Assembly (NCBI RefSeq): GCF_002214185.1 | Contig: NZ_CP022161.1 | Coordinates: 10,609,486-10,673,485, forward strand | Reading direction: 5' to 3' | Source: Streptomyces capitiformicae | Lineage (GTDB): Bacteria > Actinomycetota > Actinomycetes > Streptomycetales > Streptomycetaceae | Length of the DNA: 64,000 nucleotides | Part shown: positions 1 to 64,000 of the stretch, piece by piece | Position numbering within the stretch: position 1 is the first letter of the stretch | Layout: every line of letters starts with the position of its first letter | Made by a program: the position numbers and the translations under genes | Notes under the pieces: generated by a model | Database searches by the model: none | The model's input: the letters and a program-made list of their open reading frames with translations, nothing else | Told to the model about the DNA's origin: nothing

Positions 1-390
1 CCGGCAGCGTCGGCGATCTTTTCCGCCCGGAGTTGTTGCACGGGCATGACGCCGCACAACACCCGGTCGACGTTGGCCGGCCGTGCGGCCGAGTTTTGAT
101 CCTGGAGACCAGCCCTGGGCAGGGGAGGCACGGTCAACTCCGTCGTACGGGCGGCCCATACACGTCCCGGACAGAACTCGGACAAACCCCTGACCAGGCC
201 AGACAAGGCGCCAGCTGTCCGGGACAGCCAACTCCCATTGATCCCACCCGGCACGCTCCAGCAAGCTCTGACCAGCCCGTCCAGTCGCAAGACGCGCAGA
301 CCAGCCCTCGAGAGCGGCCTGAACGTCACTCCGAAGAACTCTGTCGGGCTACTCAGCAACTGACGCCACATCACCAACTCTGGAGCCCTC
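1..390. other. Left-edge region, no supported gene
   Basis: No complete gene is recognised. On the minus strand a short frame starting near position 48 (MPVQQLRAEKIADAAG) runs off the left edge and may be the first codons of a gene outside the window, but it is too short to identify. The rest is high-GC sequence without convincing coding bias. Confidence 0.3.
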
Positions 391-771
391 ATGCTCAAAA
401 CACACATGCGCGTTTCCCGCCGAACGGCCGGCGTCGCCATCATCGCGGCAGCGGCGGCCACGGCCGCCTTCCTTCCAGCCAGCTCGGCGGCCGCCTCGGC
501 GACCGCCTGCAGCAGTCTTCGGGCATACAGGCCCTACGAGACGGGAACACGGGTATACGGCGAAACCGAAGCAGGATCGTGCTCCAGCGGCACGCGGCTC
601 CGCATGTACCTCTACGCCGACAGCACCCTGAAATCCTCCACGACCTGGACCGGGAGCAGCTGGCGCGTACTCTCCACTCCCTGTCTGCGTGGCACCCATC
701 AGTACCGCGTGATCCTGGTGGACACCAGCACCGGCGTCGACGTTTCGAACTCCGCGTACATCACCTGCTGA
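391..771 (+). CDS. Small secreted protein of unknown function
   Basis: A 126-residue protein with a clear Sec-type signal: basic start (MLKTHMRVSRRTAG), hydrophobic Ala-rich core at about residues 14-30, and a likely cleavage after an ASSAAA-type motif near residues 31-36. The mature part (about 90 residues) has four cysteines, which suggests two disulfides. A GGAG sits about 5 nt before the ATG; an internal ATG at 406 is an alternative start. A hairpin terminator follows. No family was recognised; short Cys-containing secreted proteins of this kind are common in Streptomyces. That it is secreted is well supported; its role is unknown. Confidence 0.75.
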   Translation: MLKTHMRVSRRTAGVAIIAAAAATAAFLPASSAAASATACSSLRAYRPYETGTRVYGETEAGSCSSGTRLRMYLYADSTLKSSTTWTGSSWRVLSTPCLRGTHQYRVILVDTSTGVDVSNSAYITC

Positions 772-783
772 ACCAAACACCAC

Positions 784-812
784 AGCGGGCGACGGAGAAT
801 CCGCCGCCCGCT
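784..812 (+). terminator. Hairpin terminator after the secreted protein
   Basis: A 12-bp stem with one mismatch (784-795 with 801-812) and a 5-nt loop begins 12 nt after the stop codon of the upstream gene. GC-rich hairpins without a long U tract are usual for Streptomyces terminators. Confidence 0.6.
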
Positions 813-1075
813 CCGGCACGCCCAGACTTCGGATGCCGCTCAGCGGCCGCTGGTGTCTGCTCACGCCCGAGCGCGAAGAGAATCAGGAGGATGGGTACGA
901 CGTTGAACAGAGCTTCCATGGGATCCCCCCAAGGGCGTACGGCGACTCGCATAGTCCGGGTCTGCGGCCGGTCGACGGCCCGTTCCCCCAGCAACGCCCC
1001 TGGTCCAGTTGCAGAAGAAGCCACCGATGGGCCGAAGGGTATGTGTAGCGAACGGTGGAACTCGGTCGGATGTTT
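813..1075. other. Intergenic spacer, nothing recognised
   Basis: About 260 bases between a terminator and an IS256 remnant. Several overlapping open frames exist but none shows recognisable protein sequence. Confidence 0.3.
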
Positions 1076-1380
1076 TCAACGGCGTCCGGCGGTGAGCCGG
1101 CCGTCGAAGGTGATGTCGAAGGCTTGGAGTGCGGCCTTCCAGCGCATGGTCCAGCGTTTGCGTCCGGTGCCGGTCGGGTCCAGGCTCATGACGGCCAGGT
1201 AGACGCACTTGAGAGCGGCTTGATCGGTGGGGAAGTGTCCCCGGGCTCGGACGGCCTTGCGGATCCGCGCGTTGATGCTCTCGATCGCGTTGGTGGTGCA
1301 GACGATCTTGCGATCTCCACGTCGAACTGGAGGAAGGGCACGAACTCCGCCCAGGCCGCCTCCCACGAGCGAAGCCGACA
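1076..1380 (-). pseudogene. IS256 (mutator) transposase, C-terminal remnant
   Basis: The minus strand encodes the characteristic IS256 end: WEAAWAEFVPFLQFDVEI, then in a different frame RKIVCTTNAIESINARIRKA, RGHFPTDQAALKCVYLA and the terminal SLDPTGTGRKRWTMRWK region. A frameshift lies near 1307-1320 and everything before the last 100 residues, including two of the three catalytic acidic residues, is missing. It abuts the truncated plus-strand gene that follows, so this insertion or its decay probably removed the start of that gene. Confidence 0.85.
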
Positions 1381-1389
1381 AGCCCGCGA

Positions 1390-1666
1390 GGACTTCGAAC
1401 GCACCAGCCCCGTTGCCCCGGCCGTAAGGCACATCGACCGGACTGTGGAGTTCCTGGACCTGGTGACCGCCTGCCACTCCTTCGTCGCCGCCGCCGGCCG
1501 TACCGTCCCCGGCCTGCGCGACCGCACCCTCAACGACGACGAACGCACCATCGTGCACGAGAACGTCGCCCGGGTTCGGGCCACCCTGGACTGGATCGAG
1601 ACCGCGGTCGACACCGGCAAGGTCGACATGGACGACGAACTGGCCCGCATGCTGAAGGGCGAGTAG
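1390..1666 (+). pseudogene. 5'-truncated gene paired with a RacP-like gene
   Basis: The frame ending at 1666 contains a plausible C-terminal protein segment of about 90 residues from about 1402 (TVEFLDLVTACHSFVAAAGR ... IVHENVARVRATLDWIETAVDTGKVDMDDELARMLKGE). It lacks a credible start because the IS256 remnant overlaps the expected 5' end. It stops 2 nt before the RacP-like ATG, so the two were probably translationally coupled. Such two-gene sets sit on actinomycete integrative or plasmid elements. The function is unknown. Confidence 0.5.
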
Positions 1667-1668
1667 GC

Positions 1669-2088
1669 ATGCCCCGAGCCTCGCGGCGGCGGGGCGATGC
1701 CGCCCGGCGGCACGCGGACACCGTCCGGTTCGTGTTGTTCGAGGCCAGACCCGCCGGTCTGCTGTTCCCTCAGCTGGTACGCGCGAGCGATCTGTCCCCC
1801 AGTCAGGTGCGGTCCGGGCTTGCGGCCCTGAAGGACCAGGCGACGGAGAAGGGCTGGCCGCCGCTGATCTGGACCAGAGCCAACGGCTACCAGCTCGGTG
1901 CCGAGCGGGCCGCCCTGGAGGCACACGAACGGGCCGTGATCAGGGAGAAGCTGACCGAGTTCCGCCGGCTCATTACTGGCACCGTCGCCCCGCATGCCTC
2001 CGCCCACCCGGGCGACAAGTGGGTCAAGCACATCACCGCCCAGCTCAACTCCATTGAATCCACCCTCGACCTCATCAACAGCTCCTGA
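1669..2088 (+). CDS. racP: RacP-like protein
   Basis: A 139-residue protein matching from memory the RacP family of Streptomyces mobile and accessory regions: basic start (PRASRRRGDAARRHADTVRF), a predicted winged-helix-like middle (AGLLFPQLVRASDLSPSQVRSGLAALKD), and a helical C-terminus ending HITAQLNSIESTLDLINSS. The ATG lies 2 nt after the preceding stop and a strong hairpin follows. The family is usually annotated only by name; the helix-turn-helix appearance suggests DNA binding, which is inference. It appears intact although its partner is truncated. Confidence 0.65.
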   Translation: MPRASRRRGDAARRHADTVRFVLFEARPAGLLFPQLVRASDLSPSQVRSGLAALKDQATEKGWPPLIWTRANGYQLGAERAALEAHERAVIREKLTEFRRLITGTVAPHASAHPGDKWVKHITAQLNSIESTLDLINSS

Positions 2089-2097
2089 CCGGTCACC

Positions 2098-2130
2098 GCG
2101 GGGGCCGCCCGGACGGCGGGCGGCCCCCGC
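2098..2130 (+). terminator. Perfect 14-bp hairpin after racP
   Basis: Arms 2098-2111 and 2117-2130 are perfectly complementary (GCGGGGGCCGCCCG type) with a 5-nt loop, starting 10 nt after the racP stop codon. Confidence 0.8.
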
Positions 2131-2153
2131 AGCACTGCGGAAAGTCAACTGCC

Positions 2154-2345
2154 ATGCGTCGCCGCCGCTATCCCTCGGACACCACCAACGCCGAATGGGT
2201 CCTGCTCGAACCCCTCCTGCCCACACCGGCCTGCCCACACCGGCCTGCGACACCAGCCGCGGCGGCCGGCCGGAGAAGCACCCTCGCCGCGAGGTCGTCG
2301 ACGCGATTCGCTATGTCGTGGACACTGGCTGCAAGTGGAGGGCTC
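2154..2345 (+). pseudogene. IS5-family transposase, N-terminal remnant
   Basis: Starts with the typical IS5-like opening (MRRRRYPSDTTNAEWVLLEPLLP). After a frameshift near 2245-2270 it continues as GRPEKHPRREVVDAIRYVVDTGCKWRAL, the DUF4096 signature. The rest of the transposase is absent; sequence after about 2345 is a degenerate repeat. Nonfunctional. Confidence 0.85.
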
Positions 2346-2394
2346 TCGGCGACGCCTGCCACCGGTCCCGTGATCGGCTTCACGGAAATCTTGA

Positions 2395-2560
2395 CTGAGC
2401 CCAGGTTCAGCCGCCGCCGACAGCCAGACCGAGCCAAGCCCGACCAGGCCAGGCCGAGCCAGACCGAGCCAAGCCGAGCCAGACCGAACCGGACCGAGCC
2501 GAACCCGACCGGGCCAGACCGAGGCGAGCCAGACCGAACCGAGCAAGCAGAAACGGATCC
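2395..2560. repeat. Degenerate short tandem repeat (CCGAGC-rich)
   Basis: About 165 bases built from imperfect 10-11-base units resembling 'agaccgagcc' with variants. It lies between two transposase remnants. The units drift in length and sequence, so it behaves as low-complexity DNA rather than a coding repeat. Confidence 0.7.
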
Positions 2561-2566
2561 TCCCAG

Positions 2567-2698
2567 CTCATCCACCTCAGCCTCGCCGAGATCCGACGCC
2601 TGATCACCCGCCTCACCAACCGCCGCCGCCCGGACCTCCTGCGGCTGCTTGGCCAACTCCTCGGCCAGCACGTCCAGTTCAGTCCGGCGAGCTGGTGA
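2567..2698 (+). pseudogene. Possible transposase C-terminal remnant
   Basis: The plus strand reads LIHLSLAEIRRLITRLTNRR followed by RPDLLRLLGQLLGQHVQFSPASW and a stop. This resembles the C-terminus of IS4/IS701-type transposases, where an LS-x-xEIRRL helix precedes a basic tail, but the normal basic end is replaced. Only about 43 residues remain, so family assignment is tentative. Confidence 0.35.
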
Positions 2699-2801
2699 TC
2701 CGCTCCAGCTCCTGCATACCAACGCCCTCCCCGCGACATCCCCCTACCGCCCCGGTGACGGATGGTAAGAGCGGCACGGTCCTCGGCACGGCAGAACCCG
2801 A

Positions 2802-2834
<33 letters not shown>

Positions 2835-2927
2835 AAGCAACGGCCGCCACGGCAGACGATCTTCGCCGTGGACACCCGCCGACGACCGGCATGAGTATCC
2901 GCTCGCCCCTCACACCAGACCCTTGAC

Positions 2928-2969
2928 CTGCGAACTTCACGTTGCACGGGCCTCACTGGAAGTTCGCAG
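2928..2969. repeat. 11-bp inverted repeat
   Basis: CTGCGAACTTC at 2928-2938 is matched exactly by GAAGTTCGCAG at 2959-2969 across a 20-nt spacer. It lies about 200 bases downstream of the minus-strand permease. It may be a terminator or the end of a lost insertion element; the sequence does not decide. Confidence 0.5.
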
Positions 2970-3170
2970 AACTCCCAGGGGGGCATGACGGCATCATCTC
3001 CGCCCCAGGCCCAGTTGCCGCACTGCTCGAGTCCCTTGTTGCCTGAGCGTGCCTGAGGCGGATTCGGCCGGCCGGCGGAGGTGGTCGGCGATGCCCGGTG
3101 CGTCACCCATGCTCGACTCCGGCGGGCCGAGACGCAGGTCAGGCTTGGGCACCAGAGCTGGGAGTTCTGG

Positions 3171-4616
3171 TCACAGGGGAGATGTCTGGTGCCGACTCGC
3201 GACTGCCGTGAACGACTCTCCACGGGCGCCGCGGCCGACGCGGACAAGCGCCAGGTAGACGACCGAGGTGACCACCATGCCGGGAATCCAGGACAGGTCG
3301 GCGTTGGAGAAGTGTCGCGCGATGGGCCCGACGTACCACGCGTTGCTCATGGCCGGAATGCCGGACACCACGCCGACCACGAAGGCAATGAGGACCTTGA
3401 GGTTGACCCCGTTGTGGGTCCATGTGGCCGGGTCGCTCCAGTACTTTCCGCTGCGGATGTACATGCCGGGGACGTCGTACTCTCCGTGCTGGACGAGGTA
3501 GAAGTCCACGAGGTTCACCGCACCCCAGGGAATGAGCAGCAGGAGCAGGAACGACAGGAACGCCGTCAGATTGCCGGTGAAGTCCTGTGAGGCCGTGACG
3601 GCCAGGCCCAGACCGATGACGAGGGTCGGCAGCATCATCGCCGCACGGGTCCTGAACGAGTTCGAAATCTTGACGAAGGTCGACAGGCCCGTGATCAGGT
3701 TCAACATCCCGCCGTAGAGGTTGAGCATGTTCGTCACAGCCAGGCCCAGCGCGGTCACCACCAGGACGACAGTGGCGAGGGCGCCACCGCCGAGCGCGGC
3801 ACTGGTGCTCTGGAAGACGTCCGCGGCAGCGAACTTGGCCGCGAGCAGCACACCGACGACGCAGCAGAAGGTGGACGACAGGAACACCCCGGCCGCCGTC
3901 CACCAGAAGACCGCCCGGCCTGACGCGTCGCTCGGCAGGTAGCGAGAGTAGTCCGAGACGGCGGTGGCGTAGGTAAGTGCGAACGTCACGGCGACTCCGG
4001 TGCCGGCGAGGAACGACGCGAGCGACACCGGACCGGACGTCGCCGCCACGTCACCCCCTCGGACGAGCGTGTAGCCGCTGACGACGATCAGGCTGATGGC
4101 GAGCGGCCACGTCGCGTAGCGGGCGACGACGTGGATGGCTCGGTTTCCCATCAGTGCGGGGAGCACGCTCAGCGCGGCGATCAGACAGATGGCCAGGGGC
4201 AGCGGGATCCGCCCTCCTGTGGCCACCTTGAGCGCGATACCGCCCGCGAGCGAGACCGAGACCGTGAATCCGACGTACATGACGGACCCCACGACGACGG
4301 GTACCAGGGCGCCGAGGTATCCGAACTGGCCGCGGCTCTGGATCAGTTGGGGAATCCCCAGCCTGGCGCCCTGGATCGAGTGCAGGGCCATGAGGACGGT
4401 CCCGACGAGGTTCCCGATGACGGCGGCGAGCAGCGCCAGCGGGATGTTGCGGCAAACCGAGTAGATGATCGCGCCGAAGATGGCGTTGCCCACGTTGAGG
4501 TTGGAGGCGAACCACACGTGGAAGAGGTCGCGGGGGCGGCCTCTTCGGTGGGATTCGGGCACCGGATCGACGTGATGCAGTTCGATCCCGGCTTCAGTGG
4601 TGGGTGTTCCGGTCAT
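3171..4616 (-). CDS. NCS1-family permease (cytosine/purine/hydantoin type)
   Basis: A 481-residue integral membrane protein of the nucleobase-cation symporter-1 family, with about 12 hydrophobic segments and the family length. Diagnostic stretches are the N-terminal NLNVGNAIFGAIIYS and the loop IPQLIQSRGQFGYLGALVP near residues 90-110, followed by ATAVSDYSRYLP and the GVLLAAKFA region. It begins 15 nt after the stop of the kinase-aminotransferase fusion gene, the last step of a minus-strand operon. NCS1 proteins import nucleobases, hydantoins, allantoin or related heterocycles with Na+ or H+. Here the neighbours suggest uptake of a nitrogenous substrate used by the fusion enzyme and amidase. 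The substrate cannot be read from sequence. Confidence 0.85.
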   Translation of the reverse strand: MTGTPTTEAGIELHHVDPVPESHRRGRPRDLFHVWFASNLNVGNAIFGAIIYSVCRNIPLALLAAVIGNLVGTVLMALHSIQGARLGIPQLIQSRGQFGYLGALVPVVVGSVMYVGFTVSVSLAGGIALKVATGGRIPLPLAICLIAALSVLPALMGNRAIHVVARYATWPLAISLIVVSGYTLVRGGDVAATSGPVSLASFLAGTGVAVTFALTYATAVSDYSRYLPSDASGRAVFWWTAAGVFLSSTFCCVVGVLLAAKFAAADVFQSTSAALGGGALATVVLVVTALGLAVTNMLNLYGGMLNLITGLSTFVKISNSFRTRAAMMLPTLVIGLGLAVTASQDFTGNLTAFLSFLLLLLIPWGAVNLVDFYLVQHGEYDVPGMYIRSGKYWSDPATWTHNGVNLKVLIAFVVGVVSGIPAMSNAWYVGPIARHFSNADLSWIPGMVVTSVVYLALVRVGRGARGESFTAVASRHQTSPL

Positions 4617-4631
4617 GGGCTCTCATTCCTT

Positions 4632-7600
4632 TCACGGGCAACCTTGCGTGGTCGTGGGATGCCGGTGAACCGATCGGGTCATGGCCATGCGGGACTGTGC
4701 CCGCTCCTCGAGCACTCGGGTGAACTGGGCGAGGAAGTAGTCGGCTGCCGCGTTGTCGAAGCAGAGGGGTGGCTTGATCTTCAGGACGTTGAGCTCGACT
4801 CCGGTGGGTTGGATGACGACACCGAGTTCGAGCATGCGTTCGCAGATCTGGGTCGCGGCGGCGGGTGCCGGCTTCTTGTCCGCGCCCGGTTCGACGATGT
4901 CGACACCGCGGTAGAAGCCCTCCCCATAGACTGCACCGATCTCGGGGAAGCGTGCGGCCAGGGCGTTGAGCTCTGCGCCGAGGTGCGTACCGACCGTGCG
5001 CGCGTTCTCCGGCAGGCGTTCGTCACGCAGGACGTCGAGGACTGCCGTACCGACCCGGCACGAGACCGGGCCGCCGCCGGTGGAGGAGAAGAATCCTGCT
5101 CGTCGGCCGAACTCCGCCGCGATCTCGGGCCGGCACGCCACGACACCGATGGGATGTCCGTTGCCGGTCGCCTTCGCCGCGACGACGATGTCGGGGGTCG
5201 CGCCCTGGCCTTCGAACGCCCAGAAGGCCGACCCGGTCCGCCCCATCCCGACCTGGATCTCGTCGGCGATGCACACTCCGCCCGCCTCGCGAACGGCGGC
5301 GTAGGCGCCGGCCAGGTACCCCGGCGGCGGCACGATTCCTCCCTGGCTGCCGAGCAGGGGCTCGGCCACGAACGCGGCCACGCCACCGCCCGGGCCGGCT
5401 TCGGCGCAGGCTCGCCTCACGGACTCCAGATACGGCTCCACCCGCGCACCGTGCCGTCCCCGGTACGGGTCGGGCGTCTCGGCGACGTGGACGTGTTCGT
5501 CGAGCTCCTCACGCCAACGCGGGCGGTCATGGGGAAGCGTGTCCAACGCGAACACGTCCGAGGTCCAGCCGTGGTAGGCGCCTTCGATGACGACCACCGA
5601 GCGACGCCCGGTGTAGACACGGGCCAGTTGGACGGCGAGATCGACGGCCTCGCTGCCCGAGTTCACGAAGAAGAAGGTGTGCAGTTCCTCGGGCAGGGTG
5701 TCGGCGAGCCGTTCCGCGTACTCACCCATGGCGTCGTACAGGAAGCGGGAGTTGGTGTTGAGCAACGCCATCTGCCGAGCCGCCGCCGAGGTGGGTGCGG
5801 GGTGGGAGTGCCCGACGACGGCAACGTTGTTGATCAGGTCGAGGTACCGTCGGCCCGCGCTGTCGTAGAGCCAGTGCCGCCAGCCCCGGACCATCTGCAC
5901 GGGAGTCTCGTAGTACGTCGACTGGGCGCCGGCCACGTACTTGGCCCGGCGCTCATGCACGCGTTCGACCGCTTCCGCGTGCTCCGCCCTGGTGGGCGTC
6001 CCGACGAGCGGTGACGGGTCCGCACAGAGCGTCAGGAGGGCCGCACGGTCCCGGACCCGGCCGTAGCCCGGCAGGTCGGGTGAGAGCCCGAGCTGCACGT
6101 GGACGTGGGAAGGCAGCGGGCCGGCCGACGGTGCGACCAGCGCGACCTCGGCACCACGGCGCACGGTGTGCCCGACGGGGAAGTGCGAGGCCACTCCGGC
6201 GAGCCGGACGAAGAACGTTGTGGTGTCGACGCGGCTCTGCAACACGACGGCGTGAGCATCGGCCCGGACCACCGTGGCGTCGAGCGGAGCGTAAACCGCG
6301 GTGCCGGCTGGGACGAGCAGGTCAGCACCCAGGTGCAGTGTGGCGGGCGCCTGGTCGGTGAGGTCGGGCTCACCGAGGCGGATCTCGTCGAAGCGCCCGA
6401 CGGCCACCTCCGCGGCGGATCCGAGCGGGGGGAAGGCCGCGCCATCCAGCCAGTTGCCCGCCGAGAACAGCTCCGACTCGACGCTCAGATCGACCGGCCG
6501 GAGCGGACCGAACTCCTGGTCGCGGAGGATCGGGCTCGGCGACTGCCGGGCGACGAGATCGGCCAGGTCGGTCTCCGGTGCGCCGAAACCGCAGGCCTGG
6601 CGCACCACCGCTGTGGCGAGCGCCGGGTCGATCTCCACCACGGCCCGCAACGCCCGCCAGTCTTCGGCGGCGACCTTGGCCGCCCCCTCGTCATCCGGAT
6701 CCTGGTGCGACGCGACGGTCTGGAGCGCCGCGCAGAGCGCGGCACGCGCACGGACCAGCGTCCAGACCGCGTCCGCCTCGGCCTCGGCCAACGGCAGCCG
6801 ATCGAGGTATCCGGCAAGGACGGGCAGCGCCGCCCCTAGTGGGTCCTCGGGCGCACGTGCGACGGCGGCCAGCATCGGCGTCGCGACCTCGCTGGCCCGC
6901 CAGGTCCACACCAGGTCCCCGAAGTCGATGATCCCGGTCGGGACGAACCCTCCGTCGGCATCGAAGTCACCGACCACGTTGTACTCGTGGATGTCGGTGT
7001 GCACGGCCTGTTCCGGCAGTCGCCCGGCGGTCCCGCCGCCGACGAGCTCGGCCACCGGAGCGAGTGCCTGATCGATGAGCGCGTTCTCCGGGCCCGTGAA
7101 GTGATCGGTGAGCCCGGACACGGTATGGACCGCGTGGCGCGGATCCCACAAGGAGTGGCGGTGCAGCCCGGGGTGGTCGAACCCGGCGAGTGCGGTGACC
7201 GATCTCGCGGCCAGTCGGCCAAGGCCGCGCAGCGCCGTCGGCGAGAGGTACGCGACGGAGCCCAGCGGTGCGCCCGGAACCCAGTTCAACAGCCGCACGC
7301 GGAGCCCGGTGCGGTCGACCAGGTCGTGGTCCTGCAGCGTCGGGACGGCTTCCGGCACCACGAGACCCGGATCCAGGGACCGGAAGTGACGGACCGCCAG
7401 GTGTTCGGCGTGGACTGCCTCAGCACCGCCCTCGGCCAGGGTCGCCTTCAGGACGTATCGGCGCCCGTCACTGTCGTCCTCGACCAGCATGACCTGGTCC
7501 TGGGTGCTCCCCAGGTCGGTGAGCCGACCGGTGATTCCCCATTCCTCACGCAGGAGGCGGGTCGCGTCCTGCTCCGACAGCATCGGGCCGGTGAAGGGGG

Positions 7601-7661
7601 CGGCTGAGGCGGCCACGTCCACCGTGCCTTCGTCGGTGAACGACCGTTGTGCCTCAGCCAT
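4632..7661 (-). CDS. Kinase / M23-like / class III aminotransferase fusion
   Basis: A 1009-residue three-part enzyme. Residues about 30-370 are an aminoglycoside-phosphotransferase-type kinase with the catalytic HTDIHEYN (221-228) and metal-binding IIDFGD (244-249). Residues about 430-550 resemble an M23 metallopeptidase, with HxGxD (H443, D447) and HVH (519-521) zinc-ligand motifs. Residues about 565-1000 are a class III PLP enzyme with NSGSEA (667-672), ADEIQ (D800) and the PLP lysine in VVAAKATGNG (K830). In vertebrates, separate APH-type hydroxylysine kinase and class III phospholyase act in sequence, and bacterial fusions of the two are known. That supports a kinase plus phospholyase acting on a hydroxylated amine, which is inference. 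The start overlaps the amidase stop by 8 nt, so the two are translationally coupled. No signal peptide, so cytosolic. Confidence 0.85.
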   Translation of the reverse strand: MAEAQRSFTDEGTVDVAASAAPFTGPMLSEQDATRLLREEWGITGRLTDLGSTQDQVMLVEDDSDGRRYVLKATLAEGGAEAVHAEHLAVRHFRSLDPGLVVPEAVPTLQDHDLVDRTGLRVRLLNWVPGAPLGSVAYLSPTALRGLGRLAARSVTALAGFDHPGLHRHSLWDPRHAVHTVSGLTDHFTGPENALIDQALAPVAELVGGGTAGRLPEQAVHTDIHEYNVVGDFDADGGFVPTGIIDFGDLVWTWRASEVATPMLAAVARAPEDPLGAALPVLAGYLDRLPLAEAEADAVWTLVRARAALCAALQTVASHQDPDDEGAAKVAAEDWRALRAVVEIDPALATAVVRQACGFGAPETDLADLVARQSPSPILRDQEFGPLRPVDLSVESELFSAGNWLDGAAFPPLGSAAEVAVGRFDEIRLGEPDLTDQAPATLHLGADLLVPAGTAVYAPLDATVVRADAHAVVLQSRVDTTTFFVRLAGVASHFPVGHTVRRGAEVALVAPSAGPLPSHVHVQLGLSPDLPGYGRVRDRAALLTLCADPSPLVGTPTRAEHAEAVERVHERRAKYVAGAQSTYYETPVQMVRGWRHWLYDSAGRRYLDLINNVAVVGHSHPAPTSAAARQMALLNTNSRFLYDAMGEYAERLADTLPEELHTFFFVNSGSEAVDLAVQLARVYTGRRSVVVIEGAYHGWTSDVFALDTLPHDRPRWREELDEHVHVAETPDPYRGRHGARVEPYLESVRRACAEAGPGGGVAAFVAEPLLGSQGGIVPPPGYLAGAYAAVREAGGVCIADEIQVGMGRTGSAFWAFEGQGATPDIVVAAKATGNGHPIGVVACRPEIAAEFGRRAGFFSSTGGGPVSCRVGTAVLDVLRDERLPENARTVGTHLGAELNALAARFPEIGAVYGEGFYRGVDIVEPGADKKPAPAAATQICERMLELGVVIQPTGVELNVLKIKPPLCFDNAAADYFLAQFTRVLEERAQSRMAMTRSVHRHPTTTQGCP

Positions 7662-9087
7662 GGTGCCCCAGCTTCGGCCGCCAGTCCGGGTCGCTCCAGA
7701 GGCCGAGACGTGCTTCGGCGGCCGCCCCGAGGCGGAACGCGGTCAGATCGTCGAACGGTCGGGCGACGATCTGCACGCCGGTCGGCACCCCGTTGCCCGC
7801 GCGACCCGAGGGCACGTTGAGGACCGGATGGCGGCTCGCGATGTTGAAGAGCTGGGTCAGGCACTGGCTCACGAGGTTGGCGAACTGCACGCCCACGGCG
7901 AGCTCGACGGATTCCGCGGACGTGGCGTCCGCCGGGTAGCCGGTGGTGGCCATGGTCGGGCAGATGATGGCGTCGTGGTCGCGGTAGATCTCGGCGAGCA
8001 CGGCGTGCATGCGGCCTTCCTCTTCCGCGATCCCCAGGGCGCCGACGTTCTCCAGGGCTGCCCCACACGCCTCGACGACATCGAGGACGTTCCGGGACCA
8101 GCGCGGGTCGTCAGCCGGCGCCCACTCCAATACGGACGGCCCGAGGAGGAGGCCGTAGTGCGCCATAGCAGTGGCCATGATCGACTGACGGGTGATCGGG
8201 ATCTCGACCGGCGTCACCTCGGCTCCGGCGTCCCGCAGGGCGCTCGCGAACCGCTCGATGTTGGCCGCCGCCTCTGGGACGATGGGGAAGTCACCGATGG
8301 TGACCGCGAGCGCGACCTTCAGTCCCGCACACGATCCGAAGGTCGTCGGGAGCGGTGGAGCAGCAGGTACCGAGACGTGATCGACGGGGTCCGGTCCGGC
8401 GATGACGTTCTGGAAGAGAGCACAGTCAGTGACCGTGCGGGCCATCGGCCCGTCCTGACAGTAGGTGTCGAGACTGAGCGGCGGCAGCGACGGCACCCGT
8501 CCGTAGGGGGGTCGGAACCCGACGACGCCACACAGAGCCGACGGAACCCGGATGGAGCCCGCGATGTCGGAGCCGGTGGCCAGTGGGGCGAGTCCGGCAG
8601 CCAGTGCCGCACCCGAGCCGCCCGACGAACCGCCGGGGCTGTAGTCGAGGTTCCATGGATTGCGTGTGACGCCCCACAGCTCGGAGTGGGTGGTCACGGC
8701 GATCGAGAACTCCGGCGTCGTGGTCCGCAGGTGCAGGACCGCACCGGCGTCGATCAGTCGCTGGACCATCGGTTGCGTCTGCGTCGCGACGTTGCCTTCG
8801 GTCAGCAGGGAGCCGAAACGATGGGACCTGCCGGCGATCGGCATCTCCTCCTTCACCGCGACCGGGACGCCTTCGAGCGCCCGGGGCGCCGGGCCCTTCC
8901 CCGCGTACCTGGCCTCGGCGGCCCGCGCGACATCGTGGGCCTCGTCGAACATCTCCTCGGCGACCGCGTTGACCTCACTGGTCTTGGCGACCCGTTCGAT
9001 CAGCGAGTCCAGGACTTCCACCGGGGACAGCTCGCGCCGCCGAAACGCCCCCAGCATCTCGTCGGCCGACAGATAGTTCAGGTCCAT
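7654..9087 (-). CDS. Amidase (amidase-signature family)
   Basis: A 477-residue amidase-signature hydrolase. The Ser-cisSer-Lys triad is visible: Lys79 in VAVKEEMP, the cis-Ser in PGGSSGGSGAALAAG (about 151-165), and the nucleophile Ser178 in GSDIAGSIR. It hydrolyses amide bonds and releases ammonia or an amine; the family also includes GatA-like and allophanate hydrolases, but no GatB/C partner is present. No signal peptide is seen, so it is cytosolic. It is the second gene of the minus-strand operon, 61 nt downstream of the SDR gene and overlapping the fusion enzyme. The ATG is preceded by a purine-rich AAGAGGAGCG-like site about 6 nt upstream. Confidence 0.88.
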   Translation of the reverse strand: MDLNYLSADEMLGAFRRRELSPVEVLDSLIERVAKTSEVNAVAEEMFDEAHDVARAAEARYAGKGPAPRALEGVPVAVKEEMPIAGRSHRFGSLLTEGNVATQTQPMVQRLIDAGAVLHLRTTTPEFSIAVTTHSELWGVTRNPWNLDYSPGGSSGGSGAALAAGLAPLATGSDIAGSIRVPSALCGVVGFRPPYGRVPSLPPLSLDTYCQDGPMARTVTDCALFQNVIAGPDPVDHVSVPAAPPLPTTFGSCAGLKVALAVTIGDFPIVPEAAANIERFASALRDAGAEVTPVEIPITRQSIMATAMAHYGLLLGPSVLEWAPADDPRWSRNVLDVVEACGAALENVGALGIAEEEGRMHAVLAEIYRDHDAIICPTMATTGYPADATSAESVELAVGVQFANLVSQCLTQLFNIASRHPVLNVPSGRAGNGVPTGVQIVARPFDDLTAFRLGAAAEARLGLWSDPDWRPKLGHHG

Positions 9088-9148
9088 CCTTCGCTCCTCT
9101 TGGCGATGGGCAGCACAGGCAAACTAGAAAAAATGGGCGAATAGCGGG

Positions 9149-9961
9149 CTACTGCGCGAACAGCGCCAGGGGACCGCCTGCCGGGCTCAGTCCGCGCTCC
9201 TCCTGGATGGAGTTGCCGCCGTCCACCACGAACAGCTGTCCCGTGACATAGGACGACTCCGGCGAGGCCAGGAACGCCACCAGTGCGGCCACCTCATCGG
9301 GACGCCCGGCACGACCGACCGGCGTTGCCGCCCCGAGGGCGTCGACATGCTCGTCGAGTCCCCCGGTCGCGATCCAGCCGGGCGCGACGGCGTTGACCGT
9401 GATGCCCCGTGAGGCCGTGTCCATGGCTGTCGAGCGGGTGAGACCGATCAGGCCGGCCTTGGCCGTGTGATAGGCGACGTCGCCCTTGTAGGCCATCACC
9501 GGACCCGAGAGCGACGACATGTTCACCACCCGGCCGTACCCTCGGTCGAGCATCGGCTGGAGCGCGGCGCGGGTCATGTGGAACGTGGTGTCGAGGTTTC
9601 GCGAGAGGGCCGAACGCCACTGCTCGTCGGAGGCCGTCGCGAGGCTGGACGGGTCTTCGGGCTCGGCCACCGAGACCATGCCGGCGTTGTTGACGAGAAC
9701 GTCGATCCGGCCGAAGGCATCCAGCGCCTCGGCCACCACCGACTCGGCGAACCTGGGATCGGTGAGATCGCCTGCGACCCCACGGACGGGGCAGCTCCCC
9801 GCTAGCTCGGCCACCCGCTCGTGAATCCGCCCGGTGGTCGAGGTGATCAGCAACGAGTAGTCGTCGGCCAACCGTTTGGCGCAGGCGAAACCGATGCCGG
9901 ATGCACTGCCGACCCCGGTGATGACCGCAACGGGCCGGCCGTCGGCGTTGGTCGGGTTCAT
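9149..9961 (-). CDS. SDR-family oxidoreductase
   Basis: A 270-residue classical short-chain dehydrogenase/reductase. Visible features are the nucleotide-binding [11 protein letters not shown] (14-24), NNAG (91-94), catalytic Ser near 150, and YHTAK with Tyr164 and Lys168. The C-terminal [12 protein letters not shown] is typical of FabG-like enzymes. It oxidises or reduces an alcohol/carbonyl using NAD(P)H; the substrate is unknown. It is the first gene of the minus-strand operon with the amidase, fusion enzyme and permease, and is divergent from the TetR gene. In that context it may act on a hydroxy or keto product of the pathway (inference). Confidence 0.9.
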
Positions 9962-10273
9962 GTGGTGCTCACCCTCGAATCCCTGGACGCCTCATGGCGT
10001 GACTGAGTTGAACGTTCGTCACAGTAGGGGAATCAAGGCTGCGCGGCAATGGTCAGTTCACCTGCATTTCAAGGGAACTGAACCGTTACGGATCCGAGCA
10101 GGGTGGCCGACTTTTCTTGATCTGAGTGGTACGTTCGTTCCAGTTCCAACGGTCAAGGGACAGGATGCCGCGGCGCACCACACAGGCAGGTTGCCCCCCG
10201 ATTGCTACCGTGCGGCCATTGCCGTCGTGCGACGCCCGGCGGTCACCCACAGGCGAGAAGGACGACGACATTC
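9962..10273. promoter_or_regulatory. Divergent promoter region with candidate TetR operator
   Basis: This 312-base region separates the minus-strand operon from the plus-strand TetR gene and must hold both promoters. An inverted repeat GGTCAGTTC (10051-10059) / GAACTGAACC (10075-10084) lies at its centre, and ACGTTCGT occurs twice, near 10012 and 10132. TetR regulators commonly bind palindromes between themselves and the genes they control; assignment here is inference. Confidence 0.45.
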
Positions 10274-10918
10274 ATGAGCCGGCCCGGCGAGTCCGCCCAG
10301 CAACGAGACACCCCTGTCCTGACCGAGCGCGGCGGGGTCCGCAAAGCGGCCATCCTCGAAGCAGCCCTGCGGGTCATCGGGAACAAGGGACTCGCCGGGC
10401 TGTCCATGCGTGCCATCGCGGCGGAAGCGGGGCTGCCGCTCGGAGCTCTCGGCTACTACTTCAAGACCAAGGACGATCTGATCCTCGATGCGTTCGAGTT
10501 GCACACGCGCCGGGAGGCGGACCGGGTCCTCGCCGCCTTCGCGGGTGTCGAGAACGGCGACCATGCCGACGACATCGCCGAGCACCTCACGGCGTTCATC
10601 CACCACGGGCTGACCGAGGCACGCACGAGCCTGGTCGCGGAGTACGAGTTCCTGATCGAGTCAACCCGCAGGCCGGATCTCGAACGTGTCTCGCGGGCGT
10701 GGCGCCAGGCGCTGCAGATCCAGGTCAGCCATGTCGCGAGCCGGCTCGGCTCGGACGATCCCGAGACAGACTCAGAGATCATTCTCTCGGTCATCGCGGG
10801 TCTGGAGATCGACCACCTCTCCACACCGCTCGACCCGTCGACGACGCAGGCGATCCGCACCGCACTCCGCCGCACGATCACAAAGCTCGGGCTCCGCGGC
10901 AACGCCGCGCGGCAGTAG
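10274..10918 (+). CDS. TetR-family transcriptional regulator
   Basis: A 214-residue TetR regulator. The N-terminal helix-turn-helix spans about residues 18-65 (KAAILEAALRVIGNKGLAGL, then IAAEAGLPLGALGYYFKTKDDLI). The C-terminal domain (YEFLIESTRRPDLERVSR, SVIAGLEIDHLSTPL) is the TetR_C_6-like ligand pocket. I chose the ATG at 10274 because GAGAAGGACGA lies about 10 nt upstream; the frame stays open for 24 codons further up without a better start. It diverges from the SDR-amidase-fusion-permease operon and is its most likely repressor. Confidence 0.88.
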   Translation: MSRPGESAQQRDTPVLTERGGVRKAAILEAALRVIGNKGLAGLSMRAIAAEAGLPLGALGYYFKTKDDLILDAFELHTRREADRVLAAFAGVENGDHADDIAEHLTAFIHHGLTEARTSLVAEYEFLIESTRRPDLERVSRAWRQALQIQVSHVASRLGSDDPETDSEIILSVIAGLEIDHLSTPLDPSTTQAIRTALRRTITKLGLRGNAARQ

Positions 10919-11090
10919 GTCCCATCCCGGCAGTCCGAACGAACGACACCTCTCCGTGTGGCTCGGCGGCATCGCTGATCTCGCCTGCCACTCACCGCCG
11001 ACGAACGCGGTCAGCGGCAGAACCCGGGACACCCGACCGGTCGAAGACGCACGCCTGAGCGCACTCGGCTCGGGGCGGTACGCCCAGGTC

Positions 11091-11503
11091 ATGAGTGAGC
11101 GACGTCCGTATCCCAGTGATCTGTCCGATGCCCGCTGGGAGTTGATCGAGCCGGTCCTGGCGGCCTGGCGCTTTGAGCGCCGCGGCCGGGGCCTGGACTT
11201 CGGGCGTCCGCCCGAACACGAACTGCGCGAGATCATGAATGCGATCCTCTGCGTGGACCGCACCGGCGTGCAGTGGCGCCACCTGCCGCATGACCTCCCG
11301 CCCTGGGAGACGGTCTACGGCTACTTCGCGAAGTGGCAGAAGGAAGGGGTGTTTGCCCAGCTCAACGGCCTGCTGCGGGAGTTGGTGAGGCAGAAGGAGG
11401 GGCGGAGGGCGGAGCCGTCGGCCCGCGTGATCGACGCGCAGAGCGTGAAGACCTCCACCAGCGCCCCCGCCACGAGCCAGGGCACGGATGCGGGCAAGAA
11501 GAC
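11091..11503 (+). pseudogene. IS5-family transposase, N-terminal part
   Basis: Begins MSERRPYPSDLSDARWELIEP and continues through IMNAILCVDRTGVQWRHLPHDLPPWETVYGYFAKWQKEG-type sequence to VIDAQSVKTSTSAPATSQGTDAGKK, where the first catalytic Asp (VIDAQSVKTS) is present. After AGKK the expected IVGRKRH continuation is lost and the sequence runs into an opposite-strand IS110 remnant. About the first 138 residues remain; nonfunctional. Confidence 0.88.
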
Positions 11504-11522
11504 ATCCGATGCGAAGAAGGAG

Positions 11523-12139
11523 TCAAGCGGCCAGGGTGAGGCGGGGTTCTTGAGAGGCTGGGAAGGCCACAGCCTCGTTGAACGGGACGCGGTGAGAAAG
11601 ACAGTGGTGAAGGCAGCCGATCATCCGGTTGAAGAGGTTCCTCTGTGCGGCCGTGTGGCGATCTCCGGCCTCACACCGACGGTCGTAGTGGGCCCGCGCT
11701 CCTTCCGAGTGGGCCATCGCTGAGAAAGCCCACATGTAGCCGACGCCGGCCAGCCTCTGGTTCTTCACTCTGCGGGCCGCGACGGACACGCTCTTGCCGG
11801 AGGCCCTGGTGACGGGAGCGGATCCCGCGTACGCCTTCAGACCTCTGGCGTCGGCGAACCGAGTCCGGTCGTCGCCAATCTCGGCTAGAACTCGGGCCCC
11901 GCTGAGCGGGCCGAGTCCAGGAAAACTGGTGATGATCTCGGCGTCAGCGTGGGCCTCGAACGCCCGCACTGCGGCTTCGGCGAGGTCATCGGCGCTTGCG
12001 CACGCGGCTTCCAGTTGCCGTAGCAGCGCAAGTGCTTGGCGTCCCATGGCCTCCTCGACCAGGGGGAGATGGCGCATCTACGGAGCGCGAAGCGCGCCGT
12101 GCAGACGCTCGACTTCCCTGTCGATTGAAGTTTCCCCGT
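11523..12139 (-). pseudogene. IS110-family transposase, C-terminal part
   Basis: The minus strand encodes the IS110 C-terminal Transposase_20 domain: ITSFPGLGPLSGARVLAEIG, LKAYAGSAPVTRASGKS and KNQRLAGVGYMWAFSAMAHS. Upstream in the same frame IDREVERLHGALRAP is followed by an in-frame TAG before MRHLPLVEEAMG. The N-terminal DEDD catalytic domain is missing. It is wedged between an IS5 piece and a CBM13 remnant. Confidence 0.85.
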
Positions 12140-12159
12140 GATCTTGGACACTCGTTCGT

Positions 12160-12515
12160 TATGCCGCGAGGGCGTGTTGGTGCCGCTGTCTGGTCTCGGC
12201 CGGTGTGGCGCCGTCCGCCGTGGAGGACCCGGCGACGTCGAGGACTTTGCCGCTGTGGAGGCAGGTGATGGTGTGGTAGCCGTCCGAGGTCGACTGGAAG
12301 GCCCAGTGCTGGTTCGGTCTGCCGTTGTCGGGCCACTGGATCACGGCGGCGCCGTCCGCGTTCGAGGCGCGGTAGACGTCGGCGACCTTGCCGCTGCGCA
12401 CGCTGACGCATGTGTAGGCCCTGGTGGGGGCGATGGTGTACTGCACCGAGTCGATGTCGACGTGGCCGGTGCCGCCCGGGTTGTAGGTGTAGAGGCCGAC
12501 CCGGTCACCGCGGTA
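12160..12515 (-). pseudogene. GH43-type tail with truncated CBM13 (ricin) domain
   Basis: The minus strand reads RVGLYTYNPGGTGHVDIDSVQYT, a sequence typical of the C-terminal beta-sandwich of GH43 glycosidases, then a ricin-type beta-trefoil segment (AYTCVSVRSGKVADVYRASN, GRPNQHWAFQSTSDGYHTI, GKVLDVAGSSTADGATP) that stops abruptly beside the IS110 remnant. Only one and a half of the three trefoil repeats remain. Upstream it is joined in frame to a protein-arginine deiminase fragment, so this is a chimeric pseudogene. Confidence 0.7.
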
Positions 12516-13160
12516 GCCGCAGTGCACCTCGCCGCCGCCGACGTGGTGCGTGCGCCAGTCGTTCAGGTAGCGCACCCGCATGCCGGCCTTGGCGTACGCC
12601 TTGGTCACCGCCTCGGCGAGGATGTCCTTGCCGCCGATGACCGGGCCCCACTGCTTGGGGGCGAGGTAGGTGGTGGGGGGTCAGCGTGACGCCGCTGACG
12701 GCGCCGGGGTGGTAGGCGATGACCGCAGGGTCCTGCGCTCCGGGGGAAGTCACCGAAGTCGACGTACATCGCCGGGATCTTCACGATCTCGGCGTCCGTG
12801 ACGCCGGTCTCGCGCTTCAGCAGCGCCAGGTTCTCCTTGATCTTCCGGACCGCGTAGGCGTTGGACTTCAGCAACTGCCGGTCGGACAGGGCCTGGTCGA
12901 TCGTCAGAACGCGGTCGTCGGCGTAGGAGCGCGGGATGGAGAACGCCTTCGTGTGGCCGTGCCCGTCGCGTTGCGCCTTGCGCAGCAGGGCGAGCCCGCC
13001 TTCCGGGTCGGCGATGCCGATCTTCCAGCCGCGCGGGGTGTCGGCGGGCAGGAACTGCACGAACTCGTCCACGTGACCGACGCCTAGCCATCCGGTCTCC
13101 AGCACCAGCGGGTCCTGCGCCTGCTGGGCCTTGAGGAAGCCCGTGTGCGCAGGCAGCCGG
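12515..13160 (-). pseudogene. Protein-arginine deiminase, C-terminal fragment
   Basis: The last third of a peptidylarginine deiminase family protein. GWLGVGHVDEFVQFLPADTP and GHGHTKAFSIP carry the conserved GHVDE region, and THHVGGGEVHCG carries the catalytic cysteine. Two frameshifts, near 12747 and 12675, separate the pieces VDFGDFP, QDPAVIAYHPGAVSGVTLTP and YLAPKQWGPVIGGKDILAEA. The first 400 or so residues of the usual enzyme are absent. PADs convert peptidyl-arginine to citrulline; bacterial secreted members occur in Streptomyces. Not functional as it stands. Confidence 0.8.
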
Positions 13161-13376
13161 CAGCCGTGCCGGAGACGGCCGCCAAGGCGATCGCCAACGC
13201 TGTCGCCGCCTTGAGGCTCTGCCAACATGCCGGCGTCGCGGTGCCCGGTACGCACGTCTGCCGCGTTGTCGTCGGTGACCGACCGCGGAGAAGGCGGCAG
13301 CGTCCGGTCGTGCGACGGCGAGCCCCTGCCGGCCGGAAGCCGATCGTCGCTGCTGGAGGCGGACTACGGTCGTGTC

Positions 13377-13958
13377 ATGAAGAGGCCCGCAGACGAGGAG
13401 GCTGTGCTCGGCGTGGTGGGAACCGTCGTCTACAGGCTGGCGCGACGCGAGGACGATGAGGCTCTGGCGGGGCTGGACGGGTCGTTCACAACGGATTCCG
13501 TGTTCGAAGTGACCTTGGCGGGCGGCGAGTTCAGGATCCGTGAGACGCCGGTGGCCCCTCCGATCCACAAGGCCTTCCCCGATGAGGACGGCAGTGACGA
13601 TGATGACGGCGATCCCGAGCTCAGCCGAACGGTTGTCGCCTTCGACGGGGATGAGTTGTGTGGATTCATCGAGACCTCCTTCGATCCGTGGAACGCACGG
13701 CTGACCATCTGCGACATCGAGGTCGCACCGGCGTGGCGGGGCAAGGGGGTTGGGCGCACCCTGATGCATCACGCCTTCGATATCGCGAAGGAGCTCGGGG
13801 CGAGGCATGTGTGGCTTGAGGTCACCAATATCAACGCTCCCGCAATCCGTGCCTATCTCCGGTTGGGGTTCACCTTCTGCGGTCTGGACACCACGCTCTA
13901 CGACGGCACTGCATCGGCCGGTGAGCAGGCTCTCTTCATGTCAAGGCGGGTGCGCTGA
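13377..13958 (+). CDS. sat: Streptothricin acetyltransferase-like GNAT enzyme
   Basis: A 193-residue GNAT N-acetyltransferase. It closely resembles, by memory, the streptothricin acetyltransferases of streptothricin producers: GLDGSFTTDSVFEV near residue 38, an acidic linker rich in Asp/Glu, DIEVAPAWRGKGVGRTLMHH (acetyl-CoA loop Q/RxxGxG/A) and the terminal region LGFTFCGLDTTLYDGTASAGEQALFMS. Those enzymes acetylate the beta-lysine amine of streptothricin (nourseothricin) and give resistance. The ATG at 13377 was chosen because conservation starts soon after it; GGAGG lies 17 nt upstream, which is far, so the exact start is uncertain. It is complete and flanked by broken genes. Confidence 0.85.
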   Translation: MKRPADEEAVLGVVGTVVYRLARREDDEALAGLDGSFTTDSVFEVTLAGGEFRIRETPVAPPIHKAFPDEDGSDDDDGDPELSRTVVAFDGDELCGFIETSFDPWNARLTICDIEVAPAWRGKGVGRTLMHHAFDIAKELGARHVWLEVTNINAPAIRAYLRLGFTFCGLDTTLYDGTASAGEQALFMSRRVR

Positions 13959-14047
13959 CCCGCTGAGCCCCTCATGCCCCGTGCTCGGCCGTGCGACGGA
14001 GGAAAGTTTCATGGCCATCCGGCGCGAAGCCGACTCCGAAGCGTGAG

Positions 14048-14181
14048 CGTCGAAGCGCATCGACGGCTCCATCGCTCTTAACGGACGGTCAATGCGCCGA
14101 GAAAAGAAAGTTTCTCACTGCAGTGGCCCTTGTTTCGCACGAAACTCGTCCGTTACCTTCACCTGCCAGGTGAAGCGCTTC
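14048..14181. promoter_or_regulatory. Orphan LacI-type operator region
   Basis: Three palindromic elements precede a truncated Tat-leader gene: GTCGAAGCGCATCGAC at 14048-14063, GTTTCGCACGAAAC at 14132-14145, and GAAGCGCTTC at 14172-14181. The GAAGCGCTTC core is a typical LacI/CcpA-like half-palindrome found before Streptomyces glycosidase genes. The gene it once controlled is now a stub. Confidence 0.5.
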
Positions 14182-14210
14182 GACAACTCTGCCAAGGGAA
14201 GGCCGCCGCC

Positions 14211-14318
14211 ATGAGTCATGAGTTGAACCGCAGAAGCTTCGTCAGCGCGGCAGTCTCGACAGCGCCGGGGACTGGCGGATCCTGTGGTCCGTCGTCCCGC
14301 CGACCTCCCGCACCGTGA
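14211..14318 (+). pseudogene. Tat-leader stub of a secreted glycosidase-type protein
   Basis: MSHELNRRSFVSAAVSTAPG is a twin-arginine leader (NRRSF) typical of secreted Streptomyces glycosyl hydrolases and phosphatases. After about 20 codons the leader's hydrophobic core is broken and the frame soon stops. In another frame the following DNA reads DWRILWSVVPPTSRTVTAVIAG and a stop, which may be the end of a different protein. A ribosome site (AAGGGAAGG) precedes the ATG. A deletion appears to have removed almost the whole gene. Confidence 0.5.
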
Positions 14319-14433
14319 CCGCGGTGATCGCCGGCTGATGGTCTGTCCGTTCGTCCAGAAGCACTTCCGGACCGGTGTGCTCACCGGGCGATCAAGGGCT
14401 GGTCAATGGCCAGGAAGGAACCTCGACACACCC

Positions 14434-15090
14434 ATGGTGACCATCTTCGACGTGGCGAGACACGCGGGTGCCTCGTCCAGCACGGTCAGCTACGTCCTCA
14501 ACGGCACACGCCGGATCTCATGCGAGGGCACGTTCGAAAGCACCGCCGGGCCCCTCGCCCGCATCCTCGCCGACCGCCCACGCACCACCGGCTTCGTGGT
14601 GCAGAACGAGGCGGCGATCGGCCCGCTGCTCAGCCCGCTGCACAGCAGCGGGCGGTCCGTGCCCGCGGACGCCTCGGTGGTGGCCCTGTGCCCGGAGCAG
14701 CTCGCCGAGCAGCACGCTCCCGCCCTCACCGCCGTGTCCGGCCCGACGCGGGAACTGGGCCGCGTGGCGGTCCCGGGCAGCCCCGCGCTCACCCGGCACC
14801 GCTTCGGCACCGGACAGGGCTGGTACCTCTCCACCCGCCTGGACGACGCCGACTACGGCACTCTGGTCGGCCGGCTCGTGAAGGAAGGCGGTGTCGAACC
14901 TGACGTACCCGGCCTGCCCGCCGGTGTCGAAGCCGTCACCCGGCGCGCGGCGGACGGCCGCCGCTGGGACGTCCTCATCAACCACGCCACGGGCACCGTG
15001 CCGCTGCCGCGGCCCACCCACGACCTGCTCACCGGCACCACAGCCCACGAACTGCCGCCCGGCGGCTGCGCGGTCCTGCGCGGCCACTGA
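14434..15090 (+). pseudogene. LacI::GH42 beta-galactosidase chimera
   Basis: An open 218-codon frame made of unrelated parts. Residues 1-29 are a LacI-type helix-turn-helix (MVTIFDVARHAGASSSTVSY). Residues about 40-112 are the second half of a LacI effector domain (RTTGFVVQNEAAIGPLLSPL, ASVVALCPEQLAEQHAP). From about residue 113 the sequence is the C-terminal domain of a GH42 beta-galactosidase (LTRHRFGTGQGWYLSTRLDD, RRWDVLINHATGTVPLP, LPPGGCAVL). The hinge helix and half of the sugar-binding domain are deleted. It stops 16 nt before the GH36 gene, so it may still be transcribed with it. Confidence 0.8.
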
Positions 15091-15106
15091 CCTGGAAAAG
15101 GACACC

Positions 15107-17242
15107 ATGGAAAACGAACAGCGTAGCTTCCTCTGGGGTCATGAGGCCCTGCATCTCGAGCTCGTCTTCGGCGACGACGGCAGCGCCCGCCTGACGTATC
15201 TCGGGCCGCCCGGCGAAGCGGGCAGCGAACCCGGTGCGTCCCTGCCTCTGGTGGAGGTGACGGCCGCGGGTCACGGCCGCAGCTGGTCGGGCAGCCGCCT
15301 GATCGGGACCGCTCTCGGCGACCGGCTGCGCCACCGGGCCCACCGCGCGGCCCGCGACGGCGACTGGCACACGCTGACCGTGGAACTCCACGACCCGGAA
15401 ACCGGGCTGGCCGCGGAGGTGACCTACCGGTCGCCGGACGGCATCCCCGTGCTCCGCAGCGAGGTGATCCTGCGCAATGAAGGGCCGTCCACGCTCCACC
15501 TGGAGTCGGTCAGCTCGCTCGCGGTGGGCTGCCTCACCCCGCAGGACCCGGCGGCCGTCGACGCCGCCGACCTGCTGTGGGCGGACAACGACTGGCTCGC
15601 CGAGTGCCGCTGGCAGCGACAGCCGATGCGCCGGAGCACACCCACCCTCAGCGGACGGGTGAAGTACGGGCACGGCAAGGCCGGCGCCGAACTGACCGGA
15701 CAGGGCACTTGGTCCAGCTGCGGACACCTGCCCATGGGCGGCCTGACGGACCGGCGCTCCGGCCGCACCTGGGTATGGCAGATCGAGCACAACGGCGGCG
15801 GCTGGCGCTGGGAGTGCCAAGAGCACGACGGGGCGGCCTATGTGGCGCTGTTCGGCCCCACCGACACCCACCACGGCTGGCGGCACCCCCTGGAACCCGG
15901 CGCCGCCTTCCGCACCGTACCCGTGGCCCTGTCCTTCAGCGCCGACGGCGGCCCCGATGCCGCGTTCGCCGCGCTGACCCGCTACCGCCGCGCCCACCGC
16001 CGCCCGCACGCCGACCACCGGCGTCTGCCCGTCATCTTCAACGACTACATGAACTGCCTGATGGGCGACCCCACCACCGACAAGCTGCTGCCCCTGATCG
16101 ACGCGGCGGCCGAGGCCGGCGCCGAATACTTCGTCATCGACGCGGGCTGGTACGACGGCGACAACGGCGGCTGGTGGACCACTGTCGGCGCCTGGGAACC
16201 GGCCGCCTCCCGTTTCCCCGGTGAGAAGGGGATCCACGAGGTGCTGGACCGTATCCGCGAACGCGGCATGGTGCCCGGCCTGTGGCTGGAGCCGGAAGTC
16301 ATCGGCGTGCACAGCCCCATGGCCAAGTCCCTGCCCGACGAGGCGTTCTTCCGCCGCGACGGCGTCCGTCTCACGGAGACCGGCCGGCACCACCTGGACC
16401 TGCGCCATCCCGCCGCCCGCGCCCACCTGGACCAGGTCGTGGACCGCCTGGTCGGCGAGTGGGGCGTCGGCTACCTCAAGCTCGACCACAACATCGACCC
16501 CGGCTCCGGCACCAGCGCCCACCCCGGTGAGACCCCGGGCGCCGGCCTGCTCGGCCACAACCGCGCCCACCTGGACTGGCTGGACGGCATCCTGGACCGC
16601 TACCCGCACCTGGTGGTGGAGAACTGCTCCTCGGGCGGCATGCGCTGGGACCACGCCCTGCTGTCCCGGCTGCAACTGCAGTCCACCAGCGACCAGCAGA
16701 ACCTCCACCTCTACGCGCCCATCGCCGCCTCCGCACCCACCGCCGTCACTCCCGAACAGGGCGCCGTGTGGGCCTACCCGCGGCCGGAGGACTCCCTCGA
16801 CGAGGTGGCCTTCACCATGGCGAACGCCCTCCTCGGCCGCATCCACCTCTCCGGCCTCCTGCCGGAACTGGAGCCCGAGGCCCGCGCTCTGGTCCATGAG
16901 GCGGTAGCCGTGTACAAGGCCATCCGCGCCGACCTGCCGGGGGCCGTACCGTCCTGGCCACTCGGCCTTCCCGCCTGGGACGACCCCTGGATCGCCCTGG
17001 CCCTGCACACCCCCGCCACCACCTACCTCACCGTCTGGCGCCGACCGGGCGGTGCGGCCACGACCACCCTCCGGCTGCCTGAACCGGCGGGCGGCGCGGC
17101 CCGTGTCGAGGTGCTGTACCCCGCCGCGCGTCAGGCCGTTGCCGTCTGGCACCCGGACACCGCCGACCTCACCGTGACCCTGCCCACCGCGCCCTCCGCG
17201 GCGCTGCTCCGCATCACCCGTACGGAGCCGGACGCTCTCTGA
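15107..17242 (+). CDS. GH36 alpha-galactosidase
   Basis: A 711-residue family 36 glycosidase of normal length without a signal peptide. An N-terminal beta-sandwich (about 1-330) is followed by a TIM barrel (about 335-640) with FVIDAGWYDGD, the nucleophile Asp460 in GYLKLDHNID, ENCSSGGMRWD and the acid/base Asp529 in QSTSDQQN. It removes alpha-1,6-galactose from melibiose- or raffinose-type sugars inside the cell. The ATG has GGAAAAGGA about 6 nt upstream. It is followed 39 nt later by GH43, and upstream lies the chimeric GH42 tail, so this was once a beta-gal/alpha-gal/xylosidase operon. Confidence 0.92.
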   Translation: MENEQRSFLWGHEALHLELVFGDDGSARLTYLGPPGEAGSEPGASLPLVEVTAAGHGRSWSGSRLIGTALGDRLRHRAHRAARDGDWHTLTVELHDPETGLAAEVTYRSPDGIPVLRSEVILRNEGPSTLHLESVSSLAVGCLTPQDPAAVDAADLLWADNDWLAECRWQRQPMRRSTPTLSGRVKYGHGKAGAELTGQGTWSSCGHLPMGGLTDRRSGRTWVWQIEHNGGGWRWECQEHDGAAYVALFGPTDTHHGWRHPLEPGAAFRTVPVALSFSADGGPDAAFAALTRYRRAHRRPHADHRRLPVIFNDYMNCLMGDPTTDKLLPLIDAAAEAGAEYFVIDAGWYDGDNGGWWTTVGAWEPAASRFPGEKGIHEVLDRIRERGMVPGLWLEPEVIGVHSPMAKSLPDEAFFRRDGVRLTETGRHHLDLRHPAARAHLDQVVDRLVGEWGVGYLKLDHNIDPGSGTSAHPGETPGAGLLGHNRAHLDWLDGILDRYPHLVVENCSSGGMRWDHALLSRLQLQSTSDQQNLHLYAPIAASAPTAVTPEQGAVWAYPRPEDSLDEVAFTMANALLGRIHLSGLLPELEPEARALVHEAVAVYKAIRADLPGAVPSWPLGLPAWDDPWIALALHTPATTYLTVWRRPGGAATTTLRLPEPAGGAARVEVLYPAARQAVAVWHPDTADLTVTLPTAPSAALLRITRTEPDAL

Positions 17243-17281
17243 AGCCGTCCTGCTGCCGACGTGACGAAAGGACGACCAAAA

Positions 17282-18793
17282 GTGCCCGCTCAGAACCGGC
17301 CCGCCCGCGCGGCCAACCCCGTGCTCCCGGGGTTCCATCCTGACCCGAGCATCTGCCGGGTCGGCGACGATTACTACCTCGCCTGCTCCAGCTTCGAGTA
17401 CTTCCCCGGCGTACCCCTCTTCCACAGCCGCGACCTGGTGCACTGGCGGCAGATCGGGAACGCCCTGGACCGGCCGGAGCAGTTGCGTCTACCGGCCTCC
17501 ATGCCGTCCTCGGGCGGCATCTACGCCCCCACCCTGCGCCATCACGACGGCCGTTTCTGGTTGATCGTCACCAACTGCAGCGAGGGCGGCGGCAATCTGA
17601 TCGTCACAGCGACCGACCCGGCCGGACCGTGGTCGGATCCGATCCCGGCACCGGGCGTGCCCGGTATCGATCCCGACCTGGCCTGGGACGAGGACGGGAC
17701 CTGCTGGTGCACTGTCGCCGGGGTGTCGCAGGTCCGTATCGACCCGACGACCGGGGAAACATACGGGACACCGCACAGGCTCTGGTCCGGCGGGCCCGGC
17801 GCCAAGGCCCCGGAGGCACCTCACCTTTACCGGATCGGCGACTACTGGTACCTGCTCATCGCCGAGGGGGGCACCGAGCGCGGCCACGGCGTCTCGATCG
17901 CCCGCGGCCGTACGCCGGGCGGCCCGTTCGAGCCGTGCCCGGCCAACCCGATCCTGACCCACCGGGGCACCGACCACCCCATCCAGAACACCGGCCACGC
18001 CGACCTGGTCCAGGCACCCGACGGCTCATGGTGGATGGTGCTGCTGGGCGTACGGCCGGGCGGCGGCACGCCCGGCTGGCACGTGCTCGGCCGGGAGACC
18101 TTCCTGGCGCCCGTGACCTGGGAGGACGGCTGGCCGGTCGTCGGCGAGGTCACCTTGGACCTGTCCGCGCTCCCCTGGCCGCTCTCCCCCGCCTCCGCCG
18201 AAGACCGCCGCGACGACTTCGAGCTGAGCGAACTGGGCCCGACCTGGATCTCTGTGCGGGACCGCCCCGCCGAGCTCTGCACCACCAAGGAGCGCCCCGG
18301 ATGGCTGACGCTGCACGCGCGGGGCGGCTCCCTGGACGAGCCCGACGTGGTGTTCACCGGCCGCCGCCAGCAGCACCTCACCTGCCGGGCGCGCACCCTG
18401 GTCGACCCGGAGCAGGGGCGCGGCGGCCTCGCCGTCCGGCTGGACGAGCGGCACCATTACGCGATCGAGGCGTCCGGCACGGAGGTACGCGTGATCGCGC
18501 GCGTCGGCTCCCTGCGCACGGTCGTGGCCGAACGCACCGTGCCCGCCGAGCCGGTGGTCCTCGGTGTCACGATCACCGACCCGCCGCCTCCGCACGGGCC
18601 GTGCACCGGACCCGACGTCGTCTCCCTCGGGGTCGAGGCCGCGGACGGCACGTTCACCGAACTCGCGGCCCTCGACGGCCGCTACCTGTCGACCGAGGTC
18701 GCCGGCGGCTTCACGGGCCGGGTCATCGGCGTGTACGCGGCTGCAGGCACCGTCCACTTCGACTGGTTCGACTACGAGCCTCTGGACAGCTGA
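17282..18793 (+). CDS. GH43 beta-xylosidase / arabinofuranosidase
   Basis: A 503-residue intracellular GH43 enzyme (subfamily 11/12-like layout). The five-bladed propeller (about 1-300) opens with NPVLPGFHPDPSICRVGDDY, whose Asp is the catalytic base, and contains PGIDPDLAWDEDG and the acid region APEAPHLYRIGDYWYLL with the catalytic Glu. A C-terminal beta-sandwich (about 310-500) ends AAGTVHFDWFDYEPLDS. It trims xylose or arabinose from xylo-oligosaccharides. I chose GTG 17282 because GAAAGGA lies about 10 nt upstream; an in-frame GTG at 17261 is possible. Likely cotranscribed with the GH36 gene. Confidence 0.9.
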   Translation: MPAQNRPARAANPVLPGFHPDPSICRVGDDYYLACSSFEYFPGVPLFHSRDLVHWRQIGNALDRPEQLRLPASMPSSGGIYAPTLRHHDGRFWLIVTNCSEGGGNLIVTATDPAGPWSDPIPAPGVPGIDPDLAWDEDGTCWCTVAGVSQVRIDPTTGETYGTPHRLWSGGPGAKAPEAPHLYRIGDYWYLLIAEGGTERGHGVSIARGRTPGGPFEPCPANPILTHRGTDHPIQNTGHADLVQAPDGSWWMVLLGVRPGGGTPGWHVLGRETFLAPVTWEDGWPVVGEVTLDLSALPWPLSPASAEDRRDDFELSELGPTWISVRDRPAELCTTKERPGWLTLHARGGSLDEPDVVFTGRRQQHLTCRARTLVDPEQGRGGLAVRLDERHHYAIEASGTEVRVIARVGSLRTVVAERTVPAEPVVLGVTITDPPPPHGPCTGPDVVSLGVEAADGTFTELAALDGRYLSTEVAGGFTGRVIGVYAAAGTVHFDWFDYEPLDS

Positions 18794-18934
18794 ACCGGCC
18801 CACTCCCCTGCCGCACCGCCGGCAGTGGCAGGCGGTGGCGCCTCGTCGCCGCCTGCCCCCGGATCGGACCACCCGCACGACCCACCCCCCAGTACAAGGG
18901 TGACGTGCTGGCCACCATGGAGGCCAGGTACGTG

Positions 18935-19167
18935 ACGGCAGCAACGCCGGCCAGACCGACTGGACTCCGTACCAGGAGTTCAACAAGTCCGTCTCGCCGG
19001 ACTACCCGAACGACACGATCATCCTGAGGCCGGAGTTCCTGGACGCGCTGCGCGACGGCGAACTCGTGACACTGACCTTCCACTTCTACAGCGGCGAAAA
19101 GCTCATGTAACACGTCAAGAAGTCCGGAGACTCGGTCACCGGCACTCGCGTCACACCCGCCTCCTGA
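18935..19167 (+). pseudogene. X2-type module remnant of a secreted cellulase
   Basis: Plus-strand sequence GSNAGQTDWTPYQEFNKSVS then RPEFLDALRDGELVTLTFHF and YSGEKLM resembles the X2 immunoglobulin-like module that links domains in secreted cellulases and related enzymes. An in-frame TAA interrupts it where YHVKKSGDSVTGT would continue. No catalytic domain is attached. The preceding 140 bases after the GH43 stop contain nothing recognisable. Confidence 0.55.
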
Positions 19168-19181
19168 CCGACCGGCCCCTC

Positions 19182-19213
19182 GCCCTGGTTGCCACCTCCC
19201 CGGCAACCAGGGC
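19182..19213. terminator. Perfect 12-bp hairpin between convergent units
   Basis: GCCCTGGTTGCC (19182-19193) pairs perfectly with GGCAACCAGGGC (19202-19213) around an 8-nt loop. It lies 22 nt downstream of the minus-strand LacI stop and after the plus-strand X2 remnant, so it can serve both directions. Confidence 0.75.
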
Positions 19214-19235
19214 ACCCGCCTTCCGCGCGGTCGCC

Positions 19236-20285
19236 TCACTCGTCCTTCGGCGGGGCCGTGCTCTCCCGGACGGTCAGAGTGGTGGCGATCTCCAGCCCCA
19301 CCTGCGACACTTCCTCACCCCGGCCGAGCGCCAAGGCCAACTCGGTGGCGGCCGTCGCCATCTCGGCCAGCGGCTGATGGACCGTGGTCAGGGGCGGATC
19401 CATCCAGGCCACGGCCGGTACGTCGTCGAAGCCGACCACACTCAGATCGTGCGGGATGCGCAACCCGAGCTCACGCGCGGCCTGGTAGACACCGACCGCC
19501 TGCATGTCGTTCGCGGTGAACACGGCGGTGGGGCGATCGGTGCGGGACAGCAGCTCCCGTGCCGCGGCGTACCCGTGCTCGCGCATGAGCTGGGTCTTCA
19601 CCACCAGGTCAGGTTCCGTCGACAGGCCGGCTTCCGCGAGAGCGGACAAGTAGCCGGACAGCCGGGCGAGGCAGAAGGGGTGATCAGGCCCACTGATCAT
19701 GGCGATGCGCCGGTGCCCCAGGCCGACCAGATGCCGGGTCGCCGCCTGCCCGCCCCTCCAGTTCGTGGCCCCCACGAACGGCACGTCGTCGGGCAGCTCG
19801 TCGATCGGGTCGAAGACGACGAACGGGATGCCCTTCGCCGCCAGTTGTTCCCGCTCGGCTTCCGAGAGCTGCGCGACCGACAGGACGCATCGAGGGCGCC
19901 GGCCGACCGTGTCGTCGATGGTCATGCCCACCGTGTCATGAAGCCCGAACTCCGAGACCAGCACACCGATCCGGTTCCTGCGGGCCACGCGCTCGACACC
20001 GCGGATGATCTCCACGGCCCACATGCTCTCCAACTCGCGGAACACCAGCTCCACGACGTTGCTGCGGCTCTTCGGGGGCTTGCGGTAACCGTGCCGGTGG
20101 ATCAGTTCCTCGACGCGGGCCCGGGTCTCGTCCGACACCCCCGACCGGCCGTTGAGCACCTTCGACACGGTTGGCACCGAGACGCCCGCGGACTCGGCGA
20201 TGTACGCGATCGTCACCGATGCGGGTCCCCCGCCGCCCTCACCGTGGTCCTCCGTCGAAGGTCTTCCCGCTCGGTTGTCCGGCAC
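19236..20285 (-). CDS. LacI-family transcriptional regulator
   Basis: A 349-residue LacI regulator. The helix-turn-helix at about 24-45 reads VTIAYIAESAGVSVPTVSKVLNGR, then a hinge (about 60-70) and a periplasmic-binding-like effector domain with FVGATNWRGGQAATRHLVGLGH, TAVFTANDMQAVGVYQAA and VVGFDDVPAVAWMDPPLTTVHQPL. The first 20 residues are disordered. Close relatives sit beside xylan-utilisation genes, and the convergent GH43/GH36 genes make a xylo- or galacto-oligosaccharide effector plausible. The sequence does not show the operator unambiguously. Confidence 0.9.
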   Translation of the reverse strand: MPDNRAGRPSTEDHGEGGGGPASVTIAYIAESAGVSVPTVSKVLNGRSGVSDETRARVEELIHRHGYRKPPKSRSNVVELVFRELESMWAVEIIRGVERVARRNRIGVLVSEFGLHDTVGMTIDDTVGRRPRCVLSVAQLSEAEREQLAAKGIPFVVFDPIDELPDDVPFVGATNWRGGQAATRHLVGLGHRRIAMISGPDHPFCLARLSGYLSALAEAGLSTEPDLVVKTQLMREHGYAAARELLSRTDRPTAVFTANDMQAVGVYQAARELGLRIPHDLSVVGFDDVPAVAWMDPPLTTVHQPLAEMATAATELALALGRGEEVSQVGLEIATTLTVRESTAPPKDE

Positions 20286-20383
20286 GGTCGCCCTTCCTCA
20301 TCCCCTCGCCTGCTGCCGCCGCCATTCTCGCACCTCGCCGTGGAAGCCACGTAGTGCGTTCGACACAGCGCCACACCACAGGG

Positions 20384-20823
20384 TTGTCAGAGCAACTGGT
20401 ATCTGACCAGCGTTCAGGCCGGCTTCGAACCCTGGCAGAACGGCATGGGGCTGACCGTGAACTCGTTCTAGTCGACCGTCAACACGGGTGGCGGACCGGG
20501 CGGCACCACGACCTGCGAGGTGTCGTACACCACGAACGTGTGGCAGGGAGGCTTCACCGCGAACGTCACCGTCGCCAACACCGGTTCGGCACCGTCGACG
20601 ACTGGCGCCTCGCCTTCATCCTGCCCTCCGGCCAGCCCATCACCAGCGCCTGGAACGCCGCCGTCTCCCCGTCCTCGGCGTCCGTCACGGCGAGCGGCCT
20701 GACACACAGCGCGAGCATCGCCGCCGGAGACAGCCAGATTTCGGCTTCCAGGGCACCTACAGCGGCACCTTCGCCGCGCCGGGCGGGTTCAGCCTGAACG
20801 GGAGCACCTGCGCCAAGACGTGA
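20384..20823 (+). pseudogene. GH12-type endoglucanase tail with CBM2, broken
   Basis: The reading QSNWYLTSVQAGFEPWQNGM then GLTVNSF resembles the end of a GH12 endoglucanase. It is interrupted by an in-frame TAG (20469-20471), then a TGGG linker and a family 2 cellulose-binding module. The CBM2 is spread over three frames: CEVSYTTNVWQGGFTANVTV, DDWRLAFILPSGQPITSAWN and FGFQGTYSGTFAAPGGFSLN. Two frameshifts lie near 20595 and 20735. It ends with the conserved C of STCAKT. Nonfunctional remnant of a secreted cellulase. Confidence 0.75.
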
Positions 20824-20830
20824 CGTGACC

Positions 20831-20902
20831 GGCGCCGGACGCTTCCGTGCCGTCCGGCGCCGTTGACAGCGATCCGTGGCGAGGGCCCTCGCCACGGATC
20901 GC
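20831..20902. terminator. Two adjacent perfect hairpins
   Basis: GGCGCCGGACG (20831-20841) pairs with CGTCCGGCGCC (20851-20861). Immediately after, 20869-20885 and 20886-20902 form a perfect 17-bp palindrome with no spacer. They sit between the convergent CBM2 remnants and look like terminators for the plus-strand and minus-strand units respectively. Confidence 0.75.
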
Positions 20903-20924
20903 ACCAAGAAGACAGACCGTCTGC

Positions 20925-21110
20925 TCAACTCCCCGTGACAGCACAGACGGTGGCGTTGAGGGTGTAGGAGCTCGGCGGGGCGGTGTTGCCCATGTGGGTT
21001 GCCTGGAAGCCGATGTCGACCGACGCGCCTGGAACGATGGTGGCGTTGTGGGAGACGACGTTCCTGGCCGTCACGCCGCAACCGGAGCTGGGGCTCGCGG
21101 CGGATTCGAC
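20925..21110 (-). pseudogene. CBM2 C-terminal fragment
   Basis: The minus strand encodes NVVSHNATIVPGASVDIGFQ then ATHMGNTAPPSSYTLNATVC and a stop: the last 55-60 residues of a second, divergent family 2 cellulose-binding module. The upstream part and any catalytic domain are missing; after about 21110 the sequence is unrelated. Confidence 0.7.
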
Positions 21111-21195
21111 AGCCGTGCGCGGGGTGTTATCGCCCTGGTCGCGCGCCAGTCCTGGTCATCATGAACTCTTCGTTCACTTCGTGAATCGCGGTCCC

Positions 21196-21780
21196 TCACA
21201 CGCGGGTCCACTTCTGGTTGGCCTGGCCGTTGCAGGTCCACAGGACCAGCGGGGTTCCGTTGGCGGTGCCCGCCCCGTTGACGGCGAGGCACAGCCCGTT
21301 CTGGACGTTGCGGATCGATCCGTCGGAGCCGACGGTCCACTTCTGGTTGTTCTGTCCGTTGCAGGGCCAGGTGATCACACGGGTGCCGTTGGTCGTGCCC
21401 TGGTTGTAGGCGTCCAGGCACTTGTCGCCGAAGACGCGGATCTCGCCTCCGGCCCAGGTGGTCCACAGCTGGTTGGCGGCCGTGTGGCAGTCCCAGATCA
21501 GCGTCGCCGTCCCGGCCGCGGTGGAGGCGCGGTCCACGTCCAGGCAGCGACCGGACCCGGTGCCGCGCAGGCGTGCGGTGGTGGCGGCCAGCGGGCTGCC
21601 GCCGGTCATCTTGAACACGGCGACACCGTGCGCGGGGACGCTCGCCGAGATCTGCCCGGAGGTGCTGGACGTGCCGCCGGTCCACAGGTCGGTGAGGGTG
21701 AACGAGCTGCCGGACAGGCCGACCTGCGCGGCCGTGGTGGTGACGGTCGTGGTGCCCTCGACGGGCGTAATGGACGCGGA
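21196..21780 (-). pseudogene. GH27 C-terminal domain plus CBM13, headless
   Basis: The minus strand reads AAQVGLSGSSFTLTDLWTGG and ISASVPAHGVAVFKM, the C-terminal beta-sandwich of a GH27 alpha-galactosidase, then a complete-looking ricin-type CBM13 with three QxW repeats (AANQLWTTW, NNQKWTVGSD, ANQKWTRV). The catalytic barrel is absent; the upstream end is joined out of frame to a TetR regulator at about 21778. The intact GH27 at 42-44 kb has the same architecture but clearly different sequence, so this is not its missing part. Confidence 0.8.
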
Positions 21781-22177
21781 ACAGCTCCCGGGCCATCCGC
21801 CCGGCGTCGCTGCCGCTGGACGCGGCGACCAGCAGCCCGGCCGCGTACTGGGGCGAGAACTGCAGCTGCAGTTCGGCGGATGCCCGCAGGTTCTCCAGCA
21901 GATCACCCCGCAGCGACCCGGTGGCCACCACCTCGAACGGCTCGTCCACCGCCCGCACCCCCGCACGGCGCAGCGCCGCCGTCATCAGCTCGTCCTTGTT
22001 CGTCCACCGCCGGTACACCGTCTTCGTGCTGGCCCCGGCCCTGCGGCACACCTCGGTCAGGCTCAACCGCTCGTAACCCACCTCGGACAGCAGCTCCAGC
22101 GCCGCGTCCAGCAAAGCGGCCTCACGGTGGGCGTCCAACGGACGGCCACGTGCCCTTTCCTGACTCGGCACAGTCAT
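21778..22177 (-). pseudogene. TetR-family regulator, C-terminally truncated
   Basis: The DNA-binding half of a TetR regulator is intact: REAALLDAALELLSEVGYER, LTEVCRRAGASTKTVYRRWT and NKDELMTAAL at about residues 15-65. The effector domain breaks off after SGSDAGRMARELFRVHYA (about residue 133), where the frame passes into GH27 DNA. The most likely start is ATG 22177; in-frame upstream ATGs at 22213 and 22243 lie in a duplicated 36-bp segment. It diverges from the thiolase operon, with a 29-bp palindrome at its 5' end. It was probably that operon's repressor; without the ligand domain, function is doubtful. Confidence 0.75.
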
Positions 22178-22231
22178 GGCTTCGACCTCACAGTCCTGAC
22201 TCGACACAGTCATAGCTTCGACCTCACAGTT
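22160..22231. repeat. 36-bp tandem duplication
   Basis: Two direct copies, 22160-22195 and 22196-22231, differ at only a few positions. The unit is a multiple of three, covers the start region of the truncated TetR gene, and adds in-frame upstream ATG codons. Confidence 0.85.
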
Positions 22232-22258
22232 AGGAAACGACATGATGTCTTTTCCTAA
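22230..22258. promoter_or_regulatory. 29-bp palindrome, operator copy 1
   Basis: TTAGGAAA-N13-TTTCCTAA. It overlaps the 5' end of the truncated TetR gene in the divergent promoter region. A second copy with the same spacing lies at 22354-22382, so this is very probably a regulator binding site. Confidence 0.75.
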
Positions 22259-22353
22259 GTAGAGTCTCCATCGCCCTTCGCGTCAAGCGCCCGAACCGCC
22301 CTGCACGCGCAGCCCATTGACAAGCGCACCCGGCACGTGTTCGCTGGAGTCAA

Positions 22354-22382
22354 TTAGGAAAAGGCACTGCGTCGTTTCCTAG
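22354..22382. promoter_or_regulatory. 29-bp palindrome, operator copy 2
   Basis: TTAGGAAA-N13-TTTCCTAG, identical in arm length and spacing to copy 1 and centred 124 bp from it. It ends 68 bp before the thiolase start codon, a position suited to blocking that promoter. Confidence 0.75.
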
Positions 22383-22450
22383 TTCCGTGCTGGCGACAGC
22401 ACGCTCAGCCATGTCACTCAAACGTCCTACGACGAAGTAGGAGCCGGTTC

Positions 22451-23626
22451 ATGACCCACCCTCCCTCGGCGGCGATCGTCGGCGTCGGATCCACGGAGTT
22501 CTCGAAAGCCTCCGGCCGCAGCGAGCTACGGCTCGCACTCGAGGCATGCACCCTCGCCCTCGCCGACGCCGGCCTCGACCCCTCGGACGTCGACGGACTC
22601 GTCACCATGACGATGGACGACAACGACGAGCCGGCCGTCGCCCACTACCTCGGACTCGACGCGCTGACCTTCTTCGCGCGCACCGCCGGTGGCGGTGGTG
22701 GCGGGCCGGGCACCCTCGCGCTGGCGTCGATGGCGATCGCCACCGGCAGGGCGCGGACCGTCATCTGCTACCGGGCGATGAACGAGCGCTCGCAGGGACG
22801 GTTCGGGCAGCCGTCGCGCTACGCCGGCGACCGAGCGGCCACCGCCGCGGCGGTCACCATGTCGTGGGCCGCTCCCTTCGGCATGGTGACGCCGGCCGCG
22901 TTCTTCGCGCCGAGCTTCCGCCGCTATATGCACGAGTACGGCGCGACCTCGGAGGACTTCGGCCGCCAGGCCGTCGTACAGCGCGCCTACGCGAACAAGA
23001 ACCCCCAGGCCTTCTTCCATGACCGGCCACTCACCCTGGACGACCATCAGTCGTCGCGGATGATCGCGGACCCGCTGCGGCTCTTCGACTGCTGTCAGGA
23101 GAGCGACGGCGGGGTCGCCCTGGTCCTCACCGCGCCGGACCACGCGAAGGATCTGCGCCAACCACCCGTCGCCGTGCTCGGGGCGGCGATGGGAGTGGGC
23201 CCGCGGCAGTACGGAGTGGCTCCGCTCTACCGGGACGACCTCGCCGTCGCGGCCGAGACGCGGGTGATGGGCGACCAGTTGTGGGCCCAGTCCGGACTCG
23301 GGCCCGGTGACATGGACCTCGCCATTCTCTACGACCACTTCAGTCCGGCGGTGCTGATGCAGCTGGAGGCACTCGGGTTCTGCGGCCTCGGCGAGGCCCC
23401 CGGTCTGGTCCGGGACGGCGGCACCGAAATCGACGGTGTGATCCCCACCAACACCAACGGCGGCCAGCTGTCCGAGGGGTACATCCACGGCTTCAACGGA
23501 CTGGCCGAGGCGGTACGCCAGTTGCGCGGCACCGCCGTGAACCAGGTCACCGGCGCGGCGCACGCCGTCGTCACCGGCGGCTCGCACGCCCCCACCAGTG
23601 GAGTCGTCCTGGGACGGACGGCATGA
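22451..23626 (+). CDS. SCP2-type thiolase-like protein (Ltp family)
   Basis: A 391-residue thiolase-fold protein of the nonspecific lipid-transfer/SCP2-thiolase branch: start AAIVGVGSTEFSKASGRSEL, middle LFDCCQESDGGVALVL, and end NTNGGQLSEGYIHGFNGLAE. It lacks the usual C-terminal CxG and GHP thiolase motifs. In Ltp2-type members with a DUF35 partner the enzyme acts as an aldolase on beta-hydroxyacyl-CoA, using tyrosines where thiolases use Cys/His. Tyrosines in ILYDHFSP and EGYIHG sit in comparable places. A DUF35 gene follows directly. GTAGGAG lies about 8 nt before the ATG. First gene of a seven-gene operon. Confidence 0.88.
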   Translation: MTHPPSAAIVGVGSTEFSKASGRSELRLALEACTLALADAGLDPSDVDGLVTMTMDDNDEPAVAHYLGLDALTFFARTAGGGGGGPGTLALASMAIATGRARTVICYRAMNERSQGRFGQPSRYAGDRAATAAAVTMSWAAPFGMVTPAAFFAPSFRRYMHEYGATSEDFGRQAVVQRAYANKNPQAFFHDRPLTLDDHQSSRMIADPLRLFDCCQESDGGVALVLTAPDHAKDLRQPPVAVLGAAMGVGPRQYGVAPLYRDDLAVAAETRVMGDQLWAQSGLGPGDMDLAILYDHFSPAVLMQLEALGFCGLGEAPGLVRDGGTEIDGVIPTNTNGGQLSEGYIHGFNGLAEAVRQLRGTAVNQVTGAAHAVVTGGSHAPTSGVVLGRTA

Positions 23627-23649
23627 CCGGCAGGAAGGAGCCGACCACG

Positions 23650-24078
23650 ATGACCAAGGCCCCCACGGCGGGTCGCCCACGCCCGGCGGCGAACCCCGAC
23701 ACCCGGTTCTTCTGGGACGCCGCCTTCGAACGCCGGCTGGCGGTTCAGCGCTGTTCCGCGTGCCGCGCGCTGCGCCACCCGCCCGGTCCCGCCTGTCCGG
23801 AGTGCCACTCGCTCGACTGGGAGGTCAGCGACGTCAGCGGCCGCGGCACGCTCTACAGCTACACGGTCCTGCACCACCCTCCCGCACCCGGGTTCGACGG
23901 CCCCGCGGTCATCGCCGTCGTCGATCTGGAGGAGGGCGTCCGGATGGTCTCGAACGTCGTCGGGGCCGATCCGGCGACGCTGACGATCGGCGAGGCGCTG
24001 GAGGTCTGCTTCGAGGAGTACGTGGGCTGGACGGTGCCGCAGTTCCGCCGCCCGGCCGCACGGGAAGCGGTCCGGTGA
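23650..24078 (+). CDS. DUF35 / OB-fold zinc-ribbon partner protein
   Basis: A 142-residue protein with an N-terminal rubredoxin-like zinc ribbon (RCSACRALRHPPGPACPECHS, four Cys in CxxC pairs) and a C-terminal OB fold (GRGTLYSYTVLHHPPAPGF). DUF35 proteins form complexes with SCP2-type thiolases and are needed for their aldolase or thiolase activity. I prefer ATG 23650, with GGAAGGAG 8-9 nt upstream; an ATG at 23623 overlapping the thiolase stop (ATGA) is also in frame. It overlaps the next gene by 4 nt. Confidence 0.9.
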   Translation: MTKAPTAGRPRPAANPDTRFFWDAAFERRLAVQRCSACRALRHPPGPACPECHSLDWEVSDVSGRGTLYSYTVLHHPPAPGFDGPAVIAVVDLEEGVRMVSNVVGADPATLTIGEALEVCFEEYVGWTVPQFRRPAAREAVR

Positions 24079-24590
24079 GCGCCGAGGTGGGCACGGACAT
24101 CGCCGCGCTGCTGCTGCGTCTGACGGTGGGCGGCACGATGATCGCGCACGGCTGGAACCACGCGTTCGGCGGCGGGGGAATCGCGGGCACCGCCCGCTGG
24201 TTCGAGTCCATCCACGTACGCCCCGGCCGTCTCAACGCCTTCGTCGCCACCGCCACCGAACTCGGCGCCGGCCTGCTGCTCGTGCTCGGTCTGCTCACAC
24301 CGCTGGCGGCCGCCGCCGTGGTCGGCACGATGCTCGTCGCGCTGGTGACGAACCACCTCCGCAACGGCTTCTTCATCTTCCGGCCGGGCGAGGGCTATGA
24401 GTACGTCCTCATGATCATCGTCGCCTCCTGCGCACTCGGAGCGCTGGGAGCCGGCAGCTGGTCCGTCGACCACCACGTCGACACGCACGTCGACGGCTGG
24501 GCCGGTCTCGCCCTCACGGCCGGCATCGGAGTCGCCGCGGGCGTGATGACCCTGGCGGCCTTCTGGCGCCCCGAACCACACAAAGGATGA
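24075..24590 (+). CDS. DoxX-family membrane protein
   Basis: A 171-residue DoxX-type protein with four hydrophobic segments: ALLLRLTVGGTMIAHGWNHA, LGAGLLLVLGLLTPLAAAAV, YEYVLMIIVASCALGALGAG and a final LALTAGIGVAAGVMTLAAFW. The start GTG overlaps the preceding stop (GTGA) and its own stop overlaps the next ATG, so it is translationally coupled on both sides. DoxX proteins are poorly defined; they are associated with quinone-linked or redox-stress functions. Its role in this catabolic operon is unknown. Confidence 0.85.
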   Translation: MSAEVGTDIAALLLRLTVGGTMIAHGWNHAFGGGGIAGTARWFESIHVRPGRLNAFVATATELGAGLLLVLGLLTPLAAAAVVGTMLVALVTNHLRNGFFIFRPGEGYEYVLMIIVASCALGALGAGSWSVDHHVDTHVDGWAGLALTAGIGVAAGVMTLAAFWRPEPHKG

Positions 24591-27217
24591 CAACGGTGAC
24601 CGAACCAGATGTCGAGACCGGCAGCTTCCTGACCGGCGTCCGCGTGGTGGAGATCGCCGACGAACTCGGCGAGTACTGCGGGAAGATCCTCGCCGGCCTC
24701 GGCGCGGACGTGATCAAGGTCGAACCCCTCGGCGGCGAACGCACCCGCAGAATCGGGCCGTTCGTCGACGACCGGCCCGACCCCAACCGCAGTCTGCACT
24801 TCTGGCACTACAACTTCGGCAAGCGTGCGATCGTCCTCGACCTGGAAACCCCCGAGGGACGCGAGCAGTTCTCCCGGCTGGTGCGGACCACCGACGTCCT
24901 GCTCGACACCCGGCACCGCGACTACCTCCGCGAGCGGGGACTCGGGTACGAGGAGCTGCGCCGTGCCAACCCCGGCCTGGTGTACGCCCGCATCAGCCCG
25001 TTCGGGGACACCGGCCCGTGGGCCGACTACGTGGGCAGTGATCTGATCCACCTGGCCCTGGGCGGTGTGGTCATGAACTGCGGGTACGACCCCGACCCGA
25101 CCGGCACCTACGACACCCCGCCCGTGGCACCCCAGATGTGGCATGCGTACCACATCACCGGGGAGATCATGGCCGCGCAGATCATGGTGGCGCTCTGCTA
25201 CCGGCTGGATACCGGCGTGGGGCAGGCGCTGTCCTCGGCCGTGCACGAGGCCGTCTCGAAGAACACCGAGACCGATCTGCCGGACTGGATCTACAACAGG
25301 ACGCCGCACCAGCGTCTGACGTGCCGTCACTCCTTCGGCCGGCGGGAGGAGTCCGCCGCCTCCGGCACCGGCGCGGCCGCGACGACTCCGGGCATCTCGC
25401 GGACGAAGGACGGCCGCTGGGTCCTGCCGTACCGGACCTACCTGCCCGGTTTCACCTCCGGCGCGGCCTCGATCGGACGCGTGCTCGCTCCCCATGGGAT
25501 GGAGGGTGACCTCCTCGACGAGAAGTACGACGACCCGGCCGTGCTCGCCAGGGCGGAGACCAAGCACCACATCAACGCGGCCGTCGACCGGTTCGTCGCC
25601 GGCTTCACCTTCGACAAGGACCTGTGGAAGGAGGGCCAGGCCGCCGGGATGGCCTGGGCGCCCGTCCGCCGGCCCGAGGAGAACGTCGCCGACGAGCACT
25701 GGCGGGACCGCGGCGCCTTCATCGACGTGGAACACCCCGAGATCGGCAGGACCTTCACCGAGATCGGCGCGAAGTGGTACAGCCCCGGCCTGCCGTGGCG
25801 CGACGGCCCCCGCGCACCGCTCCTCGACGAGCACACCGCCGAGGTGCTCGCCGGCCTCGAAACCCTCTCCCCCACCCCGCGCGCCGACAAACCGGTGGGG
25901 ACCGCGGCCGAGCCGGTGCTCAGCAAGCACGGAAAGCCCTTCGCGTTGGCCGGTGTCCGGGTCATCGACCTCAGCTGGTTCCTCGCCAGTGCGGGCGCCG
26001 GCCGGTTCCTGGCCGCCCACGGGGCCGAGGTGATCAAGGTCGAGCACCTGTCCCGCCTGGACGGGATGCGTCTGGGCCTCGGCATGCTGCCCGACGGAGG
26101 CCGGGCGGAGCGCGACCAGGCGCAGGCGCCGATCGTCCCGTCCCCGACGACCAGCGTGAACCGCAGCGGCGCCTTCATGGAGATCAACGCGGGCAAGCGG
26201 GGAATCAGCCTCAACCTGAAGGACCCCCGCGCCCTCGACCTGCTCAAAGAGCTGATCAAGGACGCCGACATGGTCGTCGAGGGCTTCTCCCCCGGGACCA
26301 TGGAGCGGATGGGGCTGGGATACGAGGAGCTTCGCAAGCTCAATCCCTCGATCATCTACGTGCAGCAGTCCGGCATGGGTCAGCACGGGCGCTACCAGCG
26401 GCTGCGCGCCTTCGGCCCGACCGCACAGGCCATGTCAGGGATCTCCGACATGTCCGGACTTCCTGAACCCTACGCACCGGCCGGCATCGGCTACTCCTAC
26501 CTCGACTGGTTCGGCGCCTACCAGATGGCGACCGCGATGACCGCCGCCCTCCACCGCAAGCGGACCACCGGCGAGGGCTGCTGGATCGACTCCTCGCAGG
26601 TCGAGTGCGGCCTCTACCTGACCGGCACAGCCGTCCTCGACCACTCGGTCAACGGCCGGTCCTGGTCCCGCTACGGCAACCGGTCGCCGTACCTGCCCGC
26701 GGCCCCGCACGGCGTGTACCCGGCAGCGGGTGACGACCAGTGGATCGCGATCGCCGCGTTCGACCAGGAGCAGTGGCTCGCCCTGACCCGGGTGCTCCGG
26801 GTGCCGGAGTGGGCCGCCGACCCCAAGCTGATCACGTTGGAGGACCGGCTGGCGCACCAGGACCACCTCGACGCGCTGCTCACGGCGGCCACGGCGAAGT
26901 GGGAACCGTTCCAGCTCATGGAGGAACTCCAGGCCGCGCGGGTACCGGCCGGGGTCTGCCAGACAGCCCAGGACCGCTACGAGACCGATCCCCAACTCGC
27001 CCACCTGGACTGGCTGGTGGAGGTCGAGCAGGCCGAGATGGGCCACTGGCCGGTGAAGGAGGTCCCCGTCCGGTTCAGCGAGACACCCGCCTACATCGGC
27101 GGCCGGTTCGACCGCAGCGGACCGAACTACGGCCAGGACAACGCCTACGTCTACGGCGAGTTGCTCGGCCTTTCTCCGGACGAGATCGAGGACCGCTCCC
27201 GAGAGGGGGTGATCTGA
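24587..27217 (+). CDS. Double CaiB/BaiF-type CoA-transferase
   Basis: An 876-residue protein with two full family III CoA-transferase domains in tandem (about 12-420 and 440-860). Each begins alike: GVRVVEIADELGEYCGKILA and GVRVIDLSWFLASAGAGRFL, both with GADVIKVE or GAEVIKVE. Single-domain family members form interlocked dimers; here the two subunits are fused. In the second half Asp640 (YSYLDWFGAYQ) aligns with the catalytic Asp; in the first half that position appears to be Tyr188 (HAYHITGE), so one site may be inactive. It moves CoA between carboxylic acids, probably activating the pathway substrate. ATG overlaps the DoxX stop. Confidence 0.9.
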   Translation: MTTVTEPDVETGSFLTGVRVVEIADELGEYCGKILAGLGADVIKVEPLGGERTRRIGPFVDDRPDPNRSLHFWHYNFGKRAIVLDLETPEGREQFSRLVRTTDVLLDTRHRDYLRERGLGYEELRRANPGLVYARISPFGDTGPWADYVGSDLIHLALGGVVMNCGYDPDPTGTYDTPPVAPQMWHAYHITGEIMAAQIMVALCYRLDTGVGQALSSAVHEAVSKNTETDLPDWIYNRTPHQRLTCRHSFGRREESAASGTGAAATTPGISRTKDGRWVLPYRTYLPGFTSGAASIGRVLAPHGMEGDLLDEKYDDPAVLARAETKHHINAAVDRFVAGFTFDKDLWKEGQAAGMAWAPVRRPEENVADEHWRDRGAFIDVEHPEIGRTFTEIGAKWYSPGLPWRDGPRAPLLDEHTAEVLAGLETLSPTPRADKPVGTAAEPVLSKHGKPFALAGVRVIDLSWFLASAGAGRFLAAHGAEVIKVEHLSRLDGMRLGLGMLPDGGRAERDQAQAPIVPSPTTSVNRSGAFMEINAGKRGISLNLKDPRALDLLKELIKDADMVVEGFSPGTMERMGLGYEELRKLNPSIIYVQQSGMGQHGRYQRLRAFGPTAQAMSGISDMSGLPEPYAPAGIGYSYLDWFGAYQMATAMTAALHRKRTTGEGCWIDSSQVECGLYLTGTAVLDHSVNGRSWSRYGNRSPYLPAAPHGVYPAAGDDQWIAIAAFDQEQWLALTRVLRVPEWAADPKLITLEDRLAHQDHLDALLTAATAKWEPFQLMEELQAARVPAGVCQTAQDRYETDPQLAHLDWLVEVEQAEMGHWPVKEVPVRFSETPAYIGGRFDRSGPNYGQDNAYVYGELLGLSPDEIEDRSREGVI

Positions 27218-27271
27218 CACCGGACACAGCCGCCCCCTCGCACCCGACCAACCCTTGCGAAAGGCACAGAC

Positions 27272-28561
27272 ATGACCGTCACCAACGACATCAACAGTGA
27301 ACTTCCGCTGGACCGGGACCACCCCCTGCTGGAATCGATCAAGGACATCAAGATCATCGATGTCGACACACACCTGACCGAGCCCGGTGACCTGTGGACC
27401 TCCCGGGCACCGTCCAAGTACAGGGACCTCGTCCCGCGGGTCGTCCACGTCAAGAACTCCGAGCTCGCCAAGATGGGCGTGTTCCGCCCGAAGAACACCG
27501 AGGACTCCGAGACGTCCCCCGTCTGGATGGCCGGGGAGGACATCCCCCTCGGCTTCGCGGGCGGTGCCAGCGTCATCAACAAGTCCGGCCAGAAAGTCAG
27601 GGGCGCGGACTTCGTCCACTGGCCGCTCACCGAGGTCTCGCCGGCCGCGAGCCTGGTGGAGCCCCGCCTCACACTCATGGACGAGGTCGGCATCTGGGGT
27701 CAGATCCTCTACCCCAACGCGGTCGGGTTCGGCGGCCAGGCCATGGCCCAGATCCAGGACCCGGAACTGCGGCTGACGGTTCTGCAGATCTGGAACGACG
27801 CCATGGCCGAGATGCAGGAGCAGTCGGGCGGCCGGATCATGGGCCTCGGTATCACCCCGTGGTGGGACATCGACCTCGCCGTCGCCGAGGTCCAGCGCAT
27901 CCACGACCTGGGATTGCACGGCATCAACACCAACGCCGACCCGCACAACCAGGGCCACCCCGACCTCTCGGAGCCGTACTACGCGCCGTTCTGGGAGGCC
28001 TGCGAGAGTCTCGATCTGTCCGTCAACTTCCACATCGGTGCGAGCGTCTCCCAGACCAGCTACGCCGGCAGCAGCCCCTGGCCGTCCCTGGACTGGGACA
28101 CGCAGATCGCTCTGGGCTCGACGATGCTCTACATCTACAACGCCCGCGTCATCTCCAACATCATCTATTCGGGTCTGCTCGACCGCCACCCCCGCCTCAA
28201 GATCGTTTCCGTCGAGAGCGGTGTCGGGTGGATCCCGTTCATCCTCGACGCCCTGGACTACCAGGCCGTCGAGAACAACGTCGACCACCTGTCGATGAAG
28301 CCGTCGGACTACTTCCGCCGCAACATCTACGCCTGCTTCTGGTTCGAGTCGCAGGGCGACTTCCTGAACGACATCAGCCGCATCGGCATCGACAACTGCA
28401 TGTTCGAGACCGACTTCCCGCACCCGACCTGCCTCTACCCGCAGCCGCTCAACGGAATCGCCAAGGCGCTGGGCGAGAACAACGTGCCCTGGGAGGACCG
28501 GGTCAAGCTGCTCAGCGGCAACGCCGCCAAGGTCTACAACATCGACGTCCCCACCGACTGA
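27272..28561 (+). CDS. Amidohydrolase-2 family metal-dependent hydrolase
   Basis: A 429-residue TIM-barrel amidohydrolase related to ACMSD-type decarboxylases. IIDVDTHLTEPGDLW gives the D-x-H metal motif, LDRHPRLKIVSVESGVGWIP the second-half strand, and MFETDFPHPTCLYP the distal Asp region with the conserved DFPHP. Such proteins occur beside SCP2-type thiolases and CaiB enzymes in actinobacterial degradation clusters and act as C-C or C-N hydrolases or decarboxylases. The exact reaction is unknown. It lies 54 nt after the CoA-transferase gene with GAAAGG before the ATG. Confidence 0.88.
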   Translation: MTVTNDINSELPLDRDHPLLESIKDIKIIDVDTHLTEPGDLWTSRAPSKYRDLVPRVVHVKNSELAKMGVFRPKNTEDSETSPVWMAGEDIPLGFAGGASVINKSGQKVRGADFVHWPLTEVSPAASLVEPRLTLMDEVGIWGQILYPNAVGFGGQAMAQIQDPELRLTVLQIWNDAMAEMQEQSGGRIMGLGITPWWDIDLAVAEVQRIHDLGLHGINTNADPHNQGHPDLSEPYYAPFWEACESLDLSVNFHIGASVSQTSYAGSSPWPSLDWDTQIALGSTMLYIYNARVISNIIYSGLLDRHPRLKIVSVESGVGWIPFILDALDYQAVENNVDHLSMKPSDYFRRNIYACFWFESQGDFLNDISRIGIDNCMFETDFPHPTCLYPQPLNGIAKALGENNVPWEDRVKLLSGNAAKVYNIDVPTD

Positions 28562-28628
28562 CCGATCACGATGTCCGGGCCGACACCGCCGTCGGCCCGG
28601 ACCGGCACACCCATCGGGAGACAGCACC

Positions 28629-30089
28629 TTGCCTACTTTCCAAAGGCTGTACATCGGAGGGGACTGGGTCACCCCGGACTCCACACGGGTCCTGGACGTC
28701 ATCTCTCCGAGTACCGAGGAATCCGTCGGATCGGCGCCGAGCGCGTCCCGAGCCGACCTCGACCGGGCGGTCGCGGCAGCGCGTGCCGCGTTCGACACCG
28801 GTCCCTGGCCGCGGCTGTCGCCGGCCGACCGGGCACAGCACCTGCGACGGCTGGCCGACGGTCTTCGCGCCCACGGCAGCCGACTGAGCACCGTCATCAC
28901 CGACGAGGCCGGCCTGCCCACCATGATGAGTACGGCCAACTCCTCCATCGGCCTCCTCACCTACTTCGCCGATTTCATCGAGCGCTACGACTTCGCCGAG
29001 CTCCGCGGGGGCGAGTACGCCGATGTCGTCGTGCGCAGCGAGCCGGTCGGGGTGGTGGCGGCGGTCCTGCCGTGGAACTCACCGCTGGCCATCGCGTTCA
29101 TGAAACTCGCGCCCGCGCTGGCGGCGGGATGCACGGTCGTGCTGAAGGTCGATCCCCTTACGCCGCTGCACGCGTTCGTCCTGGGCGAGGTGCTGGAGGA
29201 GATCGGGTTCCCTCCGGGTGTGGTCAACATCCTGCCCGCGGAACGCGAGGTGAGCGAGGCACTGGTCTCCCACTCGGGGATCGACAAGGTCAGCTTCACG
29301 GGCAGCACCGCCACGGGCACCCGCGTCGCCGAGATCTGCGCTCGTGACCTGCGGCGCTACAGCCTCGAACTCGGCGGAAAGTCCGCGGCGATCGTGCTCG
29401 AGGACGCCGACCTGCCGACCGTGATGCCGGGTCTGGCGGGTGCCGCATGCCTGAACAACGGTGAGGCGTGCGTCCTGCAGAGCAGGGTGCTGGCTCCGCG
29501 CAGCCGCTACGACGAGGTGGTCGACGCTCTCAGCGATGCCATCGCCGCCATGCCGGTCGGCGATCCGCACGATCCGAAAACCGCCTTCGGCCCGCTGATC
29601 AGCGAACAGCACAGGGACAGGGTGGAGGGCTACATCGCGAGCGGCATCTCCGAGGGCGCGCAGGCGGTCCTGGGCGGCGACCGGCCCCAGGGGCTGTCCC
29701 GCGGCTGGTACGTGGAACCGACCGTGCTGCGCAACGTCGACAACCGGATGCGGGTGGCCCAGGAGGAGATCTTCGGGCCCGTCGTCTCGGTCATCCCCTA
29801 CGACACCGAGAGCGACGCGGTCAGGATCGCGAACGACACGCCCTACGGGCTCTCCGGAACGGTGTGGACCGCCGATTTCGCCCACGGCATGGAGATCGCC
29901 GCGCGGATCCGGGCCGGGAACTACGGGGTCAACACCTTCGGCATGGAGAGCTGCGCGCCGTTCGGCGGCTTCAAGTCCTCCGGCGTCGGCCGGGAGAACG
30001 GCCCCGAGGGCTTCGCGCAGTTCATCGAGAAGAAAGCGGTGCATGTGCCGAAGGGCACGCGCGTCAACGGCGACGGGAGCAGGTCATGA
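28629..30089 (+). CDS. Aldehyde dehydrogenase
   Basis: A 486-residue NAD(P)-dependent aldehyde dehydrogenase. Motifs: VVAAVLPWNSPLAIAFMKLA, SFTGSTATG, the general base Glu247 in ELGGKS and the nucleophile Cys281 in NNGEAC. The start is a TTG, chosen because GGGAG lies about 8 nt upstream and conservation begins immediately (PTFQRLYIGGDW). It oxidises an aldehyde to an acid, fitting an aldolase step that releases an aldehyde earlier in the pathway. It overlaps the following ADH gene by 4 nt (ATGA). Confidence 0.92.
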   Translation: MPTFQRLYIGGDWVTPDSTRVLDVISPSTEESVGSAPSASRADLDRAVAAARAAFDTGPWPRLSPADRAQHLRRLADGLRAHGSRLSTVITDEAGLPTMMSTANSSIGLLTYFADFIERYDFAELRGGEYADVVVRSEPVGVVAAVLPWNSPLAIAFMKLAPALAAGCTVVLKVDPLTPLHAFVLGEVLEEIGFPPGVVNILPAEREVSEALVSHSGIDKVSFTGSTATGTRVAEICARDLRRYSLELGGKSAAIVLEDADLPTVMPGLAGAACLNNGEACVLQSRVLAPRSRYDEVVDALSDAIAAMPVGDPHDPKTAFGPLISEQHRDRVEGYIASGISEGAQAVLGGDRPQGLSRGWYVEPTVLRNVDNRMRVAQEEIFGPVVSVIPYDTESDAVRIANDTPYGLSGTVWTADFAHGMEIAARIRAGNYGVNTFGMESCAPFGGFKSSGVGRENGPEGFAQFIEKKAVHVPKGTRVNGDGSRS

Positions 30090-31174
30090 AAGCAACGGTG
30101 TTCACCCCTCCGGAAACCAAGCTCGTCATCGAGGAGGTCACGCTGGACAAACTCGGCCCGCAGGACGTCCGGGTGACCGTCGAGGCGAGTGGAGTGTGCC
30201 GGAGCGATCTGTCGGTTCTCCGGGCGACGGCGGAGGCGGCCGGCTCGGCGGGGGCGCCGCCGATGATCCTCGGTCACGAGGGCGCGGGAGTCGTCACCGC
30301 CGTCGGCACCGACGTACGGCGGGTCAAGGCCGGCGACCGGGTCATCGCGTCGTTCGTCCCCGAGTGCGGTGAATGCTGGTACTGCGTGCGCGGCGAGTCC
30401 AACCACTGCGAGACGTACGGGGGCAGCGGGGCCGGCCACGTCACCCGGTCCGACGGGTCGCGTCCGCTGGGCATGTCGGGGCTGGGCACGTTCGCCGAGG
30501 AAATGATCGTGCACGAGCACGCCGTCGTCCCGGTGCGCACCGATCTGCCGAGCGAGCAGCTCGCTCTCATCGGCTGCGGTGTGACCACCGGCGTGGGTGC
30601 CGCCCTGTGGACCGCCCAGGTCAAGCCCGGGGCGACCGTGGCGGTGTTCGGCTGCGGCGGCGTGGGCCAGTTCGTGATGCAGGGCGCCCGGATCGCGGGC
30701 GCGGCGCGCGTCTTCGCCGTCGACCCGGTCCCGATGAAACGCGAGCACGCCCGGCAGGCCGGGGCCACGGACCTCGTCGACCCGAGCAGTGCCGACCCGG
30801 TGGAGCAGATACGCGAGGCGACCGGCGGGCGCGGAGTCGACTACGCCTTCGAGGTGATCGGCAACCCGAATGTGATCATGCAGGCCTACGACGCGACCCG
30901 CCCCCGGGGGACCACGGTCGTCGTCGGTATGGCCGCGGCCGACGCCACGATCACCCTGCCGGCCGTGCCTCTCTTCCTCCAGGAGAAGCGCCTCATCGGC
31001 TCGTTCTACGGATCGGCCCAGATCCGCCGGAACTTCGCCGACCTCGTCGCGCTGGCCGAGAGCGGACAGCTCGACATCGGGTCCGCGGTCTCCCGGCGGA
31101 TCCGCCTCGACGAGGTCAACGACGCCTTCCGCGCGATGGAGGCGGGCGAGGTCATCCGCAGCGTCATCTGCTGA
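30086..31174 (+). CDS. Zinc-dependent alcohol dehydrogenase
   Basis: A 362-residue class III-like medium-chain dehydrogenase. It has the catalytic zinc Cys/His (GVCRSD and GHEGAG), the structural zinc Cys cluster CGECWYCVRGESNHC, and an NAD site VAVFGCGGVGQFVMQGA followed by VFAVDP, where Asp suggests NAD. The start overlaps the aldehyde dehydrogenase stop. With the preceding gene it can convert alcohol to aldehyde to acid, or reduce a released aldehyde. Last gene of the operon. Confidence 0.92.
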   Translation: MKATVFTPPETKLVIEEVTLDKLGPQDVRVTVEASGVCRSDLSVLRATAEAAGSAGAPPMILGHEGAGVVTAVGTDVRRVKAGDRVIASFVPECGECWYCVRGESNHCETYGGSGAGHVTRSDGSRPLGMSGLGTFAEEMIVHEHAVVPVRTDLPSEQLALIGCGVTTGVGAALWTAQVKPGATVAVFGCGGVGQFVMQGARIAGAARVFAVDPVPMKREHARQAGATDLVDPSSADPVEQIREATGGRGVDYAFEVIGNPNVIMQAYDATRPRGTTVVVGMAAADATITLPAVPLFLQEKRLIGSFYGSAQIRRNFADLVALAESGQLDIGSAVSRRIRLDEVNDAFRAMEAGEVIRSVIC

Positions 31175-31334
31175 CGGGCGCGCCCCACAGCAGGGCGCTC
31201 CCCCGACCGGTGTGCGTGCGGCCGACGCGTCTGCGGTGGACCGTGCGCACCGCCCGGTTCGTCTTCGACACCGACCGCCGCACCGCGCGGACCGCACTCG
31301 ACACCATCGACGCCACCGGCAAGGAGGCCCTCGC

Positions 31335-32174
31335 TCGGCCGGTCTCTCGCCTGCCACGGTCACCCGCCTCACCACCCAGTGGCAGGCCGACCACAAGGCA
31401 TTCGGCGAGCGCAACCTGGCCGGATACGACCACGTCTACGTCTGGGCCGACGGCATCCACCTGCGTATTCGCTTGGCCGAGGCGAAGTCCTGCGTCCTGG
31501 TGCTGATGGGCGTGCGCGCGGACGGCACCGAGGAGCTGATCGCGATGGCCGACGGCTACCGCGAGTCCGCCGAGTCCTGGGCCGACCTGCTGCGTGACTG
31601 CGCCCGCCGCGGCACGCGCGCGCCCGTGCTCGCGGTCGGCGTCGGCGCGCTCGGCTTCTGGAAGGTCCTGGCCGAGGTCTTCCCAGAAGCCCGGCACCAG
31701 AAGTGCTGGGTTCACAAAACGGCCAATGTGGTCAATGCCCTGCCGAAGTCGGCCCAGCCAGGTGCCCGCAAGGTCCTGCAGGACATCTACAACGCCGAGG
31801 ACCGCGAGCACGCGCTCAAGGCGGTCACCGTCTTCGAGCATGCCTGCGGCGCGAAGTGACCCAAAGCGGTGAAGAAGATCATCGACGACGTCGAGGAACT
31901 GTTGGCGTTCTACGACTTCCCGGCCGAGCACTGGATTCACCTGCGCACGACAAACCCGATCGAGTCGACGTTCGCGACGGTCCGGCTGCGAACGAAGGTC
32001 ATCCGGGGGGCCGGCAGCGCGGCCGCGGCCCTCGCGATGGTCTTCAAGCTCGTCGAGTCCGCCCAGGCCCGCTGGCGGGCCGTGAACGCACCCCACCTCG
32101 TCGCCCTCGTCCGGGCCGGAGCCCGCTTCGAACGCGGCCACCTCATCGAACGCCCCGAGGCTCACGCAGCCTGA
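31335..32174 (+). pseudogene. IS256-family transposase with in-frame stop
   Basis: Starts mid-protein at GLSPATVTRLTTQWQADHKA and runs through YDHVYVWADGIHLRIRLAEA (first Asp), VLAVGVGALGFWKVLAEVFP (second), CWVHKTANVVNALPK, and the C-terminal TTNPIESTFATVRLRT with the final Glu. A TGA at 31857-31859 replaces the usual Trp between GAK and PKAVKKI in one continuous frame. The N-terminal DNA-binding part is deleted. About 280 codons remain. Confidence 0.9.
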
Positions 32175-32367
32175 ACAACCTCAACTGATCCACCGGTCTT
32201 GACTATTACTCCCGATCTGATCAATCTGCGGCCTGATCGAAGGCGAGGAGGCGCATGCTGTCGGCGCCGGCGGTGGTGAGGGAACTCAGCGGAGTTCTGG
32301 AAAACTCACGGGATGTCGCACTGAGGCGCTTGAGTCTCCAGCGGCTGGAGGGTCCAGGATCTCGCCC

Positions 32368-33279
32368 ATGGACGACGAACACCCCGACGTGCTCACCATC
32401 GGCCAGCTCGCGCACCGCACCGGACTTCCGGTGCGTACCCTGCGCTTCTGGGCGGACGAGGGAGCGGTGCCGCCCGTGGCCCGCTCCGCGAGCGGCTACC
32501 GCCTGTACGACGCCGAGTCCGTGGCCCGCGTCGAGCTGGTCCGTACCCTGCGGGAGCTGGGCCTCGGGCTCGACGACGTGTGCCGGGTGCTGAGCGGTCG
32601 GACCACGGTCGCCGAGGCCGCCAACGCACACGTGGCCGCGCTCGACGCGCAGATCCGCTCGCTCAAGGTGAGCCGGGCCGTCCTGTCCACCGTGGCGAAA
32701 CGTGGTTCCACCGCTGAGGAGACAGCACTGATGAACCGGTTGGCGCGGCTTTCCGCCGCCGAACGCAAGCAGATCATCGACGAGTTCAAGGAGGAGGTGT
32801 TCGGCGGTCTCGACGTCGACCCGGACGTGCGCGACCGCATGCGCACCTTCAGTATCGAATTGCCCGACGATCCCACACCTGAGCAGGTCGACGCCTGGAT
32901 CGAACTGGCCGAACTGGTGCGTGACCCCGTCTTTCGCGCCCGATTGCGCACGTGGATGGAGCTCAACACGCCCGTACCGGGGCAGGGCCGTCTCCCCGGG
33001 GCGTCCATCTGGTGGGCCAGGCAGGTCGTGCAGACCGTCGCGGAGGTCAGGAAACGCGGGGTCGCCCCCGAGGGACCGGAGGCGGCCGAAATGCTGTCCG
33101 AACTGTTCGGCGACGCCGATCGGGCCGCCGTGCTGCGCAGCCTGGAGGCCGGAATCGAAGCAGAGGCGGAGCGCTACCGCAGGCTTGTCGCCCGCGTCCG
33201 CGGGCAGCATTCGGCGCCCGACGCGACCGAGGAGTTGGAGTGGTTGGCGCGGGCCCTGTGCGCCGCAGATCAGGCCTGA
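32368..33279 (+). CDS. MerR-family transcriptional regulator
   Basis: A 303-residue MerR regulator. The winged helix-turn-helix is at residues 8-75 (TIGQLAHRTGLPVRTLRFWA, SASGYRLYDAESVARVELVR, LRELGLGLDDVCRVL) and a dimerisation coiled coil follows. The long C-terminal region (about 120-300) is helical and may bind a ligand; it has no TipAS-type signature. It is preceded by GATC-rich sequence but no clear 19-bp MerR spacer was identified. The neighbours are transposon debris, so its targets are unknown. Confidence 0.88.
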   Translation: MDDEHPDVLTIGQLAHRTGLPVRTLRFWADEGAVPPVARSASGYRLYDAESVARVELVRTLRELGLGLDDVCRVLSGRTTVAEAANAHVAALDAQIRSLKVSRAVLSTVAKRGSTAEETALMNRLARLSAAERKQIIDEFKEEVFGGLDVDPDVRDRMRTFSIELPDDPTPEQVDAWIELAELVRDPVFRARLRTWMELNTPVPGQGRLPGASIWWARQVVQTVAEVRKRGVAPEGPEAAEMLSELFGDADRAAVLRSLEAGIEAEAERYRRLVARVRGQHSAPDATEELEWLARALCAADQA

Positions 33280-33546
33280 CCGGCCGCGCATCCCGCCGAG
33301 GTCGACCCTGCGGGTTGAGCGCGAACCCACGGGTCCATCCGTCGAAATCGAGGCAACACGCCCGCGGGTTCATGCTGAAGAACCTTTGGTTTCCGGGAAC
33401 TCGCGGGCCTCTCCAGGTGTGAGTGGTTGCGGTACAGAAAGTGCCGCTGAGATTGATCTTGATTGGCTAGCACGCCCGCTCGGGGGCGCCGCTGGGGTTC
33501 GCGGAAAGGCCGCTGGACGGGCGTCGCCGGCGACTAAGGTCCCGGC

Positions 33547-33722
33547 GTGCCAGTGGAGTTTCTGACTGAGTGGCAGGCCGAGGCGTACGGGACGTTCGCC
33601 GAGGAGCCCACGCGGCCCGGAGCTGGAGCGGTTCTTCTTCCTCGAACGATGACGACCGCGATCTGATCGCGCCGCGTCGTACGGACGTGCACCGGCTGGG
33701 GATGGCGATGCAGATCTGGTGA
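33547..33722 (+). pseudogene. Tn3-family transposase, N-terminal fragment
   Basis: GTG start and VPVEFLTEWQAEAYGTFAEE, then after a frameshift near 33617 ELERFFFLE, DRDLIAPRRTDVHRLGMAMQ and a stop. This is the DUF4158 N-terminus of Tn3-like transposases. About 55 of the usual 1000 residues remain. Confidence 0.75.
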
Positions 33723-33724
33723 GG

Positions 33725-33766
33725 CCGAGGGATGGCTCGGCGAGACCGAGGGATGGCTCGGCGAGA
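33725..33766. repeat. 21-bp tandem duplication
   Basis: Two exact direct copies (33725-33745, 33746-33766) directly after the Tn3 fragment. In one frame they encode EGWLGET/EGWLGEI followed by DGINTTLTFQRTKQA, a possible tail of another mobile-element protein. Confidence 0.85.
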
Positions 33767-33877
33767 TCGACGGCATCAACACGACCCTGACCTTCCAACG
33801 GACCAAGCAGGCAGACGCCACTCGAACGGTCCGGCGACCGGTGGATCTGGGCCTCCCTCGGCCCCGCGCCTCATGAG

Positions 33878-34594
33878 TCACTGACCGCAGGGCCTGTCCG
33901 GCGGATCTTGGCTGATGGTCGCCAGCAGGCTTGTGACCAGGGGATTATGGTCGTACTCGCGCCAGGCGACGGCCACTCGTGTGCGGGCGGTGCCGGGTTC
34001 GATCCTGCGGAAGGCGACGCCTTTGAGGCGGATGCGTCGGGTGCTCGCCGGGGCAAGGGAGACGCCCAGACCGGTTTCTACGAGGGCGCACACGGTTTGC
34101 CACTCCACCGGGCGCTGGGCTATCTGCGGTGTGAATCCTGCTGCGGTGCACAGGCTAATGATCTGGTCGTGCAGTGTCGGGCCGACTGCGCGGGGCAGCA
34201 GCACGAAGGGCGAGTCCGCCAACTGTGCAAGCTGTACGGCCCGTTGCGTGGCCAGAGGATGAGTGAACGGCAGCACGGCCACGAAAGGCTCGCTGAGTAC
34301 CGTCCTGAAGCCGAGCTCTGTCTCGTCGGTGGGGGGTTCGCGCAGTAGACCGATGTCGATGGTCTTGTCATGCAGGGCGGCGATCTGCGGAGCGGTGGTC
34401 ATCTCGTGGATGTCCAGGTGCACGCCAGGAAACTGGTGACGGAAGGTGCGCAGCAGGCTGCGCAGCAGGCCGGGCAGGATCGTCAGGGCGAGGGAGGCGG
34501 CGAAGCCGATCCGTAGGCGCCCGACCCGGCCACTGCCGACGGCCCGGGCTGCGGCCAGGCCGTCCGCGAGGTCGGCCCAGCTCGCGCTGATCAC
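33878..34594 (-). pseudogene. LysR-family regulator lacking its DNA-binding domain
   Basis: A 238-codon frame encoding the LysR linker helix (WADLADGLAAARAVGSGRVG) and the complete substrate-binding domain (RIGFAASLALTILPGLLR, IDIGLLREPP, GLGVSLAPASTRRIRLKGVA). The N-terminal 60-70 residues with the helix-turn-helix are missing; homology stops sharply at about 34591. The C-terminus (SQDPPDRPCGQ) is written by a 20-base element that also occurs at 63269, so both ends have been altered. Confidence 0.82.
33888..33907. repeat. 20-base element shared with 63269-63288
   Basis: The sequence CAGGGCCTGTCCGGCGGATC occurs here and again at 63269-63288 in the same orientation. Sequences of this kind are seen at the ends of Streptomyces IS5-type insertion elements, so both may be footprints of one IS family. 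Confidence 0.65.
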
Positions 34595-34863
34595 TCAGCC
34601 GCGAGCCCCAAGTGGACTCGGCCGCGAAGAGGCGACACCTGAACATGCGAGCTCACCAGTCCCGAGGGCCGGCCTGGTCTGCGGGCTGGTCCAGCTGCTG
34701 CTGGCGGCACCGCTGCTCGTTGCGGTGGTCCTCGACGCGCTGGGTCAACAGTTTCAACGCCTCGACTTCCCCGACGGTGCCGGACTCGCCACCTTCAGAA
34801 GTCCGTTGACAGTCCCGGCGCCCACCTCCGCCACCCGGGTTGCGGCCCTGCCCGGGATCAATC

Positions 34864-34905
34864 CATAGAACCCCCATGGCCCGTCATAGAACCCCCATGG
34901 CCCGT
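34864..34905. repeat. 21-bp tandem duplication
   Basis: Two exact copies (34864-34884 and 34885-34905), immediately before the hairpin that follows the ChW-repeat gene. Confidence 0.85.
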
Positions 34906-34923
34906 CGGAGAAACCGACGGGCC
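34899..34923 (-). terminator. Perfect 10-bp hairpin terminator
   Basis: GGCCCGTCGG (34899-34908) and CCGACGGGCC (34914-34923) pair around a 5-nt loop, 26 nt downstream of the minus-strand ChW-repeat gene. Confidence 0.75.
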
Positions 34924-34949
34924 GTCGATCTGTCGGGGCTGAGCGAGGA

Positions 34950-35606
34950 TCAGAGCCAGATTTTGATGGCTTCCAGGTTGTAGGCCCTGCCTGTGGTACC
35001 CACGACGACGGCTCCACCGGATTGCGGGTCCATCCAGCCGATGTTCTGGACGTGGGCCTGAGCGTTCACTGCTCCGGAGCTCACACCGATCGCGAAGGCT
35101 TCCATGGGGCGGGCCTGGCCCACCGTTCCCACCGTGAGCTGGTCGCCGTCGTCCGCGCACTGCGTGCCCTGGCAGGGGACGTCGCGCAGATGGGCGTTGA
35201 CGCAGAACCTACCGGCTCCGCCTACCGCGACCTCCAGGGCTTCGATCGCCTTGTTCAGTCCCACCGACCCTGCGGTACCTCCGTTGCAGGTCGTGCCCAG
35301 CCAGCCGTAGTCGGCCACATGAGCGCGGTAGCACACCGCACGTGCGGCGGTGGCCGATCGCTCCTGCTTGGCCAACTCGGCATCGAGGGCTTCTGCCACT
35401 GACACGCCCTTGCCATACGTTGTGGACCCTGCTGTCTGGTGGACCGGCTTGTAGGGACCGCCTGCCTGCCCGGACACGGCTGCGACGACCGTCTGCGACC
35501 CGGTCGGCGTACCGTGGGTCTGGTGGTGCCCCGCGTACGCCGTACCGGCGGTCACGGCGAGGGCCACCAGCGCTCCGCCTACGACACCAGCGATCTTCGT
35601 CTGCAT
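34950..35606 (-). CDS. Secreted protein with ChW (hydrophobic-W) repeats
   Basis: A 218-residue exported protein. A signal peptide spans about 1-26 (MQTKIAGVVGGALVALAVTA, cut near AYAG). The mature part has three related segments with the Gly-Trp pattern of ChW repeats: HVADYGWLGTTCNGGTAGSV, a degenerate HLRDVPCQGTQCADDGDQLT, and HVQNIGWMDPQSGGAVVVGT, each followed by a helix of the L-E-A-I/F type. ChW repeats were described in clostridial cell-surface proteins and are thought to mediate binding or adhesion. AGGGAGAG lies about 8 nt before the ATG. An alternative start further upstream has no ribosome site. Confidence 0.8.
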   Translation of the reverse strand: MQTKIAGVVGGALVALAVTAGTAYAGHHQTHGTPTGSQTVVAAVSGQAGGPYKPVHQTAGSTTYGKGVSVAEALDAELAKQERSATAARAVCYRAHVADYGWLGTTCNGGTAGSVGLNKAIEALEVAVGGAGRFCVNAHLRDVPCQGTQCADDGDQLTVGTVGQARPMEAFAIGVSSGAVNAQAHVQNIGWMDPQSGGAVVVGTTGRAYNLEAIKIWL

Positions 35607-35877
35607 TTCTGTCTCTCCCTGATCGGCCACTCGGGCGGCCCGAGGCGGGCGCGCCAGTCGACAGGCCACCGTCCGCACCGGCCGGCGGCTCGTCGTGGCT
35701 TCAGCCTCGTTTCCCTCAGGGGCGCCGCTCCAGCCTTTCGGATTCCTTCGAAACGTCCGGCGTCTCCCGGCCCCGGTATTGGCCGCAGGGCCGGATCAGC
35801 ACGGCGCGCCCGGATTATTGCCGAGGGAACGCGTGTTGGGTCGGGCAGGAAACAGTCACTTCACAGGGGGTGCCTCG

Positions 35878-36867
35878 TTGGCCGGCAGACGTTTCTTACT
35901 GGGCTCGTTGGACGAGGTACATGTCGAGGTGGCCCGTGCGCCCGGGGCCACGCTCTTCCCCGTACTGCACGAGGTGTTGGGGGGCGCGCGCCACGGTGTG
36001 CCCAGGCCGTGGCGGGATGCCGTCAGCACCGCCCTGCCCGCCGCGGCGGACGTGGTGCGTCCGCTGTTCGGGCCCGGTTCCTACTGGGTGCCCGACCTTC
36101 TGGCGCTGACGGCCGATGTGCGCGCGACCAGCATGCGGGCCGTACTCTCCGGTCTGGAGGACGTTGATCCGCAGGGTCTCGCGGCCGAGGTGGCCCAGTG
36201 CTTCGGCGACCGGGTGCCGCGACCGTGGCAGCGGGTGCTGGACGACCCGGCCGGGATCCTCGCCGCGTACCGCGATGTGGTGCGCGCCGCCTGGCGGGAA
36301 CTCGAACCGCTGTGGGCGGGGGCGGACGCCCTGCTGGGCAAGGAGGCTGAGCGGGTCGGGGCCGCCGTGGTCAGCCGGAGCCTCGAGGGAGTGCTGACCG
36401 GGCTGAGCGCCAAGGTGCGCTTTGCGGACGGTGCGCTGGAGGGGCCCTACAGGGAGTGCGACCGGCATCTCGATCTCGCCGGACGCCGGCTGATGCTGGT
36501 GCCCGTGGTGTCCGGCTTCACTGCCTCGATGTACAGCGTCGACCGCGACGATCTGGTCTGGTTCAGCTACCCGTTGCCCGGTCTGGGACGTCTCGGCGCA
36601 CCCGCGAGGAAGCCGTCGCGCAAGGACGCGCTCACCCAGGTGCTGGGACCGCTCAGGGCGGGCGTGCTGCGGTCCGTGCAGCCTCCGGCGACCGTCAGCG
36701 AGCTCGCCGGGCTGCTGAACGTCGGCGTCAGCACCATCACCTATCACTGCGAACAGCTGAAGGCTGCGGGGTTGCTGCGGCGGGAGCGTCATGGTCGCGA
36801 GGTGCGCCAGCGACTGACCACGCGCGGTGTCGAACTGGTGGAGCTGTTGTCCGGACCGAGGGCGTGA
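35878..36867 (+). CDS. ArsR-like winged-helix transcriptional regulator
   Basis: A protein of about 329 residues whose last 80 residues are an ArsR-type winged helix: LRAGVLRSVQPPATVSELAG, LLNVGVSTITYHCEQLKAAG and LLRRERHGREVRQRLT. The N-terminal 240 residues are a helical domain common to long Streptomyces regulators of this class; its ligand is unknown. The start is unclear: TTG 35878 has GGGGG 7 nt upstream, while GTG 35833 has GAGGGA 4 nt upstream. It stands alone after a divergent secreted-protein gene, and a 396-nt spacer follows. Confidence 0.78.
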   Translation: MAGRRFLLGSLDEVHVEVARAPGATLFPVLHEVLGGARHGVPRPWRDAVSTALPAAADVVRPLFGPGSYWVPDLLALTADVRATSMRAVLSGLEDVDPQGLAAEVAQCFGDRVPRPWQRVLDDPAGILAAYRDVVRAAWRELEPLWAGADALLGKEAERVGAAVVSRSLEGVLTGLSAKVRFADGALEGPYRECDRHLDLAGRRLMLVPVVSGFTASMYSVDRDDLVWFSYPLPGLGRLGAPARKPSRKDALTQVLGPLRAGVLRSVQPPATVSELAGLLNVGVSTITYHCEQLKAAGLLRRERHGREVRQRLTTRGVELVELLSGPRA

Positions 36868-37263
36868 GCCTCGGGACGGCAGTGGGGCCGGACAGGAATC
36901 CTCCCACTCCGGGATGGCCAACGGCTCAGGAGCCAGCCCGCTCCTGCCAACTCCGACTTGCTCTTCACACTCTTCGACAGCCCCTGACACACCGGTCCAC
37001 GACGACCTTCGAGCGCTCCGGGTTCTACGCCGTCGCCGGGCGTGCTACATGCCCAGTCGGCAAGGGCACAGTCGATGTACTGCTCGGAGTCCGTGACGGA
37101 GTCGCGATGGGTATGTCAAGGGAATCGGCCGCTGCACCTTTGTGCCCGCAACAACCTGGGCTACCCACAGGGGCTGCGTACCGGAGAGGGAGCAGGGCTG
37201 GTTACGATGCGCTGCGCGTTGCCTGGGGGGCGGCGCGGTTCCGTTTTCCGGAGGGGGATATCT
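36868..37263. other. Intergenic spacer, nothing recognised
   Basis: No gene or strong hairpin is seen. The end supplies the ribosome site (GGAGGGGG) of the SPFH gene, and the promoter of that gene must lie within this stretch. Confidence 0.35.
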
Positions 37264-38151
37264 GTGTTTGTGCTGTCCATTCTGCTGCTCATAGCGGCGG
37301 TCGTGGTCTTTCTCGTCGGTCGCGGCCGCGACGGCGGGGGCTGGAAGCTCGGGGCGGTGCTCAGTGCGGTGGGGGGTGTGCTGGCCGGCCTGTTCGCCTG
37401 TGTCCATGTCGTGAGTGCCTATGAGGTCGGTGTGCCGGTGACCTTCGGCAGGGTCGGCACGCCGTTGACGTCCGGCATCCAGTTCAAGTCGCCGTTCACC
37501 GAGGTCACGTCCTTCTCCACCCGCCCAGTGGATCTCAACCTCTATGACAAGGACGTGGTTGAGGTCCGCTCCTCGCAGGGCGGGGTGCTGTACGCGGACG
37601 TCACGATCAAGTGGGCGGTGGTGCCGGCGAAGGCGGTCGCGCTGTACCGGCTGGCGGGCAGTGAGGAGGCAGTTCAAGAACGGCTGGTGCTGCCGGACAG
37701 CCGCGAGATCGTCCGCAATGTCTTCGCGAAGCACACCAGTGAGGAAGGCTACGCCTCGGCCCGCGAGCAGATCGGCGCGGAGATCGAGGACCTCATCAAG
37801 AAGCGCCTGGCGCCGCGGGGGATCGATGTAACTGCTGTCAATCTGCGCAATGTGAAGCCGTCAGACAAGTTGCAGGATCAGATCGACAAGAAGATCCAGC
37901 AGGAGCAGGCCACCGAGCGGTCCGAGGAAGGGCAGCGTACGGCAGAGGCAGAGGCAGAGCGCAAGCGGATCGAGGCGGAGGGCATCGCCAACGCCAACAA
38001 GATCATCGAAAAGTCGCTGAGCGACAAGGTCCTGTACAACCAGTGCCTGGAGGCCTACAAGGAGGCCGCGAAGGCCAATCCGGTCTATGCGGTGCCGTGC
38101 GGTACGGACTCGGGTGGTACGCCGGTCATCGTGAACGGCAGCAAGAACTAG
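37264..38151 (+). CDS. SPFH / band 7 (prohibitin-like) membrane protein
   Basis: A 295-residue protein with two N-terminal hydrophobic segments (VFVLSILLLIAAVVVFLVG at 1-19 and LGAVLSAVGGVLAGLFACVHV at about 28-48). A band 7 domain follows (about 50-230; EVGVPVTFGRVGTPLTSGIQ, FSTRPVDLNLYDKDVVEVRS), then a coiled coil rich in Glu/Arg (QQEQATERSEEGQRTAEAEA) near 215-250. SPFH proteins form membrane rings that organise lipid microdomains or proteases. The GTG start has GGAGGGGG 6 nt upstream. Complete and alone on its transcript; no NfeD partner is present. Confidence 0.88.
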   Translation: MFVLSILLLIAAVVVFLVGRGRDGGGWKLGAVLSAVGGVLAGLFACVHVVSAYEVGVPVTFGRVGTPLTSGIQFKSPFTEVTSFSTRPVDLNLYDKDVVEVRSSQGGVLYADVTIKWAVVPAKAVALYRLAGSEEAVQERLVLPDSREIVRNVFAKHTSEEGYASAREQIGAEIEDLIKKRLAPRGIDVTAVNLRNVKPSDKLQDQIDKKIQQEQATERSEEGQRTAEAEAERKRIEAEGIANANKIIEKSLSDKVLYNQCLEAYKEAAKANPVYAVPCGTDSGGTPVIVNGSKN

Positions 38152-38390
38152 CCTGGCTGTTCCGCTTGAGCGGCGTCCGGATCTTGGGCAGGAACGCGAA
38201 AGCCTTCTGACCTGGGACGACGGGGCTTGTCCAAGGCTTCTGTCGTTCCAGCAGGAAGGTGACACACCGCACCTGGGCAAGAGGCGCACCCGCGCGGGCC
38301 GGGCCGCCGCTGCGGCCCGGTCGGAGGGCGAGGGCACCGGACACGGTGTCGAGCGCTACCACGGGCAGTTCTGGCCCGCACAGTCATGAA

Positions 38391-38441
38391 GCCCGGAGGC
38401 AGCAGCGGGGCGGTGTCATCGGCCCGCTGCCGCCTCCGGGC
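38391..38441. terminator. 19-bp hairpin with one mismatch
   Basis: Arms 38391-38409 and 38423-38441 pair with a single mismatch around a 13-nt loop. It sits 5 nt beyond the stop of the minus-strand fragment at 38446 and can also end the SPFH transcript. Confidence 0.75.
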
Positions 38442-38445
38442 CGGC

Positions 38446-38700
38446 TCAGCCGGCGATCGTCACGATGAAGCCGTCGTCCAGTCCGTCGACGATGCGGTTC
38501 TTGGCATGGAAGCTCTTCAGGATGAGCCCGCCTGCCTGGTTGTCGGCTTTCGCGATCGGCTTCGCGGAGAAGTTGAACTCGTCACGTCAGGGTCGTAGTT
38601 GTGCTCCGCAGCTCGGAGGAGCCGTTGATGCTGCCGGTGGAGGCGATCGAACTGGACGCCTTCCGCCGCCGTCACCATCACGACACGTTCTGGTGCGGGC
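38446..38700 (-). pseudogene. Unrecognised C-terminal fragment
   Basis: The minus strand encodes EGVQFDRLHRQHQRLLRAAE and HNYDPDVTS, then after a one-base frameshift near 38585 EFNFSAKPIAKADNQAGGLI, LKSFHAKNRIVDGLDDGFIV and a stop, followed by a terminator-like hairpin. This looks like the last 80 or so residues of a real protein, but I do not recognise the family. Upstream it merges into ISL3 debris. Confidence 0.4.
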
Positions 38701-38834
38701 TGCTCCTCGGAAGCTGTGGTCTTCAGCTGACCGCGAAGCTCACGAAGCCTTGAGGCGGTTCTTCCCCATCTGGCTTCCAGCGACGCCCAGGAACTCAAGT
38801 AGTACGCCAAGCGCCGCCTCCGCCACCAACGGTG

Positions 38835-39090
38835 CGGAAGGTCACCTGCTGGCTCACCCGCCACCCCACGACGCCGAACAGGTCCGCGACTTCGGCGAGA
38901 TCCTCATCAACCGCCTCGGCACCACGCCCCCCACCTGGATCAACGCCGTCGATGCCAGCCAACTGCCCGGCCTCACCAACTTCGCACTCCGCATGCTCCG
39001 GGACCTCGACGCCGTGACCGCCGACCTCATCCTGCACTGGATCTCCGGCGGCACCGAGGGCGCCGTGAACCGCATCAAGAAGATCACCTC
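38835..39090 (+). pseudogene. ISL3-family transposase fragment
   Basis: The plus strand reads HDAEQVRDFGEILINRLGTT, TWINAVDASQLPGLTNFALR and GGTEGAVNRIKKIT, the C-terminal region of ISL3-family transposases with the conserved Glu of G-x-x-EG-x-VNR. The normal continuation is lost after KKIT. Both ends are truncated. Confidence 0.75.
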
Positions 39091-39156
39091 ACATCACCCG
39101 CCAGCGCCGCTCCGAAATCGGCACCATCCCCTCCCTCAACCCGCCTGGTCGACCGA

Positions 39157-39987
39157 CTACGCAACTTCCCCGCCGTGATGTGGTGGCCTGGGTGACCCTG
39201 GCTGTCCTCCTGGTTCGCCCGCTTGGCTCCGGGATGGGCGCTGGGACTCGTTTCGGCGCCGCCAGGTATTGAGGACTTGGTGCTCCTTCGTCGGTTCGAT
39301 TCCGTGTTCGTCGTGTCGGGGGTGGACCACGGCGGGGTCCCCGGTGGACATCCACGCCCAGGTGTCGCGGACGGTCTCCTCGATCGGACGGCACGAGAAG
39401 CCGGCGGCATGGGCGCGGTCGCTTGCCATGGTCCACGCCTGCGGTTCTGGCTGCCACAGAGGCAACTCCATAAGGGGCCTGATGCCGTACTGGTGCAGGA
39501 GGCCGTCGTCCGCCCAGGCGAAGGCGGCCGTGGAATCCGTTGCCAGGCGGCAGGCGGCGAGCAGCCGGCCGAAGGTGAGTGATCCGTCGAGCGGTGTGGT
39601 GAGGTTGAATGTCCCGCCGTCCTTGGCGGCGGCGACGGCCAGGAACGCCTCGACGACTGGACCAAGGTCGTCGGAAGCCACATAGGTGCTGCTGAACGGC
39701 AACGCATCCGGGGGCACAGAACCGGTTGAGCACCGGAGCTGCCCGGCCTGCGCGTCGTGCCACACATAGAACGTCGCCACTCCGGAAAAGCCCAGCTCGC
39801 GAATGCGTTCCCGAATGGCAGCAGCAGTCCGTTCAAAGGCAGCGACCACCTCGGCGGCGGACAACGACCTCCTGTCCTCGTCCGCCGCACCCAGCGACCA
39901 GGTGTTGGTCTCCCACTCCACCCACCGGTCGCCCGGCTCCAGCGCCAATGGTTCGTCCGCCACCTCAGCGATCCACGTCAACAGCAC
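39157..39987 (-). CDS. Chimeric frame: unknown protein joined to epimerase C-terminus
   Basis: An uninterrupted 277-codon frame. The N-terminal 125 residues ([57 protein letters not shown]) belong to a small hypothetical protein type that usually ends soon after [12 protein letters not shown]. From [20 protein letters not shown] onward the sequence is the substrate-binding C-terminal part of an NAD-dependent epimerase/reductase ([44 protein letters not shown]). The Rossmann half, with the cofactor site, is absent. GTG 39987 is the likeliest start but has no good ribosome site. Probably a nonfunctional fusion. Confidence 0.6.
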
Positions 39988-40180
39988 CAAAGCAGTATCG
40001 CGCGCCGGGATGTCGATGCGCGCTCTGCAGCGGCCAGTACGGGGTGACCTGGCAGAGTCTTTGACCGACTGCTGGACGAGTACACGGAGGTATTCGTGCC
40101 GCAGGCCCATCTGCCGGGCACCGAGGCAGAAGTGGAGTCACTGCCGGGGCGGTACGTGTCCCGGCCGGGCATGCAACCCG

Positions 40181-40583
40181 TCAGTGGTGCGGAGTGGCGA
40201 TGGCGGCGAGATGCGTGCCGGGGCGGACGGAGAGTCCGTTCATGTTGTAGATGATCTTTCCGGTGGAGACGGCGGCGACCTTCTGCTCGGAGCCGTCGAT
40301 CGGGTCGATGATGCGGCCGATGGTCTGTCCCTCGGTGACCTCGTCACCGGTGACCGCGTCCGGATACCACAGACCGGCGACCGAAGACTCGACCTCGCCT
40401 GTCCAGATCCACTCGCGCGGCGGCACGGTCGGCGGCTTGATGTGCTGCGACGCCTCGATGGCACCGAGGTGGTGCAGGAGACGGTACAGGGCGTCGAGCA
40501 GCCTGCGCACGGTGGCGGGGTCGCGGTCGCCCGCGAGACCGCGGGATTTGCCCGACTTCACTTCGGAGACACGGACGTCAATC
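40181..40583 (-). pseudogene. Succinylglutamate desuccinylase/aspartoacylase-like fragment
   Basis: The C-terminal 125 residues of an AstE/AspA-type zinc carboxypeptidase: DPATVRRLLDALYRLLHHLG, VPPREWIWTGEVESSVAGLW, GDEVTEGQTIGRIIDPIDGS and PGTHLAAIATP. The catalytic N-terminal domain with the zinc ligands is missing; homology stops near 40583. Confidence 0.75.
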
Positions 40584-41147
40584 TAGCAGGCTGAAAACCG
40601 CCTTGGGTATGGGAAGCCGATAAAGGGACGGTCACAACGACACATGTAATCGTCAGAAAGGCTCGACCGCCCGGGAATTGGTGACCGGACTCGTTCGTAG
40701 CCGTTCGCTGAGTGATCGACTGAGTGGTGAATTCCCTGCGCGACAGCCCGCCCGCCTGCACGCACTGCGTGGTAGTTGGCCTCGTGTTCGACGGGCCGAA
40801 TAGTGCCGGTCGCAGAATTGCAGACGCTGGAGGTTGGACCGGGCGACCTATTCGATGGAGTTGGACAGTACGCGACGAGATCTACTCGACCCCGAACACC
40901 TTATTGAACTCGTCGATGAACGCCACGGGTGCATTGACGGCCGGACGGACCGCGCGGTGGCAGATCGTGAACTGTCCAGGGCTCCTCGGTTCGGGGCAGG
41001 CGCCGGAAGGCGGGCAGGCCGACTTCCGGGGGCGTGATGGTTCACGGGGTGAGGACGAGGCGGATCGGGTTGCCGGTTTTCTTCTCCAGTCGGATGACGG
41101 CGTCGGCCGCCTCTGGCAGGCAGCTTTTTTGACTTGGGCAGCGTCCT
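40584..41147. other. Debris region with short C-terminal pieces
   Basis: About 560 bases without an intact gene. Two minus-strand snippets look like real protein ends: FTICHRAVRPAVNAPVAFID then EFNKVFGVE with a stop at 40882, and LPEAADAVIRLEKKTGNPIR then LVLTP with a stop near 41040. Neither is long enough to identify. Confidence 0.35.
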
Positions 41148-41168
41148 TGTCGAGCGACTTGTTCGACA
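41148..41168. promoter_or_regulatory. Candidate TetR operator
   Basis: TGTCGA-N9-TCGACA, a 21-bp palindrome ending 24 nt before the start codon of the TetR gene at 41193, in a place suited to autorepression. Confidence 0.55.
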
Positions 41169-41192
41169 GACTGAGTCGGGTATTATCACGTC

Positions 41193-41780
41193 ATGGCTCA
41201 TGTGTCCGCGGCGGAGCGCCGCCCTCAACTGATCAAGGCGGCCATCGGCCTCATGGCCAGGGAAGGCGTCGCCGCCGGCAGTACCCGCGCCATCGCCGCC
41301 GAGCTCGGCGTGGCGCAGGCGACCGTGCACTACACCTTCGGCACGAAGGAGGAGCTGTACCGGGCCGTCATGGAACAGCTCACGCACGGCCTGAGCGCCC
41401 AGGTGACACGGGCCGCGCCCACGGACGCGAGCTTCGAGGAAACCATCGTCACGCTCGCCGAAGCACTCTGGCGTACCGTGCTCGAACAGTCCGCCTCGTA
41501 TCAGCTGCTCACCGAGCTGAGCATGTTCGCCATGCGTACGCCACACCTGAAGGAGGCTCTTCAGAGCCACTACAGCGAGGTCCTGGCAGTGACGACGAAA
41601 CTGGTCGACCAGGCCGCCGAACGCACCGGTCACCAGCTCGGCCGGCCCGCTGAGACGATCGCGAGGTTCTTCCTGGCCGGCTTCGACGGACTGACGATGC
41701 AGCACCTCTCCCTGCCGGACGAGGAAGCCGAGCGCGTCTGCCAGCGGGCCTTGGTCTCGGCCGTCCTGGCCATGGCCTGA
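41193..41780 (+). CDS. TetR-family transcriptional regulator
   Basis: A complete 195-residue TetR regulator: helix-turn-helix at about 8-55 (LIKAAIGLMAREGVAAGSTR, AAELGVAQATVHYTFGTKEE) and a C-terminal ligand domain (SYQLLTELSMFAMRTPHLKE, ARFFLAGFDGLTMQHLSLPD). A palindrome lies just upstream. The genes on either side are fragments or unrelated glycosidases, so no target other than itself is suggested. Confidence 0.88.
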   Translation: MAHVSAAERRPQLIKAAIGLMAREGVAAGSTRAIAAELGVAQATVHYTFGTKEELYRAVMEQLTHGLSAQVTRAAPTDASFEETIVTLAEALWRTVLEQSASYQLLTELSMFAMRTPHLKEALQSHYSEVLAVTTKLVDQAAERTGHQLGRPAETIARFFLAGFDGLTMQHLSLPDEEAERVCQRALVSAVLAMA

Positions 41781-42049
41781 GGTCGCCCCCGACACGACGC
41801 CGCACCGCGGCTCCGTCCCCAGCCCCGACGTGTACTCCTCGGGTGGACCCTCGACGGCGTTGGTGCTCAAGACCGGGTGGCTACGGCTGGCACCACGAGG
41901 TATCGCTCCATGCGCTGCACCTGGCCCCCGCAGGACCGTCGGGTGCGGCGAACGACGTCGGCCGGCGAGCGTGCGGTTGCCGTTCCAGGACTTCCGCATG
42001 CTCGCCGGCCGTTGGTGTCGCGCTCCCGCGACGGGTGCTCAGGCCTTGG
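41781..42049. other. Spacer, nothing recognised
   Basis: About 270 bases between the TetR gene and the convergent GH27 gene. No hairpin comparable to the others in the window was seen and no protein family is recognisable. Confidence 0.3.
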
Positions 42050-44047
42050 TCAGGTGAGGGTCCACTTCTGGTTGCTCTGGCCGTTGCAGGTCCACAGGAT
42101 CAGCTTGGTGCCGTTGGCCGTTGCCCCGTTCGAGGCGTCCAGGCAGAGTCCTGTCAGGTTGTTGGTGATGGTGCCGTTCGAGTTGACTGTCCATTTCTGG
42201 TTGGTGCCGTTGGTGCAGTCCCAGATGGCGACCTTGGTGCCGTTGGTGCCGCTGGTGGGGACGTCGAGGCACTTGTTGCCGTAGACGACGAGTTCGCCGC
42301 GCGAGGTGTGCTGGAAGGTCTCGTTACGACCGCCGGAGCAGTCCCAGATCTGGGCCTGGGTGCCGTTGACGTAGGTGTTCTTGTCGATGTCCACGCAGCG
42401 GCCCGAGGCGCCGCCGACGAGAGCGGTGCCGTCGGTGCCGGGGATGCCCTGGACACGGAGGGCGTCGATGTCCGGGGCGGTGCTGCCGGAGACCGGGGCG
42501 AACTTCACCGTGTTCGCGCCCTTGGCCAGGTGGGCGAGCACGGACACGGTGCGGTAGGTGGTGGCCGAGCCGGTCGGCGGGAAGGCCATGCGGTAGCTGT
42601 ACTGGCCGTTCACCTGGATGGTGGCCTTACGGGCGGTCGTGCCGCCGTTGGCGTACGTGATGTCGACCAACTTGGTGCCCGCGGAGGCGGCGGTGACGCC
42701 GGTGAACGTGGGCGTGGTGGCGGTGGTGGTGTCCTCGAACGTGGAGCCGGTGGCCTCGGTGCCGGAGACGGTGAGCAGGACCGCGTCGTTGGCGGGGACG
42801 GAGGTGGTGTAGCCGGTGGTGAACGAGCCGACGTCGGTGCGGGTCCAGGCGTTGCGGACGGTGGCGGATGCCGAGGTCAGTCCGAGGTCGGCCCAGCGGA
42901 CGGTGATGTTCGCGGCGGTGCCGGTGCGGTTGAACAGCATCACCGCGCGCTTGCCGGTGCCTGAGAGCACCTTGCCGTAGACCTGCAGGCCACGGGTGTC
43001 CTCGGCAACCTTGACGCCCTGCAGGCCGCGCGGGTCCTGGTCGATGGCGAGGACCTCGGGGTTGGTGAGGATGTCGCGGGTCTCGGTGGTCATCGTGGCC
43101 ACGTTGTTGCCGGCCAGCAGCGGGCCACCGGCGATGGACCACAGGCTCATGTGCAGCCGGTTGCGCTGGGCGGTCATACCGTTCAGGCCGACCATCAGCA
43201 TGTCGGGGTCGTTGTAGTAGCCGGTGTGCTGGGCGGCGGGCTGCAGGGCCTGGTCGAAGTTGCGGTACATCTTCGTCAGGCCCGGCGTCTCCCTGAAGAA
43301 GAGGACGTCGTCACTGGTGCGCCACAGGTCGCCGTAACCCGGCGCCCAGTTCCACGGCAGGCCGGTGCCCCACTCGCAGAACGACAGCACCAGCTTGCGG
43401 CCGGTCACGGCGGACGCGGCCTCGTTGGCGGCGGCGATCTGCTTGTACGTCGCCTCCTGGTTCAACTTCTCCGCGCGGCCGCCGCACCAGTCGATCTTGA
43501 CGTAGTCGAAGCCCCAGCGCTGGAAGGTCTCCAGGTCCTGCTGGTAGTGGCCCTCCATACCGGAACCGGGCGTCGCGGGCCTTGTGGTCGGGAAGTAGTA
43601 GCCGCAGCCGTCCTTGCCCGCATCGGTGTAGATGCCGGCCTTCAGACCCTTGCTGTGGATGTAGTCGGCGATCGCCTTCATGCCGCCCGGCCACAGGTTC
43701 TCGTCGACGACGATGTTGCCGTTCGCGTCGCGCTGCCCCTGCCACCAGCCGTCGTCCAGGTTGACGTACTTGTAGCCGGCGGCGGCCATCCCGGAGGAGA
43801 CCAGGGCGTCGGCCTGCTGCTTGATCACGTTGTGATCGATGCTGCTGAAGAAACTGTTCCAGGACGCCCAGCCCATCGGCGGCGGGGTCACACCGATCTG
43901 GTTGGTGCTGACTGCGGCCGGCTCGGTGGACAGGGGCGCCGATTGCTCCTGGCCGCCGACAGCAGCCAGGCCGACGACGGCGAGGCCGAGGGTGAGGATC
44001 TGGGCCGTGATCCGGCGGGTCCATCTTCGTGCGTTGATGTGCGGCAT
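42050..44047 (-). CDS. Secreted GH27 alpha-galactosidase with CBM13
   Basis: A 665-residue exported enzyme. It has a basic/hydrophobic signal at 1-36, then a GH27 barrel (about 50-330) with PPPMGWASWNSF, the nucleophile Asp186 in DYVKIDWCGG, the acid/base Asp246 in LWRTSDD, and NDPDMLMVG. A C-terminal sandwich follows (about 335-425), then a CBM35/NPCBM-like region (about 430-535), then a ricin-type CBM13 at about 540-665 with three QxW repeats (FQHTSRGE, NQKWTVNSNG, NQKWTLT). It releases galactose from galactomannan-type polymers outside the cell. GGAGAG lies close before the ATG. A LacI-type palindrome lies 27 nt upstream. Confidence 0.92.
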   Translation of the reverse strand: MPHINARRWTRRITAQILTLGLAVVGLAAVGGQEQSAPLSTEPAAVSTNQIGVTPPPMGWASWNSFFSSIDHNVIKQQADALVSSGMAAAGYKYVNLDDGWWQGQRDANGNIVVDENLWPGGMKAIADYIHSKGLKAGIYTDAGKDGCGYYFPTTRPATPGSGMEGHYQQDLETFQRWGFDYVKIDWCGGRAEKLNQEATYKQIAAANEAASAVTGRKLVLSFCEWGTGLPWNWAPGYGDLWRTSDDVLFFRETPGLTKMYRNFDQALQPAAQHTGYYNDPDMLMVGLNGMTAQRNRLHMSLWSIAGGPLLAGNNVATMTTETRDILTNPEVLAIDQDPRGLQGVKVAEDTRGLQVYGKVLSGTGKRAVMLFNRTGTAANITVRWADLGLTSASATVRNAWTRTDVGSFTTGYTTSVPANDAVLLTVSGTEATGSTFEDTTTATTPTFTGVTAASAGTKLVDITYANGGTTARKATIQVNGQYSYRMAFPPTGSATTYRTVSVLAHLAKGANTVKFAPVSGSTAPDIDALRVQGIPGTDGTALVGGASGRCVDIDKNTYVNGTQAQIWDCSGGRNETFQHTSRGELVVYGNKCLDVPTSGTNGTKVAIWDCTNGTNQKWTVNSNGTITNNLTGLCLDASNGATANGTKLILWTCNGQSNQKWTLT

Positions 44048-44073
44048 GCGGCTCTCCGAGCTGTGCAAAGAAA

Positions 44074-44091
44074 CACTTTCCAACGAAAGTG
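44074..44091. promoter_or_regulatory. Palindrome upstream of GH27
   Basis: CACTTTC-CAAC-GAAAGTG, an 18-bp palindrome 27 nt upstream of the GH27 start codon. CTTTC-N4-GAAAG-type elements are typical LacI-family operators before Streptomyces glycosidase genes, so induction by galactosides is likely. Confidence 0.6.
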
Positions 44092-45233
44092 CCCACATCA
44101 CAGCTGTCCGAGGTCGGCACGTCAATACCGCGGCAGCGATTACCTTGGCGGTACGACGGGAACGACCGCTCGAAACCGCCGGTGCTTCCGGCCTCCCCTC
44201 CTGCCCGCCATGTCCTGTCAGCTCGCACCGCCAGTCGGCGACTGCCGCCAGGCAATCACACCAGGGTCGTACGACGAGGTCCGCGGGCTGAGGCGAGCCA
44301 CCATCGTCCACCCGGTGGGCGCCGATCAGCAGGGGTGTACGTCCGGCTGCCGCCTGGACGCTGTCCACGGCCGCCAGCACCTCGCCCGGGGTGCGGCCCA
44401 GACCGTGGACGGTGTCACGGGCGGCTGCCCAGGTGGCCCAGCCCTTGAGAGCGTGCCGGTTGGCCGGTTCCGTGCCGCGCGGCGGCCGGGGGGAGCAGGG
44501 GGAGGAGGGGGGAGGAGGGGGGAGCCGAGGTAGGAGATCCAGGGCTCGCCGAGCGCGGCGTGGATGACGTTCATGTCGCACGGGCGAGCTGGTGCGGCGG
44601 TTGTCGCCGCTCCTCACAAGGCCCGGTGGAGGGCCGATGCTCGACCCGCTCGGGCGTCACCCTCACGCACACGATGGTTCGCGCGGGCCGGTCCTCCGAG
44701 AACGCCGCGCTGATCCAGGCTTGGGAAGCGATGGCGCTTGCGCGGACTGCATGGCTCTGGGCTGCGCGGATGCCTTCTCTCCGGGGTGGTTGTGCGGGTC
44801 GGATCACGCCGCTGTTGACCATGGCTGTTGGCTGTTGGCTGTTCGCCTTACGGGCAGGCACGCTATGGGCACATGTCAGGGGTGCCGAGCCGGGGCACCG
44901 GCCTGACGAAGGCTCAGTTGCGCACCTGCCGGAAGACGTGCGGCGACTGACCTCGACTCAGGGAGTTACGGGAGGCAGACCTTGACAGCCGCTCAGGTGA
45001 CGCGGCGGGCGTCTGACGGTCGGTGAAACAGTTGGCGACGCCCTCTGGAACCCGAGTCGACTGGCGTGCGCGAACTTGTGATTTCTGTCTCTTACTTGTG
45101 AGTCATCTTTCGCCGGTCGTGCGGTTCATGTGACCACTTGTGCGGCGCTGATCATTTCGCGCCTCGTGGTCAAAAACCTCCCCACTACGTCGGCTTGTCC
45201 TTCCGCCGACATACATCACGGAAAGCCCCCCCC
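44092..45233. other. 1.1-kb region without a supported gene
   Basis: A minus-strand frame between about 44150 and 44590 reads PANRHALKGWATWAAARDTV, EVLAAVDSVQAAAGRTPLLI and ADLVVRPWCDCLAAVADWRC, and could be part of a protein, but no family or start is convincing. It contains the G-rich tract at 44488. From 44600 to 45233 nothing is recognised apart from the leader of the carboxypeptidase gene. Confidence 0.35.
44488..44522 (+). other. G-quadruplex-forming tract
   Basis: Four runs of 5-6 guanines (44488-44493, 44498-44502, 44507-44512, 44517-44522) separated by 4-base linkers on the plus strand. This fits the consensus for a stable intramolecular G-quadruplex, stronger than ordinary GC-rich background. 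Confidence 0.75.
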
Positions 45234-46613
45234 ATGAACGACAGAACAGAAGTCGTGCCCCCCACTGCTTTCACCCCCAACGGTCGCCACCGGCACCGCA
45301 AGCCGAAGCAGCTCGGCACGGGCGCCCGCCGAGCCCTGGTGCTCGCCATGGCCGTGCCCGTCGCGTCGGCGGCGCTCGCCGGTCCGTCGGCCTTCGCCGC
45401 CAACGGGAACACCACCGCGACGACCCCCGACACGGCCCCGGACGCGAACGAAGGCCTCGACCCCACCGACCAGGCGATCGCCGCGAACCTCGACATCCGC
45501 GTCAACGACGAGCGCCTGGGCAGCAACGTCAGCGGCGTGGTGCTGGACGCCGAGTCGGACGGCACTGTCTGGGACCACAACGCCGACACCGCGCTGATGC
45601 CGGCGTCCAACACCAAGCTCGCCACCGCGACCGCCGCCCTGACCGTGCTCGGCCCGAACCACCAGTTCAAGACGAAGGTCGTCTACGGCGACGGCACCCT
45701 CACCCTCGTCGGCGGCGGTGACCGGACCCTGACCAGCGCGGACCTCGGCGAAATGGCCAAGGACGCGGTGGCCGGGCTGAAGGCCGCGGGCCTCACCAGC
45801 GTGAAGGTCGCCGTGGACGACAGCCTCTTCCCCGAACCGACCCTGGCTCGCGGCTGGAACGACGGCTACTACCCCGACTCCGTCGCTCCGGTCCGTGCCC
45901 TCGTCGTCGACGGACACGCCGTCAGCGACACCTCGATCGACGCCGGACAGGTCTTCGCCAAGCAACTCGCCGCCGACGGCATCACCGTGGACGGCGAGGT
46001 CACACGCCGGACGGCGGCCATCACCGACGTACCGGTGGCCTGCCACAAGTCCGCCAAGCTGTCGGACATCGTCCGCCACCTGATCAAGGTCAGCGACAAC
46101 AACATCGCCGAGACCCTGCTGCGGATGACCGCGCTGCGCGCCGGGCAGCCCGCCACGTTCGAGGGCGGCACGGCGGTCGTACGCGACGTGCTGAGCCAAC
46201 GGTACGGAGTGTCGCTGGAGAACTTCGAGATGTACGACGGGAGCGGCCTCTCCCGTGACACCCGCATATCGGCCCGGACCCTGGCGGAGATCCTCGACCT
46301 GCTGACGGAGAAGCGCTACGAGCACCTGCTGGGCTCGATCCGCGAGGGTCTCCCGGTCGCGGGCGTGGCCGGCGGCACGCTCGGCCCGGAGTGGGGCCGC
46401 TTCGACGACGAGAACTCGAAGTGTGCCGTCGGCAAGGTGTACGGGAAGACCGGCACCCTCACCGGCGCCATCGCACTGAGCGGCCTGACGCAGGGCAAGG
46501 ACGGCCAGTGGAAGGTCTTCTCCTTCGTGGAGAACGGCTCCACGGCCAAAAACAGCGCCATCAGGGACGCGATGGACGGCCTCGCCGCGACCGTGAACGG
46601 CTGCTGGGCATAA
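45234..46613 (+). CDS. dacB: D-alanyl-D-alanine carboxypeptidase (S13, PBP4 type)
   Basis: A 459-residue exported penicillin-binding protein. A long signal with a basic stretch (RHRHRKPKQLGTGARR) and a hydrophobic core ends near residue 56 (AFAAN). The S13 motifs are all present: SNTK (125-128), SDN (in KVSDNNIAETLLR) and KTGT (in VYGKTGTLTGA). It cleaves the terminal D-Ala of peptidoglycan or acts as an endopeptidase outside the membrane. GGAAAG lies about 9 nt before the ATG. The stop codon lies inside the first copy of a 16-bp tandem repeat, and a strong terminator follows. Confidence 0.93.
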   Translation: MNDRTEVVPPTAFTPNGRHRHRKPKQLGTGARRALVLAMAVPVASAALAGPSAFAANGNTTATTPDTAPDANEGLDPTDQAIAANLDIRVNDERLGSNVSGVVLDAESDGTVWDHNADTALMPASNTKLATATAALTVLGPNHQFKTKVVYGDGTLTLVGGGDRTLTSADLGEMAKDAVAGLKAAGLTSVKVAVDDSLFPEPTLARGWNDGYYPDSVAPVRALVVDGHAVSDTSIDAGQVFAKQLAADGITVDGEVTRRTAAITDVPVACHKSAKLSDIVRHLIKVSDNNIAETLLRMTALRAGQPATFEGGTAVVRDVLSQRYGVSLENFEMYDGSGLSRDTRISARTLAEILDLLTEKRYEHLLGSIREGLPVAGVAGGTLGPEWGRFDDENSKCAVGKVYGKTGTLTGAIALSGLTQGKDGQWKVFSFVENGSTAKNSAIRDAMDGLAATVNGCWA

Positions 46614-46678
46614 CGGCTGCCGGGCATAACGGCTGCTGGGCATAACAGCTGCCGGGCACAACGGCTGCTGGGCCTGAC
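46599..46678. repeat. 16-bp tandem repeat x5
   Basis: Five units of a 16-base sequence (consensus GGCTGCYGGGCATAAC) run from 46599 to 46678; the last two are degenerate. The first copy encodes the last residues and the TAA stop of the carboxypeptidase gene. Confidence 0.9.
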
Positions 46679-46680
46679 GC

Positions 46681-46721
46681 GAACGTGCGCCCCGGGTGCG
46701 GATGCCCCGGGGCGCACGTTC
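46681..46721 (+). terminator. Perfect 16-bp hairpin terminator
   Basis: GAACGTGCGCCCCGGG (46681-46696) pairs perfectly with 46706-46721 around a 9-nt loop, right after the 16-bp repeat array that follows the carboxypeptidase gene. Confidence 0.88.
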
Positions 46722-47378
46722 TGTGTGAAGGCTGTTCCCACCGTGCTGTTTCCGTCGCCTGCTGTCGGCGCGTCAGAAAGCCGGTGCCGGCTGTTGATGC
46801 AGTCCGTGTCCACGCTGTGGCCGTCCCACGCTGATGAGCGTGCCCGAGGACGCCGCCCAGGTCGGCGCCGAGGAGACCTGGGATGCCTGCGAGGGCGCGG
46901 TGACAGCCGGTACGGCACCGCGAGGCTGCGTCGGCTCATCGGCCTGCGGACCGACCGGGGGACGGCTGCTTCCGCCCGGCCGAGGAGCGGCTCCGCCCTG
47001 CCTCCGCTCCAAGGCGCGAGGTCGTCAGGTCGTGAGGTGCTCGGCTTCCGCGTTCGTGGCGGCGGTGCGGTCGACGGCGTCCGGCAAGCCGGGCAAGGGT
47101 GTGTTCTGTGGTCCAACGGTGTCGGCCCGGGCGGCTGTTGTCACGTGCAGCCGGACGTTGCTACGAACACGATCGCCGTCAGCACCTCCCGGCACCATCC
47201 CGGCGTCGGTCACCGCCCTGAGGGCGCGACGGCCCCTTCGGGACCACCCGCTGGGCGACCCGCCCGTCACCGTCGTCGCCCTGCCGGCAACCCCCGAAGC
47301 GGCCCGGTCGGCCACTCCCGCTGACGGTCTGCGTGCCGCAGTTCCTTTGCTTGCGCAGGTTGCGTTCATCAGGGACGG
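46722..47378. other. 650-base region, no gene recognised
   Basis: Open frames exist on both strands, including part of a very long plus-strand frame antisense to the SGNH gene. None has recognisable motifs or a credible start with a ribosome site. It may be decayed coding DNA. Confidence 0.35.
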
Positions 47379-47420
47379 CGGGAGGCATGTGCCCACCCTC
47401 GCGTGGGCACATGCCTCCCG
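47379..47420 (-). terminator. Perfect 18-bp hairpin terminator
   Basis: Arms 47379-47396 and 47403-47420 are perfectly complementary around a 6-nt loop, 19 nt downstream of the minus-strand SGNH hydrolase stop codon. Confidence 0.88.
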
Positions 47421-47439
47421 GTCGTCACGGCCGGGACGC

Positions 47440-48306
47440 CTAACCCTGCCGCAGGACCGCCGCGAAGGTGTTGGCGATCAACGTGTGGCCGGCGGCGTTC
47501 GGGTGGGGGTCCTGCTTGGTGCAGGCCCAGGTGAGCTGGCAGACCGTGGCCACGTTCCTGGGAACCTCGCCGTAACCGGGCGCGCTGACGGGCGTGAAGT
47601 CGTTCGAGCCGAAGGCTCCGGCCACGTCGACGACCTTGAAGCCGGCGCCGGCGTACACCTGCGACAGGGCCGAGTTCTCGGCGTTGACCAGGGAGACCGA
47701 GGCCTTGGCGGTCTCCTGTCCGCTCGGGCCGCGCAGCCACTGCCCCAGGAACGGGTTGTAGTACGTCATGCCCGCGAGCTTGGTGTTCGGGGTCGCCGCC
47801 GCGCGCAGTGCCTGGGTGATCTGGGCGACGTTCTGGGGGATGGTCTGGGTGGCGCGGTTGACGCAGTCCTGGTCGAATGCGCCGGTGGTCTTGCTGACAC
47901 ACTCCAGGATGTCGTTGGCGCCGATGTCGATGGTGACGTAGGCGACCTTGCCCTTGTACTGGGCCATGGCCTTCAGGGCGGCGTCCAGCTGGGACTGGGC
48001 GTTCGGGTAGGAGCAGGTGCCGCCCTTGAGCAGCGATGTGGTGGTCTCGCCGTCGCAGCCGAGGCGGATGTGCTTCAGTCCCGGCTGGTACTGCTTGAGC
48101 TGGGCGTAGAGCTGGTCGGAGTAGGCGGCCTGCGTGTCCTGGTTCACGTCCGGCTGGTAGCCGGCGGCTATCGAGTCGCCGATCGAGATGTAGTAAGTGG
48201 TGTTGTCGCCGCCGCTCCACGGGCAGGCGGCGGCGGCCACGCCGGGCGCGCTCAGCACGACTGCCAGTGCGGCGGCGACGAGTTGTGGTGCCTTGTGCGT
48301 ACGCAT
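47440..48306 (-). CDS. Secreted SGNH/GDSL hydrolase
   Basis: A 288-residue exported esterase/lipase. A signal peptide spans about 1-27 (LVAAALAVVLSAPGVAAA). Block I YISIGDSIAAGYQPD holds the catalytic Ser, block III DIGANDILEC the oxyanion Asn, and block V DPHPNAAGH the Asp/His. Six cysteines suggest disulfides as in Streptomyces exoglycosidase-type SGNH lipases. The ATG at 48306 matches the signal peptide. The reading frame stays open upstream and fuses to an amidohydrolase fragment without a stop. A strong terminator follows. Confidence 0.9.
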   Translation of the reverse strand: MRTHKAPQLVAAALAVVLSAPGVAAAACPWSGGDNTTYYISIGDSIAAGYQPDVNQDTQAAYSDQLYAQLKQYQPGLKHIRLGCDGETTTSLLKGGTCSYPNAQSQLDAALKAMAQYKGKVAYVTIDIGANDILECVSKTTGAFDQDCVNRATQTIPQNVAQITQALRAAATPNTKLAGMTYYNPFLGQWLRGPSGQETAKASVSLVNAENSALSQVYAGAGFKVVDVAGAFGSNDFTPVSAPGYGEVPRNVATVCQLTWACTKQDPHPNAAGHTLIANTFAAVLRQG

Positions 48307-48344
48307 CAGTTGCGTGTGCTCTCTCTTCGGTTCTGTGGGAGGGG

Positions 48345-48810
48345 GGTTGGCGCAGCGGGCCCGGTGGCCTGCCCGGTACACCGCACGGATGTCGGTGACC
48401 GCGCAGACGGCGTCGATCGGGGAGCCGCCGAGCACGGGGAGGTCGGCGTCGGAGCCGGGGCGCAGGACGCCCTTGTGTCCGGCCCGGCCGACCACGTCGG
48501 CTGCCTCGCTGGGCACGGACCGCAGTACGTCGCGGTTCGACATGCCCAACTCGGTGAAAGGGTTCAGGGTGTGGGGGTGGACACCGGAGGTTTGTCGGAG
48601 CCGATGTCGGCGCTGATTCCGGGAACGGTCCGGACGCCCGAGGCGATGATCTCGGCGATGGCGTCCGCCGTGGCTGCTTTGCGCGCGACCACGGCCGGAA
48701 GAGCCTGCATGGTGCCGGGCATCATGCCCACCATGAGGCCGGCGAACGTGCCTCGCCGCACGACCTCGTCCAGCATCCTGGCGTAGGCCTCGATGCCTTC
48801 GGGGGTGAAA
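48345..48810 (-). pseudogene. Amidohydrolase-1 family C-terminal fragment
   Basis: The minus strand reads FTPEGIEAYARMLDEVVRRG, TFAGLMVGMMPGTMQALPAV and IIASGVRTVPGISADIGSDK, then, after a frameshift near 48570, TLNPFTELGMSNRDVLRSVP and VLRPGSDADLPVLGGSPIDA. This is the last 150 residues of an imidazolonepropionase-like amidohydrolase. The metal-binding N-terminus is missing, and the C-terminus runs in frame into the SGNH gene. Confidence 0.75.
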
Positions 48811-49011
48811 CATGTCCTGCCCGTAGCGCCTGCAACGCGCTGGGTATCACTGTTGAACTCCGAGAAACCGCAAGGTGTGGGGTGACAAGCTCAGTCGTTT
48901 CTGGGCGAGATCAACTCTGGCTGTCGCTGCGTGCTTTGGGAACGCGAAATCGCCGATGACGGGCATAGATGGGATCAATACCGCCGCGGAGGTCGGTTTC
49001 CGAGGTTGTGA
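48811..49011. other. Short spacer, nothing recognised
   Basis: About 200 bases between an amidohydrolase remnant and a LysR remnant. No gene, hairpin or repeat stood out. Confidence 0.3.
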
Positions 49012-49690
49012 TCAGTTGTGCGGTGTGTGGGTGGGTACGGTCTGTGCCGTGCTCGCGGCGACGATTCGACCGGCCTCGGCCGCGGTCTTGCGCAACCAGA
49101 GGTGCGCGGGGTCGCCTTCATGCAGGGGGTGCCACCACAGGGAATACACCAACCGCCCTCCGCCGAAGGGCAGTTCGACGACGACCGTGCCGCTGTCGGA
49201 GGGAAACAGGCGGGTGGCGCTTTCGGGGACCACGCCGACCCGGTCGGTTCCGGCGATCAGGTACGGCATGGTGAGGAAGTTCTCGATGGCGACCTCGACC
49301 CGCGGTTCGATGCCGTGGGCGTGCAGCCCGTGCAGGGGCGAGAAGCCGCACGACGGGAGGTAATAGGGCAGTATCCAGGGGCGGGTGGCGAGTTCCTCCG
49401 GAGTCGGCGGCGCGGAGGTGACGGTGTCGTGCGCAATGACGCACACCCAGCGGTCCTCGTACAGATCGATGCCGGGGACGTTCGCCAGCAGGCCCTGCGG
49501 CAGCACCATGCCGTCGACGATGCGCAGATGCTCCTGGGCGCCGCGGACGAGGTGCGGGCTGTTGTGCTGGAACCGCAACTTCACCCCCGGCGCCGCCTCG
49601 TGCACCAGGCCGGTCAGGACGCGCCCGAAGGTGGCGAGCTGGACGTCGGTCACGATGAGATTGAACTCGCGCTCGGCGATGGCGGGGTCG
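49012..49690 (-). pseudogene. LysR-family regulator lacking its DNA-binding domain
   Basis: The substrate-binding domain of a LysR/NodD-like regulator: PAIAEREFNLIVTDVQLATF, VHEAAPGVKLRFQHNSPHLV, LYEDRWVCVIAHDTV, IEPRVEVAIENFLTMPYLIA and GVVPESATRLF. NodD-like and aromatic-response regulators share this pattern. About 110 N-terminal residues, including the helix-turn-helix, are gone, and at about 49693 the sequence switches to an opposite-strand fragment. Second headless LysR in the window. Confidence 0.8.
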
Positions 49691-49699
49691 CGGGGCGGA

Positions 49700-49827
49700 G
49701 GCGATCCCGGACCGGTGGAAGGAGCCGCTGGAGGACACCGTACGCAGCGCCGTGTTCGGCTTCGACGGGGTGCACATCAGCGAACTGGCGGAGCGGACGG
49801 TGCGGTTGGTGGGGGCAGAGGGCTGAG
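49700..49827 (+). pseudogene. Unidentified C-terminal fragment
   Basis: The plus strand reads RWKEPLEDTVRSAVFGFDGV then HISELAERTVRLVGAEG and a stop. It looks like a real protein C-terminus joined back-to-back with the LysR fragment. The family is not recognised. Confidence 0.35.
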
Positions 49828-49867
49828 AGGGCGCCTTCTTTCGTTGTTTCATCCCGGATTGCCGGAT

Positions 49868-51651
49868 TGGGGCGGTTCAACTTCGCTGTCCAAGGACAAC
49901 TGCCGTTCCGAGTCATTTAAGGTACGGGGCAAGCACGGCGTCGTGATCCGCGACAGCAGTCCCGGCTACCGCATGGACGTCGTGGCGGTTATCCAGGAAT
50001 TGGGCTACTACACCGAATTGTTCTCCACCGGCGGCTACGTGCCGGGCTTCCGTCCATGGGGGCGACGCACGGCGTACTCGGTTGCCGGGATGGTCTGTAG
50101 GACGGGCAACACAACGCCGCCGCTGAGCAACGACGTGTTCCAGCCGCTCGTGGCGGCGGCCCTGTACGTGGTGGAGGTGCTGGCGCTGCACGTCGTGGAA
50201 CTCCAGCAACAGCTGCGGGGGATGACGCCGAACCGGCCGGGCCGCAACAGCGGGCGTCCGAGCTGGAAGGTCGAGGTCGTCCGGGCCGTCGACCGCCGCA
50301 TCCGGGAGGGCGACCCGTTCGATGTCGCCCTCGATCACGTCGTAGCCGAGCGGCTGGCGGACGGCTGGGATCCGGACGATCCGCTGCTGCGGGTGAACCT
50401 GATCTCCCTCGCCCACGAGACCGGACGGCATGCCTTCCACTACACGTGACTGCCCACACTGCGCGGCCACCTGGAGAAGGCCGTCAGGGAAGTCGGCCTG
50501 TCCAAACGCTGGGGCCGGACGGCCACCCTGGTCGAACGCGCGGACGGACGGGGCAGTGTCCCCTGGACTTTGCCGATGAACACCACCGAGGCCCGACTGC
50601 AGCTCTCCCGGGCCCGCACAGCCTGCCTCATCGCGCTCGCCGCACTGACCGGAATGCGCAAGAGCGAACTGGCCGAGCTGACCCACGACTGCCGCCTGCC
50701 TCCCGAACAGCTCGGCGAGGGCCGCGTCCGCTACCGCCTGAAGGGCAAGGTCATCAAGGGCCGGAAGCTGGGTGGTGAACACGATCAGTGGGTGACCATC
50801 AAGCAGGCGTACGACACCGCCGGCGTAGCCGCCTCGCTCGCCGATCCGGTGAAGAACGACGGTCACCTGTTCAAGTCGCTCTCCTTCTTCACCCCGTACG
50901 AATGGTTCCTGATTTGGGTCAATGGCCCAGACGGCCGTCGCCTTGGGCTGGCTCCGATCCCCGAGGTTCCGGTCAGTCTGCGGATGCTTCGCAGAACCCT
51001 GGCGGTGGAAATGGCGCACCGGCCCGGTGGTCTGCTGGCCGCCAAGATCCATCTCAAGCACATCTCGGTGGTCACCACCGAGGGCTACGCGGACCGCCCC
51101 GGTGGGCCCAGTCGGTGCTGATGGCCGAGTTCGGCCAATAGGAGCGCGAGCATACGATGCGCGTCGCCCTCGACGCATTCCAGGACTACCAGAACGGCAT
51201 CCGGCCTGCCGGGCCCGGCGCCAGTGACCTCCTGGACTTCTTCGCCTTCGTCGACGAACAGCTGGACTCGTCCGGGGCGCCGAACATCAAGCGCAGCGAC
51301 CAGGAGGTGACAAACCTGCTCGCCAAGCGGGCAAAAGCTCTGCACCCTGGGTCGGCGAACTACTGCTGGTTCCTCGATCCCTCCAAGGCGCTGTGCCTCA
51401 AGCTCGCCGGGGCCCACGCCCGTGGGGCGACGGAACCCCTGATCGGGATGTGTGACTCGGCGCGGTGTCCTCAAGCCACCCACCATGCCAGGCACCGCCC
51501 GGTGTGGGCAGCCAGCGCGGAAAGCAAGAAGGTCTTCATCGCCACAATCGGGCGCGCGCAGCGGACGGAGAAGGCCCGATTGTGCGCTGAACTCGCCCGC
51601 GATGAAGAGGCGTTGTCCGAGATTGACGTCAACTCCGGAACCGGTGCATGA
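49868..51651 (+). pseudogene. Tn554-like tyrosine recombinase, degenerate
   Basis: One large integrase reconstructed across two frames: KHGVVIRDSSPGYRMDVVAV, VFQPLVAAALYVVEVLALHV; an in-frame TGA at 50447-50449; then ARTACLIALAALTGMRKSEL (first catalytic Arg), LRRTLAVEMA and HISVVTTEGYADRPGG (C-terminal Tyr region). A frameshift near 51098 and a TAG at 51139-51141 precede the zinc-finger-like tail MCDSARCPQATHH. The two stops and one frameshift make it inactive. The layout of a long recombinase followed by a small coiled-coil protein matches recombinase-trio elements. Confidence 0.7.
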
Positions 51652-51652
51652 C

Positions 51653-52117
51653 GTGGCCCGTATCAGCGACGAGACCCGGCGGGACAACGAGGCGGCCATC
51701 CGGCACGTCATGGACCGGCTCCTTGCCGGCGAAGTTCCCGCGGGCAGCAAGTGCGACATCAAAACCCTCGCGACCCAAGCCGGGGTCGCCCGCACCGGTT
51801 TCTATCCCAAGAAGAACCGCGACGGCTCGCCCCGGCCAGGCCCCTACCAACACCTAACAGAGGAGTTCGAGCGCCGGCTGGCCGAGCTTCGCGAAACGGG
51901 CGTGATCCCGGACCGGCAGACTGCACAGATCGAGCGCCTCAAAGAACAGGTCTCCGGGCTGAAGGAGCGCCTCGCCGCGCGTGACGAGCAGATCGGCGGA
52001 CTCACCGACTGCAGGGAGCGGGCTCTCTCACAGATCGCCGCCCAGCGGATGGAGATCGAGCGGCGGAGCGGGTCAGCACGCTCGCCTCGGAGGTCCTGGC
52101 CGCGGTACACGACGTGA
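51653..52117 (+). CDS. TnpC-like recombinase partner, C-terminus replaced
   Basis: Starts with a GTG 1 nt after the recombinase stop: ARISDETRRDNEAAIRHVMD, GSKCDIKTLATQAGVARTGF (helix-turn-helix-like), then a coiled coil (IERLKEQVSGLKERLAARDE) of about 70 residues. Such small DNA-binding coiled-coil proteins accompany Tn554-type recombinases. After QRMEIERR (about 52068) the sequence becomes the start of a catechol dioxygenase in another frame, so the natural end is missing. Frame open, function doubtful. Confidence 0.6.
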   Translation: MARISDETRRDNEAAIRHVMDRLLAGEVPAGSKCDIKTLATQAGVARTGFYPKKNRDGSPRPGPYQHLTEEFERRLAELRETGVIPDRQTAQIERLKEQVSGLKERLAARDEQIGGLTDCRERALSQIAAQRMEIERRSGSARSPRRSWPRYTT

Positions 52118-52815
52118 TCCGCCGTCACAAGGTCACCTACGCTGAGTACGACGCCCTCAAGGCCTGGCTGATCCAGGTCGGCCTCGACGGCGAGTGGCCG
52201 CTCTTCCTCGACGTGTGGGTGGAGCACGTGGTCGAGGAGGTCAACAACGAGGCCCGCCTCGGCAGCAAGGGCACCATCGAAGGGCCGTACTACGTGCCGG
52301 GCGCCCCGGCCCTGTCCGCGGACGCCACCCTGCCCATGCGTGAGGGCGAGAGCGGTACCCCCCTCGTCTTCCAGGGCCAGGTGCGCAGCGCCGACGGCAC
52401 CCCACTGCCCGGCGCCCTGGTCGACTTCTGGCAGGCCGACGCCGACGGCCTGTACGCGCAGTTCGCGCCGGGCCTACCGGAATGGAACCTGCGGGGCAGC
52501 GTAACGGTCGACGAGAAGGGCACCTTCCGTATCCGCACCGTCGAACCGGCCCCCTACCAGATTCCGACGGACGGCTCCCGCGGCAAGCTGATCGCCGCCG
52601 GCTGGCACGCGTGGCGCCCCGCCCACCTCCACCTGAAGGCCAGCGCACCCGGCCACCAAACGCTCACCACCCAGCTGTACTTCCGCGGCGGCGAGCACGT
52701 CAGCGATGACATCGCCTCCGCCGTCAAGCCCGAGCTGATCCTGGACCCCGCCCCGGCGGCGGACGGCAACGGGCACAAGGTCCACTACGACCTCGAGCTC
52801 GCGCCGGAACAGTGA
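52114..52815 (+). CDS. catA: Catechol 1,2-dioxygenase, N-terminally truncated
   Basis: An intradiol ring-cleavage dioxygenase converting catechol to cis,cis-muconate. Family sequence starts at about 52069 (RVSTLASEVLAAVHDVIRRH), but the first available start is GTG 52114, giving 233 residues against the usual 270-290. The non-heme iron ligands are present: Tyr in EGPYYVPG, Tyr in EPAPYQIP, and both His in PAHLHLK. Roughly the first 45 residues, part of the helical dimer domain, are lost at the junction with the recombinase element. The catalytic core is intact, so activity is possible but uncertain. catC follows 18 nt later. Confidence 0.85.
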   Translation: MIRRHKVTYAEYDALKAWLIQVGLDGEWPLFLDVWVEHVVEEVNNEARLGSKGTIEGPYYVPGAPALSADATLPMREGESGTPLVFQGQVRSADGTPLPGALVDFWQADADGLYAQFAPGLPEWNLRGSVTVDEKGTFRIRTVEPAPYQIPTDGSRGKLIAAGWHAWRPAHLHLKASAPGHQTLTTQLYFRGGEHVSDDIASAVKPELILDPAPAADGNGHKVHYDLELAPEQ

Positions 52816-52833
52816 AGGACCGGAGGAAACGCG

Positions 52834-53129
52834 ATGCTGTTCGCGGTGCGCATGGGCGTGGAGATTCCGCGGGACCTCGACCCCGAGGTACGCGCGGACC
52901 TGGTGGCCCGGGAGAAGGCCTACTGCCAGGAGCTGCAGAAGACCGGTGAGTGGGTGCACATCTGGCGGTGCGTCGGCCAGTACGCAAACATCAGCGTCTT
53001 CGACGTCGCCGACAACGAGGCGCTGCACCGGATCCTCTGGAACCTGCCGCTCTTCCCCTACATGAGCGTCGAGTCACGCCCCTGGCCCAACACCCGTCCG
53101 ACCTCGCGGCCGGCGAGGAAGTGGCCTGA
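52834..53129 (+). pseudogene. catC: Muconolactone delta-isomerase with frameshift
   Basis: MLFAVRMGVEIPRDLDPEVR, EWVHIWRCVGQYANISVFDV and ALHRILWNLPLFPYM are the muconolactone isomerase sequence of the beta-ketoadipate pathway. After MSVE a one-base deletion near 53073 shifts the frame; the correct continuation VTPLAQHPSDLAAGEEVA and its stop lie in the next frame. The last 18 residues only are affected, but as read the protein gains an unrelated tail. Confidence 0.82.
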
Positions 53130-53175
53130 TGGACAAGACGGTGGCCACCGCCCACGAGGCGGTGGCCGCGTATGC
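53129..53175 (+). pseudogene. 3-oxoadipate CoA-transferase subunit A, start only
   Basis: MDKTVATAHEAVAA, starting at an ATG overlapping the original catC stop (TGATG), matches the N-terminus of 3-oxoadipate CoA-transferase alpha subunits. After 14-15 codons the sequence becomes unrelated. It marks the right boundary of a truncated cat operon. Confidence 0.6.
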
Positions 53176-53316
53176 CGCCTCAAGGGCGACGGCGGGCACC
53201 AGGCCATGCTCTTGTCCTCGCCCGACTGCACAACCCACCCTCGGCGGGTAGCCGAACAACGCGCATGCCGACCACCGACGCCCAGGCTGAGCGAAAGATC
53301 GTTTACTGGACAGCCC

Positions 53317-53850
53317 TTAGTCGACCAAGGGAAGCAGTCCGTTCTTCGTGAAGGTGCGACGAAGAAGAAAAGCCGGGATCATTCGACGCCAGCCGAAACG
53401 GTAGGTGAGGGTCCGCTCCATCCTGGTGACGATGTGCTGCTGATTTCCCATGCCAAAGCCGCTAAAGTTCATCTGGGTCGCAGCGGAAATCGGCGCTGCG
53501 TTCCAGGCATCTTTGCAAGCCTGCTTGAACGGGCCATCGAGACTGGCGAGACAGGCAGCGAAGACCTCGCTCAGCACGGTGCTCTCGGTGGAGATCCAAG
53601 CTTGTATCTCAGCAAGGCGTTCTTGGAGATCGTGTCCGGTGCCGGCAAGGGTGTTGAGGACATCTGGGTCGTCGCTCGTACGCCGCCGGATCCGGTAGGG
53701 GTATTCGATACGGGCAACGAGAAGTTTCACGGAGTCGGCGTATCGGTCACGGCGGATCGCAGTCCCCGCGCGCAGTCCAGTGAGGACATGAGTGAGGAGC
53801 CCGGCAACGACCGAGGAGCCCAACGCCAGGGCTTGATCAAGTTCCGTGAG
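53317..53850 (-). pseudogene. Membrane-anchored protein fragment, N-terminus lost
   Basis: About 175 residues at the end of a long minus-strand frame: a hydrophobic stretch ALGSSVVAGLLTHVLTGLRA, a basic RRDRYADSVKLLVARIEYPY, then a soluble helical part (DLQERLAEIQAWISTESTVL) and the tail MNFSGFGMGNQQHIVTRMER. It is joined out of frame with an ISAs1 transposase at about 53860. It looks like a single-pass membrane protein of unknown family. The original start may have been removed by the insertion. Confidence 0.5.
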
Positions 53851-53864
53851 TGTCTGGGTTGTTG

Positions 53865-55050
53865 GTGATGCCCAGGATGGCGAGTGCTCGTTCGGGTTCG
53901 TGGCGGATGGCTCGGGTGGTCTTGGCGATGTTGTCGGCTCCGAGTTCTTCAGGGTGCCGATGGCGAGGTTGCGGATGGTGGCCATGGCACGGGGTGCGGT
54001 GCCGGTGTGAATGGTCGAGGCGTCCTCGGCGAACGTGACATCTCGGATGTAGTGGGAGGAATTTTCGATTCCCCAGTGTCCGCGAATGGCGGCGAGGTCG
54101 ATGGGGCGGGTTTGGTGGGCGGCGAGGCTGGTGACCGCGTAGACGTTCTCGCGGGTTTCGGGCCGGCCGGTGGGCTTGCGGCGGCGGTGGGCCCGGATGG
54201 CGAGGTGGGCGTGGGGGAAAGCGATGCCGCCGAGGTTGTCGGCGATGGCGCAGGTCTTGATCGAGCGGGACTCGCGGCGGCCGTGGGCGGTGGCGGAGGT
54301 GGTGTGCTGGACCTTGATCGAGGCCCAGGGCAGGGCGGCGAGCTGGGCGTAGGCGGTGGGTTGGTCTTGATGACGGCGATGCAGTGGGCTTTCTTCGTCT
54401 CGACCAGCCAGGTGATGTTGGCCTTCACCGAGTGGCGGGCATCGAAGGTGACGACGGTGCCGGCGAGGTCGAGCGGCGCCAGCAGGGGTTTGAAGTGGCG
54501 CACTTCGTTGGTCTTCGCACCGACTTCGACCTGGGCAATCGTGGCGACGCGGTCGTGGGTGACCGCCGAGAGCAGGTGACGGCGCGGCGTATCCAGGCGG
54601 GCTGAGCCCCTGAGGGCCTTGCCGTCCACGGCGATGACCTGCCGCGATCGGGCCTCGGGCACGTCCGCGGACGCGGTGCCGGTCGGCCAGGTAGGCGCCC
54701 ACAGCCTGGTCCAGGGCGTCGCCGTCAAGTGCCTGAAGGACGCGTCCGAGAGTGACCGGCTTGGGGCTGCGCCGCCAGCCGAGCAGGTGACGGCGTACCC
54801 CGAGGGATGCCAGCAGCGAGTTCGTGGCCCGCTCACCGAACTCGGCGAGCTCGTCGATGCTCTTCGCGCCGCAGACGGCCGCGCAGGCACACACCAGCAA
54901 GATCGCCGTCAGCGAGTACCACCGGCCCCGGCGTGAGCGCGGATCCTGAACCGATTCGAGATAGGGACGCAGGTCAGCGATCCGTTCCGCATCCAGCGGC
55001 CCCAGTTTCTCCAGCACGGCAGGGATAGGGGAAGATGCAACAGCAGGCAC
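53865..55050 (-). pseudogene. ISAs1-family transposase with frameshifts
   Basis: Frame 1 gives ADLRPYLESVQDPRSRRGRW and LVCACAAVCGAKSIDELAEF. A shift near 54655 continues as SRQVIAVDGKALRGSARLDT and HLLSAVTHDRVATIAQVEVG, with the first catalytic Asp in AVDGK. A shift back near 54350 gives ENVYAVTSLAAHQTRPIDLA and HWGIENSSHYIRDVTFAEDA with the terminal Glu. A third shift near 53945 leads to ADNIAKTTRAIRHEPERALA. Nearly the full element is present but inactive. Confidence 0.9.
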
Positions 55051-55242
55051 GGGACATCCTCGTGATCATCTGGCTTCGACACCACAATGATCACGAACCC
55101 CCGTGCCTGCTCTGCTATCCGCCCCTACCGGCCTGATCGTCAACCCTCCACGCAAGCACGGAACTTGACGGAGCCCTGGGCCACCCCCGCGCCGAGCCCG
55201 AACCTTGATGGGGCGGTATCCGGCCGTGTCCGGCGGGGCTTG

Positions 55243-55415
55243 ATGGTCGCTGTGATGGTCATGGCAGGCCGGGCTGCAGCGATCGATGTACTGGCGGGGC
55301 TCCGCCAGCGGTTCTACCAGTGCATGACCCGGCGGGCGGGCGCCTTGTTCGAGCTGGCCGACGCGCTGTTGTGCGCCGACGGGCCGGTCAAGACCCTCGT
55401 CGGGTTGTCGCTGCG
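55243..55415 (+). pseudogene. IS701-type transposase, N-terminal fragment
   Basis: MVAVMVMAGRAAAIDVLAGL, RQRFYQCMTRRAGALFELAD and LLCADGPVKTLVGLSL match the N-terminus of IS701/IS4-type Streptomyces transposases. It ends within 10 bases of the epoxide hydrolase stop codon. Confidence 0.7.
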
Positions 55416-55422
55416 CTGGTGG

Positions 55423-56628
55423 TCAGCGGAGTTTGCCGAAGAACTCGCGTATATCGTTCACGAGCAGGTCGGGAGTTTCCATGGCGGCGAAGTGGCCGCC
55501 GGTGTCGAATTCGGTCCACCGGACGATGTTGTACGTCTTCTCGGCGAACCCGCGAATCCCCTTGTCGTCCGCGAAGAGGGCGACACCGGTCGGGATGTCG
55601 GTCGGCTGGGGAAGCCAATCCAGGGTGTGCGTGTCTTCCCAGTAAAGATCGGCGGACGACCCCGCCGTACCGGTGAACCAGTACAGCGAAACATTGGCCA
55701 GGAGTTGATCACGGTCGACCGCCTCCTCGGGGAGCTCTTTCGCCGGATCGGTCCACTCGCGGAACTTCTCCACGATCCAGGCGAGCTGGCCTACTGGGGA
55801 ATCCGTGAGCCCGTAAGACAGCGTCTGCGGCCGGGTCGACTGAATCGCGATGTACCCGATGCCGTCGGCGCCCAGCCGTTGGGCTCGCTCGACGTGTTTC
55901 TTCTCGTGTTCGGTGAGCCCGGTGGTTTCCTGGAGGGCGGCCTGCTCACCGATCATCTGTGGCCACGGGTAGAACCCCACCGTCGGTGCGTTGATGTGGA
56001 TTCCGAGCACGTGCTCGGAATCCACGAGCCCGATCAGCGGCGCCGCGGTCGACCCACGGTCGCCTCCCTGCACGCCGTACCGGTCGTAGCCCAGGCGGGC
56101 CATCAGCGTGGCGAACAGCCGCGCGATCCGCCCGGAGCTCGCACCCTTCGCCGAGATCGGGGTGGAAAACCCGATACCGGGAAGCGACGGTGCCACGACG
56201 TGGAATGCCGGAGCGCCGGGAGCGCCGTGCCCGTCGGGATCGGTGAGCGGGCCCAACACCTTCAGGAACTCGAGAACCGATCCCGGCCACCCGTGCAACA
56301 GCAACAGCGGAACGGCGTCGCTACGCCGGGACCGCGCATGAATGAAATGGATCTGCTGCTCGTCGATATCGGTGAGGAACTGCGGGAAATCGTTGAGGCG
56401 TGTCTCCTGCTGACGCCAGTCGAAGTCGCGTTCCCAGTACGCCGCCAGACCGCGCAGGTAACTCACAGGTACCCCGCGGTCCCAGGTTTCCGGTGTGGCC
56501 AGCGGATCCGGCCACCGAGTTGCCGCCAGCCGCCGCCGCAGCTCGGTCACCGCCTCCTGTGAGATTTCCACACGAAAGTCTCTGATCGCGGTTTCCGCCG
56601 CCGATGCGTCGAGATCTACGCTTGTCAT
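55423..56628 (-). CDS. Epoxide hydrolase (EHN, alpha/beta hydrolase)
   Basis: A 401-residue microsomal-type epoxide hydrolase. The N-terminal EHN lid segment (about 15-125) includes RWPDPLATPETWDRGVPVSY. The oxyanion motif is HGWPGS (112-117), the nucleophile Asp190 is in VQGGDRGS, and the catalytic His is in DTGGHFAAMETPD near the end. The lid contains the conserved PQTLSYGLTDSPVG. It adds water to epoxides to form diols. I chose ATG 56628 since GAAGGA lies about 7 nt upstream; the frame extends further to 56685. It stands alone, next to IS701 debris, with no obvious operon partner. Confidence 0.92.
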   Translation of the reverse strand: MTSVDLDASAAETAIRDFRVEISQEAVTELRRRLAATRWPDPLATPETWDRGVPVSYLRGLAAYWERDFDWRQQETRLNDFPQFLTDIDEQQIHFIHARSRRSDAVPLLLLHGWPGSVLEFLKVLGPLTDPDGHGAPGAPAFHVVAPSLPGIGFSTPISAKGASSGRIARLFATLMARLGYDRYGVQGGDRGSTAAPLIGLVDSEHVLGIHINAPTVGFYPWPQMIGEQAALQETTGLTEHEKKHVERAQRLGADGIGYIAIQSTRPQTLSYGLTDSPVGQLAWIVEKFREWTDPAKELPEEAVDRDQLLANVSLYWFTGTAGSSADLYWEDTHTLDWLPQPTDIPTGVALFADDKGIRGFAEKTYNIVRWTEFDTGGHFAAMETPDLLVNDIREFFGKLR

Positions 56629-57356
56629 GTCGAATTCCTTCATCCGTTCACGTACGTGGCGCGAATCGCCGTTGTTCGCGGGCATGAAATGCGTTCTAGG
56701 CCGAATGTCGGATGCCGAGAACCAGCAAGAAGGGCCGCACGAAGGCGAATCGCGATTGGATTTCCGGGTACCGGGGTCGCTACCGGAGGCCGGCGATAAT
56801 GGTGATGGTACTCACGGTCATGCGTTCCTATTCATGCGGGCCGCACCGCCGGATCTGGCGGCAATGGTTGGGTCAAAGGACGGGAGGCGCGGCGCGCGAC
56901 GCGCCGCTTCGCCCCCTGCTGCTCGGCCCACATCCGACGTTAACGCGCCCTGACCAAAGAACAAGTACACACTAAAAAGTAAGTATGGCCATCGGCGCCC
57001 TACGTGCCATCCGTCACGTGCCCGCCGTGGGCGCTGCTGGAGTCGCCGACCCGTCTGCGGGGACTCACACCAACATGCGCTTCAAACGCAGGCGCCCAGA
57101 AGTCATCACCAACTACCGTCGGGGCCCCGAGACGCCGGCTCCGGATCGAGGCAGTGACGGCGGCCTCAACGTTCGTCGAACGACGCCAAGGCGTAGGCAG
57201 CCATCGACGCCAGCCAGACCTGAGCGACAGCCCGGACATCGATCAACGTCAGACTCAGTGGTCGGCCCGTTGTCAGCGCACGCCGATACCAGGCAGACGC
57301 CGGTGCCGGGCCCAGCCCCAAGAGCGGGGACCGCCTGATGGCCGCCGGCCGCATGG
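56629..57356. other. 700-base region without a recognised gene
   Basis: Open frames occur in both directions but none carries family motifs. A minus-strand snippet WYRRALTTGRPLSLTLIDVR then AVAQVWLASMAAYALASFDE near 57170-57300 may be the end of a lost protein. The promoter of the epoxide hydrolase must lie at the left end. Confidence 0.35.
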
Positions 57357-57701
57357 TCAGGCTGGCTGATGTCGAGTCCGAGCCCAGTCGTCGAGAGCGA
57401 TCAGAGCCCCCTCCAAGCCGAGGCCGTCCGGAGTCAGCCGATACTCGACATGAGGTGGAACCACCGGGTGAGCGATGCGCTCCACCACGCCATCGGCTTC
57501 CAAAGCACGCAACTGCTGAATCAGCATCTTCTGCGTAATCCCCGGGATCAACCTCTCCAACTCAGAGAACCGCAGCAGGCTGTTACGAAACAGATGGGAC
57601 ACGATCACCAGCTTCCACCGGCCCTCCAGCACCCGCAGGCCAGCCTGCACGTAATCCACCGTGCACGACGATGCACATACTTCCTCGGCAGTACCCATCA
57701 T
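57357..57701 (-). CDS. HxlR-family transcriptional regulator
   Basis: A 114-residue HxlR-type winged-helix protein of full length: GRWKLVIVSHLFRNSLLRFS, ELERLIPGITQKMLIQQLRA and the wing VVPPHVEYRLTPDGLGLEG. Cys9 and Cys13 near the N-terminus (VCASSCTVDY) occur where redox- or ligand-sensing HxlR members often have a cysteine. Two overlapping ATG codons (57701, 57698) are possible starts. No clear target nearby; the TniB-like remnant is divergent. Confidence 0.88.
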   Translation of the reverse strand: MMGTAEEVCASSCTVDYVQAGLRVLEGRWKLVIVSHLFRNSLLRFSELERLIPGITQKMLIQQLRALEADGVVERIAHPVVPPHVEYRLTPDGLGLEGALIALDDWARTRHQPA

Positions 57702-57782
57702 TCTCTCAGCTTACGATGCCGTCAGCAGGCGATAGCTCGCAGAGGAATTCGACTCGGCTGGACAGACCTGCAGGACACCCCG

Positions 57783-58510
57783 ATGAGCACGGTAGTCGGC
57801 CGGCTGATGCGGTCCCGGCTGCAGACCAACGCCCTCAAGCACAGGCCCACCACCCGGGCCGGGCTGATGATCACCGGCGGTGGCTACCAGGGCAAAACCG
57901 AAACCGCCTGCGAAGTCGCCGCCGCGTTCGAGGACGCCTGGCTCGATCTGCACCACCAGCTCAACTCAACCGCGACACCGGGCACCCGAGACCTGCACGC
58001 CCCGGTCGCCTACGTTCAAACCCGTGACGGCCACACCGGAGAGCACTCGCCGGGCGGTGCTGGACTTCTTCGGCGCTGATCACCGCAAGATGACCCTGCC
58101 CCAGCTCACCAGGGCAGTGCGCGGCTCCTTGCACGATCACGGCACCCGCGTGCTGCTGCTGGACGACATCACCCGCCTGAAGCTGCACCGCGCCGACGAT
58201 CAAGACGCCCTCGACCCTGATCCGGGCCCTGATGATCATGTACACCAAGCTGGTGTTGGTCGGCGTCAACATCCACGGCTTTGGGCTGCTGCGCGAAGGC
58301 CGCCACGACCCCCGCAACCGACAATGGCTGCTCCCGTCCCCGGCCACCGCCTACGGCGACGAACTGGCCACCCAGAGCGAACGCCCGCTTCGACCTGGTC
58401 CACCTTGAGCCGTTCCGCTATGACACCGGCGATCAGATTGCCGCCTGGGTCACGCACCTGGCCGGGCTGAGGAGGCGCTGGCCGCGACCGACGAGGGCGT
58501 CTCCATCTGA
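57783..58510 (+). pseudogene. TniB-like AAA ATPase of a transposon, frameshifted
   Basis: MSTVVGRLMRSRLQTNALKH then GLMITGGGYQGKTETACEVA with a Walker A (GGGYQGKT); in a second frame RRAVLDFFGADHRKMTLPQL and VLLLDDITRLKLH with Walker B; in a third MYTKLVLVGVNIHGFGLLRE and FDLVHLEPFRYDTGDQIAAW. Frameshifts fall near 58015, 58220 and 58380. TniB-type ATPases assist TniA/DDE transposases; no TniA is found nearby. Inactive. Confidence 0.75.
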
Positions 58511-58515
58511 CGGCG

Positions 58516-58714
58516 GCTGGCGAAGATCGACCCGGCAACCTTCGAACCAGACCTCGCCTACTGGATGGACAACTACAGCGTCCGACTGTCGGAGGTGGGG
58601 CAACGGGAGGAGGCTCTGGCCGCGTCCGAGGAGGCCGTCACCAGCTACCGGCGCCAAGCGCTGGCCAACCCGGCCCTGTACGAACGCTATCTCGCCCGCT
58701 CGCTGTCGAACTGA
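58516..58714 (+). pseudogene. TPR-repeat protein, C-terminal fragment
   Basis: RRLAKIDPATFEPDLAYWMD, NYSVRLSEVGQREEALAASE and EAVTSYRRQALANPALYERY form one and a half tetratricopeptide repeats of the kind ending NB-ARC/TPR signalling proteins in Streptomyces. It is joined directly to the TniB remnant. Confidence 0.65.
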
Positions 58715-58801
58715 ACCGCCGACTTGTATGGGGGTAGCGGGACGCGGTCGGGTTGGCCGCTCGTAGCGTGCCGTAGGACGCCGGGCCGGGTGGATCCCGG
58801 C

Positions 58802-59227
58802 ATGGCAGCGGGATCCTTCGACTTGCCCGTCGGCAGTGGGCTGTGGGGCCCCGACGCATGGGGGCTGCTGGCGGCGGAGCCGCACAGCGGTTCCACGTTC
58901 GACCTCATCGGCTGCCTGGGAGTCGCGATCACCGTGATCCTTTGCCTGACGGTGGCCGTGGACCGGCTGCCGGTGCTGCGCAGGCCGGCGACTCCGGTCA
59001 TCGCCGTCGGCACCATGTCCCTAACTCTCTACGTGAGCCACATCCTGGTGATCCTCGCCCTGCCCGGCGAATCTGTCACCCCACCGCAGTCCGCCTCCTT
59101 CGAGCTGCTGCTCTGCTTCGTTGTCGGGGCCACCCTGTTCGCGGCGATCTGGTCCCGCTTCTTCCGCCGCGGACCGCTGGAGTACCTGCTCAACGGCGCC
59201 ACCAAACTGGCGAACCGCGTCCGCTGA
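58802..59227 (+). pseudogene. DUF418/acyltransferase-like membrane protein, C-terminal part
   Basis: About 140 residues with three hydrophobic segments (FDLIGCLGVAITVILCLTVA, TPVIAVGTMSLTLYVSHILV, FELLLCFVVGATLFAAIWSR) ending FFRRGPLEYLLNGATKLANR. This matches the C-terminus of DUF418/YeiB-like or heparan-acetyltransferase-like membrane proteins, with the typical GxxSLTxYxxH motif. The first several transmembrane helices are missing. Confidence 0.65.
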
Positions 59228-59344
59228 GCCCAGGCGGGCACCCCGGGAAATCCGTACAAAGAAATGGCAGCTGTCCGGCATCACCGCAGAGGGGGCGGCG
59301 AGTGTGCTGTCGTCCTTGAGGACGGCCAGCGCCTCACAGGGTGT

Positions 59345-59382
59345 GCGCATTCCCGGAGTGCTTCAGCACTCCGGGAATGCGC
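59345..59382. repeat. Perfect 17-bp inverted repeat with 4-nt loop
   Basis: Arms 59345-59361 and 59366-59382 are perfectly complementary, loop TTCA. It lies between the acyltransferase remnant and an opposite-strand IS110 N-terminal piece. It may be a terminator or a subterminal hairpin of an insertion element. Confidence 0.85.
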
Positions 59383-59439
59383 GGCAGCGTGAGTGACCTC
59401 CGGCACGCGGGCCGGAAGCCGTAGCTCCCCAGGCCGACG

Positions 59440-59606
59440 GTGACGGGGCCGTGTTCGGCCTCGACGGCGTGCAGTTCGCCGATGGACTCGCCGATGGCGT
59501 CGGGTGTGTTGTCGATCCGGTGGCTGAGGAGTTGACGGCCGCGGTCGTCGGTGACCGCGAGCCAGTGGAAGCCCTTGGCGATGTCGAAGCCTGCGTTGGC
59601 GGTCAT
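59440..59606 (-). pseudogene. IS110-family transposase, N-terminal fragment
   Basis: MTANAGFDIAKGFHWLAVTD, DRGRQLLSHRIDNTPDAIGE and HAVEAEHGPVTVGL are the start of an IS110 DEDD domain, including the first Asp (GFDIAKG). After about 55 residues the frame runs into the 17-bp hairpin. The C-terminal IS110 piece at 11.5 kb belongs to a different copy. Confidence 0.75.
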
Positions 59607-59904
59607 GGTCCCCTCCCGGTGCAGCGTGTGGCGCGACTCCTTCCGCCTGACCTCGCCCTACTCAGCGATCGTTCGCAGTGCCTAATCAGCAGGCCGGAAG
59701 AAGTGGCGGGGCAGGGGGATCAGCGGTCTGAGCCATCGAGGGCAGCCAGCATGAAAGCCATCCCTGCCCCACCCGCGCAGTCCCAGAATCGCGAACTCTC
59801 GGAACGCACTCAAGAAGGTAGGGCCGCATGACACGAACGTGCGGTGCCCGCGTAGCCATGGGCCTCTCACCTGCCGTTCCGCCTCAACACGGTTCCAAAG
59901 ACCT
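59607..59904. other. Spacer, nothing recognised
   Basis: About 300 bases between IS110 and LacI remnants without motifs or strong hairpins. Confidence 0.3.
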
Positions 59905-60085
59905 GGGCCATAGCCGCATCACCCACCGCGCGCGAGCTGGACTGTGCATCCCGCACCGTGGTGGGCTTCGACGACGTACCGGCCGGAACCTGGACGGATC
60001 CGCTCCTGACACGGTCCATCAGCCGCTGGCCGAGATGGCGGGCGGCCGCCACGAACTGGCTCTGGTGCTCGGCCGCCTTTGTAGG
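59905..60085 (+). pseudogene. LacI-family regulator, C-terminal fragment
   Basis: ARELDCASRTVVGFDDVPAG, TWTDPLL, then after a frameshift TVHQPLAEMAGGRHELALVL. This matches the end of LacI effector domains and resembles the same segment of the intact LacI at 19.2-20.3 kb (VVGFDDVPAVAWMDPPLTTV). Only about 60 residues remain; it abuts an opposite-strand CBM13 remnant. Confidence 0.7.
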
Positions 60086-60089
60086 GCTG

Positions 60090-60302
60090 CCTTACCTGAT
60101 GGGCGCCACCGTGGCAGGTCCAGATATGCACCTTGGTGCCCTTAGCGGTGCCCCCGCCGGCGGCATCGAAGCACTTGCCCATGGAGCGCACGGTGCTGTC
60201 GGTGTAGAGCGACCAGGCCTGATTGGCGCTGCCGCTGCACCGCTGCAGCCCCAGACCTGGACGGTGGTCCCCGTCGGCGGTGCCGGCACCGTTGAGATCG
60301 AT
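60090..60302 (-). pseudogene. CBM13 remnant cut off from the SGNH gene
   Basis: Directly after the SGNH stop (TGA at 60303-60305, where CBM13 domains have the Cys of GKCIDLNGAGTADG) the minus strand continues as IDLNGAGTADG, TVQVWGCSGA, NQAWSLYTDSTVRSMGKCFD and HIWTCHGGAHQ. Two further frameshifts break the trefoil, which ends at about 60090 against the LacI remnant. Originally the esterase had a C-terminal sugar-binding module. Confidence 0.8.
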
Positions 60303-61058
60303 TCACTTGCCGGCGATGCCGGACCGCACGGGTGCGGATGCGGGGGCCGGGTTCTTCAGCCAACCAGCGCTGCCCGCGGCTTGGACGCCGCGGTGGAAGG
60401 CGTCTGCCATTTTCTGATAGCCCGAGTCGTTGGGGTGCAGAGGGTCAGCCAGGTCGGCCGTGGTCAAGCCGCTCATGTCAACGTATGCGACGCGCTTGCC
60501 TGCCTCCTGGGCGTCGCTGACGATTTGGCGGACGGCCTGGTTGTACGTGCCCCGCCACTGCTCCTCCGTGCTGCTGGTGGAAACGACCAGGGAAGCGACG
60601 AGGAGGGTGGCGTCGGGGACGTCGGCGGTGATCTGGTTGACCAGCAACCTCAGCCGGGTGATGGCGGTGTCGACTTCCGAGGCCCTTCGGAGGTCGTTGG
60701 TACCGATGTGCAGCGTCACGACGTCGGGCCGGTAGCGGGTCAGCGAGGCGTCGGCGAGTGCGGCAATCTGGTCAATGCGATATCCGGAATGGCCTTCGTT
60801 GCCGGGGTCGGACATCGAACCGTTCTGCACCGAGCCCACGAAGTCCAGCGGATGGCCGTCCGCCGCAAGCCTGTTCCACAACGGCCCCCGGTATCCGTTG
60901 CCCGTACTGCTACCCACACCCCACGTTATCGAGTCGCCCAACGGCATCACCCGCAAAGGCGTGTCGGAGGCGACGAGGACAGGGGCCACACCTGCCGCTG
61001 TCACCCCGAGCGTGGCGGCGACAAGCGTGATCAAGGGTAGAACCCAACACTTTCTCAT
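60303..61058 (-). CDS. Secreted SGNH/GDSL esterase (carbohydrate esterase type)
   Basis: A 251-residue exported SGNH hydrolase. A signal peptide spans about 1-30 (VLPLITLVAATLGVTAAGVA). Block I is RVMPLGDSITWGVGSSTGNG, block III HIGTNDL and block V DPLHPNDSGYQKMADAF, so the Ser/Asp/His set is complete. The sequence type resembles CE3-like acetyl xylan esterases, which suits the plant-polysaccharide genes of the window. GGGAGG lies 7 nt before the ATG. The frame now ends at a TGA where a linker (NPAPASAPVRSGIAGK) leads into a CBM13, so the enzyme lost its binding module but keeps its catalytic domain. Confidence 0.88.
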   Translation of the reverse strand: MRKCWVLPLITLVAATLGVTAAGVAPVLVASDTPLRVMPLGDSITWGVGSSTGNGYRGPLWNRLAADGHPLDFVGSVQNGSMSDPGNEGHSGYRIDQIAALADASLTRYRPDVVTLHIGTNDLRRASEVDTAITRLRLLVNQITADVPDATLLVASLVVSTSSTEEQWRGTYNQAVRQIVSDAQEAGKRVAYVDMSGLTTADLADPLHPNDSGYQKMADAFHRGVQAAGSAGWLKNPAPASAPVRSGIAGK

Positions 61059-61457
61059 GGAGTTTCCTCCCTTTCGCGAGTGATTGCTGAATCAGCGGGG
61101 CTGCGACGAGGCCCCTCTCGGCTTCCAGCTCTCCGCACACGAGGGCGCCGTGAGGCCGTTGCGCCTCAGGGATCCGCCCTCCCAGCAGGCGGGCGGGATG
61201 GCTCCGGCGGGCAGTGGTCGGGCCCGTTGATCGTGGTCATGGCCGGAGCACTGCCACGGCCGGGAGTAGCGCGGAGTCCGGGTGATGGGTCATGGCCCTC
61301 AGACTGGAGGCCGAGCCGATCACGGCCCATCCGGCAGAAGGCTGCCGTGGCCCTGCCGAGTGGTGGGTGCTACCCCGCCGTGTGGCTGGAGCTGCAGCTC
61401 AGCGGGCCGCCGGGACCGATCGGGGCTTTAGGGTCGAGTCGGCATGGGCCGGACGGT

Positions 61458-62153
61458 ATGAACGAAGGGCAGGGGGAGCGCGTGATCCGGGTAATGGTGG
61501 TCGACGACGAGGCTCTGGTCCGCTCGGGCTTCCAGCTGATTCTGGGCGCGTCCGAGGACATCGAGGTCGTCGCGACCGCGAGCGGAGGCGAGGCGGTCGA
61601 GACGGTCCGCCGGGAGCGGCCCGACGTGGTGCTGCTGGACATCCGGATGCCGGACGTCGACGGGCTCACCGTGCTCCGGGAACTGCGCACGATGCCGGAC
61701 CCGCCGGTGGTGGCGATGCTGACCACGTTCGACGCCGACGAGTACATCCTCACCGCCCTGCACTCCGGCGCGGCCGGTTTCCTCCTCAAGGACACCGAGC
61801 CCGAGCAGCTCGCCCACCTGGTGCGCACCCTGGCCGTGGGCGGTGTGGTGCTGTCCCCCAAGGCGTCGCGGACGCTGCTGCACAGCCACCCCGGCACCGG
61901 GACGGCCGTCGACGAGGAGGCCGCGCGGGTCCGGCTGCTCACCGCGCGGGAGCGCGACGTCCTCGTCCTGGTGGCGGAGGGGCTGTCGAACGCCGACATC
62001 GTGGCGCGTATCCACCTGGGGGCGGGCACGGTGAAGGACCACGTCAGCGCCATCCTGACGAAGCTTCGCGTGGCGAGCCGGGTGCAGGCGGCGCTGCTGG
62101 CGCAGCGGGCCGGGCTACTCGACGAGCGCCTGCGGTCGGAGGTCGGGGGATGA
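61458..62153 (+). CDS. NarL/LuxR-type response regulator
   Basis: A 231-residue two-component response regulator. The receiver domain (about 10-125) has acidic Asp16/Asp17 (VVDDEALVR), the phospho-acceptor Asp61 (VVLLDIRMPDVDG) and Lys in FLLKDTEP. The C-terminal LuxR helix-turn-helix (about 165-225) reads LTARERDVLVLVAEGLSNAD, IVARIHLGAGTVKDHVSAIL. ATG 61458 is one possible start; GTG 61482, just before VIRVMVVDD, is another, with GGGGGAG close upstream. The stop overlaps the histidine kinase ATG, so the pair is cotranslated. Confidence 0.92.
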   Translation: MNEGQGERVIRVMVVDDEALVRSGFQLILGASEDIEVVATASGGEAVETVRRERPDVVLLDIRMPDVDGLTVLRELRTMPDPPVVAMLTTFDADEYILTALHSGAAGFLLKDTEPEQLAHLVRTLAVGGVVLSPKASRTLLHSHPGTGTAVDEEAARVRLLTARERDVLVLVAEGLSNADIVARIHLGAGTVKDHVSAILTKLRVASRVQAALLAQRAGLLDERLRSEVGG

Positions 62154-63259
62154 GCCGTGCACGCGCCCTATGGCAGCGGGTTCCCGCGCCGGTCATCGAC
62201 CTCGCCCTGGTGGCCGCGGCGGCCGTGGACGTGCGGCTGAACAACTGGGAGCCCACGCGCCTCGAGCTCGCGCTGGCGGCTGTCGGGTGCACCGCGCTGG
62301 CCTTCCGGCGCCGGTTCCCGCTCGTCGTGTTCCTGCTCACCCTGCCCGTCGCGCTGATGCAGGATGTCGCCGTCGCTGTGCTCGCGGCGCTGTTCACCCT
62401 GGCCGAACGCTCCCGCAACCGCCGTCTCCTCGCCGTGTGCGTAGCCCTGGCCGCCGTCGCGAGCAGCACTCCGTGGCCCCTGGCCGAGGTCGACCGGACC
62501 ATGACATTGGTCTTCTTCGTGTACGGCCTGGCTACGGCCGCGGCACCGGTCCTCTTCGGCCAGCTACTCCAGGCACAGCGGGACCTGGCGCGGCGGTTGG
62601 CCGAGATCGAGGAGGCAAGGGAACACGAGCGGACCCTGCACGCCCAGGCCGTCCTCGCTCGCGAACGCGCCCAGCTGGCCCGGGAGATGCACGACGTGGT
62701 CTCCCACCAGGTCAGCCTGATCGCCGTACGGGCCGGGGCGTTGCAGGTCGCCGCCCGGGACGTGGACGCCAAGGAGGCTGCTCGCACGATCCGTTCGCTG
62801 AGTGTCACCACGCTCGACGAACTGCGCACCATGGTCACACTGCTGCGGGCCTCCGGCGGCGACGCCACCGAGCTGACGCCTCAGCCCACCCTTGCCGACC
62901 TGAGTAAACTCGTGGAATCGAGCGGCACTCACGTACAGTTGACGGGGGAACTGCCGCCCACTGTGAGCACACCCACCCAACGCGCCCTCTACCGTACGGT
63001 TCAGGAAGCGCTGACCAACGTCCGCAAACACGCACCTGGCGCCACGGCCAGCGTCGAATTGTGGCAGGACGGCGACGGCATCGGAGTGACCGTCACCAAC
63101 ACCCCGTCCACGCGTCCTTCCCTATCCCTCCCCGGTTCCCAGCAAGGCCTTGTCGGACTACGGGAACGCGCCGACATCCTGCACGGCACCCTGGATGCGG
63201 GTCCGACCAGGGAAGGCGGCTACCGGGTGCGGCTGCGGATCCCGCTCAGCGCGGACTGA
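62150..63259 (+). CDS. Sensor histidine kinase (HisKA_3/DesK-NarX type)
   Basis: A 369-residue membrane kinase. About four hydrophobic segments lie in residues 14-138 (APVIDLALVAAAAV, LALAAVGCTALAF, PLVVFLLTLPVALM, LVFFVYGLATAAAPVLF). A coiled coil (140-175) precedes the HisKA_3 box with the phospho-acceptor His181 in REMHDVVSHQVSLIAVRAG. The ATPase domain has ALTNVRKHAPGATASVEL (N box), DGIGVTV and GLVGLRERADILHGTL (G box). It phosphorylates the response regulator encoded just upstream (ATGA overlap). The signal is unknown; the short loops suggest sensing within the membrane. Confidence 0.92.
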   Translation: MSRARALWQRVPAPVIDLALVAAAAVDVRLNNWEPTRLELALAAVGCTALAFRRRFPLVVFLLTLPVALMQDVAVAVLAALFTLAERSRNRRLLAVCVALAAVASSTPWPLAEVDRTMTLVFFVYGLATAAAPVLFGQLLQAQRDLARRLAEIEEAREHERTLHAQAVLARERAQLAREMHDVVSHQVSLIAVRAGALQVAARDVDAKEAARTIRSLSVTTLDELRTMVTLLRASGGDATELTPQPTLADLSKLVESSGTHVQLTGELPPTVSTPTQRALYRTVQEALTNVRKHAPGATASVELWQDGDGIGVTVTNTPSTRPSLSLPGSQQGLVGLRERADILHGTLDAGPTREGGYRVRLRIPLSAD

Positions 63260-63268
63260 GCTGTTACT

Positions 63269-63288
63269 CAGGGCCTGTCCGGCGGATC
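63269..63288. repeat. 20-base element shared with 33888-33907
   Basis: Second exact copy of CAGGGCCTGTCCGGCGGATC, 10 nt after the histidine kinase stop. It probably marks the end of a former insertion element; IS5 debris follows. Confidence 0.65.
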
Positions 63289-63325
63289 ATTACCTACGGC
63301 AGGTGAACCCTGGGCAGGGTGCGCC

Positions 63326-63394
63326 GGAAGCGGAAGCGGAAGCGGAAGCGGAAGCGGAAGCGGAAGCGGAAGCGGAAGCGGAAGCGGAAGCGGA
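63326..63394. repeat. Hexanucleotide repeat (GGAAGC) x11.5
   Basis: An uninterrupted run of 69 bases of perfect GGAAGC units. In one plus-strand frame it would encode Glu-Ala repeats, but no supported gene contains it. Perfect arrays of this length are expected to change copy number readily. Confidence 0.95.
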
Positions 63395-63407
63395 CGGGGC
63401 GGAGGCG

Positions 63408-63551
63408 TCAGGCCATTGCGAACTCGGCGACGTACTCGTCGAAGGGCTCGATGCCGACTTCTGCACGGAGTTCGTCCATGCGCTCGGGCTCTTCGCCGGC
63501 CAGGGAACCGGTGCCCCGTCCTTCACGACGGCGATCTGAGTGCCGTAGATC
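63408..63551 (-). pseudogene. DUF6624-like C-terminal fragment
   Basis: The minus strand encodes IYGTQIAVVKDGAPVPWPA, then after a frameshift near 63495 EEPERMDELRAEVGIEPFDE and YVAEFAMA with a stop 13 bases beyond the GGAAGC array. YGTQ-PWP-D/E-ERVDELR is the pattern of DUF6624 protein ends. Only about 46 residues remain. Confidence 0.55.
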
Positions 63552-63969
63552 TGCTTTTTGGCGGTTGGCCCGTTGGTTCTTCGGCTCGGGGATGATCTGC
63601 TTGATCTACCGTCTGCGCAGGTAGCAGCGGTTGCGGTGGGAGGAATACGCCTTGTTCACCGCCGAGATGGTCCGGGCGGGTGCGAGGGTGCCCGCCGCCC
63701 AGACGGACAGCGCACTTGTGCTTTTCCACCTCCGCATCCAGCCTCTCCAAGATCGCCCTGTCGCGCGCTCGGCCAAGGGCCCATCCGATGACCTCGTCCG
63801 CGATGAGGTGGAGCTTGATGTTGAGGTGCTGGGAGACCGCGCGCAGCACCTCCCACCCTTCCTCGGGCGGCAACCGGTGCACTGCGATCAGGACGCCCAG
63901 AGCCTGATCGACCGTGGCATGTGAATGCACCGCTTGCTGTAGCTGGGCGTTCTCTTCCTGCAGCAGCAT
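63523..63969 (-). CDS. ANTAR-domain protein, 3' end replaced
   Basis: Residues 1-92 form a coiled coil (MLLQEENAQLQQAVHSHATV) and an ANTAR RNA-binding domain (VDQALGVLIAVHRLPPEEGW, EVLRAVSQHLNIKLHLIADE). ANTAR proteins bind paired hairpins in mRNA and prevent termination. From about 63690 downward the frame passes into IS5 debris, so the last 55 residues are not native. GAGGAG lies 6 nt before the ATG at 63969, but the frame remains open (RAVEEKV) to the window edge, so a start outside is possible. No GAF or receiver domain is visible. Confidence 0.65.
   Translation of the reverse strand: MLLQEENAQLQQAVHSHATVDQALGVLIAVHRLPPEEGWEVLRAVSQHLNIKLHLIADEVIGWALGRARDRAILERLDAEVEKHKCAVRLGGGHPRTRPDHLGGEQGVFLPPQPLLPAQTVDQADHPRAEEPTGQPPKSRSTALRSPS
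63552..63665 (-). pseudogene. IS5-type transposase fragment
   Basis: Minus strand NKAYSSHRNRCYLRRR, an in-frame stop, then IKQIIPEPKNQRANRQK: the conserved middle of IS5-family transposases around the second catalytic residue. It is cut on both sides by the DUF6624 and ANTAR pieces. Confidence 0.7.
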
Positions 63970-64000
63970 GACTTTCTCCTCGACTGCCCGATCGTGAGGG

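Follow-up and report, generated by a model that had tools for sequence, protein, structure and literature searches.

A conserved five-gene Streptomyces cassette with a kinase–lyase fusion and a candidate role in amino alcohol catabolism

Gene content and layout of the cassette

We analyzed a window of 64,000 nucleotides from the genome of Streptomyces capitiformicae (contig NZ_CP022161.1), for which an earlier note had described five intact genes, four of them in a minus-strand operon facing a TetR gene, with an 8-nt overlap between amidase and fusion genes. Both points were borne out: a re-reading of the window located all five open frames (5/5), and Pfam and NCBIfam searches identified NCS1, class III aminotransferase, amidase, SDR, and TetR families. 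The operon, on the minus strand, starts with a short-chain dehydrogenase/reductase (SDR; 270 aa, 9149 to 9961), followed after 61 nt by an amidase-signature hydrolase (477 aa, 7654 to 9087), the stop of which overlaps the start of a kinase–M23-like–PLP lyase fusion (1009 aa, 4632 to 7661) by the 8 nt of positions 7654 to 7661. The last gene, 15 nt beyond the fusion, codes for an NCS1-family permease (481 aa, 3171 to 4616), a probable importer. No aldehyde dehydrogenase gene was found in the cassette. By blastn comparison with S. scabiei 87.22 (L011), the minimal conserved stretch spans positions 3169 to 10951, i.e., the five genes and little else, while the match with two other copies (L009 and L010) extends approximately 0.1 to 0.2 kb further.

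The TetR-family regulator (10202 to 10918, plus strand) matched PF17940 with 74 bits and TetR_N with 48.2 bits in Pfam. The ATG at 10274 is a likelier start than the mechanically assigned TTG, because L009 has a single-base gap between the two that a longer coding start could not tolerate. Between the TetR and SDR genes lie two operator-like sites, an imperfect palindrome at 10003 to 10025 and the same motif at 10122 to 10144, both conserved in cassette copies. Within this gap, the putative operator motif was found with at most 2 mismatches in the window and in L009, L010, L011, and L013, and the only exact matches in the 10.99-Mb genome are these two sites.

The amidase matched PF01425 with 273.3 bits, and its GGSSGGSGAA and AGSIRVP stretches align with the signature core of 6-aminohexanoate-cyclic-dimer hydrolase (3a2p), including the residues that we take to form the Lys-Ser-Ser triad; this score and core place it in the amidase-signature family. 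The SDR (PF13561, 193.6 bits), with YxxxK and NNAG motifs visible in the translation, was nearest to generic FabG-type reductases, a match at the family level only. A pyridoxal dehydrogenase model ranked low for the SDR, too weak a hint to suggest a substrate, and no relatives of the SDR were found in viral contigs. The permease exceeded the PF02133 cutoff by far (153.9 versus 23.5 bits) and fell below that of TIGR00800, the NCS1 nucleobase:cation symporter model (115.9 versus 353.1 bits), with weak matches to the thiamine-precursor and allantoin permease models of NCBIfam. It is 91 to 97% identical in L009 to L011, and a search for orthologues (E ≤ 1e-110) in 394 genomes of the class returned its own genome as the sole match. 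One NCS1 homologue is named a trigonelline permease, which we considered too weak a hint to propose this substrate.

Domains of the fusion protein

The fusion scored 1210.5 bits against the NCBIfam profile NF004800/PRK06149 (curated cutoff 973) over residues 23 to 987, and the members of this family have the same domain order over their full length. By this score it belongs to a curated family and is no new protein type. A paralogue of the Lrp type in the same genome (L025), 38% identical to it, scored even higher (1400.8 bits). Matches at E ≤ 0.001 number at least 2793 among proteins of comparable length (not all confirmed as fusions). The family name is still “aminotransferase,” and literature searches retrieved no paper on the function of the family. 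The AlphaFold2 model had a mean pLDDT of 90.5. Residue conservation was counted in an alignment of 125 sequences, from which the partial matches P0008 and P0032 were omitted.

The N-terminal domain (aa 1 to 390, 6492 to 7661) appears to retain an intact APH-type kinase core. D223, N228, D246, G248, and D249 were kept in 125/125 aligned sequences and H221 in 117, matching the HxDxxxxN and DxGD-type motifs that we take to be the APH-type catalytic residues. PF01636 gave no match in the window protein (E ≤ 0.001) and a precomputed one in many relatives, so that the assignment derives from these residues and the fold. All fold neighbors listed were kinases of the APH-type fold, aminoglycoside phosphotransferases among them, with homoserine, aminopropanol, amicoumacin, and N-acetylhexosamine kinases at the top of the list. 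The aminopropanol kinase 6ef6 ranked second in Foldseek, at 22% identity, and eighth in VIA-align, after the N-acetylhexosamine and homoserine kinases; 22% was also the best identity among the fold matches, which is informative at the family level only.

The middle part (aa 442 to 524, 6090 to 6338) had been labeled M23 in the earlier note. However, it scored 26.1 bits with PF01551, below the gathering threshold of 28.7, and looks like a pseudo-peptidase. H443, D447, H519, and H521 match the HxxxD and HxH pattern that presumably binds the M23 metal, but this set was complete in 69/125 sequences and incomplete in the remaining 56, and position 486, which we assume to be the equivalent of the catalytic His, is Arg in 104/125 and His in only 6. 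Given the score, the incomplete metal set, and this Arg, an active peptidase is unlikely.

The C-terminal domain (aa 560 to 1009, 4635 to 5984), with the PLP-binding lysine K830 in 125/125 sequences, is nearest to PLP-dependent phospholyases (EC 4.2.3.2 type) rather than transaminases by sequence, fold, and tree. The closest solved relatives were the human ethanolamine-phosphate phospho-lyase ETNPPL (6tor, 43% identity) and the Arthrobacter phospholyase A1RDF1 (5g4i, 36%), both of them stand-alone enzymes whereas the window lyase is fused to a kinase. In the alignment, the Asn that precedes the PVS stretch in both is a Gly in the window. An alternative that we consider unlikely makes the domain a racemase or a conventional class III transaminase, in an operon that degrades an amino acid amide or diamine amide while the kinase acts on something else. 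Phospholyases scored 347 and 270 bits versus 174 for the racemase and 172 for GabT, and a tree of 24 hand-picked sequences, with no characterized phospholyase among them, placed the domain in a lyase clade (support 97/92) away from four further class III enzymes of this genome that it contained. This alternative would also leave unexplained why the kinase core is intact in 125/125 relatives. The best reading of the fusion, as proposed in the earlier note, is thus a kinase joined to a PLP-dependent phosphate eliminator, an activity predicted from lyase kinship, residues, fold, and tree.

In vertebrates, hydroxylysine kinase and its phospholyase act in sequence, which could suggest that the fusion acts on a hydroxy amino acid such as hydroxylysine, with the amidase, SDR, and permease serving a peptide-like or lactam precursor. 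Some relatives of the fusion do adjoin Lrp/AsnC regulators and amino acid transporters. However, the nearest solved lyase is a phosphoethanolamine enzyme, and the Lrp-type paralogue L025 would be a more natural candidate for such a role, so we regard this alternative as distinctly unlikely. Among the fold and PDB matches listed there was no hydroxylysine kinase or PHYKPL with which to compare, an absence that excludes nothing.

Conservation of the cassette and related loci

The five genes were found together in the window and in three named Streptomyces species (L009, L010, and L011), always in different surroundings, and decayed copies appeared in two further strains. Among the differences in the four operon genes (TetR left out), the third codon position had the largest share in 12/12 comparisons. 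Because the genes have been kept together without shared flanks and with this third-position excess, their grouping is more than chance; judged by comparative genomics, the five genes are one unit, whole across several Streptomyces species, which is a new observation. The flank comparison covered about 4.6 kb on one side and 6 to 7 kb on the other. Neither L009 nor L010 had a left flank with a long match in the window's genome, the right flank of L010 had several matches at 80 to 91% identity, and outside the cassette one 796-bp segment (window positions 17888 to 18683) matched the remnant locus L012. We saw no terminal repeat of 11 nt shared by the copies, and a megablast search of the plasmid collection gave no match longer than 48 bases. 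Identity between the cassette and the S. ureilyticus copy reaches 96%, but two right-flank blocks of that species (urease and amidohydrolase/LysR), located elsewhere in the window's genome, are 94 to 95% identical. We therefore do not claim recent horizontal spread from DNA identity alone; the change of surroundings remains.

Outside this Streptomyces set the association is looser. We checked three paralogues in the same genome, four plasmid loci, and L070; neither amidase nor SDR was detected within about 8 to 10 kb of the fusion gene at the first seven (0/7; tblastn, E ≤ 1e-10, 120 aa), nor at L070. Other NF004800 members examined adjoin Lrp/AsnC, hut, or transport genes, including amino acid transporters, and not amidase, SDR, or NCS1 genes. 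Neighbor conservation, on which the earlier note had made its reading depend, thus holds within a set of Streptomyces but does not extend to the other fusion family loci examined over these distances. Five amidase relatives at 46 to 53% identity had no adjoining fusion gene, and the same gene set was found at 0/5 amidase loci within the stretches read (tblastn, E ≤ 1e-10, 120 aa). A rhizobial fusion locus (L028) had a weaker SDR match nearby (E = 9e-9). On an R. qingshengii plasmid, an amidase (48% identity) lies ca. 8 kb and an annotated SDR ca. 12 kb from the fusion gene, in separate operons and with an Lrp regulator.

The link of amidase and SDR to the fusion did gain some independent support from loci where these functions are separate genes. 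Amidase, kinase, and phospholyase occur together at three loci of another actinobacterial family, namely L078 and L081 (amidase-kinase-kinase-phospholyase) and the shell-associated L047, and an SDR accompanies an APH/choline-type kinase and a phospholyase at two (L047 and L072). The first three differ from the window in having separate genes and an SSF transporter in place of the fusion and NCS1 permease; L078 and L081 also carry an M20 hydrolase, which the cassette lacks, and only L047 among them has the SDR. Their kinases had no significant BLAST similarity to that of the window. An SDR was found near the lyase at 6 of 12 loci, a figure that is weak by itself because SDRs are common in actinobacteria. 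Some related loci place the lyase alongside permeases, urease, or aldehyde dehydrogenase.

Amidase and NCS1 homologues in other places have different neighbors, and the SDR is generic, as would be expected if these were loosely related nitrogen-scavenging genes under one regulator with no single pathway. We find this very unlikely in view of the tight spacing and overlap, the conservation of the five genes in different surroundings, and the clustering of the same gene types with free-standing phospholyases.

A candidate catabolic pathway

We consider it reasonably probable that the cassette is a self-contained catabolic unit that takes in an amino alcohol, or the corresponding amino ketone, as an amide or N-acyl derivative. 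Through the two conserved sites between its own gene and the SDR, TetR would keep the unit off. The permease would import the compound, as its family suggests, and the amidase would hydrolyze the amide and free a primary amine. The SDR may interconvert ketone and alcohol, either turning an amino ketone into the amino alcohol or acting on a carbonyl product. The kinase domain, given its residues and fold, would then phosphorylate the hydroxyl adjoining the CH2-NH2 carbon, and the fused PLP domain, by its kinship with phospholyases, would eliminate phosphate and release ammonia to leave an aldehyde. The fusion would let the phosphorylated intermediate pass between the two active sites, with the M23-like part most likely serving as a linker that has a structural role and the vestige of a metal site. 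Chemistry of this kind is known; the gene combination is unassigned.

Several findings weigh against this catabolic pathway: the family-level matches of kinase (22% at most) and SDR (FabG type), the dissimilar kinases of the three separate-gene loci, the paralogous, plasmid, and L070 fusion loci devoid of amidase and SDR, the amidase relatives without a fusion gene, and the lack of an aldehyde dehydrogenase within the cassette. Furthermore, the known substrates of NCS1 permeases are ring compounds of the nucleobase kind rather than amino alcohols.

A partial precedent is found in the 1-amino-2-propanol (RMM/Aut) locus. RMM1 of Rhodococcus and Mycobacterium is described as containing an SDR and a phosphotransferase together with hydrolases, an aminotransferase, a permease, and a regulator (PMC4207490), so that the gene set, for which the earlier note knew of no named pathway, has precedent. 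The cassette has in common with this locus a class III enzyme, an APH-type phosphotransferase, an SDR, a permease, and a regulator, with hydrolases also present in RMM1 (PMC4207490, PMC6620236), and its kinase is similar in fold, at 22% identity, to the aminopropanol kinase 6ef6. However, regulator and transporter are TetR and NCS1 in the cassette versus GntR and an amino acid permease in RMM/Aut, the cassette differs further in lacking an aldehyde dehydrogenase, and no shell protein (PF00936) was matched in the window's genome at E ≤ 1e-8. The class III enzymes of two presumed RMM shell loci (L045 and L050, the two enzymes of this type in the tree) branch far outside the phospholyase clade.

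Potato-scab species names appear on 6 of the 12 carrier entries listed. Together with the antibiotic kinases among the fold neighbors (amicoumacin kinase and aminoglycoside phosphotransferases) and the TetR control with its private pair of operator-like sites, this could point to detoxification rather than feeding, amidase and kinase inactivating an antibiotic or plant defense amide and the phospholyase clearing the product. This alternative also seems unlikely to us: NCS1 transporters are importers, phosphate elimination recovers ammonia, fitting catabolism, and the partners of the lyase at related loci, as noted above, include permeases, urease, or aldehyde dehydrogenase.

Returning to the catabolic reading, a cassette that brings along importer, hydrolase, redox enzyme, and a regulator of its own is a small system, the substrate of which could be found by induction; any ligand that releases TetR from the two putative operators would probably be this substrate or a pathway intermediate. 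Its identification would aid function assignment across the fusion family and correct the “aminotransferase” label. One specific candidate, which we regard as a long shot and rated lower still because scab names are on only 6 of the 12 carrier entries, is a dedicated mobile pathway of potato-scab streptomycetes, in which the amidase would free octopamine from plant hydroxycinnamoyl amides and the kinase and lyase would convert it to 4-hydroxyphenylacetaldehyde, ammonia, and phosphate. The S. scabiei suberin literature examined made no mention of octopamine, tyramine, or amidase. Octopamine is a beta-hydroxy primary amine, and its amides occur in wounded potato; if true, this route would be a new breakdown path for plant wound amides.

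Cassette layout and conservation in Streptomyces

Five intact genes occupy positions 3171-10918 of the window. The open frames place four of them on the minus strand, facing a TetR gene, as the earlier note had described; their order is SDR, amidase, fusion, NCS1 permease. Domain searches confirmed the gene families assigned in that note. The spacing is 61 nt between SDR and amidase, -8 nt (an overlap) between amidase and fusion, and 15 nt between fusion and NCS1. Since the window covers 10.61-10.67 Mb of a single contig of 10.99 Mb, the cassette lies ca. 0.37 Mb from one contig end. An IS110-type transposase piece (11523-12077, minus strand) is found 0.6 kb past the TetR end. On the same strand, protein-arginine-deiminase (PF03068) and ricin-B lectin matches extend across two adjoining frames (12605-13255 and 12159-12608), the whole (12159-13255) looking like a single gene split in two.

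A locus search retrieved five loci related to the cassette, and the conservation of neighbors on which the earlier proposal depended was borne out in three of them, S. ureilyticus (L009), S. stelliscabiei (L010), and S. scabiei 87.22 (L011), where all five genes are kept together. These copies share with the window one DNA block of 7.8 to 8.1 kb, 89.5 to 96.3% identical to it (89.3 to 96.3% across all pairs of the four), and pairwise comparison of the four revealed no further match of >150 bases in the flanks covered (ca. 4.6 and 6 to 7 kb). The block common to the window and L011 (3169-10951) comprises the five genes and little beyond. The other two loci are decayed. Streptomyces sp. NRRL WC-3618 (L013) keeps TetR, SDR, and amidase, with a short, broken fusion gene that is followed (L013 8001-12005) by an Lrp gene and then by a different fusion gene, of the type of the paralogue locus L025. 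In S. europaeiscabiei (L012), ca. 1 kb is left around the amidase/fusion junction, the junction piece being followed by ca. 17 residues assigned by eye to the permease. When the four operon genes were compared among the complete copies, third codon positions held the largest share of differences all 12 times and exceeded half of them 11 times, a bias that suggests selection on these genes. Few genomes carry an orthologue: in draws that need not include the species of the five related loci, we recovered the own genome alone of 246 in the genus (E ≤ 1e-200) and the own genome plus one at 42% of 396 in the phylum (E ≤ 1e-190).

Between the TetR and SDR genes, an imperfect palindrome occurs twice (10003-10025 and 10122-10144). 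Both sites are kept within 2 mismatches in all five copies retaining the region (window counted), and the sequence between them diverges. Exact matches to the motif in the whole genome were confined to these two places; up to 3 mismatches added one extra place, equal to the reversed-pattern control. From this confinement, the TetR regulator would probably be local in its action.

The fusion protein, its family, and its carriers

By itself, the fusion protein, which joins APH-type kinase, M23-like, and phospholyase-type domains, is of an already known type, given its membership of the NCBI family NF004800 (1210.5 bits, cut-off 973; plainly named "aminotransferase"), its 2,793 matches at E ≤ 0.001 among 7,995 scored candidates (search of ca. 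5.8 billion proteins), and its paralogues in the own genome, two further fusions (38% and 36%) and a kinase and a lyase paired as separate genes. Identities were read from the best 120 of the 2,793 matches: seven, all named Streptomyces and one of them partial, had 84 to 94% identity and the remainder 44 to 56%. The close named relatives of the window cassette are Streptomyces. The M23 part carries the metal pattern HxxxD...HxH, complete in just 69 of 125 aligned relatives; position 486, which we take to be the place of a catalytic histidine, is Arg in 104 of the 125 aligned sequences. We read this part as a putative structural module.

The own genome's other NF004800 fusion (L025 9376-12363; G000 C1, 8.13 Mb) neighbors an Lrp/AsnC regulator, a PLP decarboxylase, an agmatine-deiminase-like protein, and urease genes, and in S. 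ureilyticus the cassette lies ca. 3 kb from a block homologous to these urease genes. The separate lyase and kinase genes, which belong to the same family (L027 8889-11375; G000 C1, 7.60 Mb), stand beside a HAD hydrolase and a KR/carrier/reductase protein, a pattern as in a biosynthetic cluster. A rhizobial fusion gene (L029 7182-10886) adjoins a hutC-type repressor gene; hutF and a gene for histidine ammonia-lyase are nearby.

Taking together the five related loci and the seven proteins from the best 120 of 2,793 matches, two lists that may overlap, 6 of 12 carrier entries bear scab-species names (S. stelliscabiei, S. scabiei 87.22, the S. europaeiscabiei remnant, S. griseiscabiei, and two S. 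scabiei proteins). A disease association does not follow, since S. ureilyticus and Streptomyces without species name are carriers too. Plant octopamine amides as the cassette substrate are a hypothesis with little behind it: octopamine bears the required CH(OH)-CH2-NH2 group, and feruloyl- and coumaroyl-octopamine occur in wounded potato leaves (PMC11885807). Import of such an amide by an NCS1 permease would be unusual.

Known chemistry and independent gene groups

That bacteria use an amino-alcohol kinase and then an amino-alcohol phosphate phospho-lyase has been recognized since the 1970s. We consider the cassette a real, conserved, and self-contained unit, probably catabolic, with a new version of this known kind of chemistry.

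A search for shell-protein genes was positive in 26 of the 374 class genomes, with none found in the window's genome. Out of 13 shell-protein loci read, 12 combined an SDR with a class III enzyme. One of these, L047 (genome G595), adds an amidase and a gene resembling choline kinases; its SDR, amidase, and kinase follow one another in this order on a single strand, and nearby genes encode two shell proteins, a phospholyase-like enzyme, an aldehyde dehydrogenase, an SSF transporter, and a GntR-type regulator. L047 may encode a microcompartment that handles an amino alcohol derived from an amide.

When the L047 lyase was searched against 121 genomes of the actinobacterial family to which G595 belongs, 12 gave a match (G595 counted). 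The stretches read around these matches (ca. 20 kb each; 11.5 kb for L080) contained an amidase in 3 and an SDR in 6 of 12, a seventh SDR (L074) having a weak E only. L078 is a compact operon of SSF, M20 hydrolase, amidase, APH kinase, choline-type kinase, and phospholyase; this arrangement recurs in L081, where kinases and transporter were detected by tblastn. L072 combines SDR, APH kinase, and lyase, and L077 has an NCS1-like gene (25.5%) in one 20-kb stretch with lyase and SDR. None of five amidase-anchored loci contained SDR, NCS1, kinase, or lyase, and none of seven loci of own paralogues and plasmid fusions contained amidase or SDR. These independent gene groups lend moderate support to the link of the amidase with kinase/lyase and weak support to that of the SDR, given how few the loci are and how common SDRs are.

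The 2014 taxonomy of microcompartment loci describes RMM1 with hydrolases, phosphotransferase, SDR, permease, and regulator, and interprets RMM2 as amino-alcohol degradation (PMC4207490). Two pathways that include a transaminase step were proposed in 2019 (PMC6620236). According to a 2021 paper, the class III lyases documented before its own comprised solely ethanolamine-phosphate phospho-lyase and one close relative (PMC8154272). In our tree, the class III enzymes of the shell loci L045 and L050, RMM-like by our own labeling, fell far outside the phospholyase clade, a placement that bears on whether RMM employs a phospholyase of this kind.
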